A DNA stretch of 64,000 nt, taken from NCBI RefSeq assembly GCF_026914265.1, contig NC_069125.1, positions 5,352,117 to 5,416,116 of the forward strand. The letters run 5' to 3'. This document shows positions 1 to 64,000 of this stretch, in pieces (within the stretch, counting starts at the first letter, position 1; every line of letters starts with the position of its first letter). Origin of the DNA: Mya arenaria. Its lineage: Eukaryota > Mollusca > Bivalvia > Myida > Myidae. The position numbers were made by a program, and so were the translations under genes. The notes under the pieces were generated by a model. The model made no database searches and was not told the DNA's origin. It saw only the letters and a list, made by a program, of their open reading frames with translations.

Positions 1-809
1 CAACCAAGTTTGGTTTTGATAGGAAATGATCAAGTACGGAAGCAGACCGCTAATTACGTCAACAATTTTGACAAAATGAGCTCCATATGTTTGGTATTGA
101 TCTCGATCAAGAAACTATGACAATATTGAATACACATTGGGTCAATGATATGATTAAGTTTCGATAACAAATGGTTATGTTTTTGGAGTGGTATTTAGTG
201 TATATGTTGCAGAAACTAACAGTTCATATTTCTCATGTTTTGACCACCTGGTGTGGCCTTGACCTATGAGATCTTAAAGTCCTAAGGCTTGTGATAAATG
301 GCTAAATATGGTACACCACATTCCGCAAAGCATAAAGTTAACAGTTGAAACACTAAATGACTGCTACAGAGCGAACGGTTGCTCATCTGATATTATTCAC
401 TCAAAATGGAAGAAATAACACAATTATTAAAGCCAAAGAGCAAGAGGTATTCAAGACTAGGGCAATACATGTACTAGATTATTATTTTTTGAAAAAACTA
501 GATCAGGGAATAACTATGTTATGTACTCATAGGCTATATTTCTCTGTGAGTGACTTTTTCCCCCATTTTGCTAATAGGGCCTGGGCATGTCTGATGTGTG
601 ATTTTGACCAAAATTGGAAATTCCAATTAGCGTAAAATAGAGCAAAAATGCTTTAAAAATACAGAAAAAAAGATAAAAGATCATGATAAAGGTTGGTTCT
701 TTAAGAATACACACCGACTCTTCCTGACAAAAAAGGTTTAGGGGTCCTATTATTATTATTTATTTATTTTAAAACATTTAATTGGGAATTTTATTTTCAC
801 ATATGATAA
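1..809. other. AT-rich DNA without a recognised gene
   Basis: No exon-like or protein-family similarity was seen. The longest open frame (357-635, 92 codons) has no recognisable motif and AT-driven composition. The segment ends at the AA that abuts the CAAG terminus of the rolling-circle-like element starting at 810. Confidence 0.5.
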
Positions 810-1557
810 CAAGAGGCCCACGATGGCTAATGATCTACTGGCAAAGCTTCTTTGGTCATTCCAGAGCATGTACATATGGATAATAGGCAACATACTGAAA
901 GTTCACCTTTTGAACTTTTCTTGTTAGTTAACGGGCGCCGCAACAATAGTCTTGTAGCATGTAACATGCATGTGAATATGATAACAAATGTTGCCAATTT
1001 CAAGGGCCATTTTCCAGTCATGCATGGGCGGATTGTAGGCTAACTACTGTGAAAGTTTGGTCAAGATCAAACAAAATCTGGAGGCTCTTTTCTGTTCACA
1101 AGCTCAATTTTAGCAATTAAGTAAATTTCAAGGGGGCCATAAACCAGTTGTTTTTTATGGGCAGATCTGGATGGTTTTGGAAAGGAACAAAGGTCTCATC
1201 AATAGTTAACTATTGTCTTCGTTTATTGAAAATCAGAGAAGAAATAAAGGCTCTTTTTTGTTCACAAGCTGTATTATAGCAATTTCGACATTTCCAAGGG
1301 CCATAATCCAGTCATGCATGGGTGAATCTGGCTGGTTATTTTAAGAACTTGGTACTTAGTAAATATCTAACTACATGGTAGTGTAAGAGAAAATATTGGG
1401 TAGTAAATGGAGCTTTGATCGTGTTCACAAGCTCAATTATAGTTATTTTGACAATTTCAAGTGCAATAATCCAGTAAATAACACAGACGCACAAACGGCA
1501 GACACACTTTGCTGTCGCATATGCTCTTCTCGTCTTTGGCCAGTAGAGCTAAAAAAA
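810..1557 (-). mobile_element. Helentron-type non-autonomous element, family A (copy 1)
   Basis: Read on the minus strand, the element starts in an A/T run as TTTTTAGCTCTACTGGCCAA (about 1557). It ends with an inverted box carrying CAGTAGA, a short GGCC-containing imperfect hairpin and CTTG next to TT (810). The interior holds diverged repeats of a unit beginning near 'caagctcaatt' with 'aatttcaag' and 'ccataa.ccagt' blocks (about 1000-1480). A second, longer copy with the same ends lies at 54056-55625. The assignment rests on terminal architecture shared with other copies in this window; no transposase is present. Confidence 0.6.
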
Positions 1558-2100
1558 GTATGTGGCTTATCATTTGGAAAGGGCCGGCCCTCAATTGCCC
1601 TGAACACAAACACTTGTCTTTGATTCAACACAGCAGTGGATGCACGTAGGAAACTTGGCATCCCTTGAGTGAGCAAACATGAGATTAAAGAGCTAGGAAA
1701 CAAACGAAATGTTTAAAAATTTATTAACAAGATATAACAAGAACATAATAAATTATATCGTAAATAATCTTTATAAGTATAGCACTTGTAAAATGTGAAC
1801 TACCCCAATCTAAGCATAATCTTCATCCTGCTGTTGGCAATTTAAGGAACCAAGATAATGGCACTTTTACACGATGTCTGCAGTTCCAAACAAATTAATG
1901 GATTTCTGACAGTTACTTACAAAAGATCAGCAGAGTACCAAATGCATGATCTCAAGTAACATATATCTGTTACATAGTTATTTTCTTAAAACCTAACTAG
2001 CTGTCTTAATTTTAGCTAGCTGAGATGAGTCCTAAGCCTAAGTCAGAGAACTTGTAGCTAAAGTCTGAGAATTTATTCACTTTTATCTAGCGCCTTTGTT
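1558..2100 (-). other. Likely RAD9 3' untranslated region
   Basis: This stretch lies directly downstream of the RAD9 stop codon (2101-2103, minus strand) and contains no coding similarity. A minus-strand AATAAA hexamer occurs at 1720-1725 (TTTATT on the plus strand), which would give a 3' UTR of about 380-400 bp. That polyadenylation site is an inference from position only. Confidence 0.4.
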
Positions 2101-5100
2101 TCAATTTTCGTCGTCAGAATCCGGTGCAAGTACTCGTGATGTACACAGGTCTGGATTTCGACTCTGAGACTGACTGGCCTGGGAACTGCCAAAAAACAGT
2201 GACCGGAACTGAAAGATGAATTGTGACAGTAATACCAGAACTGACTTTAGGCAATAAAATATTGTCCCCTATTTTACAATTGAGTTACAGACAGTACCGG
2301 TTTTTTAACCCTTTACTTCATGTAAACCTAAGCCATTTCAGGCTGCCAGTTCATGGCTTATCAGTTCATATCAGTACCCCTACTTCATAGGAGATTATTG
2401 ATATTATTGGAATTTTAACCCTAATGTATTACAAACCTATTTTCTTAGTATTTCTTTTGGTTTAATCAATAAGTCATCAATGTAAAGTTTATAGAGAATT
2501 AAATTTCCAATCCAGTCATATAAATTTTATTTTGTTATCTAAATTATTTCCGCATGATATTCATAAATAAACAGAAAAATATGTCAAATTTGATGAAAAT
2601 TAATTTTTACTACACTTTTATTTATCAAACATAACACAAAATATTATATAAACAACATATTTTTATAATTCATTTAATGCAACCTGAATTGAAACAAAGA
2701 TGGACAGAATTAAAAAATAGTTCACAACAAAGAAGCACGGTATATTTATATATATGATACAGAAGAAAAAAAACAAGTTGATCAACAGTCACAGTATGTA
2801 TAACTTTCGGTTATTTAACACTACAATGAACAAATAAAGTTATTATTCAACTACTAAATGAGGCCTGCATGTTGTTGTTTACTAAATTTATATCGTTTAT
2901 TGCATGTCCATGTATTGTCATTTGGGTTTGATTTTAAAAATCCTCATTTCTCGTATCCTTGTGTGCGTGACGCCGAGGTCTGAATTCTCGACGTCGTACT
3001 CAATGTCTCAAACTCATTTATATCGAAGCCAGAATGTTCCGATTCGTCAGACAAACACTGAAATATAAATGACATTATTCAGGAATGTTGTTTTAAACTG
3101 AAGTTAACAAGGGCAGAAATTAGCTCTACATTGCATTCTTGTGTATTCGAAAACACGTGTTTCAACAGCTGATCGATGTTAAATTGGGTCATGTCAAAGT
3201 TTAACAATAGGGATAGTCATTATTTTATAACACATTTGTACTTACTTTCAATTTGTAGAAGCAGATGCGCATTTTTATGACCGGATTAGCGAAACAGAAG
3301 TGACACATATGTCCCATATAATGATTTATGGCCTTTGTTTATACAAGCCAGATGATTTTTTGTTTATCCAACATGGCCGACATTTTGACACGTTTTCGAA
3401 CCATGACCTGTGACGTCAGGCGCGTGATCAATAAAATATAGTTGTATTATTGGTAGTTAATTATAACTTGCAGTATTGTGTAAATTTCCACGAGGAAAAT
3501 GAGACAGGAATGCCCACAAACCTGCGCAGTCAACGTTTTACGCATCTTTGATACCAGTGACCTTATTTCCCGATTTTCCGAAATTCTTTAAATAGTAACA
3601 TAGTGTTTTTTTTAGTGCATTGTATTTATCGATGTTTATACTTCATGAATATGAATTTATAGCGCATAAACAAGCATCAGGTATGAAAATAAATGCCCCT
3701 ACATTACGAATACGTAGGATTACGTATCTATGAAGCTATGGATAAAACGTTAAGATCCGTATCTATGAAGCTATGGATAGATAAGTAAAATTGCGTATCT
3801 ATGAAGTAAAGGGTTAAAATAGGAAAATAATTTATCCTTTTTACGTTAAGTTATTCTTTTGAAAGTTTTTTAAAGTATCTTGATTCAATCAGAAACACTC
3901 ACACAGATTGTTCAATCTTCATTCTATTATTTGATTCTTATCCTAATATTTACTATTTGATTCTTCATCCAACTATTTCATTCTTTATAATAGGATAAAT
4001 GTCTGTGGCATAATTATAACAAGAGCCGTCATAAGACAGCGCGCTCGACTACACCGCTTTGACTTAGAATACAATAACAATGTAATAATTAATACCAAGT
4101 TTGGTCTCTTTATGTCAAACCTAACTAAAATTATTCGATACATAATGTGACTTTGATGCTGCCCTCCCACCAGCCCGCCCAAACAATGACGCAAGTCATT
4201 CAAATAACTTGATTTCTCATTATGAAAATGTGGTTAAGATTATACAAATATGCCTTTCAAAGGAAAAAAAATAAATAAAAAATCAAGGGCAACAATTTGT
4301 ATTTAGGCTTAAAACGGAGTTATGTTTCTTGTTGTAAGATGGTCGTAAATAATTTTGAATTGTATTAAGTGCATTTAATGAACGGTATAGAAGTTTTTTT
4401 TATTAAAATCCCAACTTGCCCTTAACTTTTACTTGCCTAAAACTTTAACCTAAGTCAATCAGGGGCCATAACTTGTATCATACATGTGATAACGTCCCGG
4501 ACGTCCGGGATTGTCCCGGAAATAGTATCTCTGTCACGGAGGGTGCATGTTTGTCCCGGAAAGTCATAAAAAAAAACGAAAAAAAAATATCTCGGAATCG
4601 GAATCGATTATCTTAATTTTACCAATGTAAGTCAGCTATTTTGCCTGTCCGGGACACTGGTCGTAAAACACAGGACATGTTGACACTAATCCGTTAATTG
4701 GTACGTGTGTCGTCGAGGTCATCGTCAATCACCCGATAATTGATCTATCGGCCTATTGTTGTGCTTAACGAGTGGGGGAGGGTTCTTGTATACAAATTCA
4801 TTGTTTTCATATGGATTTGTTTGGTCTTATGAATGATAGCTTTTAATTGATGAATTGATATTTTTCACACATTTTACCAACAAACGAGCATGAAGGTAAG
4901 TTCAAAGGTAAGTTCAAAGAAAGTGACAAAATGAGTATTGTAAGTTGTATTAAGGATATGGAGTTATGTAACCTCTTGGTTGATGGTCCTGAACAATTGT
5001 GTGAAGTATTAAGTCAATTGAATGAAGGGTATAGAAGTTATTAAACAATATCCCAACCTGCCCTAAAACTTTAACCTAAGTTCCATAGTCAATCAGGGGC

Positions 5101-8100
5101 CATAATTTGTATAAAAGATAATATGGAGTTATCTAACCTCATTATGTGATGGCTCTGAACATCTGTGTAAAGTATTAAGTCAATTGAATGAACGGTTTTG
5201 GAGTTTTAAGTGAAAATCCCAACTTGCCCTAAAACTTTAACCCGCCCTAAAACTTAAACCTAAGTCAACCAGGGGTCATAACTTGTATTTAGGATAATAT
5301 GGAGTCATGTAACCTCATTGTGTGATGGTCCTGAACAACTGTGTGAAGTATTAAGTCAATTGAACAAAGGATATAGAAGTTATTAATCAATATTCCAACT
5401 TGCCCTAAAACTTTAACCTAAGTTTCATAGTCAATCAGGGGCCATAATCTGTGTAAAGAATAATATGGAGTTATCTAACCTCATCATGTGATGGCCCTGA
5501 ACAACTGTGTGAAGTATTAAGTCAATTGAATGTAGGGTATTAGACTTATAAGTGAAAATCCCAACTTGCCCTAAAACTTTAACCGGACGCCGACGCCGGG
5601 GCGAGTAGTATAGCCCACCTATTCTTCGAATAGTCGAGCTAAAAATTACTGTCAAACAAGAAGATTTTTCCAGGTTTTGGTTTTTCCCTTAGCAAGGCAA
5701 GTGTTTGGATCAATTATGAGCTTAATAGAATTTTTTCAACAGTTCAGTGGGCCGATTTATCGAGAATGCTAGCAGCAATTTTGCAAGTCTAAAACTATTG
5801 TTGAAAATCTATCTTAAAGCTGCATTCTCACAGATTGAACGTTTTGACAACTTTTTTTATTTTTTTTGTCTTGGAACGAACCATTTTTTGCGAAAATCCA
5901 TGGAAACCAGTTATATAAAACTGCTGACAAAAAAATAGAGCGCAGATTTTTATATTCAAGGTCAAAAATTGATATTTTATGCATTTTTCTTAACCGTTAG
6001 TAACGGTTTAAGCCATAAAACATTAACTTTCGAACGGAAATATGAAAATCTACGATCTGATTTTTTGTCAGCAATCTTATATCATTGGTTTGCAGATATC
6101 TACGCAAAAATTTGCTCTTTCCAAGACAAAAAAATAAAAAAGTTGTAAAAATGGTAAATCTGTGAGAGTGCAGCTTTAAGTACAAAATTGTTTTTTTGAT
6201 TACTGATCAATCAGCACCTACCTGTGTATAAGATGTTCACTCAATATTGGGTCAATGGCATACATAAAACTATGGATACATATTCTATGAATGGCTAAAT
6301 TTGAACCTTTCCCTAACTCACCTTTTCAGCAAACAGAGTCTATGGTAAATTAATATGCAAAAATTGAATCCTTTTCCGCAATATCGTTTTTAAAATTAAC
6401 TGGCATCATCAAGTTTGAAGAAAGCTTTATAAAGACATTTATCTCACCCTTTTTGCCGGCGGAGTCCCTGGTACTACATCCTCATCTTCATCTGCGTTAT
6501 CAACCACCATATCTTCTGTGAGAGTTGTGTCCCCTATCTGTGGTAAATAAAGGAGAAAATATTAAGTTATGTATAGAGACATCTGATAACAATAAAAACA
6601 TAATAGCATATTAAGTGACAGTTTATACTTAGGTGTTAATGATATCGGATATATAATATAATCAGAGAGCAGTCATGATATAAACAATGACACCATAACA
6701 TTTTAGCATTTGTTCGATTAAAAAAACAATTCTTAATTTTTTTAAAAAGGAATATGCAATGAAATTAGAAATAACAATATGTGCAAAACTATTTGACAGA
6801 ATTTCTCGCAAATCTAGCATATATTTTACTGATCTTTTGATTAACAATAATAAATTTTATTGTTTTGCCTACCTTGACCTTTGTTCCAAGCATGGGTAAC
6901 ACAGGACTCTCTTCATCATCACTTGGCACAGAGTTGTTCACAATAGGGGAGTTAAATCTTCCTGACTTGGACTGATTATCTCCCTTTCCTCCCACCCTCC
7001 TGATTCCTCCCCTGCTCGCACTAGATATGGCCCCACCCCCCTCAACTCTGTCTGTGTGCATTTGTCTGGCCACAACCCCTTTATCTCTGTCTGTATTGGT
7101 TTGTCGCGCCACACTCCCTTCACTTCTGTCTGTATTGGTTTGTCTTGCCACACTCCCTTCACTTCTGTCTGTATGTGTTTCTAGTGCCCCAGCCTCTTTG
7201 ACTCTGAGAGTGTGTGTATGTTTGTCTGTATCAACTGAAGTCTGCCTTGGGTAAACAACAGTTGTGTCATTTTGTATCATGATATCAAAGTCTGTGTCAT
7301 CATTCATGAAGTCAGTGTAGTCCGCATTGACTTCATTTGATCTGGCTGAATCAATATTAGATCTGAAAGAATATATATACTTATATTTCAAGTAAAAAAG
7401 TTACAATTTCTTCAACAATCTTTACCCATGTTCAATCTTAAATAAAAATCAAACAGCTGATGTAAACTATTTAAACTATTAACAAGAGCGTCATTGAACA
7501 AATGCCAAATAGAATGTCTAGAATTATTTTTTTGTTTATGCCAAGGTTTAAGTTTTTGCACTATGGCGACGACACAAACCCCATGACAACACCTTGGCCT
7601 TGACCCTTCAAGATACAGACAAGCTTTAAATGAAGACAATGAATACGGATGTACCTTGAGTGTGACTGCATGTTATTGCCATTGTGAGAAGGTCCGGACC
7701 TGTTCTGGGTGGATCTGTTGGTTCGTGAGTTGTTGGTTCGCGAGGTTGATGCCTTACTACTTGGCCTGTGGGAGAAACAGTATAAGATGGCTGCAGGCAC
7801 ATAGGTTGTTTGTGTTTTTGAGTTTATCAAGGTTTGCCCACGCCCTTTGGTTGCATTATGGCTGGACCCTGCCGTGACGCCATCATTACTTACATTGTAT
7901 TTAAATGCCATAAGTGACATGAGATAGGAATGACAGCAATTCACAGTCAAATCCAGATATCTGAAGACTTGCCTGATAAAAGAGATCTGGGTGCGATATC
8001 CTAGTTCTTTGCAGAGACCTTGTGGTTCAGTGCTCAGTGTAAAGCACCAATACACAGAATACAACTTTCCTGGGTTGAACAAGTACTGAGTACAACATTT

Positions 8101-11100
8101 TCCCCAGTACTACCCTTTAAATGCTGAGAGCGAGGCATGGGAGCTTCTGGTACCATATTTTAACATCTTTCAGTTTGATGCTGCCGTGGTTTGAATCCAC
8201 CAACATTCCGCACCCAAAGCTCTACCACTGAGCTATCAGGGCGCTCAGCACTTTTATGTCACTTAGAACAGTTCCGCTTTCATCCCATTATTCATTATTA
8301 TGATTGGTTTAGACTTTTAATTACAAGGCTGTTTACGGTCAACATGTGGACCTTGGTATTAGTCATACATAATTATACACATAACAATGAAATAGTTTCA
8401 AATACATGTATTAAATTTTATAAACACTTTATTACAAAAAATAGAATATAACCTACATTTACAGCCAATGAAATTGCAGAAAGCCATACATAAAGTACTA
8501 GGCTTAATCATTAAGGATTTAAACATTCACAGGTGTTAAATGGCCACCAACTGCAACTCATCTTATTACATTCGCTGCGTTAGAATTTGAGTTGACAATG
8601 TGTCAGCCAATGAAGTTGTATTTAAAGTCAGTGAGCTGACCTGATTTAAAACCATACTGATTTAGGAGGGCTCATTCGCTACGCTCAATCCGCCCATTCT
8701 TAATCATAAAGATTTTAATACATGTCATCTAACATCATGTTAATTTAAGTGTAAGACAATGACATTAGAATTTTGGATATGAAGCCTTTCCACATGCTTC
8801 ATGGTCAGTCTATAAAAAAAGCACTGTTAAATGCATTTAAATAATGGCTATTTTATCAAGAATACTCACCTTTTTTTGCGTGATGTGTCGAGGCTGAGTT
8901 TGATTCTGACAATAAACTTGTTAAATTTCAAGATGTTATGAACGCATACTTTCTGTTAAGCCTGTCAAGGCTTGAGTCTGACAATACCTTCGCTGGTCAG
9001 CAAGTTTCCCCAACACAATGTTCCCCTTGAATGTGCAGTCATCATTTATCAACAAAAACAAGACTTGCCATTAATATTAATCAACACCCACCTTTTCTGA
9101 GTAGCCTGTCGGGGTTGAGTTTGAGCTTGACTCTGCCCCTGCTGGTCTGCCAATGTGGCCAGGACAAAGTTTCCCTCAAATGTGCTGTCACTATCTATTG
9201 TGAAAACAATTGGTCTGAAATAGATAGTCGGTTTTGTATGACAATAGGGCTTTTTAGAAAGCGGTTTTGGTGGTGGGTTGGTGATTTCTCAAACAAGTCC
9301 TATCAATATCTATATCATTTGTTTAAAATCATTGAACAAATAAAGCATTTTAAACTCATTTTAACAACAAACTAAATACATCGTAGAGTCAAACTCTGTA
9401 AAACACTGACAAACCTTCCAGCAGTTTCAAAGTTGATGGTCAGGGGTAATGTGGTCACTTCTGCAAACCCTAAAATGGCCTGGAAGTAAACAACACATCA
9501 TCATTTTTAATAATGGTTAGAGCAGCGAACTCATCCTGCATATTTCTTTATGAAAAAACGAGAAATAAATAGCAGGTTGAATGATTCCTTCTGAAAGCTT
9601 CAAATTACTCTACTAACTGATAGAAGAATCTGTCAACAAAAATGAAATATTTGTAAGTAAATTTTCTGTCTGAGCTTTAATATCAACGTCAGGCTTGTAA
9701 TGTTTGTTTACATCACAACAGCAGCTAAGTTTATATGGAAGTGCAAAAACATCCACAAATAATATAATGGTTTGTTTAAAAACCTCTGCTGTAGTTTGTA
9801 TGACTATTATATATCTTGCTAACTCAAAATATTACTAATATACAAGATGGAATTAAAAACAATACTTTCTGCTATAATCTTACATTGAATTCAGTAAGTT
9901 TCAGGTTTATAAAGAAATCCTGGAGTTAAAACCAAATAACTACATTATATTTAAGTTAATAAACATAAATATAACAATTTTGAAACAAGAGCACCGCATA
10001 TGAAAGATGATGCTCCTTTCCTCAAGAGGCAGTGGGACAAATTATTTTAGCCGAGTTGTGAGCCTTGATTCATGTATTATCATGTGTAATGTCATCTGCC
10101 AACTGCTCTAACAATCATGTGACCAGTGCCATGACAAGTTTGAGCACTTTACTACAAGTTGTTTAAACATTGTCGATCAGAAAAGGGTGTGATGCCTGCT
10201 TGGACAACAATGAGGCCGGACAACATGACCTCGTGAGTCTGCCTTTCTTCGCAGACACACACAAATACAATGATCCAATAACTAAAAGCCTTGAGTGCCC
10301 TACCCTAAGTTCCTTTAGGCAAAAGGTGACCTCAGTGTCAACCCCAACCTGACAGTTGTCAAACTCATCCGGCTCAAGACTCAGGTTGGTGTGCATCACC
10401 TTGTTTGGGTCTGAAAAAATGATAGAAATCAAAGATGAAAGTAAATTTATTTTACAAACAATTTCATCTGTTTAAAAAGGGATAAAACAAACAATACATG
10501 GCCTTTTTGGGTGGGTGGGGTATGTTGGTATGTCATTATAATATGGTGAGATTCTAACACAACCTTGAGTCTTGGACTACGCCCATTGGGTTATAAGAGA
10601 GCAAGCCAGGCTTAAAAAGACATGGCACTGCAGAAAGGAGACAGGGTGCTAACAGAGAAAAGGTCACATTGTATTGATTTTGGAAATTAATGAATTTGAC
10701 AGTAAATTGTTTAACTGAAGTAATTTTACAAGGTTTACAATGCAAAATATGTAAAGTTTGTATGTAATTATAATTATTTAAAACTCTAATCAAACCAAAA
10801 CAAGTATTTCAATCTCTTGCATAAATTCTATGAAGGCAGAAGGATACAACAGATAACATAAACATCCAAAACAGCAAAATAAGAACAAGCACCAAATGTC
10901 ACAAAATATGCCAGCCCTAATTTTAGTACACCAAGTTTTGTGATAAGTGATAAGTGGTTGTAAGTTTAGTCAAATTTAAAGAGCAGACACTGTAATTACA
11001 GTTTTTGTCAATTCAAGGGTCATTACTCTTGAGTGTCAGACCATACACATTTTTACTAAATTTGGTAATGATTAGAGAAAGTCTTTAAAGTCAATGATTG

Positions 11101-14100
11101 TACAAGACCCATTTGAGATAATTTATATAATTAATTGCCGATTACTTGAGTGACTACAGCGATGTGGCTGGTTATGGAACATGGTTGTTACAGTGTGCCA
11201 ATACACATTCTGACCAAATTTGATTGGACAAAGGCTTTTAAAGTAATTGAGCTGACAAGACCAATTTTAGGTAATTTTTATAATCAAAGGGTGATAACTC
11301 TCGATAATATACAACCATATGACTGGTCATCAAACTTGTCTTAAACATTATAACAATATAAATTCCGATCATATTTGATGATAATTGGACAAAGATTTCT
11401 ATTTTTATTGAGCAGATAACATACTGGACGCCGCCCACCCATCTGCCGCAGGTAAAACTATAATATGTCTATGTAGATTTTTTTAAAACAGGCGTATAAA
11501 AACTATAGCAAATGATATGCATGGTTGCTTTTTACATTATGGATAATTTCATCAACTGTCCTTATTTGATTACCAGTAGTTCAACGAGACGGAATAATCT
11601 GTCAACATATATTTTGTTTTTAAAACAGAAAAGCTAAAAAATTCTATATATTCAATGTTTTTGTCACCTGGTTCGTCATCCACATAGTTTTTGATGACGA
11701 TTTTCTCTGGGTTGACAATAAGAGTTATCTCCTCTTGGTTGTTCTGAAAGTTCATCACAGCATCGCACAGCAGTCTGAAAATGGAATAAAAACAAGTGTC
11801 TAGAAAAGTCAGGTTTCCTGTGAATATTTTTAAAGTTGTGATAACACCAATGTCATCAACGACACAAAGTCTCTAATTTTTGAAAAACATAAAACTAAAC
11901 TATAAAGCTAAAAGATTAAATATGAACTATGGTGTAATTATTAATTGATTAATTAATCCTGGTATTATTTTTAAATAGATTCATTAAAGCTGGGGTTTGA
12001 CACCAAGGCAATACCAATACCTCGACCATATTTCTTCGAAAAAAAAGTATCTTATACAGTGTAGTACACTGACTGTACAAGAATACTACTGTATGTACTT
12101 GGAATTAAATACATGTACCTACTTGGAAGACGCTGTTAAAGAGTTGGGGCTCATGTCCTTGGAAAAGACGGCCTGCAGGGTCTCGCACTCAATAAAGGCC
12201 AAGTTGTGAGTCTTCACAATACCTGGGCGGATTAAACATTAAATGTTCTTACAAAAATCACCTTCACGTACACGTATACTTAAATGTAAATAAAACTGAG
12301 TAAATTATAGCCATAACTAGCTATGGTAGAACAATGAAAATCCCCTGGTCTAATGTCAAAATCCCCTGGAATTCTGAACAAATATTTCAAAATCCCTTAG
12401 AGTGGTCTTCAGAAATATGACATGTATTCTTGCATCTTAGGGCTATAATTATAAATATCATCGTGAATTTAAACAAGAGGGCCATGATGGCCCTAAAATT
12501 GAGTAAATTATAGCCATAACTAGCTATGGTAGAACTATGAAAATCCCCTGGTCTAATGTCAAAATCCCCTGGAATTCTGAACAAATATTTCAAAATCCCT
12601 TAGAGTGGTCTTCAGAAATATGACATTTATGCTTGCATCTTAGGGCTATAATTATAAATATCATCGTGAATTTAAACAAGAGGGCCATGATGGCCCTAAA
12701 ACGCTCACCTAAGCAAAGGGCAACAACTCAGAGGAGATGTTTTTAAAGCAAAACAGAAAGTTGGCCAGATGGTTGTTGTTGTTGATCAATCGTGACCCCT
12801 TGTTGTATTTTTTGAAGAAGATTACCTAAGGAAGCTTCCTGTAAAGTTTCATTGAATTTGGACTGGTAGTTTTAGAGTAGATGTTTTTTAAAGCAAAACA
12901 GGAAGTTGGCCATTTTGTTGTTGTTGTTGTTGATCAATCGTGACCCCTTGTTGTATTTTTGTAGAGGGTCACCCAAAGAAACTTCCTGTAAAGTTTCATT
13001 GAATTTGGACTGGTAGTTTCAGAGGAGATATTTTTTTTAAAGCAAAACAGGAAGTCAGCCATTTTGTTGTCATTGTAGTTTCAGAGGAGATGTTTTTTAA
13101 AGCAAAACAGGAAGTTGGCCATTTTGTTGTTGTTGTTGTTGATCAATCGTGACCCCTTGTATTTTTGTAGAGGGTCACCCAAGGAAGCTTCCTGTAAAGT
13201 TTCATTGAATTTAGACTGGTAGTTTCAGAGGAGATGTTTTTTTAAAGGAATACAGGAAGTCGGCCATTTTGTTGTTGTTGCTGATCAATCGTGACCCCTT
13301 GTTGTATTTTTGTAGAGGGTCACCCAAGGAAGCTTCCTGTAAAGTTTCATTGTATGTGGACCGGTAGTTTCAGAGGAGATGTTTTTTAAAGCAAAACAGG
13401 AAGTTGGCCATGTCTTTGTTATTGCTGTTGTTGCTGTTGTTGCTGTTGTTGATCAATCGTGACCCCTTGTTGTATTTTTTGTAGAGGGTCACCCAAGGAA
13501 GCTTCCTGTAAAGTTTCATTGAATTTAGACTGGTAGTTTCAGAGGAGATGGTTTTTTAAAGGAAAACGGGAAGTTGGCCATTTCATTGTTGTTGTTGTTG
13601 ATCAATCGTGACCCCTTGTTGTTTTTTGTAGAGGGTCATCCAAGGAAGCTTCCTGTAAAGTTTGATTGAATTTGGAGAGGTAGTTTCAGAGGAGATGTTT
13701 TTTAAAGCAAAACAGGAAGTTGGCCATGTCTTTGTTATTGCTGTTGTTGCTGTTGTTGCTGTTGTTGATCAATCGTGACCCCTTGTTGTATTTTTTGTAG
13801 AGGGTCACCCAAGGAAGCTTCCTGTAAAGTTTCATTGAATTTAGACTGGTAGTTTCAGAGGAGATGGTTTTTTAAAGGAAAACGGGAAGTTGGCCATTTC
13901 ATTGTTGTTGTTGTTGATCAATCGTGACCCCTTGTTGTTTTTTGTAGAGGGTCATCCAAGGAAGCTTCCTGTAAAGTTTGATTGAATTTGGAGAGGTAGT
14001 TTCAGAGGAGATGTTTTTTTAAAGCAAAACAGGAAGTCAGCCATTTTGTTGTTGTTGCTGTTGTTGTTGTTGCTGATCAATCGTGACCCCTTGTATTTTT

Positions 14101-17100
14101 GTAGAGGGTCACCCAAGGAAGCTTCCTACAAACTTTCATTGAATTTGGACTGGTAGTTTCAGAGGAGATGTTTTTTAAAGCAAAACAGGAAGTTGGCCAT
14201 GTCTTTGTTATTGCTGTTGTTGCTGATCAATCGTGACCCCTTGTATTTTTGTAGAGGGTCACCCAAGGAAGCTACCTACAAACTTTCATTGAATTTGGAC
14301 TGGTAGTTTCAGAGGAGATGTTTTTTAAAGCAAAACAGGAAGTTGGCCATGTCTTTGTTATTGCTGATGTTGATCAATCGTGACCCCTTGTTGTATTTTT
14401 GTAGAGGGTCACCCAAGGAAGCTTCCTGTAAAGTCAGGGTTCTCAATAAGAACCGGCCGCCGGCCAAAATGACCGGTTCAAATGGCATTTGGGCCGGTTC
14501 AAAATCGCCTAGTAACAAAAATTAAAAGTTCCCAAATCGTTTACAATTTAAATTTTTAAAATCCGTCAACGAATAAAAAAGTTATTGCCTTTTAAATACG
14601 ACGACTTGATTAGCGTTCGCCCGGTCCCGCATATTTCTTTACGGCGCCGTTTAATAAACTTCACTAGTCCGTGTAGATAGACGATTGATAAAACGCTTGG
14701 AAGCAAGCGTCTCATTCTAGTAAAAATGAAGAAAAGAAAAATACACGATTTCTTTCACCCTGTGTCGAGTGAGTATAAGATAAAAATGAAATAAAACAGT
14801 TGCATTTATGAATTTCTTGTTCTGTTTATTGTTTCACGTTTGATTTCCACCGTTTATTTTGTGTTCTGTTTATTGTTTCACGTTCGATTTCCACCGTTTA
14901 TTTTGTGTTCTGTTTATTGTTTCACGTTCGATTTCCACCGTTTATTTTGTTTGAAGTTTTGATCGTTGTTTATTCCGTACAAGATGCATTATTACGAAGA
15001 TTTGATAAGGAGGTAAGTTTACTCTATTATCATTATCATTATTCTGTATGAAAAAATCGTAGCAATATTAAAGACTCACCAAATATAAAGTGGGTTGGGT
15101 AAGGTGAATTTTTAAATTTTTGCTTAAACTTCACAGTAAACCAGTCATCAAAAGGGCTGTGGCCAAGTGGTTAGAGAAACCAAGGCGGAAGTTGGGTGCT
15201 CCAACACCAGAAAGATTAAGATGTCCAGTGACGGTAGGTGTTCAGACTGACACATGCATGGCACTGGACACAGTCACACCTTGTAGGGAGGAAATTCGGG
15301 CAGTCCTCAAGGAGATACTTGTTGAGGGGGAGGGGGACTACTACTCGTCCAGTTCATCAGATGAGGACAGTGACATGTGTTAATAACAGGGTTAAGCGTA
15401 ATGAATACTGTTCTTATTAATTCAATGTGCCTTATGTATTTTCACAGTACAATTGCATTGTAGTTTTGTTAATACATTGTATATGGTGTTGAAAATACAA
15501 TTTTCAAATGGATATTTTGTTGTTGAAATTTGGTAAATAAATATAATTGCATTATGATATAGATCCTGATACAACTACTGCTCTGCAGTACTTGTATCTG
15601 CATATTTAGGGGATATTACTTATAAAATTGCACTTGAAAGGGGTGATTTAAAAGGCATTCAAATAACCCCAGAATGCAGGAAATGACGCGCTCACATAAT
15701 TTTTTTAAAATGGTAGTTTCAGAGGAGATGTTTTTTAAGCAATTGTTGACGGACAGACTGACTGACGCCGGACAACGACCAATCACAATAGCTCACCTTG
15801 AGCACTTCGTGCTCTGGTGAGCTAAAAAGAGAACCACAGGGAATGCCACTGTGTGTCAGTTGTAATTACTTTGAGTTAGGGCCCAGTGATAATAACAACA
15901 ATGCCCTAACTCAACTAAGTTTGTTCAAAACAAAACATACACACGCTGAAATTGTCTCGGCCATTTTTGCCTGAATTGAAATACTACAATGAATCAAGCT
16001 TGTTTCTAATAAAAAAATTATGACGTATTATAAATTAATATTCATCTCTTTATATTTCTTCAAAACAAACTATAAGAAGTCTCATATGTATCAATAAAAC
16101 TCTGATAGGGTGGAAGAGATGTGCTGCCAGTTCCCCAATGAGATGTCAATAAGCCAGCAGACATCTCTTCCGCCTTTAGTCAGACGACATTGGCCAAGTG
16201 GCAGGAACCATGCCCTTGAAATGCAGTTGTGATGTGACCAGAGTAATCTGGTGTCCCGTAACTATCCTGTGACGATGTAGATGAAATGTTATATTCTTTG
16301 TCGCTCATCCCATATTCCTTACTTTCCTGTCATCCCCTCAACCACCCATTTTACCCCTACACATTCAAACATCCGCACCTATTCTATGTGACAAGACCTT
16401 CTAGCATGTTCTCACCGTGTCTACAGTAGAGTTGGAACACGAGCCGCGATTCCTTCATATTCAGTTTGATCTTACATCTTTCCACCGTTTTCTCCATCGT
16501 GGATAGGGACCGGAATACTGTCAGGATGGACTGGAACGGGGAACATTTTTAGCTTGAACTTTTGTTCATATTTATAACACGATTGTACATTTTCAACAAC
16601 ATGGGTAAGAATTCTAATGGAACTGTCAAACACTGCATACAGACATCATGTAGTTCAAAAACACTGCATTAATATTGAAAAAAAACAACATACTCATGGC
16701 ATCAAGCACCATCAAGCTGCTGTCATTATATATAAATCTAAAAATCGTAAGAACTTCACCTATATATGTCTATATCTGGTGTAGTTTTAAATGGAAGTTT
16801 TTGTTGTTCTTAATCTTAATAGTACATACTACATGGTTTTAATGATACCAACAAAATCACACCAGTTATTAGTGAAATACAAATCACTTTTGTGGTAACT
16901 CATCTCAGAGTGAGATTCTAAAACTTAAAAAGAAATCAAGCACTTTATGAATAGTGATTGCAAAAAAGCAGTTTTTAAGATGAATTATTCACTTCAAGAC
17001 CATAAATGAATACATAATACATATATACCTACACTTTTAAAGAAATGTCTACCTTCATAGCTATTTTACACCTGAGGGTATCCTCACTATCATCTGAAGA

Positions 17101-19150
17101 CGCGTCCCCTGCCCCATCATCATAGTGTATAAAGAAACTTGGGGCAAACAAGAAGCAGGCATAGGCCGAACGGGAGGAGTTTACAGTCCTTAACGCAAGC
17201 TGCAGTAGAAAGAAACACACAAATCAATGTCTGATTACCTTACACTTAAAAAACATTTCAATATTAAAATATATGGGACAATTATGCCTAAGTAAGCAAA
17301 AGCAGTCATAGGCTGACTGATCGCTGCAAAACTATGAAATAAAATACAAATAAATTATCATAATTATTATTGTAATATGACATTCCAATAAAATCACTGA
17401 TACAATACATGTTTGCTTATTAACAAGTTCAGAAACCAATTTTTATTTAAAGTGAGCTTCTTTCTCACACTGCAATGCTTAAAGTGCCTTTGGAAAACAC
17501 TTAATTAGAACACCAATATTGATGGTGTCTCTTTTAATACTTAAAGTTAAATTAATTAAAGAAACAGAATTAAACATTAAAAATTTGCAGACTCAATTAC
17601 TTAGGGCTTAGCTCTTATTTCTAGTCATGTGATGGAATGTCCAATAAGAGGAAATGTCCTCACCCCGTGTTCTAATGGTTCTAAGTATAGCTCCTCTCCA
17701 ATCTTGGATAAGGAATGTATTCCTCTCCCAAACACTGAAAATTCAAAAATACAAGATAAAATACAAAACAAAACAAGTATGCCATTCATTGTTAATATGA
17801 TTAATAGTTTAAAATGTAGCACACAGGGGAATAAAATCAGAGGGGGCATGCGCATCTTTGAGGCATTGCAGTTATGTAGACCTACATGCAAGATATTTAT
17901 TTTTTTTTTTTAAAGAAATCACACTTTACATTTAAATTGCATGTTTTGAAAAGCATCGGAAACAATAAATAACTTTGCAGCTACATGTCAGTGTTTATTT
18001 AATATAGCATACTTATTAATTATAATTGTATGACTAGGGTTGCATACCGTTCAGGACGAAACGATCCGATACCGATATCGATACCAACGAAACGATACGG
18101 TATTTTAACGATACCGATACCAAGCGAATAACTTAATGGTTCCTATAATGAGCTTAAAAAACTTAAAATAAAGTATTCCTGCTAGACAAAAACCTTTTTA
18201 ATAGCATACTTGTATTTAAAGTTGTGTTACCATAATATATATAGGTAGAAAAGTATTTCAAGTAGTTTTGTAGATCGATTGAATCTTGCGCAACATATCT
18301 GGAGCTCTTTAGGCAATATCAGAGGTGCTCTGATTGCCTTTGTTACCATTTACTTTCGTAGTATTGTATCTATATTCTTATTTAAACAAAATTGAATGAG
18401 AAGACGAAACAAAATAATAAAAAAAGTTATAGTTGTCTTATAATCGTTTTTCAATTAATATGCTCTTTATGGTCCAAGACACAGTACTGTACGATACCGG
18501 GTACCGGTATGCAACCCTATGTATGACCATGTATTTTCGCTTTTGAAGTGTTTGGTATTTGTGTCCTCCATAGCATAAATTTAAGGGTGTCCATAAAATT
18601 GAAAATATCGTGAATCTGTTCTTTGACAAATGTAATCACATAAACCAAAAATGTTTCATACGAAAATTTAACTTACTACAACAAAAAACTCTCCAAGATA
18701 AATGTAAAAAACTCCAAAAGAGTTCAGATTTGTGACCTCAGCCAGTATATTTCTTCCCACCTGTGTATATTGTCTTTGGCAACATATGTACCCAAGTCTA
18801 ATTTGAATGTCTTTAACTTTTTGGAGTTCTGGACATGTTTAAGTCTTTTTCAAGTGCTAAGGCTCAGACAAAAACAGACAAGTTTCTATCATTTAGAACG
18901 TTTATTACTAAATAATCAATCAAAAATGGGGAATTAATCCGTAAGCTCATGCATCAAAAGCAGATGCTCTACCACTGAGGTTAATCATATAGTTATAATA
19001 TATATATATAATAGTTAAATAAAATGTGTAATGTCTTTGATTTGGTCTATACTGACATTCCCAGCTTTACAGTACATTTTATACAGGTCACGAATTTATA
19101 TGACAAATCAACTCACCTTTTATATTTGTTCCAGGAATTATGCATTTCAT
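2101..19150 (-). CDS. RAD9: Cell cycle checkpoint clamp subunit RAD9
   Basis: RAD9 is a subunit of the 9-1-1 DNA-damage clamp (with RAD1 and HUS1), which recruits TopBP1 to activate ATR in the nucleus. Twelve coding exons read on the minus strand with consistent phases and GT/AG borders: 19150-19117, 17734-17664, 17199-17053, 16530-16416, 12222-12123, 11774-11668, 10410-10304, 9479-9415, 9214-9092, 7362-6873, 6537-6448, 2208-2101. They total 1557 nt and 518 aa. The start [11 protein letters not shown] resembles human MKCLVTGGNVK. Later matches to human include [56 protein letters not shown] and FRSLFFGS. Residues 1 to about 290 form the PCNA-like clamp; the rest is a disordered tail. That tail is longer than in human (391 aa in all), mainly because of exon 10, which carries a 13-residue repeat (about 352-402). 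The C-terminus LAPDSDDEN keeps a Ser in the position of the human TopBP1-binding Ser387. The introns are crowded with mobile elements. RAD9A versus RAD9B was not resolved. Confidence 0.95.
2305..3817 (-). mobile_element. piggyBac-like element flanked by TTAA
   Basis: The element lies in the last RAD9 intron. Both ends read TTAA followed by CCCTTTACTTCAT: directly at 2305-2321, and inverted at 3801-3817. TTAA targets and CCC termini are hallmarks of the piggyBac superfamily. On the minus strand an exon-like open piece (about 3057-2946) follows a good acceptor. It encodes an acidic stretch with [16 protein letters not shown] and ends in a stop, which resembles acidic N-terminal regions of piggyBac proteins only loosely. 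A second inverted 'tatctatgaag' repeat set lies at 3725-3806. No catalytic domain is present, so the copy is internally deleted. Confidence 0.6.
4020..5645 (-). mobile_element. Helentron-type non-autonomous element, family B (copy 1)
   Basis: This copy lies in the last RAD9 intron. On the minus strand it begins TTTTTAGCTCGACTATTCGA (5645) and ends with the inverted AGTCGAGC box, a GCTGTC/GACGGC hairpin and CTTG next to TT (4020). The core (about 4430-5580) consists of tandem units of roughly 160-180 bp with blocks such as 'gtcaatcaggggccataa', 'tgatggtcctgaacaa' and 'cccaacttgccctaaaac'. Between about 4485 and 4948 the array is interrupted by unrelated sequence with repeated GTCCCGG motifs. 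Related copies lie at 21906-23457 (same 5' half) and 38939-40237 (same terminal boxes, opposite orientation). Confidence 0.75.
5814..6179. mobile_element. TTAA-flanked MITE with long inverted repeats (copy 1)
   Basis: This 366-bp element lies in the last RAD9 intron. The ends read TTAAAGCTGCA and its inverse, and the inverted repeats run about 65 bp (AAGCTGCA.TCTCACAGAT through TGTCTTGGAA) with scattered mismatches. TTAA occurs at both borders (5814-5817 and 6176-6179). A second copy is at 46673-47032. There is no coding capacity; the short open frames across it are incidental. Confidence 0.75.
7026..7178 (-). repeat. 39-bp coding minisatellite in RAD9 exon 10
   Basis: About four head-to-tail 39-bp units encode a 13-residue repeat of the form (T/M)(H/N)[11 protein letters not shown]. 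The two central units are almost identical at the DNA level and the outer ones are diverged. The units stay in frame, so length changes would alter only the disordered RAD9 tail (residues about 352-402). Confidence 0.85.
8183..8246 (-). repeat. tRNA-like SINE head or tRNA pseudogene
   Basis: On the minus strand this reads TGATAGCTCAGTGGTAGAGC, a good pol III A box / D-arm. It is followed after about 25 nt by GGTGGATTCAAACC, a degenerate B box. No complementary acceptor stem could be formed, so a tRNA-derived repeat is more likely than a working tRNA gene. It lies in RAD9 intron 9, between exons 9 and 10. Confidence 0.4.
12298..12701 (-). repeat. 203-bp tandem duplication carrying an element 3' end
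   Basis: Two near-identical 203-bp copies start at 12298 and 12501. Each contains about 175 bp of non-element DNA ('gagtaaattatagcc' onward), then CAAGAGGGCC and the palindromic GGGCCATGATGGCCC. The second copy continues into the full element (12677-15828). The first stops after the hairpin and restarts the flanking DNA, leaving an isolated 3' terminus. Confidence 0.85.
12710..14434 (-). repeat. Tandem core array of about 145-bp units with a higher-order duplication
   Basis: Units vary mainly in the number of (GTT/GCT) triplets. A two-unit block beginning near 13372 recurs almost exactly near 13684 (spacing about 312 bp), including the distinctive 'catgtctttgttattgctg' and 'ggaaaacgggaagttggcc' variants. 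This is a recent higher-order duplication within the older array. Confidence 0.8.
14435..15710 (+). mobile_element. hAT-like insertion with short spliced coding remnant
   Basis: This sequence replaces part of one unit of the surrounding array. It starts CAGGGTTCTCAATAAGAACC, like hAT-type termini (CAGGG...), with repeated CCGGTTC/GGCCGG motifs nearby. No matching CCCTG end was found, so the right end looks lost. Coding signals run on the plus strand. 14727 onward encodes [14 protein letters not shown] before a GTGAGT donor. A small exon encodes [10 protein letters not shown] before GTAAGT at about 15013. It joins in phase, after an acceptor at about 15135, to an exon encoding [15 protein letters not shown] and ending in a Ser/Asp-rich tail (stop at about 15383). 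The product is not recognised. A KxxxDFF-type N-terminus is common in domesticated or autonomous hAT proteins, which is the only functional hint. Confidence 0.45.
14818..14949 (+). repeat. 44-bp tandem repeat, three copies
   Basis: Three units begin TGTTCTGTTTATTG and end CGTTTATTTTG at 14818, 14862 and 14906. Copies two and three are identical; copy one differs by a single T/C. The array lies in an apparent intron of the hAT-like insertion. Confidence 0.9.
18035..18519. mobile_element. hAT-type MITE with 8-bp target duplication
   Basis: This 485-bp element lies in RAD9 intron 1. The ends are perfect 15-bp inverted repeats, TAGGGTTGCATACCG, flanked by the 8-bp direct repeat TGTATGAC (18027-18034 and 18520-18527). 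An 8-bp duplication is diagnostic for hAT insertion. Subterminal 'cgatac' motifs repeat near both ends. No transposase is encoded. Confidence 0.9.
18925..18985 (-). repeat. tRNA-like SINE head or tRNA pseudogene
   Basis: Minus strand: CCTCAGTGGTAGAGCATCTGC gives an A box. An anticodon-arm-like segment around TTTTGATG follows, with a weak B box GGATTAATTCC. The acceptor stem does not pair convincingly. It lies in RAD9 intron 1, between exon 1 and the hAT MITE. Confidence 0.35.
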
Positions 19151-19966
19151 CTTCACAATGAGTTGAAGCAAAAACAATTGGGGTCAATTTAAGTGTGGTT
19201 CGTTCAACGGAGTACTGATAACATGAAAAAATCGTACTATTTGTTCACAAATGAGGTTTGTTTACATCGCGGGCAAACTGATGATAGAACGCAAGTGCCG
19301 ATTGAATTGATCTTAAATTATAAACCAATCAAAATTCTTTTTTCATATCAATTGTTCTCATACGAAACAGTTTATCGTTGTCGATTCGGTTACATCCAAC
19401 TAAACTATTCTAACAGATCATGCTGAAAGGCCCAGTTTAAGCCTTCTATAAGTGGCCCCACCCCCAACCCGTTTACAGTACAAAACTTCTGTGTATTACT
19501 CTTGATCTTTATTGCCATCTGTTGTCTATCAGATTTTAGATCTGAGTGTCATGCTGTGCAGTTCTGGTGGTTTTATTATAGAAATGATCTAAAAGTTGTT
19601 TTGTTTACTTCTTCAAATAATAATAAAACTATTATAACATTTATTAGGATGCTTTAAAATTAGAATAAAAGTAATGTTATATGTTATATAAAATTGCTCA
19701 TTGATATGAATTAACCATGATGCATCAACATTTGGATATAACAATGGTGACCATGCATGTATTTAAGTGGATTGAAATATATCAGTTCAATAACGTTTAT
19801 TATCTATCCCCAGTTGTTAAAATTAATGGATTAGCTATGAATATTTGTACATGTTTTAGCTAGACAATGAGATTAACTGTACATGGCCCTGAGCCAATAA
19901 ACAAATACACAGGAAATTGGAACCCTGTTGTGATATAAACAAGGGATGCACAGCAGAAAACATCCC

Positions 19967-20213
19967 TTAAAGGCCTAGTTTAATCCTTCTATATGTGCCC
20001 CCCCCCCAAAAAAGAGTTGTTTATAACCTCTGTGTATCTGAGTATCTGGCTGTGCAGTTTTGGAGGTTTTTATTATAGAAATGGACCCTAAATGGCCCTA
20101 AGCCAATAAACAAACACACAGAAAATTGGCCCCTACTGTGACAACAATACAATTAGCAGGAGATGCACAGCAGGGGATTGTCATGCCAAACATTCCTTAA
20201 TCTAGGCCTTTAA
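19967..20213. mobile_element. Short TTAA-flanked MITE
   Basis: The ends read TTAAAGGCCTAGTTTAATCC and, inverted, TTTAAAGGCCTAGATTAAGG, and the length is 247 bp. An adjoining diverged copy starts near 19428 (AAAGGCCCAGTTTAAGCC) and shares the internal 'gatgcacagcag' block. Confidence 0.55.
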
Positions 20214-20454
20214 ATAAATAATATCTTGGAGCAGGATTAAGGATGTTATTGGTCCCAGGAAAGATAAACATATGAATGTTACAACAAAAATCGTCTTAAT
20301 TCTAATTGTATCAAAGGGACTCGCTTATTGTTTTTGGACAAAAAATAGTTTTCCCTGTTACGAGTTTGAAAACACTTGTTATATCATTATTTTACTCTAT
20401 GATATCTGGAAGTAGGATTAGAATTTGTTATTGGTCTCAGATGATATCGATATT

Positions 20455-20529
20455 GGTTTTAGTGTGGTGCGAACCCACACTGGTAAAGTCAATATAAAAA
20501 CCCGATGCTTTTACCACTAGGCCATATAT
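20455..20529 (-). repeat. tRNA-like SINE head or tRNA pseudogene
   Basis: Minus strand: TGGCCTAGTGGTAAAAGCAT is a good A box and GTGGGTTCGCACCACAC contains a good B box with a paired T-arm. The 5' and 3' acceptor halves do not pair, so this is probably tRNA-derived repeat material. Confidence 0.4.
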
Positions 20530-21905
20530 ACGTTAGAAATGGATATATAAACATTTTAACAATACATTGATAACATAACTAGTTAATGTCAATCAACCAA
20601 TCATGCAACAACAAAGCCATTATTAACGCTAATGAAAATTGTGGTCATCAAAGATGATATTTAAGAAAATATCAACATTTGCTGAAGTGTGTAGCTTTTG
20701 GTATCTAGTTTTGAAACACCTCGTGATTTGCCACACTTTATTTCATCCTACCAAAAAAAGTGCATCTTACAAAAACATGAGCGAGTCCCTCTTAAGCAAG
20801 ATAGGAAGTTAACAAAAATAGAATAGCTAAAATATGGAATGCTGCCTTTTGTGCTGTATATATATATTATATAATAAATGCATACAGTTTTCCACAAATC
20901 TCTGAGTAATATACTATTATGTAAGTGTTGCTTATAATTCTTAGTTGGCTTTAGCGATCTTTAGTGTTATTGACCTTGACCTTTTAACTATATGTCTTAA
21001 AATGGTTTTCCAAAATTCTTTGAGTATAACTCGTCTTTCAATGGTGTTAACAAATCTGTGAAGGTTGAAATCCAATTAATAGTTAACATATTAGCTGGGA
21101 GTATGATTAGCTCCAGATATTAGATACGGAAGTTCAGACAGAGACTCAATTTTGTTTAAATGAACTCCCTATTGGATTGCATTGCCATCAAATTAAATAT
21201 GACCTTGACCTCTAACAAATGATGGGGATCAACGAATGACATCTTTAGTGAGAGGTAGACACATTACCTAGACCGCAAGACCACTCTCACCCTTGTAAAA
21301 AAACCTTTTAGTTTCATTGACTTCTTAATGATCTTGACCTTTCAAATTTTAATTGAAAGCACATAAAGATCTCAATGTGCTCAATTTTATTTACACCTCA
21401 TTCACTTCTAACTGAAACACTAGCTGTTTTGACTCCTGATTTCCAGCTGAAAGCTTAAATGTTGTTATTTAGTTACATATTTACACTCTGTCACAGACAA
21501 ACTTAGTAAGTTACAGATGGACAGACAGACAATAGAATTATTATGTTTATGCATTTCTATGCGAAAAAATAAAGAATGTGAAAAGAAGGCATTTATCACA
21601 AACATACATTTTCTTTTTTATTTATTTATTTCAATATCAGAAAAAGGTGAAGATTTGGAATTCAAAACAGTGTATAATATAAATAATAAAAGTTACCCTT
21701 TTACATACAATAATACTGAGCATATCAAAATTGGTGATACATATAACATATCAAATGCATGTTCATACTACTTACAAACTTTTCATATACAAGAGTTGTC
21801 ATTGGACAGTGTGCTTAACTATACGCCGCTTTGTCTAAGAAATGAACTCAAAAATGATGTACTATGTGCTTGTCAAAAATAAAAAAGGTCAAATTAAAAA
21901 GTAAA

Positions 21906-23457
21906 CAAGAAATGCTGCAATGTGACAAAACCAGGTTTTTAATGATTGACAGAAAAAAATCAGCCTTTGTTATGAGATTCAGTTTTAAACATTTTTTGTC
22001 TATTTTTAGTAACAGAGAAATTGACCATGACCCTTTGGGCCCCAAACACAATCCCATAAAAGTCCTCCAATGGTCATCTATTTTCAATGACAGTGACCTT
22101 GACCTTTACCCCAGGGACTCCAAATGCAATTCAATGAAAGTTCTCCATAAACTCTTTCTAAATACCAAGTTCAGTCAAGATATGTCGACCCTAAATAAAG
22201 TTATTCCAGTTCAACAGTTGTTCTATTTTTAATAACAGTGACCTTGAAATATATCCTAGGGGCTCCAAATGCAACCCTATGAAACTTCTCCATAAACTAT
22301 TTTTATATACCATGTTTAGTAAAGATATGTCAACCATCTACATTTATTCAGTACTAATCATTTTTCTATTTTTAATAACAGTGAGCTTGACCCTAGGGGC
22401 ACCCACCACAATCCCATGAAAGGTCCCCTATGAAACTTCTCCATAAACTCTTTCTAAATATCATATTTAGTAAAGATATGTCAACCGTAACTACAGTTAT
22501 TCAGTACTAACCATTTTTCTATTTTAGTAACAGTGATCTTGACCCTAGGGGCCCCCACCACAATCCCATGAAAGGTCTCCATCAAATCTTCCTAAACACT
22601 AAGTGTAGTCAAGATATGTCAACCCTAATTAAGATATTCAGTTTCAATCGTTTTTCAGTCACAGTGACCTTGACCATGACCCCAGGGGCCCCAAACGCAT
22701 GAAAGGTCTACATAAACTCCCCCTAAATACCAATTTTAGTCAAGGTGTGTCAATCCTAACAACAGTTATTCCGTTTCAACTGTTTTTCTATTTTTAGTTA
22801 CATTGATCTTGACCTTGACCCTAGAGTCCCTAATTTAAGTCCCATGAAAGGTCTCCATAATTTCTATCTTTATACAAAGTTTGGTCAAGATATTTGTACT
22901 CTAACAAACGTTATTCAGTTTCATAGGTAGATTTGACGCCACCTGCCAAGCTGCCTGCCCGCACGAACAACGAAGTACATCATTCTAATAATGAGGTTAT
23001 ACTATGTGACAAATGTGCCTGTCAAAAGCAATAAGTTACAAAAAAGTCAATCAAGGGCCATAATTTGTATTTAGGGTGCATATGAAGTTATATAACCTAA
23101 TTGTTAGCTTGTCGTCAATAATTGTGTAAGTATTAAGTCAAATGAATGAAGGTTATAGAAGTTGTAAATAAAAATCCAAACTTGCCTTCAAGCTTTAATC
23201 TGACTCAGTGTGCCCTTAAACTTAAACTTAAGTTCCTACGTCAATCAGGGGCAATAATTTGAATTAAGGATGATATGGAGTTATGTTACCTCATTGTGTG
23301 ATGGTCCTGAACAACTGTATAAAGTATTAAGTGAATTGAATGAAGGGTATTGGAGTAAGCAGTGCAAATGCCAACCTGCCATAAAACTCTCACCAAACGC
23401 TGATACCAGAGCAAGTCGTAAAGACTCCTTATTCTTCAAATAGTCAAGCTAAAAATC
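21906..23457 (-). mobile_element. Helentron-type element related to family B (copy 2, composite)
   Basis: On the minus strand the copy starts TTTTTAGCTTGACTATTTGA (about 23457) like family B, and ends in a small hairpin plus CTTG next to TT at 21906. Its 5' half (22990-23457) matches the family B core ('gtcaatcaagggccataa'). The 3' half (about 22000-22920) is a different tandem array of roughly 155-165 bp units with 'ccccatgaaaggtctccataaac' type blocks. The two arrays in one element suggest recombination between family cores. Confidence 0.55.
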
Positions 23458-24942
23458 GAAAAAAAACAAAAGACATTTAAATGAAGATCAGAAATGTCAA
23501 AAACGCCAATCAGAAGTGATCACAGTTTACAGCACATGAATATAAAAAAACTGGCAAACCAAACAGGTATTATATACAGTTATTGACTGATAATAAGGTA
23601 TAATCACTAGTTTTATTGACAATCGCAATGATTTTTAATTTTTGTCCTCCATTAAATGGGATATAAACCAAAGTCATCAGTCTTTTTGCTTGTGTACAGT
23701 TTATGTCACATTCTATGATTTGTCATTGAATAACATTGCGAGTAAGAAAAAGGGCAGAAATATACCAAGCATTATTTTACCAACATTTAAAAGCTTATTT
23801 CTATGTAACAGCATGTATACAGAAATCATTACGGTACATGCATGAACAATATGTAAACATTGAGTCAGAACAGCATTGAATAAATACTGTTTAGCACAGT
23901 ATTTGTTTGTAAAGGACTGAATGGTAACCCCAATAATATGCTGAGTAATATGTGATTGATCTGGTACAGAAAATACAAAATTTAGCTCTGCAGAGTGGAA
24001 TTCAGTATCTGACAGGTGTAGTCATACAATGACTAAGTGTCATTTTAGAGAGCTATAATACTTAATTACGATAAAGGGGATCAAAACCAACCATGCATCT
24101 TTTAAATGCTGCGTTTAGTGTAAAATATAAAAGATTGCAAATTTTGAGATCAAAAGTGTATATAAACCAGTTTTGGCATAATATATATATAATAAATTCT
24201 TTGAGCTGATATTAAGTTTTATTGATTGATTTTAAAAAACAGAATATATTTCTGAATAACAATTTAAAATATAAATTAAATAATTAAATATAAAACCTAT
24301 CATGAATTCTTTTAATGTGTTCAGCAAAAAATAATATTCAAAAGACAAAGACTAGAATTTCAATGACTTATCAGTAGAGAAAATTCATACTACTGCGTGT
24401 TTTGAATACTGAATAACCATGTCTTTTTGAAATATTTTCTGGTATCACCAAAACATAGGCTCTGCAATATGTTAAAAACAGGTAACTTATTAATATAATG
24501 TTTACAGTCATAGTGTTAACGAGAAGGGATTCAAAACACATTTTGAAAAATACTTGAAATCAAAGCAGTTCTGTGAAACTTAACATACAAACAACAACAG
24601 AATAAAAGAACACATTTACCTGGAAAGATAGTCAGAAATAAAACAAGGGGCCCTTTGTTCAGAACAGCATCATTGTTAACTTTTTAAAGTTAACTATTTG
24701 ATGATGTGCTAATATATTCAAATAAAATGAATACAGCTGAAACAGTGGTCTCTAATCGTGTAAGGAATATTGCAGATCACAAGTGTTATCATTAAACTTC
24801 AAGAGCAGTAAAGATTTTAAAGTAACGATTGTGTTAGTAAAGTCATTAACATTAACAAAGATCTGAACAATCAACTCGTTTGATCATTTTTTGGCTTAGA
24901 GCTTGGCCCTGCACATTCCATTGCATGTTTAAAAAAGATGTC
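23458..24942. other. AT-rich intergenic DNA between element and P450 3' end
   Basis: No gene, RNA or clear repeat border was recognised. The last few hundred bases probably include the P450 3' UTR (minus strand). Confidence 0.4.
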
Positions 24943-27900
24943 TCAATCCAAAACATCGTCAAATGAGACATCATCTTCTATCATACAAACAGAAGTTTCA
25001 AGCGTTTCACCAAGTTCTGCAGCTATGTCTATGACAACAGTTTCTCGAGGAGTGACCGTCAAACTGAAGGGTTTAGGTGCCAAAACGTAACCCATCATTT
25101 CACCTTCCAGGTCGACCTTCCCCTGAAGGTCAAATCGAAGATAATACAGAAGATTCGTAGAAAACAAGAAGAGCAGAATATCACTTATTCCTTCCCCTGG
25201 ACAAGATCGCAGTCCGTCACCGAACGGCAAGTATTGGTCCGGTATTCGGAGATCACCATCCTCTAAAAATCTGAAAAAAGTTTGACATGCTTGTAGGGTA
25301 TAGATGGGTTGTCGTCTGAAACTGAAACTAGGAAAGCGTTACCGTTTTCGATCTTTTGTCAAATGAAAAGAATAAATGCCATATCCACTCAGCGACAAAG
25401 ATGGGGAAATGTAATCTATGAAAAGGTACAACGAAGAAACTTGTCATTCATTCATTTTAACCAACAGTAGGAAACAAGGCTGAAGTAAAACACCCAAAAT
25501 CAACAAACTTTAAATGGTATTGCCGCAATGGTTCGGTACTGGGTAATGAAACAGTACCCGAGTACCCACAAAAACCCAGCCCTAAAACCCCAAAACCCAC
25601 CTGGGTACCTGTCCATGCCCTAATTGCTCATCAACCGAGAAGATGTGGGTAAATATAATGTTTTAAATATGTATAGGTTAAAGATGCCATATGCTTATGT
25701 ATACAGTATGTTAAAGATTTAAATACAGAGTCCTTTTGTTGTGATTTTTAAACCAAAGTACAAAAATAAGAAAATGAGTGAATGATGTACATGAAGGGTT
25801 ATGAATCAGGGCAAACCTAATATTTGGCGTGTTATTATTTGTTGTTTAATTAAAGCTTTTTTTAAACCTCTGCAATGTAAATCAATCGTATATAAAAACT
25901 GTTCAACAAAGTTCCAAGGAACTTGAACTAGTTGTCTCCCATCGCAATATGTTTGATATAGGCATATGACCTTTGACCTCTAAGTGTGACATCATCTCAA
26001 TATGCTGAATATTTGTGGCTAGTTATTTCAAAATCCTGTAAGTGGTTCAAGAGAAATGTAGCAGACACAAAATTTAGTCTTATGACCTTTGACCTCTAAG
26101 TGTGACCTTGAACCAAGCCAGTTGTAGCATGCCCTCATCATCTCAATATGTGGGAAAATATTCCAAATCCTTCAAGCAGTTATTACACACTAAACTTAAG
26201 TTGAATTACCAACTATAATTTTCATGCTTTCAGTCCCTAAATGCATTGGATATTTTGCAGTTGGCACTTAAATATCCTGCCTGTATTTTAGGTTTTAGCA
26301 TGATGGAATAAGTTTCAGTGATATATTTGCAAGTACTTTAAAGGGTATATTGAGTGTGTTTTAAGCAGAATAAACATCAATCAATCAATCAATCAATGAA
26401 AATAATATCTGATTCCAAACCTATCTGGATCAAACTTCATGGGATGTTTCCAGTGTTTGGCATCATGGTGCAGACTCCAAACATTAAACAACATGGCCGT
26501 GTCCTTCGGAATTTTGTACCCTGAATAATAATTACAATAGGCTTTCATTTTGACAAACAAATTTTCTAAAATATAATTACTAAAATACAAATTTCTAAAA
26601 TTATGAAATGTTTCAGTAAAAGCAGTTTTATTGCTTGAGTCTGTTTTTCTGCATCGACAGAAGCTCACAGTCTATCCGTTTTGATACTCTCCATTCAAAG
26701 AATTCCATATGTCACGGAGACAGTGCTATATTTATGTTTTATTATATAAAGATAAAGTCAATGTTGCCATTTTAATAAGGATTTAGATGTCTCCATTACT
26801 ATTTTCTTTGAAAATTGAAATGTCAGATCTGGTAAACATTTTACCAGGTTTGAGTGTTTGCACAAATTTTGACCACAGTTTTAAGAACACAGCAATCATA
26901 AAACTACTCTACCCATAAATTGTGTATCCTCAGTAGCCATGTGTGGGTACATGAATGGCAGGACCGTTGCTAGCCGCTGTGTTTCCAGGATGACTGCACA
27001 TGTATATGGCAAGTGTGGCTGGTCGCTCATCCGTGGAGACCTCTCAATGCCCATAACTGATGTCAACTCCTGGTATATCTGTGTAAATAAAAAACAGAAG
27101 ATGCAAATACATGTATATGGCCTTTGTGACTGATCACTCAACCCTGGAGGTCTCTCAATGCCCATGGCCATTGTAAACTGCTCGTATGTATGGGTATAAA
27201 ATTATCATAAACGGACAAATGACTAGACATGTGTACAGTAAATATAGCAAGTTTAAATAAAAACAAATATATTTATGGCTATTCCATTTAAACATATAAC
27301 ACCCGAGGGGAAGGCACTTTTAAATTATGCCACCCCCCTACAGAAGCAAATTTACCCATGTGGGGTCCAAATTAGCGAAAAAAGACACCCACCTATATAC
27401 TATTTAAATAATTGCCTTCCCCCCCTGGGTTATATGTTTTACTGGAATAGCCCTTACCCAAACATTCATTTATCAGTATAATTTTACTCAAGCTTTTAAA
27501 AATATGGAAAAGATGTTATAATTTTTCTTTGGTTTTCATTATTTTTCTGTGCATCTTATTTTTTATCCTAGCATATTACCTACAGTGAAATTCGGTACAG
27601 GAATTACCTTATCTTGAACATCAGGGAAGTATGAAACGTAAAGTATAAGCCAGGCTAAGGTAGCAGAAATCGGTTGATTTCCAGACGAACACAACTCAAC
27701 AAATATTCCATCTAGGTCTTCTTGGGAAAGCACACCGCTATCTTCATTCAGTTCCAACATCACCAGGCTACAGTCCACTAAATCGCTGACTATGTTGGGG
27801 TTAAAACAATCCTTGTGCCTGAAATAAATGAAAAAGACTCATCAAAATGATTAAGGCAGTTCTTCTATGGTATGTGGAATAAACGATATATATCTCAATA

Positions 27901-30228
27901 TTGTTGGTAGCTGAGTCTTGAGTGACCATAGTTTATTTTAAGTAACCATAACATGGCAAAAATATACCGGTACATGTAAAATTTATTACTACACTTGTTC
28001 AATATTTACAAGTCAAAGTACATGCTAACTTACAATAAATATTTTAATAACCATAAAATGGCAAAATGATATAAATAACTTGTAATCTCATATAGGGTAA
28101 TTGCTCAGGAAGGAAATATTTTTAAATGTTTGCAGGGGCTGTATTTAATAACCATCTTAGATTCAACTTAAATTTAAGATTAGAATTTAAGTGTTTTGAT
28201 TGGCATGTATATTTAGCTGACCAATCGGCTGAATGGAATCACTGAGGCATGTCTAAGGATAAGGATAAGATCAATATTGAATACTGGCCCAGGGTAGCTC
28301 TGATACATGTATTTTATTACCAGAACTACGGTATCTTTGGGGATAAAAGCTAAAACCAATATATACAGGTGACCAATGAGATGACAGAGTGTAATTACCT
28401 ATTAACAATATCTCTCTGGTACGCCATTTGTATTTCTGATCTCTCTCTGATTTGAAAGAAGTTGTATGAAACTGAACTTTGAAATAGAGAAATACTTTTC
28501 AAATCTTCCCATTTACTCACAAGGAGCTGAGAATTAATTTGAAATGTCTTCCAAATTTCATGAAAATTTGCATCATCATTTGAGTATAATTTTCCATTCA
28601 CCACAAACATTATGAGTCTTAGGAAAATTGGTTCTAATATTGCCTGAATGTGGGGCACATTTCTTTGGCTCAGTAGAAATGAAGCCAATTTTTCTGTCTC
28701 TGCTTTCATTGTCTCTTCAATGTGGGGTTTATAGCACAAACTGTTCAGGCTCTTCAAGGCAAAGTCTCTCTTTATCTTGAAGTCAAGACTTGGATTTGAT
28801 TGAAGCAATTCTGAAATTCCAAATTAGAATTATTTCTTATGATAATAAAACATGAAATAATGGCACTAAGTTAAATTTGGTTTTAAGTTTTGTAGATTAT
28901 TCACAGGCCAAGTAAGATTTTGTTTTCTGTGTTGTAATTTACTGGCACCAAGTCAATTTTTTTTTCCATTTTGTAAATTATTGGCACCAAGTAAAATTTG
29001 GTAATCCATTTTGTAAATTATTGGCACCAAGTAAAATTTGGTAATCCATTTTGTAAATTATTGGCACCAAGTAATATTTGTTTTCCATTTTATAAATTAC
29101 ATGTACTGGCACCAAGTTAAATATTGTTTTTCATTTTCCGCTCTGGTACATCTTTTAACAAGGAAGCTGATCATTGAACACAGTCATGCTGTAACAGTAA
29201 ATGAAACTTTATTTGGTGAGGTCCTTTTTCGCAATTTTTGGTTTCAATAGGAATAAAATTTACAATGCCATTATTTACTCATCAGAAAGCAAAAGTAAAT
29301 TAAATATATTGCTAGGGTACACCGTATGATGAAATAGCAAAAAAAGAGAAAATTGTCAAAAACTGACATAAACTTGGTATCGATGTGTATAATGCATTGA
29401 AACTAACTAACTGAAGTACCACATAGTTTACAATTAATTTTTTTTTCGCAGTTTTTTCGTATTTTTCCATTTAAAAAGATTACTAGGTATGTATACCTAG
29501 TAGAATTCATTCTAATGTGCGAATGGCTAGTCGATGTTATCATGTTAGGTATATAGCTTAAATATTCCAAATGTTAAGTGTAAACCTTCGTAGCACAGTG
29601 GATACAACACCGGACTGCAATTTTGGTGACACTGGTTCGAACCCAGTCTCCAACTTGATTTGTTATTTACATTTTGGTATTTTTTTTACAATTATGAGTA
29701 AAAAAAAATAATTAAATAATTGTCCTGAGATTTGTTACAGAAAAACCTTTTTAAGGTGCCAATCTGGTGTATAGACCCTTTAATTTTAGGACAGGTTTAA
29801 TTAAAAAAAACAAAAAACAGCAATTTAAATTAAAATCAATCTACGGTATCACACATTTCTACCAATACTGTACATGTACCTTTGTTAAAGACTCCAGAGA
29901 GTAAGCTACCAGGTCTTCCACTAAGTGTGAAAGCTTTCTTGACCAGACCTTCATTTAGGCCCTCAAATGAGCTCACAACTACTGCTCTCTGCCGACCAAG
30001 TTTTACACTAAATATTTCGCCGTACACATCTCTAAGCTGGGTCAGTCTTATGTGGGGTCGAGCATGAAGAAGTTTCTGATTCTTGGTGAATGGAATGCTC
30101 CAAGGACCCTCTGGGAAGCTAGATACACTTCTTTTCCAGAGGTATACGCAAGAAAGAATGAAAACCAGCAACAGAAGAAGAATGTTTTCCGTTTGTAGGT
30201 TGCTGTGTTGGATAACAGCCATGGTCAT
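24943..30228 (-). CDS. Cytochrome P450, clan-2-like, with atypical I-helix
   Basis: This is a predicted heme-thiolate protein of the ER membrane. Six coding exons on the minus strand have consistent phases and GT/AG borders: 30228-29880, 28810-28399, 27818-27608, 27078-26913, 26520-26421, 25270-24943, giving 521 aa. The chosen ATG (30228) follows an apparent UTR acceptor at about 30235. Another in-frame ATG lies two codons on. The N-terminus has a membrane anchor (ENILLLLLVFILSCVYLW) and FPEGPW at the hinge. K-helix ExxR is ETQR (356-359). The PERF-type motif is FDPDRF. The heme loop is FGDGLRSCPGEG with ligand Cys436. In the I-helix the usual (A/G)GxD/ET reads SGNQP, so the acid and Thr are replaced by Gln302 and Pro303. 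That could mean altered oxygen activation, a rearrangement-type P450, or loss of activity. Length is normal. The family within clan 2 and the substrate are unknown. Confidence 0.92.
27109..27187 (-). pseudogene. Partial duplicate of P450 exon 4
   Basis: Just upstream of exon 4 (minus strand), a segment encodes MGIERPPGLSDQSQRPYTC, closely matching MGIERSPRMSDQPHLPYTC in the true exon. It covers only the 5' half of the exon, lacks the ExxR part and has no strong donor. The reading frame runs open through it into exon 4. It looks like a short tandem duplication, not an alternative exon. Confidence 0.75.
27275..27455. mobile_element. Short MITE in P450 intron 3
   Basis: Imperfect inverted ends of about 40 bp start with GGCTATTCCA, include AACATATAAC and reach GGGGAAGGCA near the inner border. 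The total is about 180 bp. No target duplication was identified. Confidence 0.6.
28900..29130. repeat. 40-bp tandem repeat in P450 intron 1
   Basis: Five to six diverged units each contain TTGGCACCAAGT and 'ccattttgtaaatta'. The two central units are nearly identical. Confidence 0.8.
29584..29652 (+). repeat. tRNA-derived SINE head
   Basis: The sequence TAGCACAGTGGATACAAC (A box) is followed by a 7-nt loop with GCA at anticodon position, and a perfect T-arm CTGGTTCGAACCCAG containing a consensus B box. The acceptor ends do not pair and an AT-rich tail follows. It therefore reads as the head of a SINE and not a tRNA-Cys gene. It lies antisense in P450 intron 1. Confidence 0.5.
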
Positions 30229-31140
30229 TATTTTCTGCAAATAAATAAATGTTGTTGTTTTTTGTTGTTTAAAGTTGAGAATGATATGTTAAATTCAGCA
30301 GAAAGAACACCACTTTCCGTTTGATTGTTATTTGTATTCAGAATTGGAAACTGGGTTTTTCAATACAGCTATCCTACATAATCTTGGAATCATAAGGATT
30401 TATTTTCAACTGATAACATGATCTGGTGAAATTCAGCTATAATGATTAATTTGTTCAAGTCGTTTCATTTACTACAGTCTTACAAATAAAATATAATTAT
30501 CATATCTTTTTTGTGACCTTTTAAAGATTATTTTCAGGTGCTTGCTAAAAAAAAGAAGGACAAATCTATGTCGAGGAAATGATAAATGTATTTAAAGTGA
30601 AAACACATATGTGTAAAATGTCTATACTTATTATAGGACTATGTTAATAAATGCATGAGACATGATAGAGATGTATTTATGCACTAGTCAATTGTAACCA
30701 TGCCCCTCACCACAGGTCTGGGGAATAGCAGGGACTTTGACTTTCGGTCCAGCCAATCCTGGGTAAAATCACTGCCATGCGGGGACAAACTGCTGGTAAA
30801 ATCCCTGCCAAATGCACTGTAATGTTCATGGATTCATGTAGTCCGGAGCCCGGAAAATAATAATTTCTGTTTTAGTAAATTTTATAGAGAATTTGATTTT
30901 CGCTTTATCGCTATGACTTCTTTATGATGATTTCGTGTATTTAATACTAATGTTATGGTTTTAGTATTAAATGTCTAAATTTAGCTAGTAAATGATTAAT
31001 TAATACGAATAAGTTGTATTCTTAATAGTTTTCTACGTTTTCGTATGTTTGATAAACTTGACACCCCTACTCTGTAACGTTAGTTATATATAATGGTTTC
31101 ATCCTTAGAGTTTGTTAAGAATGGACCATTCCATTTTGGT

Positions 31141-31170
31141 CACGTGATGTTAAGGTATATAAGAAGCGAA
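31141..31170 (+). promoter_or_regulatory. E-box plus TATA-like promoter patch
   Basis: TCACGTGA (E-box) lies about 10 bp before TATATAAG on the plus strand. Downstream DNA to about 31620 has no long open frame. It may be the promoter of an old mobile element or an unannotated transcript; no gene is assigned. Confidence 0.25.
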
Positions 31171-32265
31171 AAGCATAGAAATAGTTAGTTCGTGTCTCGA
31201 CGCCGATGTAAGAACATCAAGTTAATAATATATAGGGAAGCTTTGAAGTATCTTTTTGTACTGTTTAGGGCGGGTTCTGAACTATTGGAGGCTAGGAGAA
31301 TAAAAGTGAAGCATTGCGCTACAGCTTCTAGTTTCCAGGTTCGGACATCCGTGGGGTTTCTTTTTGGCCGCTTTGTTAGCCTTGATCATTGCGATACTGT
31401 CGGAACAGGGTCAACGGTTTGATTCCCCGTAAAAGCTATACATTTAGGACTGTGGGTTTCGCTGATATATTGTGATTGGTTTATAAGCGTTTTGTATGCT
31501 GGTCCTGTTTGAAGTTATAGCATAGGTGTTGTAGTGTTTCTGTTTGTGCGTTTTTGGTTTTGGCATAATTAAACATTGATTCTTGAATAATAATAATTAT
31601 TTCTCCAATCATTGGTTTTGTAAGCAATCATTGTTAATCACTTGTATATATTACTGATTTCATACTTAAATTTTGGGACAATGCAGTCCGAGAATAGGTT
31701 TATAGTTTAATTTAAGGTAGCGTGTCCGAGCTAGCTAGGGAAGAAAAGTTACAGCACTAGCACCCAAAGATACCTAGTTAAGGCCCATTCCTTGCTATTT
31801 TTGGCACGAAAACAAAACCACTGCATTCACTCAGCACTGCAGGGCCACCTTGAAGGTAAAAACACCGCGCGTTTCCCCCGCTATCCTCAGTATACACCTG
31901 GAACTGGGAGGCCGTGGTTACAACTGACTGGTGCATTACATATAAGAAGCCAATCTGATATGGAAGTGGCAATGGTTTCATCATGGAGTCAATATTATCA
32001 TTAGCAAGTAAATAGTATACATGTAAATGACCCACCATTGACAGCTGTTAAAGCCCCTTTAAAGAAGGGAAGTGCAGACTGTCACCCTCTGCTCATCTTG
32101 ATATGAGCTTTTATAACTGCACTGTAAATATATACCTTTTAACATAAATCACTGTCTCTTCGACAGCCATGTGCCTGAATGTATATACATCAGTAGGTGT
32201 CACTACAGTCTACACCACAAAAGATTTATTTATAATGTAACAGCTGATAAATCAATCTATTTACT

Positions 32266-32328
32266 TCACAGGCATCTGAATCATTGTTTGTCACTAAAAT
32301 ATTGTTTAAATGATTCAGATGCCTGTGA
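32266..32328. repeat. 20-bp perfect inverted repeat, 23-nt loop
   Basis: CACAGGCATCTGAATCATT (32267-32285) recurs inverted at 32309-32327, and one further flanking pair extends the stem to 20 bp. It could fold into a hairpin in RNA or be the remains of a tiny MITE. Confidence 0.9.
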
Positions 32329-32539
32329 TTTACTTGTATAAAAATTTCAAATCACATCAACTTTAATATGGAAAGAAAACAGCTCTTCTCATTTAATTTC
32401 ATGTCAACGAATACTGTGGCGTGATTTTTACTAGAAATCTACGCATTTCTCACCTCCTTGCATCTCCTATTGATTTTTATAGCTCAGCATCAGCAACCGT
32501 AAACAATGCGAATCTCACAAAAATAATATTTTCGACACG

Positions 32540-32566
32540 GCCGGAAATTTCACCGCGCATGCGTAC
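32540..32566. promoter_or_regulatory. ETS-like and NRF1-like sites, probable old RNF185 promoter
   Basis: GCCGGAAAT (ETS-type core) is followed by CGCGCATGCGTA, which contains the NRF1 core GCGCATGCG. Both are common in promoters of housekeeping genes. They now lie about 5 kb from the RNF185 ATG, but only about 175 bp away if the foldback insertion is discounted. Confidence 0.5.
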
Positions 32567-32605
32567 AATACGTAAACAAGGGGGTGCGGGGTGATACAGG
32601 AATCC

Positions 32606-33710
32606 AGTGGATTTCACGTGAAATCCACTCAAAACGTGAAATCCACTCAGAACTCAGTAATTTTAATTAATATTTTTTTTTTTCGTAAACATATTAGAAA
32701 GTGCCTCATGAAGGGTTTATATTCAAATTTTATTGAAATTGGTCAAAAGATAAAGAAGTTAGAGCAATTTTTTTAATTTTTTCCAAAAATAGATCGGAAA
32801 TCGAGGTGAAATCCAGATTCCGATAAGTGAAATCCACTCATAACTCATTAATTTTAATAAATAATTTTCTGTTTTTGTATATTTATTAGAAAGTGCATCA
32901 TAAAGGGTTTATATTTCAAATTTTATTGAAATTGGTCAAAAAATGAAGAAGTAAGAGCAATTTTTCGAAAATAGATCGGAAATCGAGGTGAAATCCAGTT
33001 TTCGAGAAGTGAAATCCACTCTTAACTCAGTTTTATTAATTAGTAATTTTTATTTTTTGTAAACATTTTGGAAAGTGCCTAATGAAGGGTTTACATTTCA
33101 AATTTTATTGAAATATATCAAGAAATGAAGAAGTTAGAGCAATTTTTCGGAAATCGAAGTGAAATCCACATTTTGACAAGTGAAATCCACTTTTTCAGAC
33201 GTGAAATCCACTCATAACTCATTTACTTTTAACAAATTATTTTTTTTGTTAAACAAATAATTGAAAGGGCTTCATAATGGGTTTATATTTCAAATTTTAT
33301 CCAAATTGATCCCAAAATAAGAAAGTTGTAGACCTATTTTGAAAAAAAGGTCGGAAATCGAAGTGAAATCCACTTTTTGAGACGTGAAATCCACTCATAA
33401 CTCATTTATTTTTAACAAATTAATTTTTCTGTAGAACAAATAATTGAAAGGGCTTCATAATGGGTTTATATTTCAAATTTTATCCAAATTGATCCAAAAA
33501 TAAGAAAGTTGTAGACCTATTTTGAAAAAAGATCGGAAATCGAAGTGAAATCCACATTTTGGCAAGTGAAATCCACTTTTTGAGACGTGAAATCCACTCA
33601 TAACTCATTTATTTTTAACAAATTATTTTTTTTGTTGAACAAATAATTGAAAAGGCTACATAATGGGTTTACATTTCAAATTTTATTCAAATTGATCCAA
33701 AAATAAGAAA
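32606..33710 (+). repeat. Tandem array (about 190-bp units) in left foldback arm
   Basis: Units begin near GTGAAATCCACTCATAACTC and include 'atttcaaattttat' and 'atcggaaatcgaggtgaaat' type blocks. Roughly six are visible, the outer ones more GA-rich and the inner ones sharing 'gacctattttgaaaaa'. The right arm (36340-37440) carries the same array inverted. Confidence 0.85.
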
Positions 33711-33959
33711 GTTGAAGTTATATTGTGAGGGCGTTCTGTTGTGTATGCATAATTGTTTAATTTTTTTCATGATAAACACAATATCCATACACATCCAGGC
33801 CATACCACGTGGAGGAGCCCTCAATCATGGCCCTTTTTTACTTTCGAATTTTGAAAATATTAAAAATTTAATAAATAATCCGAAAATTGTTTTGTTATTT
33901 GTTTATGCCAGACATTTATTTATGGTTATTTATACATGTACATTGGTTGATATACATAT

Positions 33960-34980
33960 ACTAGAAAAAGTACTCCACGGTACATGCTCTACTCGGAACT
34001 GGGTAGATACCCCCTTAACACCATAGTTAAAACCAGAATGATTAGTTACTGGAGTAAACTCGTTTCATCCCATGACTCGAAAATAAGTTTTTTGATATAT
34101 AAAGGCATTTTACATAGTAATAATTCAGCCTGGACCAGTTACATCAAGTCAATACTTGATTCAACGGGTTATTCATACGTTTGGCATAACCAAACAAGAG
34201 TACATGTAAAATATATCAGTAAACTTGTGAAATCTAACCTTGTAGACCAATTTCAGCAAAACTGTTTTGAACAATTTAATCTTTCGTCTAAGGGTAAAAT
34301 GTATTCTCTGTTTAAGTCTGATATTAAATTTGAGGAGTACCTTAATATTTTACCCAAATCTCTACGTTTTACATTCTTGCATTTCCGCACTAGTAATCAT
34401 AAATTCCCTATCGAAGTCGGTAGATGGAGACAGAATGCTGTACCACATGTCAATAGAAAGTGTACGTTTTGTAATCTAAACGATATCGGTGACGAACTGC
34501 ACTATTTACTTACATGTCCATTTTTTAATCCTACCAGAAAACAATACATAAGTAGTCGTTTTTACTCAAGACCTAGTGTCTTACACTTTAGTGAAGTTTT
34601 AAATTGTATGAACCCGGATACCTTAAGGAAAACAGCAATTTTTGTTAAAATCTTAGTTAATCACTTTAAACGAATCTGATCATGTACTTTATAGTTTTTC
34701 ATTTGATATCTCATAACTATATCGATTATATTGTATCCTAATTCAAATAAATGAATTTGTTTTGTTATAAAAAAATAAATAGTAATAATATTTAAACTAA
34801 CCACATTCCCCTTACTTACTAATTATATTTGTTTTGTATAATGATAAACTCTAAACCTGTTGTGTAGCCGCCATTAACCCACATATTTATACCTGTGTTA
34901 ACATATATACATTGCGTTTTCACATGCTTTTACTTAAATGTAAACTGTGATATAATAAAAGAATATTGAGTTGAGTTGAG
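33960..34980 (+). mobile_element. LINE 3' fragment (RT C-terminal part) spanning arm and loop
   Basis: The open frame from 33984 to 34679 encodes the end of a non-LTR reverse transcriptase protein. It has LYSELGRYPL, a W-rich linker, FRTSNHKFPIEVGRW and a Cys/His knuckle CTFCN...GDELHYLLTC typical of the C-terminal zinc-binding region of LINEs. A TTGAG-repeat tail ends it at about 34980. The first 78 codons lie in the left arm and recur inverted in the right arm (36065-35829) with one amino-acid change (His/Pro). The RT catalytic domain itself is absent. Confidence 0.8.
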
Positions 34981-35215
34981 AGCGTAATCATAAAAAAAAA
35001 GAAACAAACAAATACAACAGAGCAAAGTTACACCAAGTGAAATCATATGTTTAACTTGATTTACAATAATGAGAGATAATGAAAAGGTATGTTCACAACA
35101 GTGAAGAAAAATAATTACACAAAATAAACAATAGCAAAATATGAAAAAATATACACAGGTAAACTTTGAACATAGCCCCATGTGAACAATTTAAAATGGA
35201 ATAATTCGTGAGGCT

Positions 35216-35476
35216 GTGCACTGCCACCCGTGCTGGGCTTCAATAGTGATTCTCGGCGTGTGCACACCAGAAAGGGGAAACTTCAAAGACAAATTTCTAA
35301 GCAAAAAAAGTTTCAACGCACATAGAAAACGCATCAATAATCTTGTTCGAAAAAGTGTACAATGCATTGAAATGAAGGACATAAGATTTCATAAGGACTA
35401 TCACAGTGACATGGTGCACTACAACAACAAAGGACACATTAAATACTTTGACGCCATCGGGAAACATATTACGTAA
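35216..35476 (+). pseudogene. SGNH/GDSL esterase-like C-terminal fragment in foldback loop
   Basis: The open frame reads VILGVCTPERGNFKD, then HRKRINNLVRKSV and finally SDMVHYNNKGHIKYFDAI. The DxVH...G..KY pattern matches the catalytic Asp/His block of SGNH-hydrolase domains, which some retroelements and hosts encode. The Gly/Ser and Asn blocks are missing upstream, so this is a fragment. Origin (captured host or element gene) is unresolved. Confidence 0.5.
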
Positions 35477-37602
35477 TTTCACAGATTAATACGAGCTAAA
35501 AGCAATTATTGTGATGTTAGTTATAAATATGCTTATTGTTGTAGTAATAGTAGTAGTAGTTCGCAAATGTGCTTATAAAAACACGTAGTTATTAATTTAT
35601 TGTTGTTATATAGTTGTTGTTATTTATGTTATTTATGTTTTCAAATGTGCTTCATTCATTCATTTAAAGATGAAGTAATATCTATTCATGATTGTTAATG
35701 TACTTTTAAACTTATTATGAAATATATTTTTGAAATGAATAAATATTGCATTAACTCATATAAAAAGTCTCCGTTTTCAATAATAAGCATATTATAAAAT
35801 ATGCTAAGTATATATTACACTTACCGATTCAGATATATTTTACAGGTACTCTTGTTTGGTTATGCCAAACGTATGAATAACCCGTTGAATCAAGTATTGA
35901 CTTGATGTAACTGGTCCAGGCTGAATTATTACTATGTAAAATGCCTTTATATATCAAAAAACTTATTTTCGAGTCATGGGATGAAACGAGTTTACTCCAG
36001 TAACTAATCATTCTGGTTTTAACTATGGTGTTAAGGGGGTATCTACCCAGTTCCGAGTAGAGCATGTACCGTGGAGTACTTTTTCTAGTATATGTATATC
36101 AACCAATGTACATGTATAAATAACCATAAATAAATGTCTGGCATAAACAAATAACAAAACAATTTTCGGATTATTTATTAAATTTTTAATATTTTCAAAA
36201 TTCGAAAGTAAAAAAGGGCCATGATTGAGGGCGCCTCCACGTGGTATGGCCTGGATGTGTATGGATATTGTGTTTATCATGAAAAAATTAAACAATTATG
36301 CATACACAACAGAACGCCCTCACAATATAACTTCAACTTTCTTATTTTTGGATCAATTTGAATAAAATTTGAAATGTAAACCCATTATGTAGCCTTTTCA
36401 ATTATTTGTTCAACAAAAAAAATAATTTGTTAAAAATAAATGAGTTATGAGTGGATTTCACGTCTCAAAAAGTGGATTTCACTTGTCAAAATGTGGATTT
36501 CACTTCGATTTCCGATCTTTTTTCAAAATAGGTCTACAACTTTCTTATTTTTGGATCAATTTGGATAAAATTTGAAATATAAACCCATTATGAAGCCCTT
36601 TCAATTATTTGTTCTACAGAAAAATTAATTTGTTAAAAATGAATGAGTTATGAGTTGATTTCACGTCTCAAAAAGTGGATTTCACTTCGATTTCCGACCT
36701 TTTTTTCAAAATAGGTCTACAACTTTCTTATTTTGGGATCAATTTGGATAAAATTTGAAATATAAACCCATTATGAAGACCTTTCAATTATTTGTTTAAC
36801 AAAAAAAAAAATTGTTAAAAGTAAATGAGTTATGAGTGGATTTCACGTCTGAAAAAGTGGATTTCACTTGTCAAAATGTGGATTTCACTTCGATTTCCGA
36901 AAAATTGCTCTAACTTCTTCATTTCTTGATATATTTCAATAAAATTTGAAATGTAAACCCTTCATTAGGCACTTTCCAAAATGTATACAAAAAATAAAAA
37001 TTACTAATTAATAAAACTGAGTTAAGAGTGGATTTCACTTCTCGAAAACTGGATTTCACCTCGATTTCCGATCTATTTTCGAAAAATTGCTCTTACTTCT
37101 TCATTTTTTGACCAATTTCAATAAAATTTGAAATATAAACCCCCTTTATGATGCACTTTCTAATAAATATACAAAAACAGAAAATTATTTATTAAAATTA
37201 ATGAGTTATGAGTGGATTTCACTTATCGGAATCTGGATTTCACCTCGATTTCCGATCTATTTTTGGAAAAAATTAAAAAATTGCTCTAACTTCTTTATCT
37301 TTTGACCAATTTCAATAAAATTTGAAATATAAACCCTTCATGAGGCACTTTCTAATATGTTTACGAAAAAAAAAAAATATTAATTAAAATTACTGAGTTC
37401 TGAGTGGATTTCACGTTTTGAGTGGATTTCACGTGAAATCCACTGGATTCCTGTATCACCCCGCACCGTAAACAAGGAATCGAGGTTTTGACATTTTCCA
37501 GAACTCCAATATTTTAACCGTTTTAGCTGAATAATGACTTGAAATTATATCATACCTCAGCATAATAGTTTCAGACAAACGTAGATTATTATATCTTTCA
37601 AA

Positions 37603-40600
37603 ATGAGTGCCACAGCTGGAGCAGAAGGGGGCGGGGCAAGCAGTGACGCTAATGAATCTGAAAATTCTGCGTATGAGTGCAATATCTGCCTTGATACAGC
37701 CAGAGATGCAGTTGTCAGCATGTGCGGACATTTATTTTGGTATGAATACAACATATGTATAGCCATATTGTTATGTCATTGATCATATAATGCCCCTTGA
37801 TCACAGATTTTGAGAATACTCCTTTTTAAGTTCTCACACTCACAGTAGGTTTAATATTGACAGGGGCACATTAATTATAAGGGTGGTTCACTAATTCATT
37901 TGTTATTTTTTCATCAATAAACAATGGCACTTGGTTTTTATAACCCATTTTGTTACTTTGAACTCCTGATAAGAGACCAGGGCCACAGGAACTTGTCACA
38001 GTAACTTTTTCTATGTATCCAGTACATTTGACTCACATTCCATGTCTCTGAGTGATTTTTCGCTTAAGAGACCAACACAATAAATATATTGTCTTATGTG
38101 GGGAATTGATTTTGGCCATCAGCAGCTGAACAGTCAACCGAAGAATTACAATCGCATGTTACTTTAACTTTAAAACATTACATTTTTCATGAAGTTAGCT
38201 TACCACAAAAATGCAGTTGTATTTGCCCATGCATTTCAGAAAGTGATTTTTGCTCTTGTTGACAATGTTTGATATTTGATCACATGTATGACATTACAGG
38301 TCATAATTCAGAATCGTGTCAAAATGTAGGCTGTTTTATGATGCAATAAACAGAGGCAATATATCAATGATTCAATGTTTATCATTAACAAGTGAAGACA
38401 ATATTTGATTGGTGTTTACACACATGTCTACAATCTCAAAGCTGGTAAGAAACTTATGCAACTTACAATGTACATAAAGACAAAATATAATAACCTCTGT
38501 AAAGGATTTCTGCTAGGGAAAATTTTTTACCCTCGGAGGAAATCTTGAACATGGGCTTTATCCCTCGGAGCGAGCGAGGAAAGTCGATGAGTGTACTGTA
38601 TAATATAAACCGTGGGTGAACAAGGCCCATTTTATGGTAATAAGGCGATATTAAATGGTGTTTTTCAAGTGAGTTGGTTTCTTTTTAGAATTCTTTTCAA
38701 CATCATCATTGACACTGGAAACAGTAAGCCTGTTTAGCTGCAGAAAAAATAAATTATTATTTAATTTGATTTAAAATTGATTTTCAGTTGGCCGTGCCTT
38801 CACACATGGTTAGAAACAAGACCTAATCGGAAGACATGTCCAGTATGCAAGGCCGGAATCTCCAAAGAGCAGGTTGTGCCTATATATGGACGTGGGAGCG
38901 ATGACAGAAAAGATCCAAGGTAAAGGCTTTCCAAATCATTTTTAGCTCGACTATTTGAAGAATATGGAGAGCTATACTACTCACCCAAGCGTCGGCGTCA
39001 CACCTTGGTTAAGGTTTTTCGTGCAAGCACACATAGGTTAATATCTCAGCAACTACTTGAGGTATTGCATTGAGACTTCATACAGTGGTACTCAACCATC
39101 CAACCTACTTAATTAACCAAGTTAAATAACTCTAGTTTGCATTAAATGCAAATAATAGGCCTTAATTATTCGACTTAGAAATTCTGGTTAAGGTTTTGCG
39201 TGCAAGCACACATAGGTTAATATCTCAGCAACTACTTGAGGTATTGCATTGAGAATTGATACAATGGTACTCATACATCCAACCTACTTAATTAACCAAG
39301 TTAGATAACTATACTTTGCATTTAATGCAAATAATAGGCCTTTATTATTTAACTTAGAAATTCTGGTTAAAGGTTTGCGTGCAAGCACATATAGGTTGAT
39401 ATCTCAGCAACTATTTGAGGTATTGCATTGAGACTTGATACAATGGTACTCAACCATCTAATCTACTTAATTAACCAAGTTAGATAACTCTTGTTTGCAT
39501 TTAATGCAAATAATTGCCCTTTATTAATCAACTTAGAAATTCTGGTTAAGGTTTTGTGTGCAAGCACACATTATTTTAATATCCAAGCAACTACTTGAGG
39601 TATTGCATTGAGACTCGATACAATGGTACTCAACCATCAAACCTACTTAATTAACCAAGTTTGATAACTCTAGTTTGCATTTAATGCAAATAATTGCCCC
39701 TTATTATTCGACTTAGAAATTCTGGTTAAGGTTTTGCGTGTAAGCACTTTTAAGACAATTACTCAGCGAATACATCATGTATTGCATAAATCTTTACACA
39801 CAGGCTCCCAACCATTTAACCTTCTTCTTTAATCAAGTAAGATAAGTCTATCTTTCATATTATATAATTTTTGCCCGTTTCTTATGCAACTTAGTAATTC
39901 TGGTTAAGGTCTTGCATGTTTGCACACATAGGATAATATCTCAGCGACTACTTGATGTATTGCATTGAGACTTTATACAATGGTATTCAACCATCCAACG
40001 TAATTGAATAACCAAGATAGCTAACTGTATTTTGCAAATAATGGCCCTTTATTATTGGACTTAAAAATTCTGGTTGAAATTTTCCATGTAACCACATTTA
40101 TGTTAATATCTCAGCACATCATGTATTGCATTTAATCTAATCTAACAGTGATCCATGCATGTTTCGCCAAAACTTTTCAATCCTTACACTGAAAAGCGGC
40201 GGAATAGTCGAGCGCGCTGTCTCTGTGACAGCTCTTGTTATGTTCACCATCAACTTTTGGTATGAAAACCTATTAAGCTATCCTGAAAAAACAAACGAGC
40301 CCCTGAAAAATAACCCAACAAAATGTGTAATATTCTATGTAGAAAATAGACACCAGAGCCTCCTTAGTCCATTCTGGACCATATTTTGCAAAGTGAGTTC
40401 AAATAAAACATGTATTTTAGTCTGTTTATCAAGGGAATGACACAGAATGCATCATTTGAGATCAAATGCCAATAATACTAGTATAAAAATGAAGTTACAC
40501 GTATGTTGTTTACACTTGTGTTATTTAGTCAGAATCAAAGTAATTTAAAAATATTCGGCAAGATTGTTGATCATAAAATGTGTTGTTTTTTATTGAGAAG

Positions 40601-43388
40601 CCCAAAACCTATCCGTCCACAGACGCTAAACATAGAAACATTTTGGTGTGAACTAAACTGTGATCATGTAACTTGCAGAACTATAAGACGTTGAATTCAT
40701 TGTTACTTATATATCATTCAATTGCTTTTCATGTAATCATATGTTCACTGGTTTTATGTCAATATGAAATGGATTTTTGTATATATATAGTAATAAGCTA
40801 GCAGTCATAATTCATATATTATTTATTTCAATAAAAAACTTGCAGTTTACATTAACATAGATGTTGTGTTTGGATTGTACCGAGTTTATTTCAAACTTGT
40901 TTGTTTTTTACCATTAGCTACTAGTTTATTCTATTATTTTCAGGGAAAAAGAAATGCCTCCCAGACCGCAAGGACAGAGATCTGAACCTGAAGCACAAGG
41001 GGTGTGTTGAAAATACTTACCAAAATATTAAATGATCCAATGTCATTAATTTCACATACCGGTATCTAAAAAGTATCCAGTGAATGGTTATTTGAAATAG
41101 GCATTAAATCTTGATGAAAAAGCTGGTATAGGAAAGTTAAATTCTACATGTTAGAGTAACTACAGTACTGTTTGAATTTTTTTTTAGCAAAGCATAATAG
41201 TCAATTTCATACAGTTTGTTTTTTAGTACAAGATTGACATAAGGCTTTTATTAAATAAGCCGGTTGAATGAAACCAATGTAAACTGTTCATTTATGATAG
41301 AACCCCACCTCTTAATTGTAAGTTCCAAGTTGATACATAGAGGAATACCCCGGTACATTCAATTGCTGGCTGTAGCACTCAGCTTTCTTTGTCAGATGTA
41401 TTATTGTATAAAGTCAACTGACAGACTATACTGATGTCATGTTTGATTTAGAATTCACTTTGTGTATGTTGGCAGAGCATAAGCTATGATCATTCAGTGC
41501 TCCTAAACCTTCAAAAGCTAAGGTCATTTGCCAACAGTAGTAAAACTGTGCTTAATGTACTCTAAGTTTTCACCCCCAGATATAGTTTTTTGTGTGGTGT
41601 AGTTTTACTTCAGTATCATGCAAAACATACGTTTTACATCATCATTGAAATATTTTTTATAAGATGTCAATAAAGATTTTAAAAATGACTGCCATATAGA
41701 TATACTCTAAAGATGATATTGGTATATGTTACAATGAGATAAAAAATGTTTTGTTTTTTGTTTTGTTTTAAAAGAAAAAAAAAAAATTGTTAAAAAATCT
41801 CCCTCAAACAAATTTAATTGTTTGAACCAAAAAAAGGTAGAAATAAAAAGTCAAATAGGAAAAGAATTGAATAAAGTAAGAAATGTGAGAAAAGGCAGTT
41901 TTTTTAAGACATTTTCATACAAAAGTTCAACAATTAATCTCCTACAGGGACAAAGAGCAATTTAGAGTGTGTGATGGAATGGTGATGTTCCATGTCCTGT
42001 TTTGGTAGAACCATTCTTCCCATTAAATGCTTAAGACTGTCAATTATTAATTTGTTTTGATGAAAAAAAAATGATTATAAATACAAACAAGCTTTAATGT
42101 TTAGCTTATGAAACCTAATTTTGCTTTAACTTCACACTATTCTTTATATTTTCTATCCAATTAATAATGTTCAAGTTCTTCACAGCCTGCTACAATGTGC
42201 CTTTTCTCTCTTAACACCCTATCATTCTTTTGCAGTACCCTGTCCTTTTAAATAAACAACAACAGCCAAAACCTTAGACCTGCATATTTTTGACATGTTT
42301 GATTATGTGAATTAGATGTCTCGGTTTCATATGTACGAATGTAACAGACTAATTTTTGTGAATCTGTCAGTGTTGGAGCCCATGACTTCATGCTCTGCAG
42401 GCGGACACACTTTCTTGGCTCTATAAAAGCTAGCTCTATAGCGAGGCAGTATTTAGTGCCTCTATATATATATCTTAGGCCTAAAAAAAAAATTGTTTGG
42501 TTAGGGTTACATCCTTTTCAAAAATAGGTAGGGTAGGTAGGCTTTTTTATTTTATTTTTTTTATTAGGCTTTATATAAGAATGTCATTTTCATCATTGGA
42601 GAATGGTGTTAAAGTTATCTTCTATATAAGCAATTAAGGTTTTAAACTACATATTGAAAAGCAAAAAAAAAAGATTTTTTTTTTTTTTTTTCATTTTTTT
42701 TTTTCAAACTGACTATAAAAACGTTAGGTTCGGCGCCTATTCCGTAGGTAGGGTCGGGTAACCCGAACCAAATGTATTTTTTTTTAGGCCTTATACCAGG
42801 TGACACACATACATCTATACTTGTTTTTCAGGGTTTTCCTGGCTTTGGTTTTGGTGATGGAGGGTTTCACATGTCATTTGGTATTGGAGCCTTTCCTTTC
42901 GGGATATTTGCATCCACGTTTAACTTTAATGACGGGAGACCGGGTCCTCGTAAGTGTTCTTTACAACCTTAAACCTGCGGGTACATATTTGATATTGTTA
43001 TCCTATTTAAAAGAGTGGACTTATTATATAGAAGTTTCCTGAATACATTCTTAAATGAAAGTAGATACAAAAAAATAACATTTTTCAGAAAAATGTATGT
43101 ACCGGTATCTTATTCTGGTGACAAGACATGCCAGTTTCTTTAAATAAGAAAAGCATGCTAAACAATACACATTATGTATCAATTTGAAATATTTTTTTTG
43201 AAAATTTTTAATATATTATAAATTTATAATGTCAACTAACTAATCCAAATTAATGATCATCCATTACAAAGAATTTTGTTATCTTCTCAGCTCCACCGGG
43301 ATCGCCTAACTACGCTGAAGAACAGGTGTTGTCGAAAGTCTTTCTCTGGATAGCTGTTATTTTCATTATCTGGTTGTTGCTTGCGTGA
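37603..43388 (+). CDS. RNF185: RING E3 ubiquitin ligase RNF185/RNF5-like
   Basis: This is an ER-membrane E3 ligase of the RNF5/RNF185 family, which acts in ER-associated degradation. Five coding exons on the plus strand have consistent phases and GT/AG borders: 37603-37739, 38788-38919, 40944-41001, 42832-42949, 43291-43388, giving 180 aa (human RNF185 has 192). The start MSATAGAEG follows an A-rich Kozak context; upstream codons are not open to another Met. The RING lies at residues 26-66 (C26, C29, C41, H43, C46, C49, C63, C66) with [18 protein letters not shown]. The middle [13 protein letters not shown] and [12 protein letters not shown] match human, as does the hydrophobic [22 protein letters not shown]-terminal helix [17 protein letters not shown] anchors it. 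Intron 2 holds a rolling-circle-like element and intron 3 a MITE. AATAAA hexamers occur near 43854 and 44004. Confidence 0.96.
38939..40237 (+). mobile_element. Helentron-type non-autonomous element, family B termini (copy 3)
   Basis: This copy lies in RNF185 intron 2, 20 bp after exon 2. It starts TTTTTAGCTCGACTATTTGA and ends AGTCGAGC, then a perfect GCTGTC/GACAGC hairpin, TCTTG and TT. The core is about 6.5 units of about 179 bp ('ttctggttaaggttttgcg' to 'ttattattcgacttagaaa'), unrelated in sequence to the core at 4430-5580. The same terminal boxes therefore carry a different core. Confidence 0.8.
42475..42793. mobile_element. MITE in RNF185 intron 3, close to exon 4
   Basis: The ends read TAGGCCTAAAAAAAAAATTG and, inverted, TAAGGCCTAAAAAAAAATAC. 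Inner blocks GGTTAGGGTTAC and GGTTCGGGTTAC also pair. Its right border lies about 38 bp before the exon 4 acceptor. Confidence 0.65.
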
Positions 43389-45597
43389 CACACAGAGAGG
43401 ACTTTTGAAGGAAAAAAAACAGTCATTACCTTAATTCCTTGTGCTCATTCCATTATCTTGCATGGAGATCGAGTGGTCGAATCATTCATGCAAGATGACA
43501 GAGGAATGTTGGGACTTAATCACCGCAAACATTTATCACTCAAGTGTTTATAAGATTTTTTTATTGAAAAGAATTCATGAGTATATTACCAAGACCATTT
43601 CATATCATGTGTGAAGTTTTGTTTGAATATCTTGCAAGTGCTAACAAGATTTTTTTTATTGAAATAAATCATGAGTAAAATACCAGTGTATACGAGCCCT
43701 TTTCATATCATGTGTAATGTTAGCATTTTGCATTGTTTTTAAAGCATTGAAAGGTTTTGTTTATGACTTTTTGTCAATGCCAGTGTTTTGTTTATGTTTA
43801 TTTGGAAAAAAACTCTATTTGCCTTACAAAGTAACGTGATCCACCAATGTGAATAAAATGATGGTTTTTGAAAGCATTTCATATACATGGTTGAATTCTT
43901 TAGTAAAGATGTAAAATTCATATTAAGGTAAAAGATGGTTTATGGTTTATGAAAGGGAGAGTGTAGATGGTGAAATAACATTTCAACAACTTTTATGATT
44001 AAGAATAAAGATTGATTTTTATCTGAATTTATCGAAATATTCTGTAGTTTTCTGTATAAAATCAGTTGTCGTTTGAAGTGTGTTTTTATAAGCTTTAAGT
44101 CGACCAAACGAAGAAATTCTCAGTACATCTGCTCTTCATTTATATCTTTGTGCAAAATAGTCTGTTTAAGATGTCAAATACATAAAAGCCAAAAAAATTT
44201 AATGCAGATAAATGTACATTCTCGTTCACCAGAGTGATGATGCTATGTTTACGATTTTTCATTATCAAACCTCTTATGAATGAGAATGATAAATTTATAG
44301 ACTGCAGTGTTTAAAAATCCTCTACCTAAAATTGGGACAACATTACACAATACCAAAAGACAACTTTTTTTCACATTAGTGGTAGCAAAATTCAAACTCC
44401 CTTCCTTTATACATTTTAAGCATGGCAGTCACAGTAAGCAACATCATATTTAGCCCCTTTTCTAGCAAGTTACCAAAGAAATGTTACAATATTTTTTGTT
44501 TAAAAAATCTTGCTTTCAACGTTTTAGTGTCACCATTTTTTACAATTTGAAAGGCACAGACCCCATTTAAACAAGGGGGAAAAACACACTGCATGCTAAG
44601 GTTTGAACTGAAGATCTGGTTTATGTTCTCTATATTTTGGTAATGAAAATAACTGTGACATCTTTTACGGTACCTTTTAATCCTGGGTAACATTATGTTA
44701 CTGAGTATAACCGTTTATGTACATACCAATGCTTGTATTATAACATCTTTCACTAAAGCTGCTTAAAAACTGCATGATCATTACTTCAAGAGTATTTTTG
44801 TTTTATGTTATGTATATATAAATTTGGAATATCAATTGGATATACAAAATAAGATATGGTGAAGATTATTTATTTTAGGTTGTATCAGAATATGCTGTAG
44901 TTTTGGAGTTTTTGAGTAACTAGGGCATTGTGCATGATAAATGAATCCCAAATGTTTATTCACATGAACTTCATTTTTAACACTGCATGTTGTAAACAGT
45001 TGATTTAATTTGACTATTGATGTTTAATTTTAAATGTATGAATTTATTTTTTTCATCATTATTATAAATGTATCTCTCATGATGAGCTAGTCTTTTTTAC
45101 AAAGAAACAAGAATGCTGTTAAGTGATTGCCAACAATAATCTGGTGCTGGTTGTTTTAAGTTGAAAAAAAGGGACACAACTCAATGATTATTAAAGCCAG
45201 ACTTATGGGCCTTGTTATACATGTATTTTGACTTGCAACATGTGTACCAAGTTTTGTTTGAATATTTTGAACGGTGTTGCAATGTTAGCTATTTCTTTGA
45301 ACCATTTTGGTCGTAATTTGGTACATGTGTTCACAGTGATGAGGTAAATACTGGTGGTAAGTCCGTTCACCCTAGCTAAAATAGTTGTTGCTGAATGCCC
45401 GTCAGGATTTGTTAAAAAAACACCGACTTAGTTGGCAACAATGGACGATGCTCTTGTTTTGTATTACCAGTATGTAATGGTTACCACATCTGCTTTTCGG
45501 GGTATTGCAAGTATTCACTTTCATTATGTATAATTTCTTAAACGAGGGTTGGGTGAAGCAATTGTTTCCAGTTTTTTTACCATATTGTCAAGCTTAC
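43389..45597. other. RNF185 3' UTR and intergenic DNA
   Basis: The first several hundred bases are probably 3' UTR. The rest is AT-rich with no open frame resembling a protein family and no repeat with clear borders. Confidence 0.4.
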
Positions 45598-45851
45598 CAG
45601 GCCCCAATTTCTCGATACTTCTTAAGCTTAACAGGCTTAAGTCGCTTATTTCAATTAGTCAAAATACATACTAATAATGGATTTTGATAAATGAAAAATG
45701 GTTTCTTCCAATAAGGGTACAGATTTGTCTTATATAATTTCTAAAAACTCTTAAAGATGTAAATATAACGCATATTCTAGAACAACAAAAATAGTGAGTT
45801 TAGCTTAATCCTGTTATAAAGGACTTAAAAGTTTCAAGAAATTGGGCCAGG
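45598..45851. mobile_element. MITE with 28-bp inverted ends
   Basis: The ends read CCAGGCCCCAATTTCTCGATACT and, inverted, CCTGGCCCAATTTCTTGAAACT. The total is about 254 bp, non-coding. No target duplication is evident. Confidence 0.65.
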
Positions 45852-46672
45852 TGATAATTAGTGTGCATATACATGTGTATATTGAAATATCAGTGTACTT
45901 TATCCACATGGTATTTATTGCATGTTAAAAGATTTGCCATCTGGTTATAGTTCTCATAAAATTAATTATAAATATTTAAAAAGAAAATGCTTTAATATGG
46001 TACAAATTAAATTTACGTAATACTTAGTTAAGATTATACGTCCATACATCGCATTAGTCAGACGGATGTTTATATAAGTATGTATCCCGAACAGAGGTAA
46101 TAAAATTGGATATTCATTGTTATTTATACATGTACTTGCCTTGTTCTTATTTTTGTTGAATAAAAGATAAACAGCATTATTTGTTGTTAGTTATTTTAAT
46201 AAATACAGAACTTTAAACACTTTAGAATTCAAAGGCCCATTACCAGCTGTTTTCAGAGATAAAATTTGTTTGCTGATTTCTGTGGATCTAATGTCTGAAG
46301 TTATAAAAATATAATAAAAAAAATGAACTGATGAAAAAAAAAATGAACAGATGAAAAGAAAATGAACTGATTGCTTTAGGTTGTTACATTATTTGTTGTA
46401 AGTATTCACAATCCAGTTTGCTTCAAATTTTAAGCCAGGGGCCCTCAAAGGATTGCTTCCGCGGCAGAGTGCTTCACCCCCCTCCCATTGAACTCTATAG
46501 GGGGCCCACAGCCCCTACCCCCCGCCCCCCAAAAAAACACACACAAAAACAACAACAACAACAACAAACAAATAAAACATCGCCGGAATGGATTTAGCCC
46601 GTCAGAATCCAGGCCAATCACATCTGTTTTGATGTAATACGTGTTCTGATTGTTTTGTATGACACATCAGTG

Positions 46673-47032
46673 TTAAAGCTGCACTCTCACAGATTGAACG
46701 TTTTGACAACTTTTTTTACTTTTTTTTTGTCTTGGAACGAGCCAGTTTTTGCGAAACTCCATGGGAACAAGTTATATAAGACTGCTGACAATTAATTAGA
46801 TCGCAGAGTTTTATATTTAAGTTCAAAAATTGATGTGCATTTTTCTTAAACCCTTAGTAATGGTTTAAGCCATAAAACATTAATTTTCGAACGGAAATAT
46901 GAAAATCTACTATCTGAATTTTTGTCAGCAATAATATATCATTGGTTTGCAGATATTTACGCAAAAAATGCTCTTTCCAAGAAAAGAAAAAAAAGTTGTA
47001 AAAATGGTATATCTGTGAGAGTGCAGCTTTTA
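46673..47032. mobile_element. TTAA-type MITE (copy 2)
   Basis: This is a second copy of the element at 5814-6179: TTAAAGCTGCACTCTCACAG at the left and the same block inverted at the right, with TTAA on the left and TTTA on the right. Overall identity to copy 1 is high by eye. Confidence 0.75.
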
Positions 47033-47554
47033 GATGTGGTGTACAAATAATCTTTTCGCCAGCGAATTGATTGCTGTTTGCCACATAATAGTTGTCTGCT
47101 AATAGTATCGTTATATAACCGTAATCTCCCTTATAGCCATTCTCCTTTAAAACAATACGTCTTCTATGTCTCAGAAAGTGTTTGAAATGCATGTTTACTT
47201 TGTTTTGTATATAATATGTGTAATTACTTGTTTGTTAAGGTGTTATAATTCTGATCACATGGTTGTAATAATTTAGATATCCTGGCAAACAGTGTTTAAC
47301 ACTAACTGTTTATGCTTTAGAATCTGTAAAACTACCCACATACAAATGTTGTTTGTTTTCATTTTTTGGTGTGTGTTTTAATACTTGTAATTTAAAACCT
47401 ACCCTACCTGTTTTGGACAAGCTGTAACCCTAAAAACACATTTTTGCACAACGCATTACAATTAAACAAATAAAAACCATTGTTGCGCGCTCATTTAAGT
47501 AATAAACAAAAAAATCAAAAACTGGTCACATGATATGATATGATATATAACCGG

Positions 47555-47557
<3 letters not shown>

Positions 47558-47586
<29 letters not shown>
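47558..47586. repeat. (TA)n microsatellite
   Basis: An almost perfect run of TA dinucleotides precedes the CpG-rich satellite region. Confidence 0.95.
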
Positions 47587-47619
47587 TTCAATATATATAT
47601 TGAGATGAATAACATAGAT

Positions 47620-49110
47620 TTATGCACGGATCCTGAGATATCCGTATGGAACCGAGTCACCTTAAGAAGTGACCTGAATAACAAAATTGATACCGACTTC
47701 CGCTCATGCGCGTATGCTGAGATATTTGCGAAATCAAATACCCCATTTTTATGCCCCCACAAAGTGGCGGCATATAGGGTTGCCCTTGTCCGTACGTACG
47801 TCTGTCCGTACGTCCGTACGTACGTACGTCCCGAAGATTGTTTCCGATCTAATTCTTGAAAACCGTTTGTCCAATCCTCACCAAACTTTAAACACATGTT
47901 TGTGACCATAATATCTTGATCAAGTTCGATAGTCATGGAAATCACTTTAGTCATTTAGGAGTTACGGCCCTTTTTTGCCAAAAATACTTCAAAAATATAT
48001 GTTTCCAATCTAATTCTTGAAAAGTATGTGTCCAATCCTCACCAAACTTTACATACATGATTGTGACCATAATATCTTGATCAAGTTCGATAGCCATGGA
48101 AATCGCTTTGTCATTTAGGAGTTACGGCCCTTTATTTGCAAAAAAAGACTTGAAAAATACGTCCCGAAGATTGTTTCCGATCTAATTCTTGAAAACTGTT
48201 TGTCCAATCCTCACCAAACTTTAAACACATGTTTGTGACCATAATATCTTGATCAAGTTCGATAGTCATGGAAATCGCTTTAGTCATTTAGGAGTTACGG
48301 CCCTTTTTTGCCAAAAATACTTCAAAAATCATTATGGCTTATTTTCTGTGACAAAAAACCGAAGTGGGGGCATCCGTGTCCTATGGACACATTTCTAGTT
48401 AAGGCATTTTTTGCGCCATTAGCAAGGTATAGGAGAAAATTGTTTACGTCTGAAACCTGCGACACAATTACGTCCCAGGTCCTCCGATGGTGGCGTTACG
48501 TGGGGAACCGAACAACCTGGAGAAAAAAAACCCGGTCCCGTTTTTCGCGCTGGCGGGGAAATATCCTGAGATATCTGCGACATTAACTCCCCCACTCCAG
48601 GTATTATGGTGTCATTTGTTACGTAACGGAAAAACTTGTTAACGTCTGAAACCGGTAACGCCATTACGTCAGAGGTGTTGCGACGGTCGCGTTCCGTCGA
48701 GAACCGAGCGACATTAAGAACAAAACCGATCCCGACTACCGCTCATGCGCGGATCCTGAGATATCTGTCACATTACCTTCCATTATAAGGTATGGGGACC
48801 CATTGAAAAGTAACGTATTGGGTACTCTTGTCGACGTCCGAAACCAGTGACCCAATTACGTTCCAGGCGCACCGACGGCGGCGTTACGTCGGGAACGAAG
48901 CCACCTATAGGACAAAACCGGTCCAAACTTCCGCGCATGCGCGGATCCTGAGATACCTACTATATTTACTCCCACATTTTAAGGTATTATGGTGTCATTT
49001 GTTACGTCACGGAGAAACTTGTTGACGTCTGAAACCGGTAACGCCATTACGTTAGAGGTGTTGCGAAGGTCGCGTTACGTCGGGAACCGAGTCACATAAA
49101 GAACCAAAAA
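47620..49110 (+). repeat. CpG-rich satellite array, about 195-bp units
   Basis: Four to five units show shared blocks: CGTCTGAAACC (48448, 48646, 48836, 49026), 'ccattacgt', GTCGCGTTACGTCGGGAACC and 'gctcatgcgcggatcctgag'. Spacing is about 190-198 bp. The first unit is split by the element at 47751-48398. CpG density is far above the AT-rich surroundings. Confidence 0.8.
47751..48398 (+). mobile_element. Helitron/Helentron-type non-autonomous element, family E
   Basis: It begins (TTTTT)ATGCCCCCAC and ends with GTGGGGGCAT (inverted box), a perfect GTGTCC-TAT-GGACAC hairpin, ATTT and CTAG before TT. The core is three units of about 130-165 bp ('ccaatcctcaccaaacttta', 'ttgatcaagttcgatag'), and a (TACG)n run lies at 47790-47830. 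It interrupts a unit of the CpG-rich satellite, which defines its borders between T and T. Confidence 0.8.
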
Positions 49111-49199
49111 AAATGGAAATGAGTTGGTTTTCTAATGTGAATAAGGCAATGTCCTAATAAACAAAATTTAAAAAAGGTTCATTCAAAAACGATGTCCTC

Positions 49200-49985
49200 A
49201 AAGCCAGGAGTAAAATTAAACACATCTATGACTCAAACTCAATGAAAACAGCTAAAACAGTGATATGGAATAACCAAACAATTTGCAATATAGGACACAC
49301 TCTGTTCTTCAAACAATGGTATGAAAACCGTAGACAGTATTTTGAACATAATTTTGACTTTAGAACAAACAATTTCTACGAATTTGATCAAATAGAATAC
49401 CTATACAACATAAGGAAACAGATGTTATAAAGTATCAACCACTTGTTCTATCAATTCCATTACATATTAAGACACAGCTGACTACAGATGGGACTATTCA
49501 AAGTAATATTCAACAATTTAAAGAAAAAGTTGAAACATCAATACAAACAAACTTTTGCATTCGATTTTGTTGCAAAATACTCTTCAACAGACTTCTGAAA
49601 CAAAATGGAAAGAAACTCTGGAAATTAGTGAAAATCTAGATTGGAAAACTATATATGGTAGCATTTACAAATCAGCGATAGATACAACATTGCGCAGCTT
49701 CAACTACGAATTCCTTATGAGAATATTACCGACCAACAAATTTCTGTTTAAACTCAAATTATTTGATTGCAGTCTATGCACATTTTGCAATTCAAATGTA
49801 CAATCAATTGAACATTTATATTGGGAGTGTCAAAACACAACAGGTATGGAACAAATAAAAAATAAATATATCAATATTTTTTTCCTTTCTGAAAAGACTC
49901 AAATTCGCTCATTTCTGTTGTTTTGTGAATTTTATACATTTCAAGATTGTCCAGTCCAATTTTGAAACACTTTGTTTATATACCT
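49200..49985 (+). mobile_element. LINE 3' fragment
   Basis: Broken open frames encode the C-terminal part of a non-LTR retrotransposon protein: TVIWNNQTICNIGHTLFFKQW, then NYEFLMRILPTNKFLFKL followed by CTFCNSNVQSIEHLYWEC, a Cys-Cys-His-Cys knuckle. It is a different LINE type from that in the foldback. RT motifs are absent. Confidence 0.7.
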
Positions 49986-50184
49986 AGTTTTTAAGTCGTA
50001 TAATGAAATCCCTCCAGAGTATTAAAATCTATATTAACGGGGACACGTATTCATCATGTCTTGCGGGGAGAAAATTTCCCTGATATTTCCAACATTTTTT
50101 TGCAACTCACTTACAGGGGGCTAGGAAAGTTACTATTTCATTCCTCTAAGCAGCTACCGCCTATGACGCCAGAGTCAAAAATTA

Positions 50185-51555
50185 TGTTTGTTTGATCAAT
50201 AATCTTAAGTGGGTGATGTTTCCATTGGTCTAGATGAAGGCTCCGGACGCGAGTTCTTGCAGCTGTCTACAGAAAGACAAACAAAGACCCGTCATGTGGC
50301 AAATGCACGCGACATAAGGTATTTAGAAAGCATTGCCAGTCATATTAAAGCTTAGAAATAAATATTCTTATTTTGTAACAAAATGCTGATGTGAATTTGA
50401 TTTAAATATAAAAAAATAAAAACAAGTGTACCAATAATTATTATTTCTAAACAAATGACTTTTCCTTTAAAAAAGAGAAAACCAACCGAGAGCTTTTGCT
50501 GTACTGAGACCCTGCAAGAGATCCTGTTCATCTATAAAGGACGTAAAGAGACAAGCGCCCAGCTGAAATGTTTCAGAAAAGCAGCCTGTTTTTCCTCAGC
50601 ATCTGTACTTCACGTCAGAGCGGATGGTTCAAGGGATCTGCAGTGGGCGTAAACAAACTGTGTAACATCATGAATGAAACGAAAGCAGATGCCGGCATTG
50701 ACGAAGCGAGAATTACTCCCTAGGTATTTTTAACAACAATTTATTCATTAAAAAAATATCTCACCCTCCTCTAATTTTTTACGGCATATTGTCATAGTTG
50801 TTTTTCTTTGTTGCTTCTCGTGTCAAAGATTTGCTCTCTTTTGTATACATACATTTCAAACCACAAAACACATGCTCAAATACTTTTTCATATCATCTTA
50901 GTTTCAAATTGCCCTAGGCCCGTATTCAATAAGCATCTTTGTGAATATTTTCAACTTAGTGAGAATTTCGTAAATTTTGACTTCCCGCTACTTTTCATCA
51001 GATTTATTCATATATATGCATATATTGTTTAGACCATTTTCTTGCTTATTTTCATAATTTTGGTGTACAAACATTGTTCGTTTTCTTAAAATTCAAATTA
51101 GAAAATAGGCAAAGTTGAAAATTGTTACTAAGATGCTTATTGAATACGGCCCAGCTGTATTTGGTTATCTGTTGATGCTCTTTTGCAGTGCCAGAACACG
51201 AATGGTTCAGAAGCTCAGCGACGAAGGTGTACCTCCAAACCAAATCGTCCAAATTTCAGGCCATAAGAATGTAAACAGCCTGAATAATTACAGTAAATTG
51301 AACACAAACCAGTCTATGGAGATCTCGGATAATTCTGTCAAATGCTAATTCCAATGGTTGACCAACTAATGCATCCAGAAGAAACTTGCCTGCAGCCGAT
51401 GCTGCTACGAACATGTCCCGTGGTTTCTTCTTCCTATTTCATGGGAAATGTCACTTTCAATTTTGAGAATCAAGAACAAAACACTCTCTCGCAAAAGCAG
51501 CATGTGGTGACGGAAATCCACAAATTCCTTCGCCATGTTCCAGTCAGGGGATGAA
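50185..51555 (+). pseudogene. Decayed Crypton-type tyrosine recombinase
   Basis: Pieces in order on the plus strand match the DUF3504/Crypton recombinase region: REFLQLSTERQTKTRH (about 50250), DPVHL and DKRPAEMFQKSSLFFLSI (about 50510-50600), KGSAVGVNKLCNIMNETK (about 50635-50690), then RTRMVQKLSDEGVPPNQI and SGHKNVNSLNNYS (51188-51300), which carry the catalytic H and Tyr region. The C-terminal tail SSSYFMGNVTFNF (about 51430) also fits. In-frame stops fall in the DPVHL region and after 'ARITP', and a MITE lies between the last two blocks, so the copy is dead. Confidence 0.7.
50916..51154. mobile_element. MITE inserted in the Crypton remnant
   Basis: The ends read GGCCCGTATTCAATAAGCAT and, inverted, GGGCCGTATTCAATAAGCAT, extended by 'ctt.gt.a.aattttcaactt' to about 42 bp. 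The total is about 240 bp. It lies between the two recombinase blocks and therefore postdates the Crypton copy. Confidence 0.7.
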
Positions 51556-54055
51556 ACGACCTGTCCGAGATTCCGACTGATATCTGATAGCGAGAGCGAT
51601 TGGACTATTTCTTAAAGTTAAACAACTGTCGTTTTATTGGTAAACCCCCATTTGTGTTAATAACAATGTCGACTTGAAATATTCCATTCAGTAAATGCCT
51701 ACGTGTAATTCGGTTTGTATTAATGTGCTCTTTAATTTTATTTGTTTATTGTTAATAAACTGTTTCTATTTTGAAATATATGCATAAATAAAGTTCATTG
51801 ATGAATAGTTTTTTAAAGTTTGCACTGAAACATGAGTAATTACTAAACTACAACATAATGACTTTGATAACTACTTTTTCGGCGAACCGGAAATAGAAAA
51901 TACGGTTACACAATTTGCATGAGGGTGTCCCACGGGTAGCTTCGTAAATATCACTCTTTTCAAAAAGGGGGTTACATTAAGAAATAAATTTAAAAAACTA
52001 ATAAAACTCCGAAAATAAGCAAAAAACAACAACACAGTACTATATTTTTTTATGAAACTCGTGAAATAAAATACAATCTTACACTGACATAACCAAATAT
52101 CCTCTATATAGTTCACCCAGTCAGCACCAAATATTTTATTTAACGTGTGGCGTAACCACGTGTGAAATATTAACTTTTTTGTATACACGAGGTGAAATAT
52201 ATTGCGATCTTACACTGAAACAAATATTTATTTTGTTTATTATTAGCCAAAAAGTATATAAAATGACATTTTATTGTAGTTGTTCATAAAACTGGCATAC
52301 AATGTATCTGAACGTTAAGTTATTTTGGAAATGACGGCAATACAAATTGTTTTCAATCACTGTGCACGCTGGCGTTTAATTTCGAAAAGATAGCCTGAAT
52401 ACTGAAAGTATCATATTGTTTTAAAATATCATTTTCATTTCAATAATAAATCTCTATAAATCACCGGAATCGTTATGAAAAATATCTACAAAACTGCCGT
52501 ATATAATACTGAAAATGAACTGCTTTGAATGATAAATTACCTCTTTAAAAACAAATCGTTTGTTCATCCATATAAACAAGGCATCATCTGCGCAAAGTAA
52601 GGCATTTATTGGTATACGTTAAATAATGAGTTCTTGTAATTTATACACTTTAACACTACGTGTTGTTTTATTAACAGCCGGATCTGCCTGTTAGACTTAG
52701 TCTCATTTTCGGACTGAGGTTGAAAGCCAGACAAAAATCGTCGTAAAAGTACAAGCATCTCCCAAAGTGGCACACAACATTGAAATTATTTGACACTATG
52801 TCGTTGTCACTTTGATGCCAGGGCTAAAACAGTGCTACAGACTTGGATGAAATACCTGGAAATATAATGACGTTCAAACGTTTACTTTATTGATTTATTC
52901 GAGATTGTTGGGATAAGAGTGAGGTTGTGCACACAAACTGGTTTAAACCCCCAGTAAATTTACATTTTACTTACCGTTCCAAGGCGGTACCTAACAACCC
53001 TTGATAAACATTACCTAGTTTTTTATGTATAGTTTGTATGCACTGTGCTGTTTGTGGAGTTTTGTGCTGTTCTTCCATGTTTCTTGTTTGTGATTTTATG
53101 TTCTATGTCTTTGGCGTTTCCCAGTGCCATTAAACCGGGTTTATGTTTAAACTTTTTGCTACTGAGCTTGTTTCTGTAGCTTTTCGCATAAATATTGGAC
53201 AAAATCGATTCCATGTCCCTATATACTGGTGGCTAGCCTTAAATTCACAGCATTTTCTATGTGCTATTACTAAGTGCCCGGCCTAGGCTACATCCATGTA
53301 ACACATAACTATGGTTACCTTGTTGGTTTCCATGAGCACTAGACTTACAATGACGGGGTCGTCTATACAGCCATAACTCTCTACTAGGTAGATTTTCGGG
53401 CTCAAAACGGAAGCCAGTCTAAACACCTCGTAACAACATAAGTCCTCTCCGCGTTCGAACACTATCCTGTAACCTTTGGCCATTGTGACGTTGATACGAT
53501 TGGTCGATGTTAGGTGTCCTGGGTGGAAACTCACGAACATACCCATTTTTATACCTATCGTGTAAAATGTTCAATATCTCTGGACCATCTTAATACGAGA
53601 AAACATCATCATGAACTGTCAGCGCAATGCGACTTATATCAATATGTATTACTCAGGATAAGGTGCGGCCTTTTTTTCATATCTACAATTTAAAAAAAAA
53701 TCATAACAGATAGGATGAATGCTTGGAATCGTGCAACAAATAGTCTATTCAGTGTTCATCATGAGGCCTTTAAGACGGGAGGAGACTAAACTGGTAATGA
53801 TATCTCATAACGTATTTCGAGTAGATATATGTATGGTGGCATATAACTGCCGCAAGACAACGTAACATTCGCGAATTGTTTCGTGTTAACCACTTAATTT
53901 TCGCGATAATTATCTAGCTTATCTAGTTACCTTTTTGGTAAGATAAATATCATAAGACTAAGTGCACAGAACTGCCACCCATTACGTTTTTAGCTGTACA
54001 ACACTAACATGTTAACTAGTTATGGTTTGCGAATTCCACTTCATAAGTAACATAA
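51556..54055. other. Intergenic DNA without a supported gene
   Basis: A minus-strand open frame at 53546-53283 (87 codons with an ATG, GYRIVFERGEDLCCYEVFRL) has balanced composition but matches nothing I recognise. The segment 52930-53215 reads like a dispersed repeat unit. Just before 54056 lies a 58-bp block (53996-54053) that recurs inside the following element. Confidence 0.35.
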
Positions 54056-55625
54056 CAAGAGGCCAATGAGGGCCTATGCTCTACTGGCATGGCTCTTGAG
54101 GTCATTTTCAATACAGAGCATGTATGTATGGGTAATAGGCAACAAACATATAGTTCACGTTTTGTGTTTAGGTTAGCTTAAAACATTGCACGTTCAGCAT
54201 CTGAGGACATAAAGTGTTGTAAGCAGATTAGTTTCATTAACTATTTTAATACGTGCCAAGAAAAGGTCATCTGAGAAAAAAAATGCTTTCAAAACTGTAC
54301 TCATGGTCAAAATTTCATTTCTGTACCTTTCAAAATATTAATAAGTTTGTCAAAAGGTCAAAGTCAAGGTCATCCGAGGACAACATTGATGCTCGTTTGC
54401 AAAACTGTACACATGGTCCAAATTTCATTGTTGTAGCTTTAAAAATAAAAAAGTAGGTCAAAAGGGGTGTGGCCAGCTTTGGCCCTAGGGGCATAATTTC
54501 AACTATTTTGCTAGACGGTCATCATATGATGTACAACACTAACATGTTAACTAGTTATGGTTTGCGAATGCCACTTCATAAGTAACATAACAAGATGCCC
54601 ATGAGGGCCTATGCTATGACCGTCTAGCAAAACAGTTGAAATTATGCCCCTAGGGCCAAAGCTGGCCACACGGGCATAATTTCAACTGTTTTGCTAGACG
54701 GTCATCATATGATGCTCCACAACAAATATCAAAGGTATGAGCCTTGTGGTTTGAAACAAGAAGATTTTAAAAATATTTCTTAAATAAGTCTCTAGGAATC
54801 TTGTGACCCCCGGGGTATTGCCAGTTTTGACCACAGGGGCATAATTTGACCAACCATGGTAGCGGACCACTAAATTATGCCTTATTCAAAATAGCAAGGG
54901 TCTGCATAGCTTATTTAGACAAAAAGATTTTCAAACATTCCCAATTTAAGTATACCAAACCTGTGAACCCGGGGGATGGCCAGTAATGACCCCAGGGTCA
55001 TAATTTGAACAAACATTCACAAGCAATTGTGTTTAGATGGATGCGCGAACACATAAAAAGATTTTCAAACATTTCCCAATTTAAGTATACCAAACCTGTG
55101 AACCAGGGGGCGTGGCCAGTAATGACCTCAGGGCATAATTTGAACAAACATTCACAACCAACTGTGTTTAGATGGATGCGCGAATGACAGACACTTTAGC
55201 CAATAGAGCTAAAAATGGCCTTTCGCCTTTCAACAAGAACAAGGGGGTAATTCACAAAATCAACTGCAGAACCAAAAAGCAAGTTGTCTCCCTTTAATCC
55301 TAGACTTGACTTTACATGTAAATTTGGCTAAAAATAGACTTTGCTTATGTAGACTTGGCTAAAACTGACTTAGCTAAAAAAAGCATTTTTTTATACTTTT
55401 AAGGCCCATAACGTAGGCATGCATGGGCGGATCTGGCTGCTTTTCGAAAGGAACCGAGCTCTGATGGATATCTAAGTACTGTACAAGTTTCATCGAGATG
55501 CAATCAAAACTGTATCGTGTTCACAAGCAATTGTTAACAGACGCACTGACGCACGGACGCATATATACGACGTACACATTACCATCGCATAAGCTCTTCT
55601 GGCCTTTGGCCAGTAGAGCTAAAAA
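54056..55625 (-). mobile_element. Helentron-type non-autonomous element, family A (copy 2, rearranged)
   Basis: On the minus strand it starts TTTTTAGCTCTACTGGCCAA (55625) and ends with GCCAGTAGAGC, an AGGCC/GGCCT hairpin and CTTG next to TT (54056). Internal units contain 'gggcataatttcaact' and 'cccagg..cataatttga' blocks. At 54532-54606 it contains a copy of the host DNA that lies just outside its 3' end, together with the 3' hairpin. Immediately beyond lies a 34-bp inverted repeat (54613-54704). Confidence 0.8.
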
Positions 55626-56397
55626 TTAGATAACATTCGTGTTACCACTTAAATATAAGTATAAAACTATAAATGCACTTTTCTAGCAGTAAATGGTAAT
55701 CTAGTTTTGGCTTGCGAATTCCACTTAATAAATAACATAATAACGGGTTAACTGGATAAGATTCGTGTTACCAGCTATATATAAATATACATTTATCTCT
55801 AATTTGATTGTTCAAATTACATTCCATCAACAAATGGTATTCATATTCGAGTGTGTGACAGATTTTACATATTCTTTTTTCTCTAGGAAAAAGCAATTCT
55901 GTTTTTTTTCTCCATTAAAAATGTTCAGATATGCTTGATATTCAAATTTATCAAATGATATATTTTCTACAAATTTATTCATCTGAACTCATGCCACAAA
56001 TACATGACAAAAGGCTTGAGAACATACATATATTGAGGCATTGCAAACTCTATACATACTAAACATAAAACACAAATAAGTATAATAATACAATGATATT
56101 TCAATGTGCTTAACATTAGTATGTGTTGCAATTAGATAATTACATATGACACCTTACTAAAGTTCAAAGTTTATTTATACACTCAATGCAAACAGAGTTT
56201 ACAAATATGAGGATATTATAAGTGCTAAGTATAACAAGGCTTTATGCAGGCACATAGTGAATACATATATGAAAACAAAGTATACAATTGGTTTAAAGTT
56301 AATCATGCAGAATCAAAATTATGTCAAGTTTAATAATTTTAAAAAGAAAAATCAACATTATGCCAATTAACAAAATTCTCCGGAAGAGGATGTACAT
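55626..56397. other. AT-rich intergenic DNA
   Basis: This contains a diverged copy (about 55693-55740) of the 'ctagttatggtttgcgaattcc' block found at 53996 and 54532. No gene is seen. Confidence 0.45.
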
Positions 56398-57110
56398 TTA
56401 AGGTATATAGCATGGGAGAATTCTCCAATTTAATACGCCGAATAAGCGAGTGATATACGTAATAAACAGTTTTAACACTGAGTGGTAAACGATTTTAAAA
56501 TGTGTTAAACAAATATTGAGTTTCCTAAAATCATTTTCATTTGTAATTGTAAAGAGATTCAGGAATTTAACATAACTTGGTGTAACATAAAATACAAATT
56601 TTATTAACGTCTTTCTCATATTTAAAAAAATCAGGACATTCTATTATATAGTGGTATTCGTCACCTATCGTTCTATTGCAACGCGTGCATTTTCTATTAT
56701 CGTATGGGACATTACCCCATCGACCAGTTTCACATGGTAATTTGTGATTTCTCATTCGTAATTTTGCATAACTTTTTGTATTTATATCATAGGTGTTATA
56801 AAGATATTTTTCCATTTCAAACTTTCTTTTAATTATTTAATAAAATCTGAAGCTTGTGGATGTGTTTAATGTACTGTACCAGTCATTAATAAACAAATAT
56901 TTTAACTTTTGTGATACTAAGAGGGTTAACCATCTACAGTTAGTAAATGTATTTGATAACCAAATTCCATACATTCCTGTTTTTATTAACATATTTTTAA
57001 TATTATTTATCCAGATTAATTTATTTTGACTCCCGCTATTTTGAAGATCATCATAAAGACAATACATCGCATAGTAAAGTTTTGTAGACAATTTTATTAT
57101 ATAGTTTATG
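56398..57110 (-). mobile_element. LINE 3' fragment
   Basis: Minus-strand frames encode IWINNIKNMLIKTGMYGIW, then LRMRNHKLPCETGRW and CTRCNRTIGDEYHYIIEC, the C-terminal zinc-binding region of a LINE related to the one in the foldback. Stops and a frame change interrupt it, and no RT domain remains. Confidence 0.75.
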
Positions 57111-57439
57111 GAGCTCTAAAACACCTCACCAAGTGTAAACGTACGACTATTACTTTTCTAAAGTTGAATTGTGTTCTGACAATCCCATAAACATACATTC
57201 CTGATATAGTTTAGACGCTCAGGTGTTCAATGACAGATATATTTTGCAATTTGATTTAATTTATTCATATTGTTTCTGTTATATAAACGCACGCAAGCGT
57301 GACATATTCTAACTGCGAGTACAGTAGATTTTGAACTCGTAACTGTTTTATTTCAGTTGTTAGTAAAAATTCTCATTTATGCTACTTTTAACGTGCGATA
57401 TTTAAAATTTCTATCGTTGTTTATGTACAGGCTACAAAA

Positions 57440-60400
57440 ATGAAATGCGTCATTCTACTTGCCCTAGTGACGATCAAAGTATTCGAACAGAGTTGGATCA
57501 CTGTCGGTCAGATATTTGAGCCGCCTTCTGATTTAGCACGGTTGTGTCCCCTGAGCACATTTTGTAACAAAACAGGGGAGCCTGCCACTCAGTTACCCGG
57601 GAACGAGGCTTGCTGTCAGTCGTGTGGCTGTGACGCGGATTGTGGGCGACGGAGGGACTGCTGCACGTATGAGATGGACACGTGGCGGCTTGTAGAGCAG
57701 AACATGAGTGCATGCGTCTCACCTTTGTACAATGCAGGGCCCTTGCAAGAGGCCCTCACATTCAGGTACCACATGGTGGACCGATGCACGGATAGGACTC
57801 ACAACTGTACGTCAGACGGGCTGTACCCATGGGGCAGCATGTTTCCCCATTCGTCCAAATCTGACGGATTTGTTTATTATAACATGTTTTGCGCATTATG
57901 TAATGACATTTCTGATGTTGTTCCCTGGAAATTAGCAGTCGCCTGCCCCAATGATGCATTGATTTGGGGCGAAAGCATATCTTACACTCATACTGTCGAG
58001 CTATTCTTGAATGGCAGGTCGAACGAAATTGAAAGCTGCTTCTTTTACTTTAGTCCACCGCAAGAGCCTGACGTCCGACATGAGCGATGCTTCCAAAATG
58101 AAAAAGTAATGAGACACTGTATGAACGACAGTGAATACAGTAACGAGATCAAAGAGGACTTGCAACAGAAATGTTTCTCGTTCAACGCCACGTACACGCA
58201 TCCCTCACTCTTTCTAAACACTGCGTACGCGAACGTGTACTGTTACTTGTGCGGTGGGATGGCAACCGAGTTACATACCGAGTGTAAAAGCCATGATGGG
58301 GAGGGCAAGCTGATGAACGACCAGTCGTTTGTGATGATCCTGGACAGTATACTAGTCCAACCCAAGAATAACTCCATGACCTGGGAGCATTGCTATCAAG
58401 TAAGTTGGGTTTTTTTCAGATTTAATACCAGGCTACGTCATTTGATCGCTCAATATAAATTGTATAATTATATGATCTCAGTGTCTTTTAAGTAACCGTC
58501 ACTCAGCGTTATTGCATATGTTGCGATATTTTCCAAAACTGATCTTTTAAATGTCCATGGTTCGTTTACTTAACTATTTTAGGACATATTAAAAATGAAA
58601 ATAAATAAAAAGAACAAACTGTTTGATAGCAAGGCAGTTTCAGAAAGGCTTCGCAAAAACAAAACAATACAAAACCTGTTTTCTATAAAATAAATAAGAA
58701 GCGGACTTGAAATGTTAAATGATTCGGTGGTTCTTTTTTTAATGAAACTTCAGTTTATGTTATTATAAAGAGGATACGTGTTTGATTTAGTGAAAGAACG
58801 GAAGCGAACGGAACGTCATTTCGGAAATAACGTCGTTGAAATTGTGTCCCAGCCCTGTGCGCGCTGACGTTTAAATTGGAAGTGAGAGCGGGCTAAAATT
58901 TCAAAACTGTGAAGAATATCAAAATGTTTTTTCACTGTTTTGAACCAGTGAAGTATCATTTTTATTTTGAATTCTTGAATTTAAATGTTATAGTTTAAAA
59001 TAAGCAGATAATAAACAAATATTCAAAGACAACTGTTAGATGTTATTTATAATAAATGTTAAGTTTTCTATTTCATTTCATTTATGCCAAACAAAATATT
59101 TATTATCTTAACCTTGAGTTAAATAAACAAATAAAAACCGTGTAGGTGTTCCAACAAGCAGGGCATCTTATTTCTGCCACAGTCGGGCTTGTTATTGACA
59201 GTACATATCTATTGCACATAGTATTAAAGCGCAATAATTGTATACTGAAACAATTTAATGAAAGTGGTTAGTAAAAAACTGTTAATGCAATTCAACAAAT
59301 ACACGTATAAGTTATACAGCACAATATATTTATGCAAGAAATTTCTTTTCAAAGGTGAATTTATCAGGTCAATATTTCATTCAAATTGTCCACAAATGAA
59401 AAATTACGCTTAATCGGCAATCAAACTTCACATCCACTAATACAGATATACCAAGCCAGAGTGAAAACCAGAGTTAAAACTTCAGCCCAATCATGAAATG
59501 TAAAAAGCTCTGGAAAACTGTACCCACCACAAGCTGCAACGAGTATGAACAAATAATGCACTTGTGCCGTGTATGTACAATTTTAACCTTTTCAGATCGA
59601 AATTTAAATGCACGTTTATAAATAATGTCCATAAATATTTTCGAACTATTAATGTTTAAGGACACCCAAACTCTTGAAAGGTTCAAATGCGCAAACGAAG
59701 TCTTAAATTATGGCAATCATTGAATATGATGTCCCTTTGAGATTTCTACCACTTTTAGCGTGAATTTTGACGGTGGACACTTCATTCAATTCATTCGTTC
59801 AAAACCCTTACAGCAAGGAGCATCGAACACGATAGTTTCCGTCCATAAGGTAATGCCAACATTGAATGTTTGCTTCAACTGAAAGGAAACTATTTTCATT
59901 TGACCATTGAGACGATTCGTTTGAACTGTCCCGACTTGTGGCTGTCTTCCTCAGCACTTTAACTGATCCCCTACAAATATTAGAAATCATCCACATTAAT
60001 GTTTAACTAATGATTAAATCAATGTCAAATTGAAAAGATAAACATGCATGAGACGGGATTCAAACATGATATATGCAACACAAATTCATTTAATATGTAA
60101 TTGCAATTCAAATATATGTACATACAGGCACTGGTTCCTCTGAATGAGTAGAGAAAATTGATGAATTGCTCAAAGTTCCTATACACAGTGGATTAGTGCT
60201 CCTACATTTTGGTAGTGTCCGGAGTCAATGCCGCTCACAGCTCTCAACAAGAACAAACTTCGCACTCGTACATTGGTAACGGAAACAGTAACAAACTAAA
60301 AATATGTTTTATGTGTTGATGATACTTAACAAACAACTACATCCTAATTATGATAATAAAAGCACGCTTTTATTTTATGATTTCGATGTGTACTACACCC

Positions 60401-63400
60401 TGCTTGCTAGTTGAATGATTTACCAAATCAACATATCACTAAATACTAGTTTTTCCCGAGGAAAATGTATATTTGTTTTATTTCAGTTCAAACATTCAAC
60501 ATAATTACATACAATTTAATATATCAAAATGATCCTTTATCATTGACAAGAAATAATACGAGTTCATATATGCATGGCGATCGGCGAGTCAATATATGAA
60601 ACGAACAAAAAGTATTTAAGAACACAATATGGTATATTGTAATATAGAAAATAAATGTAAATTAGAACTTGACATGTCAATAGTTATTATATTTCCAGGA
60701 GACATTCACACAATAGAATACCATCTATAAACATGCACTGTTTTCTTATTTCAAAAGCTCTATATACAAATACAGCGAGGTTTGTAACAATATTATACAC
60801 ATTCCTTGACATAACAGCTCACTGGTTTTAAACATGCTTGCATTTCTACAATACTATCGGAACACAAATAACATTCAAAAAGGAAGTGAAATTTATCTTC
60901 TTGAATTTTACATGATGGGGACGTCCTTACAACAATATCAGTATTATTCCATCTCCCAGTTTAAATATGAAGCCTTTGCGATGATAATCTCACATTTTAA
61001 ATAAAATTGGAAATCGAATTGGAAAATAGTTCTATAAAATAAGGCTCTAGAATAATCGTTAAGTCTACCATGAACATTTTGGACAAAGTTATCTGTTAGT
61101 CTTTGTTTAAAAAGTAGCAAACATTTATGGTAATCTCCACCACTTTGTGATAACCAACCATGATAGAATCCCTATTAACTTAGAAATGTTTTTTGTTTAG
61201 CCCAGTTATTTCTTAAAGGACGAATTTCAATATCATCTAACATAAGTTTATAGATAATATTAATGCATTTTGGTTCCGTCGAACAAATAACTTTAAACCA
61301 GTACTTAATCATGTTTAATGTACTTAACGTCATAAGATCTGGTCTTCCCGTCTCTGACAGGATAAAGTCGGTCTGTGTAATAGAAAGCATACTGAAAGTA
61401 TATTTTTGATAAATTGCGTATATGAATTCTTTTCATGGAGCCCCATATTTCAGACCCACACAACATAATTCGCCTTATAAGTTTATCAAACAGTTCAATA
61501 ATATGATCAGGAGTAATACTGGAAAAAATATTTAAATATTTTCTTAACGTGTATATTGCCTTTTGCACTTTGACAAGCTATTGTTTATGTGGCCTGCATA
61601 AAAGCTCCTCTTGTTGTAAAAAACTTTTCTTAAGTAAGTAAAATTAGTAACCATTCCAATGGCGGTACCATGATTTAAATTTCTAATGCTCTTGGTAATC
61701 TTCCGCCTTTCCTGAAAATTAACACTTTTGTTTTATTTATATTGACCATAAGCTTCCATTGTTTGCAGTAATCGCATAATATATATAAAGATTATATTAA
61801 AGGTCATCGGCAGAATTGGCAAAAATTGCAATATCATCTGCGTACATAAGTAAGAAAAAAATTAATAACCCAGTATCGACTCCTTTAGCTCCTTTCAGAT
61901 AAAGTGCATCTTATTAATTATTAATTTAAAGAGGAAACAAAATGGGAGAAAGGCATTAACCCTGCTTTAACCCTAGATGACTATCGAATATTGCACCTAT
62001 GTCATTGTGAAGCTTATCCCTTGTTTACACGTGGTTATACATTGACTTTATCACATCAATAAGTCTTCCACGAATATCTAGTCTACATATCTTTAACCAA
62101 AGGTTTCCCTTACAATATAGTCAAATGCTTTCGTAAAATCAAATAAATGTACAGAATGATTGCTTATTTTGGTTGATAAATGAGTTATTAGTCCATCCAA
62201 GGCAAATATATTATCTGTGTTTCCCATCTTAGCCCTAAAGCCTGCCTGGAGAGCTTCCAGAAGTCCAGATAACGTTCTGTCCAGTTCGACAGTCTACTAT
62301 TAATTAAATTCGTTAATTATTTTCCAATGACACTTAACAGTGTAATACCTCTAAAGTTGTTTAGATCACTGATACTCCCTTTTTTATGAATTGGCACAAT
62401 TAGGCCAATTATCCGGAAAATATCCAATGTGTAAAATTGTATTGAACAGTTCTAACAAGAAAGGTGAAATTATATAACCAATACTACCGTATCAAATATA
62501 AACGCACTGCTGTATTTAACCATATCGATTTGCTTGCTGTTAAAAAAAGGTTTGGATGAATTTAATGAATTAAGGCATTGATTTAAATTGATTTAATTGT
62601 TTTATGAATTTATTTGAAGAGAAGAAGTCTACTTTTTTTACTATAAGCCCACAGCCCATGAAGTAAATATAATAATAACATGTACATTGTATAAACATTT
62701 CCGGAATAACAACTTTCAAAATCCGTAATAATGACTAAACAAAATATTTGTAAATATATCTTAGTGTGAAGTAACTGTTTGCAACATATCGACGTTTACT
62801 TTTTGTTAAAAAAATATGTTACTTTACTTATAAAGACAATATATGAAATGTGTTTGATATACAAATTAACTATAACCATTCATTTACCAAAAAAAATTGT
62901 CCGAATGAGAGTTCATTTCTAAACAGATCGCTATTTTGTGACCAGAAATTGTTGTTCTATCAATTTGGTCAATAATGACTGTCAAGCATCATTTCTGTCC
63001 AAACAATGAACCACATTCCTGTAGGGTTTAGAGTTGAATTTAAGTCGTGATTAACATGACTCTTAACAGAAAATAGCATTTTGAAAAAGCAGTAAACCCC
63101 AAAGTTATTGGACGAGGGGCAACGTGTAGTTTTGTCATCTTGACAAACATTTTCGAATTGTGCATGTGCAAAAACATACGGTACAGTTAAACTATATGCG
63201 TTTTGATTAACTGTTGTCCTTTGAAATAATATTTGAAAATCATGTTTTCATTAACGTGGGTTAAAAAACATTATAGTAAGAATTTTATACCCCCATTGTT
63301 TGCTGGAAATGCATTACTCTTATGCTTAACCAGTTGAAATTCAATATATCTCTACGTATTTGGTACTCCCCTTTACAAGTCACTACTTTACAATTTAAAA

Positions 63401-64000
63401 GGAAAGTCAATGCTTAGAAAATCCGAATTGAGACATTTACAGCTTTCAGAGCTAGATACCAACAAAAATCGGTTCGCAGTGAGGAATAGGTGCCAAATAT
63501 GTAAATCCATGGAACGAAACATAAGTAAAAATAACACAGAACTACTAACATGGTTCTTAATCGTTTTTTTGTTGTACTCATGTTTGAATATGGTGTAATT
63601 TGCGTATATCCATAAAATAAATGTTAGATATAGCACACAATAAAAAGCTTCAGTGTTATTTTTGACGAGTGCTTTATTTTGTTTCAGAATATCTGTCGCC
63701 CAGTGCTTTGTCCCGAGGGACAGATACACATGGCTGGATCATGCAACCCCGTTTACTCTATCGTAGAGACACTGTGCACTATTTACGTTGAACTCAGATT
63801 TATGGAGCCAAATGATGAGATTAAAATAGATGTACTTGAACACTTTATAGCCAACGATTTGAATATGCACAATTTAAATGGTTGGACTGTGACTGTATTC
63901 TTTGTGACGAATAGGACCAGCAGTGTCCCAAACTATCTTGTAGCCAGAGTATCTAAGTATATGGGGAAAGGGAACATTGGTCGAATAGTTTCTATGGTGG
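57440..64000 (+). CDS. Secreted/receptor ectodomain protein with somatomedin-B-like cluster (partial)
   Basis: Two exons are seen and the gene runs off the right edge. Exon one (57440-58399, 320 codons, GTAAGT donor, phase 0) starts MKCVILLALVTIKVF, a plausible signal peptide. A UTR acceptor lies at about 57430. Residues about 54-80 read CCQSCGCDADCGRRRDCCTYE, which fits a somatomedin-B-like cysteine knot (CxxSC.C...C....DCC). The rest is rich in cysteines and N-glycosylation sites (NMS, NCT, NDS, NAT, NNS), as in an extracellular domain. After a 5.3-kb intron filled with LINE debris, the second exon (63688 onward) begins NICRPVLCPEGQ and stays open to the window end. Long molluscan receptors, including adhesion-type GPCRs, have such ectodomains. 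The membrane part lies outside, so receptor versus secreted protein is undecided. Confidence 0.8.
58400..60789. other. Intron DNA of the ectodomain gene, left part
   Basis: AT-rich, with no exon candidate that joins in phase and no repeat with clear borders. Confidence 0.4.
60790..62480 (-). mobile_element. Degenerate LINE reverse transcriptase
   Basis: This lies in the intron of the ectodomain gene, antisense. In order on the minus strand: PIHKKGSISDLNNFRGITLLS (fingers), QAGFRAKMGNTDNIFALDGL, HLFDFTKAFDY, LLMYADDIAIFANSADDL (catalytic YADD), then LRRIMLCGSEIWG-like C-terminal text, TGRWNNTD and a Cys/His knuckle near 60880-60960. The catalytic YADD is intact but several stops and shifts separate the blocks, so the copy is inactive. 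The 5' end is missing. Confidence 0.8.
62481..63687. other. Intron DNA of the ectodomain gene, right part
   Basis: AT-rich and non-coding. It ends at the acceptor TTTGTTTCAG before the second exon. Open frames at 63388-63729 on the minus strand overlap that exon and show no protein-like features. Confidence 0.45.

Follow-up and report, generated by a model that had tools for sequence, protein, structure and literature searches.

A non-autonomous foldback MULE with a copy-specific inverted duplication beside an RNF185/RNF5-type gene of Mya arenaria

The window, the whole 64,000-nucleotide stretch of Mya arenaria DNA that was analyzed, contains the first coding part of an RNF185/RNF5-type RING gene (37603..37734, plus strand), whose RING matches fell below the cut-off with this exon alone, and, as its neighbor, a complete non-autonomous foldback MULE copy of 4,887 bp (32582..37468, no strand assigned). 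The gene lies outside the element, and the placement of an element near its start codon in an earlier note on this DNA held, with the ATG at 37603 being 135 bp from the element border (136 bp in that note). The foldback structure with 1.64-kb arms described there was likewise recovered, the arms measuring 1,635 and 1,636 bp. The left arm (32583..34217, plus strand) comprises the terminus GGTGCGGGGTGATACAG, tandem units of about 180 bp that contain GTGAAATCCAC motifs, a core segment of about 220 bp, and the initial 263 bp of a LINE-like insert, and the right arm (35832..37467, minus strand) includes an inverted partial copy of that insert (35832 to about 36094). Within the element, the inverted pairing joins positions 2-1636 to positions 4886-3251 at 99.1% identity, with 8 substitutions and 7 gap columns in an alignment of 1,639 columns, and the arms do not differ over the 101 bp that follow the outermost base. 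The GTGAAATCCAC motif was found 25 times within the element and 0 times elsewhere in the window. The window copy thus has the long, internally repetitive inverted arms of the foldback type.

The core is split by the LINE-like insertion, which is 5'-truncated and has a TTGAG tail (33955..34982, plus strand). The remaining core outside the duplication (34983..35831, plus strand) shows partial relatedness to the 3' portion of the core in another copy, L023. A 231-amino-acid open frame (33984..34679, plus strand) is the end of a longer multi-copy frame, which reaches up to 1,215 amino acids elsewhere; its zf-RVT match was below the cut-off (E 0.063), and no Pfam match above the cut-off was obtained for this frame or for an 86-amino-acid frame inside the element. 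An Rfam scan of the whole window gave 0 matches. In the genome, the uninterrupted core site had 53 pattern matches, 39 of them exact, and the backwards-pattern control had 3. The core site interrupted by the LINE-like insert had two matches, the window copy and a copy designated L010.

Comparison with L010 revealed how the long arms differ from the rest of the family. Window positions 33701-35832 are collinear with L010 at 97.8% identity, after which the sequence changes to the inverted copy. The junction (35831..35832, no strand assigned) has about 1 bp of microhomology, and its halves match separately at many places and jointly just here, among the 40 of 179 candidates that were scored. The arms proper of the window copy are about equally similar to both L010 sides, and just the block lying beyond the arm discriminates: both window sides resemble one L010 side (0.99) and not the other (0.54). 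The long arms are therefore a copy-specific inverted duplication that took part of the LINE-like insert to the other end, and L010 displays the unduplicated state. Unlike the window core, the core of L010 is inverted with respect to its own ends, which makes L010 a close relative and no literal parent; such a flip of core against ends was seen in 5 of the 15 copies that could be scored.

Long arms could also have been produced if two distinct copies had recombined into a chimera of two like halves, and inter-copy exchange and conversion have been proposed for chimeras of Galileo (PMC3573991). The junction pattern of the LINE-like insert was found in the window copy and L010 only, so that a very close sister, since lost, would be a possible partner. 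However, the arms are 99.4% identical to each other and 97.2% identical to L010, indicating that the second half came from the same element or a very close sister, and the ends are still one C-end and one G-end (defined below). We regard such a chimera as improbable, though it is the strongest of the competing explanations.

The element is bounded by two copies of TAAACAAGG (32573..32581 and 37469..37477, both plus strand), and between the duplication and GGTGCGGGG there is a single extra base, G on the plus strand at both element ends. In the RNF185-side copy taken alone, both flanks have the 11-mer CGTAAACAAGG in common, so the register of the duplication could be fixed only from other copies; it was set by 12 of 14 long copies, which had an exact 9-bp duplication in register that differed between copies. 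The earlier claim of a 9-10 bp duplication was thus right as to its existence, the length being 9 bp, and wrong as to its reading GTAAACAAG(G), which is one base out of register and merges the extra G. Genome-wide, 21 of 29 sampled end pairs had an exact 9-bp duplication in register, and 6 of the 29 had neither a 9/9 nor an 8/9 duplication in register. When flanks of different copies were paired as a control, 9/9 matches arose in 2 of 812 cases, both explained by the identical flanks of sites L046/47 and L048/49, and chance is excluded as the source of the duplications. Across the family, 9 bp predominated, with a few duplications of 8 or 10 bp and some pairs without any, so the superfamily call, which a different length in other copies would have overturned, stands. 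The consensus of 32 duplications oriented by end type had only a weak A/T-rich middle.

Near-perfect long palindromes are a recognized class of assembly artefact, and the junction at 35832 was found once in the assembly; a false palindrome made from an inverted chimeric read or a misjoin could look like this. On the other hand, the flanks are unmirrored and carry the target duplication, the arms differ from each other as counted above, and the same ends recur in further foldback copies. The genome search with the terminus that had been suggested earlier recovered further copies carrying different 9-bp duplications, which makes an artefact very unlikely.

The MULE domain PF10551 was above the cut-off in at least four copies that share these ends (L023, L037, L100, and L101); repeat Pfam scans found it again in L023 and L101, the latter also having PF00872 above the cut-off. 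The window copy itself is without a transposase domain, and no intact transposase frame was present among the copies read: that of L023 has an in-frame stop and begins inside a domain, and those of L037, L100, and L101 have deletions. Of 20 further copies or ends, 14 have core sequence in common with L023, several of them as internal-deletion forms. Within the portions of L023 and L101 that were scanned, just MULE-type and OTU domains exceeded the cut-off; a THAP domain of the P-type transposase was not found in them, nor was FLYWCH, these pieces being from broken copies and none full-length, and the overlapping pieces of the two copies, which begin downstream of the very start of the protein, gave no PHD finger match. 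The MULE domain in same-end copies, together with the recurring 9-bp duplications that vary between copies, supports the identification of the window element as a non-autonomous foldback MULE, as the earlier note had proposed. Target duplications are 8-11 bp, usually 9 bp, long in MULEs and 7-8 bp long in P elements and hAT, and Helitrons are not known to make any. That the element only looks MULE-like and is instead a foldback member of P/Galileo or hAT, or a Helitron carrying satellite-like repeats, is largely refuted and the least probable reading. Galileo does have similarly long arms that are repetitive inside and have been extended (PMC3573991), and oyster Helentrons contain tandem repeats (PMC7492417), but same-end copies here combine 9-bp duplications, long inverted ends, and a MULE-domain transposase.

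The two ends of the element can be told apart. The outermost left base (32582..32582, plus strand) is G and defines the G-end, and the outermost right base (37468..37468, plus strand) is G on the plus strand, or C read inward, and defines the C-end; the asymmetric base outside the inverted repeat, of one kind per end, is here a single base. All 46 end pairs recovered by exact patterns among the ends listed (100 of 206 C-ends) consisted of one C-end and one G-end, and 85 of the 177 listed ends were without a partner. G-ends of two kinds, with GGTGCGGGG and with GGTACAGGG, coexist, and in the second kind (pattern SGGTACAGGG) the outermost base was G in 49 of 49 cases. Had the shared outermost base originated at a circle junction, it would likewise be the same on both sides, but the 49 of 49 G bases favor two fixed ends instead. 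In a nearest-neighbor test of the terminal arms, in which the left end of L023 was placed 2 bp too far out and labelled Aend, the partner arm of the same element was closest or tied for 4 of 32 ends. Identity was 0.983 within elements and 0.973-0.979 between elements; the former being barely higher, the similarity of the outer 220 bp is a property of the whole family and not of single elements. It is conceivable, though we hold this only tentatively, that end identity resides in one outermost base pair (the C-end on the transposase 5' side and the G-end on the 3' side), that arm copying has replaced the bases just inside it in many copies while the outermost base persisted, that a C-end and a G-end would both be required for transposition, that the core between the arms is free to flip, and that the transposase is fused to an OTU-type protease, as the overlapping frames of two broken copies would suggest.

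Overall, we assign a probability of roughly 0.9 to the reading that the element belongs to the MULE superfamily of DNA transposons, moves by cut and paste, has arms of the foldback type, and had one end rebuilt by copying the other. A transposase from intact relatives, of which only broken ones were seen here, would recognize the ends and arms and mobilize the element in trans, perhaps binding the arms through the repeated GTGAAATCCAC motif. Insertion would proceed via a 9-bp staggered cut, preferably in CpG-rich promoter-like DNA. The LINE-like insertion would have entered the core before the end was rebuilt; repair or replication with the opposite arm as template would then have run on beyond the arm, taking in core and insert sequence as well, and rejoining after this overrun would have left the near-perfect 1.64-kb arms. 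Break repair is the copying route that we infer, and replication template switching would give the same product.

Insertion sites of the family are CpG-rich and promoter-like, with a CpG observed/expected ratio of 1.04 at 43 insertion sites versus 0.64 in 155 background tiles. Known promoter motifs at these sites were scattered and unconvincing. An empty allele of the RNF185-side locus was absent from the assembly, in which the search gave just the two halves of the locus. The insertion may be recent, as the perfect duplication and the copy-specific structure, the only pointers to this, would suggest. The element may also alter RNF185 expression or be polymorphic, as the earlier note proposed.

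Elements of this kind are already known (FB, Tm1, and Galileo), and stepwise lengthening of inverted ends is their supposed origin. Here, one lengthening step is readable, with dozens of uninterrupted cores, the LINE-like insertion in two copies, and its inverted copy in one. The family also offers a clean set for asking what distinguishes one end of a near-palindromic transposon from the other. In clam transmissible cancer, DNA transposons are described as over-represented among expanded repeats (8/45 versus 171/4,471; PMC10663159). Published reads of Mya arenaria and of its transmissible cancer could reveal movement of the family, for which a non-exhaustive search of titles and abstracts, with Repbase outside its scope, found no published description.

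Among known systems, Drosophila FB/NOF is, like the present family, a foldback element whose arms contain tandem repeats, a likeness at the level of structure. Tetris, as described in PMC4079207, is likewise foldback with tandem repeats in the arms and 8-10 bp duplications, and differs in that this account gives no known transposase. Rehavkus, described from arthropods and annelids, has 9-bp duplications and minisatellite sequence like the present family; however, it has a PHD finger and its minisatellite precedes the 3' inverted end, whereas here tandem units occupy both arms and the scanned pieces had no PHD match (PMC6446971). The same source describes the cnidarian MULE MuDR-6_HM as carrying the Ovarian Tumour Gene, namesake of the OTU protease domain that the present family also has, and as having no inverted ends, in contrast to the foldback arms found here, whose lengths range from hundreds of bp up to 1.6 kb (PMC6446971). 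Tm1, a Mutator/foldback family of root-knot nematodes, is similar in its 8-10 bp, mostly 9-bp, duplications, its composite arms with tandem repeats, the short end-specific sequence outside the inverted repeat, the MULE transposase in one class, and its small MITE-like derivatives; it differs in having 7-bp end motifs and 13-15 bp arm units, as against one base and a unit of about 180 bp here, and a Phantom-type transposase with FLYWCH, as against OTU and no FLYWCH in the pieces scanned (PMC3169594). Galileo of Drosophila shares long arms, with tandem repeats of about 210 bp in one subfamily, and arms extended by inverted copying of internal sequence, for which break repair and conversion were proposed (PMC3573991). 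Its transposase belongs to the P superfamily and not to the MULE type, and, compared with Galileo as portrayed there, the clam family additionally has a LINE-like insert from which the succession of events can be read, as well as a relative free of the duplication (PMC3573991).

The foldback element occupies positions 32582-37468 of the window, and its left (32583-34217) and right (35832-37467) inverted arms proved 99.1% complementary when aligned with each other; of 1,639 aligned columns, 8 are substitutions and 7 are gaps. This bears out the long inverted arms described in an earlier note. That note also gave a target duplication of 9 to 10 bp; the 9-bp duplication TAAACAAGG (32573-32581 and 37469-37477) stands, but the extra G lying between it and GGTGCGGGG on both sides of the copy (+ strand) is not part of the duplication in the family register. 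Taken alone, the window copy has an 11-mer common to both ends, so that its register was fixed only by comparing other copies.

A genome search with the first 229 bases of the element gave at least 136 matches among the 40 of 562 candidates scored, many of them repeat units within the same arm, and 20 loci around the best matches were taken for reading. Both ends were found at once in 13 of these loci; with the window copy this made 14 copies, and 12 of the 14, the window copy included, had an exact 9-bp duplication in register, the deviants being L009 (8 bp shared) and L014 (10 bp). L012 and L018 are not independent, because duplication and flank are common to both. Among the other seven loci, both ends were recognised later in L023 and in the same-flank pair L013/L019, which is about 242 bp long with its right end reduced to about 14 bp, and a single end only was found in L011, L015, L022, and L028. 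In the single-ended L022 (586-1597), the far side has no inverted terminus but repeats a stretch of about 20 bp from the left flank, as if that side had been rejoined after a break.

Ends were typed by their outermost base, read inward, and genome pattern searches found 206 C-ends, 94 G-ends, and 4 A- or T-ends, with no match to the backwards-pattern controls in any of the three end searches. There is a second G-end form, GGTACAGGG; when this was searched for with either C or G allowed in front of it, the base was G at all 49 of 49 places. From the pattern lists, 29 further pairs were chosen, joining a G-end to a C-end, one with a T-end; the duplication was 9/9 in 21 and 8/9 in 2, and was offset, shorter, or absent in the remaining 6. 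Within this set L046 shares its flank with L048, and L068 with L070 (inverted). When flanks of different copies were paired as a control, 9/9 agreement occurred in 2 of 812 cases. The search proposed earlier, for copies with other 9-bp duplications beside the same terminus, was thus answered positively. Among the matches listed, paired ends lay 726 bp to 13.5 kb apart. Five insertion pairs had a common duplication and flank, two of them inverted, each pair on one contig and 0.8-2.1 Mb apart (genome coordinates C2:9052455/9889457, C2:68758080/70267646, C4:38718787/39834021, C6:12085576/14218443, and C8:36077530/37645454); these are either segmental duplications or alternative haplotypes retained in the assembly.

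Pairing covered ends up to about C8:39.2 Mb, which includes 100 of the 206 C-ends. The 177 ends gave 46 pairs, 38 joining a C-end to the first G form and 8 to the second, with no C-C or G-G pair among them, although pairs share ancestry and 46/46 is not equal to 46 independent tests. No partner was found by exact pattern within 16 kb for 85 of the 177 ends (54 C-ends, and 16 and 15 G-ends of the two forms), whose partners are likely diverged or truncated. Of four unpaired C-ends, L040 on reading had a second-form G-end and an exact duplication, and L038, L039, and L041 had no partner within 5 kb.

The genome search for the MULE domain gave at least 54 matches (150 of 153 candidates scored), and coordinate comparison placed four of these, all above the cut-off, in copies with the element terminus. 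The G-end was on the 3' side in all four, and the C-end on the 5' side in the three for which both ends could be recognised. L023 (2953-9463) is about 6.5 kb long and is flanked by the duplication ACCATCCAT; its 714-aa frame contains the MULE domain (E 9e-8) and is followed by a stop and a further 220 aa. In L100 (duplication GGTCACTCC), where the gene has suffered a deletion, the frame is 529 aa long, and identity to L023 is 99.7% over 1,492 bp; L037 has a partial MULE domain. In L101, MULE and Transposase_mut domains lie in one frame, both above the cut-off, and in a separate upstream 450-aa frame (3034-4383, - strand) an acidic linker follows an OTU-like cysteine protease domain, which is also above the cut-off (E 2e-7; letters DGNC present). 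Against solved structures, the only match of this frame was a weak one to OTUD7B (E 0.006). It overlaps the L023 frame with 96% identity over 140 residues, and the L023 frame starts inside the OTU-like domain and continues into the MULE domain; this overlap suggests that the OTU, acidic, and MULE parts would form one protein, all parts of which are present in no single copy read. None of L023, L037, L100, and L101 has an intact transposase. A search with a part of the L023 transposase scored 125 matches: identity was 100% in two (L023 and L100) and 97% over a part in L101, the rest being more distant. A related transposase at C10:1583310-1583948 (52% identity) lies in a 1,010-aa stop-free open frame.

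Comparison with the L023 core, the sequence between the inverted arms, showed shared sequence in 14 of 20 other copies or ends and none in L011, L012, L013, L018, L019, and L028. In several of the 14 the two flanks of the core remain but its middle is gone, as in deletion derivatives. These relationships to transposase-bearing copies are why the window copy is called non-autonomous, and the 9-bp duplications and the MULE domain in four same-terminus copies uphold the earlier assignment to non-autonomous MULEs. Relative to the ends, the core was oriented as in L023 in 10 of the 16 copies scored (L023 included), inverted in five (L009, L010, L017, L021, and L026, not necessarily five separate events), and absent in L012. 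Crossing-over between the arms could flip the core.

Insertion sites were CpG rich: observed/expected CpG was 1.04 around 43 sites (up to 300 + 300 bp each) versus 0.64 in 155 mutually non-independent background tiles from 11 loci, 92 of them from the window and the other 63 at 0.69. Values exceeded 0.75 at 39 of 43 sites versus 55 of 155 tiles. The same-flank duplicates L018, L013, L048, and L070, the duplication-less pair L076/L077, and single-end loci were excluded. In the 12 of 16 loci with a distant flank, paired near and far values were 1.10 versus 0.64 (p = 0.003), with near below far in two (L021 and L019); G+C showed no such difference. This fits the known liking of MULEs for gene neighbourhoods (PMC6446971).

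The window copy lies between a cytochrome P450 gene on its left (exons 24946-30288, - strand) and, on the opposite strand, an adjoining RING gene, whose RING halves singly fell below the cut-off. We take this neighbour, from its sequence, to be of RNF185/RNF5 type. No empty allele of the locus was found in the assembly. A tandem array with a unit of about 179 bp (6.3 copies, 39006-40116) follows the first two exons of the RING gene, and 12291-14427 contains complex tandem arrays, their periods ranging from about 145 to 350 bp, together with TTG-rich stretches.

The core of the window copy is interrupted at 33955-34982 by an insert of about 1,028 bp. It has a TTGAG tail, and its 231-aa frame is the end of a longer multi-copy frame (98-99% identity to copies whose frames reach up to 1,215 aa; 150 of 11,492 candidates scored). 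The insert appears LINE-like, given a zf-RVT match (below the cut-off), 5' truncation, and the tail. With one mismatch allowed, the insertion-junction pattern occurred in two places, the window copy and its close relative L010, which lacks the inverted duplication (control, 0); the uninterrupted-site pattern occurred in 53 places, 39 of them exact, and a few of the 53 may be chance, since the backwards-read control gave 3. Window positions 33701-35832 align in a single line with L010 at 97.8%, and at 35832 the window copy goes over, with about 1 base of microhomology, into its own left side in inverted form. This junction was found in one place, and each half separately in many (40 of 179 candidates scored). 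Compared as far as the insert, the two window arms show 99.4% identity between themselves, against 97.2% with the C-end side of L010 and 91% with the G-end side. Blocks within the arms proper discriminated little between the L010 sides; in the block beyond the arm, both window sides gave 0.99 with the C-end side but 0.54 with the G-end side. Together, the junction, the arm identities and this block argue, from sequence comparison, that an inverted copy of one end of the window copy took the place of the other end and extends 263 bp into the LINE-like insert. Arm extension of the same kind is described for Galileo, for which break repair has been proposed as the route (PMC3573991), and in this respect the window copy resembles that element.
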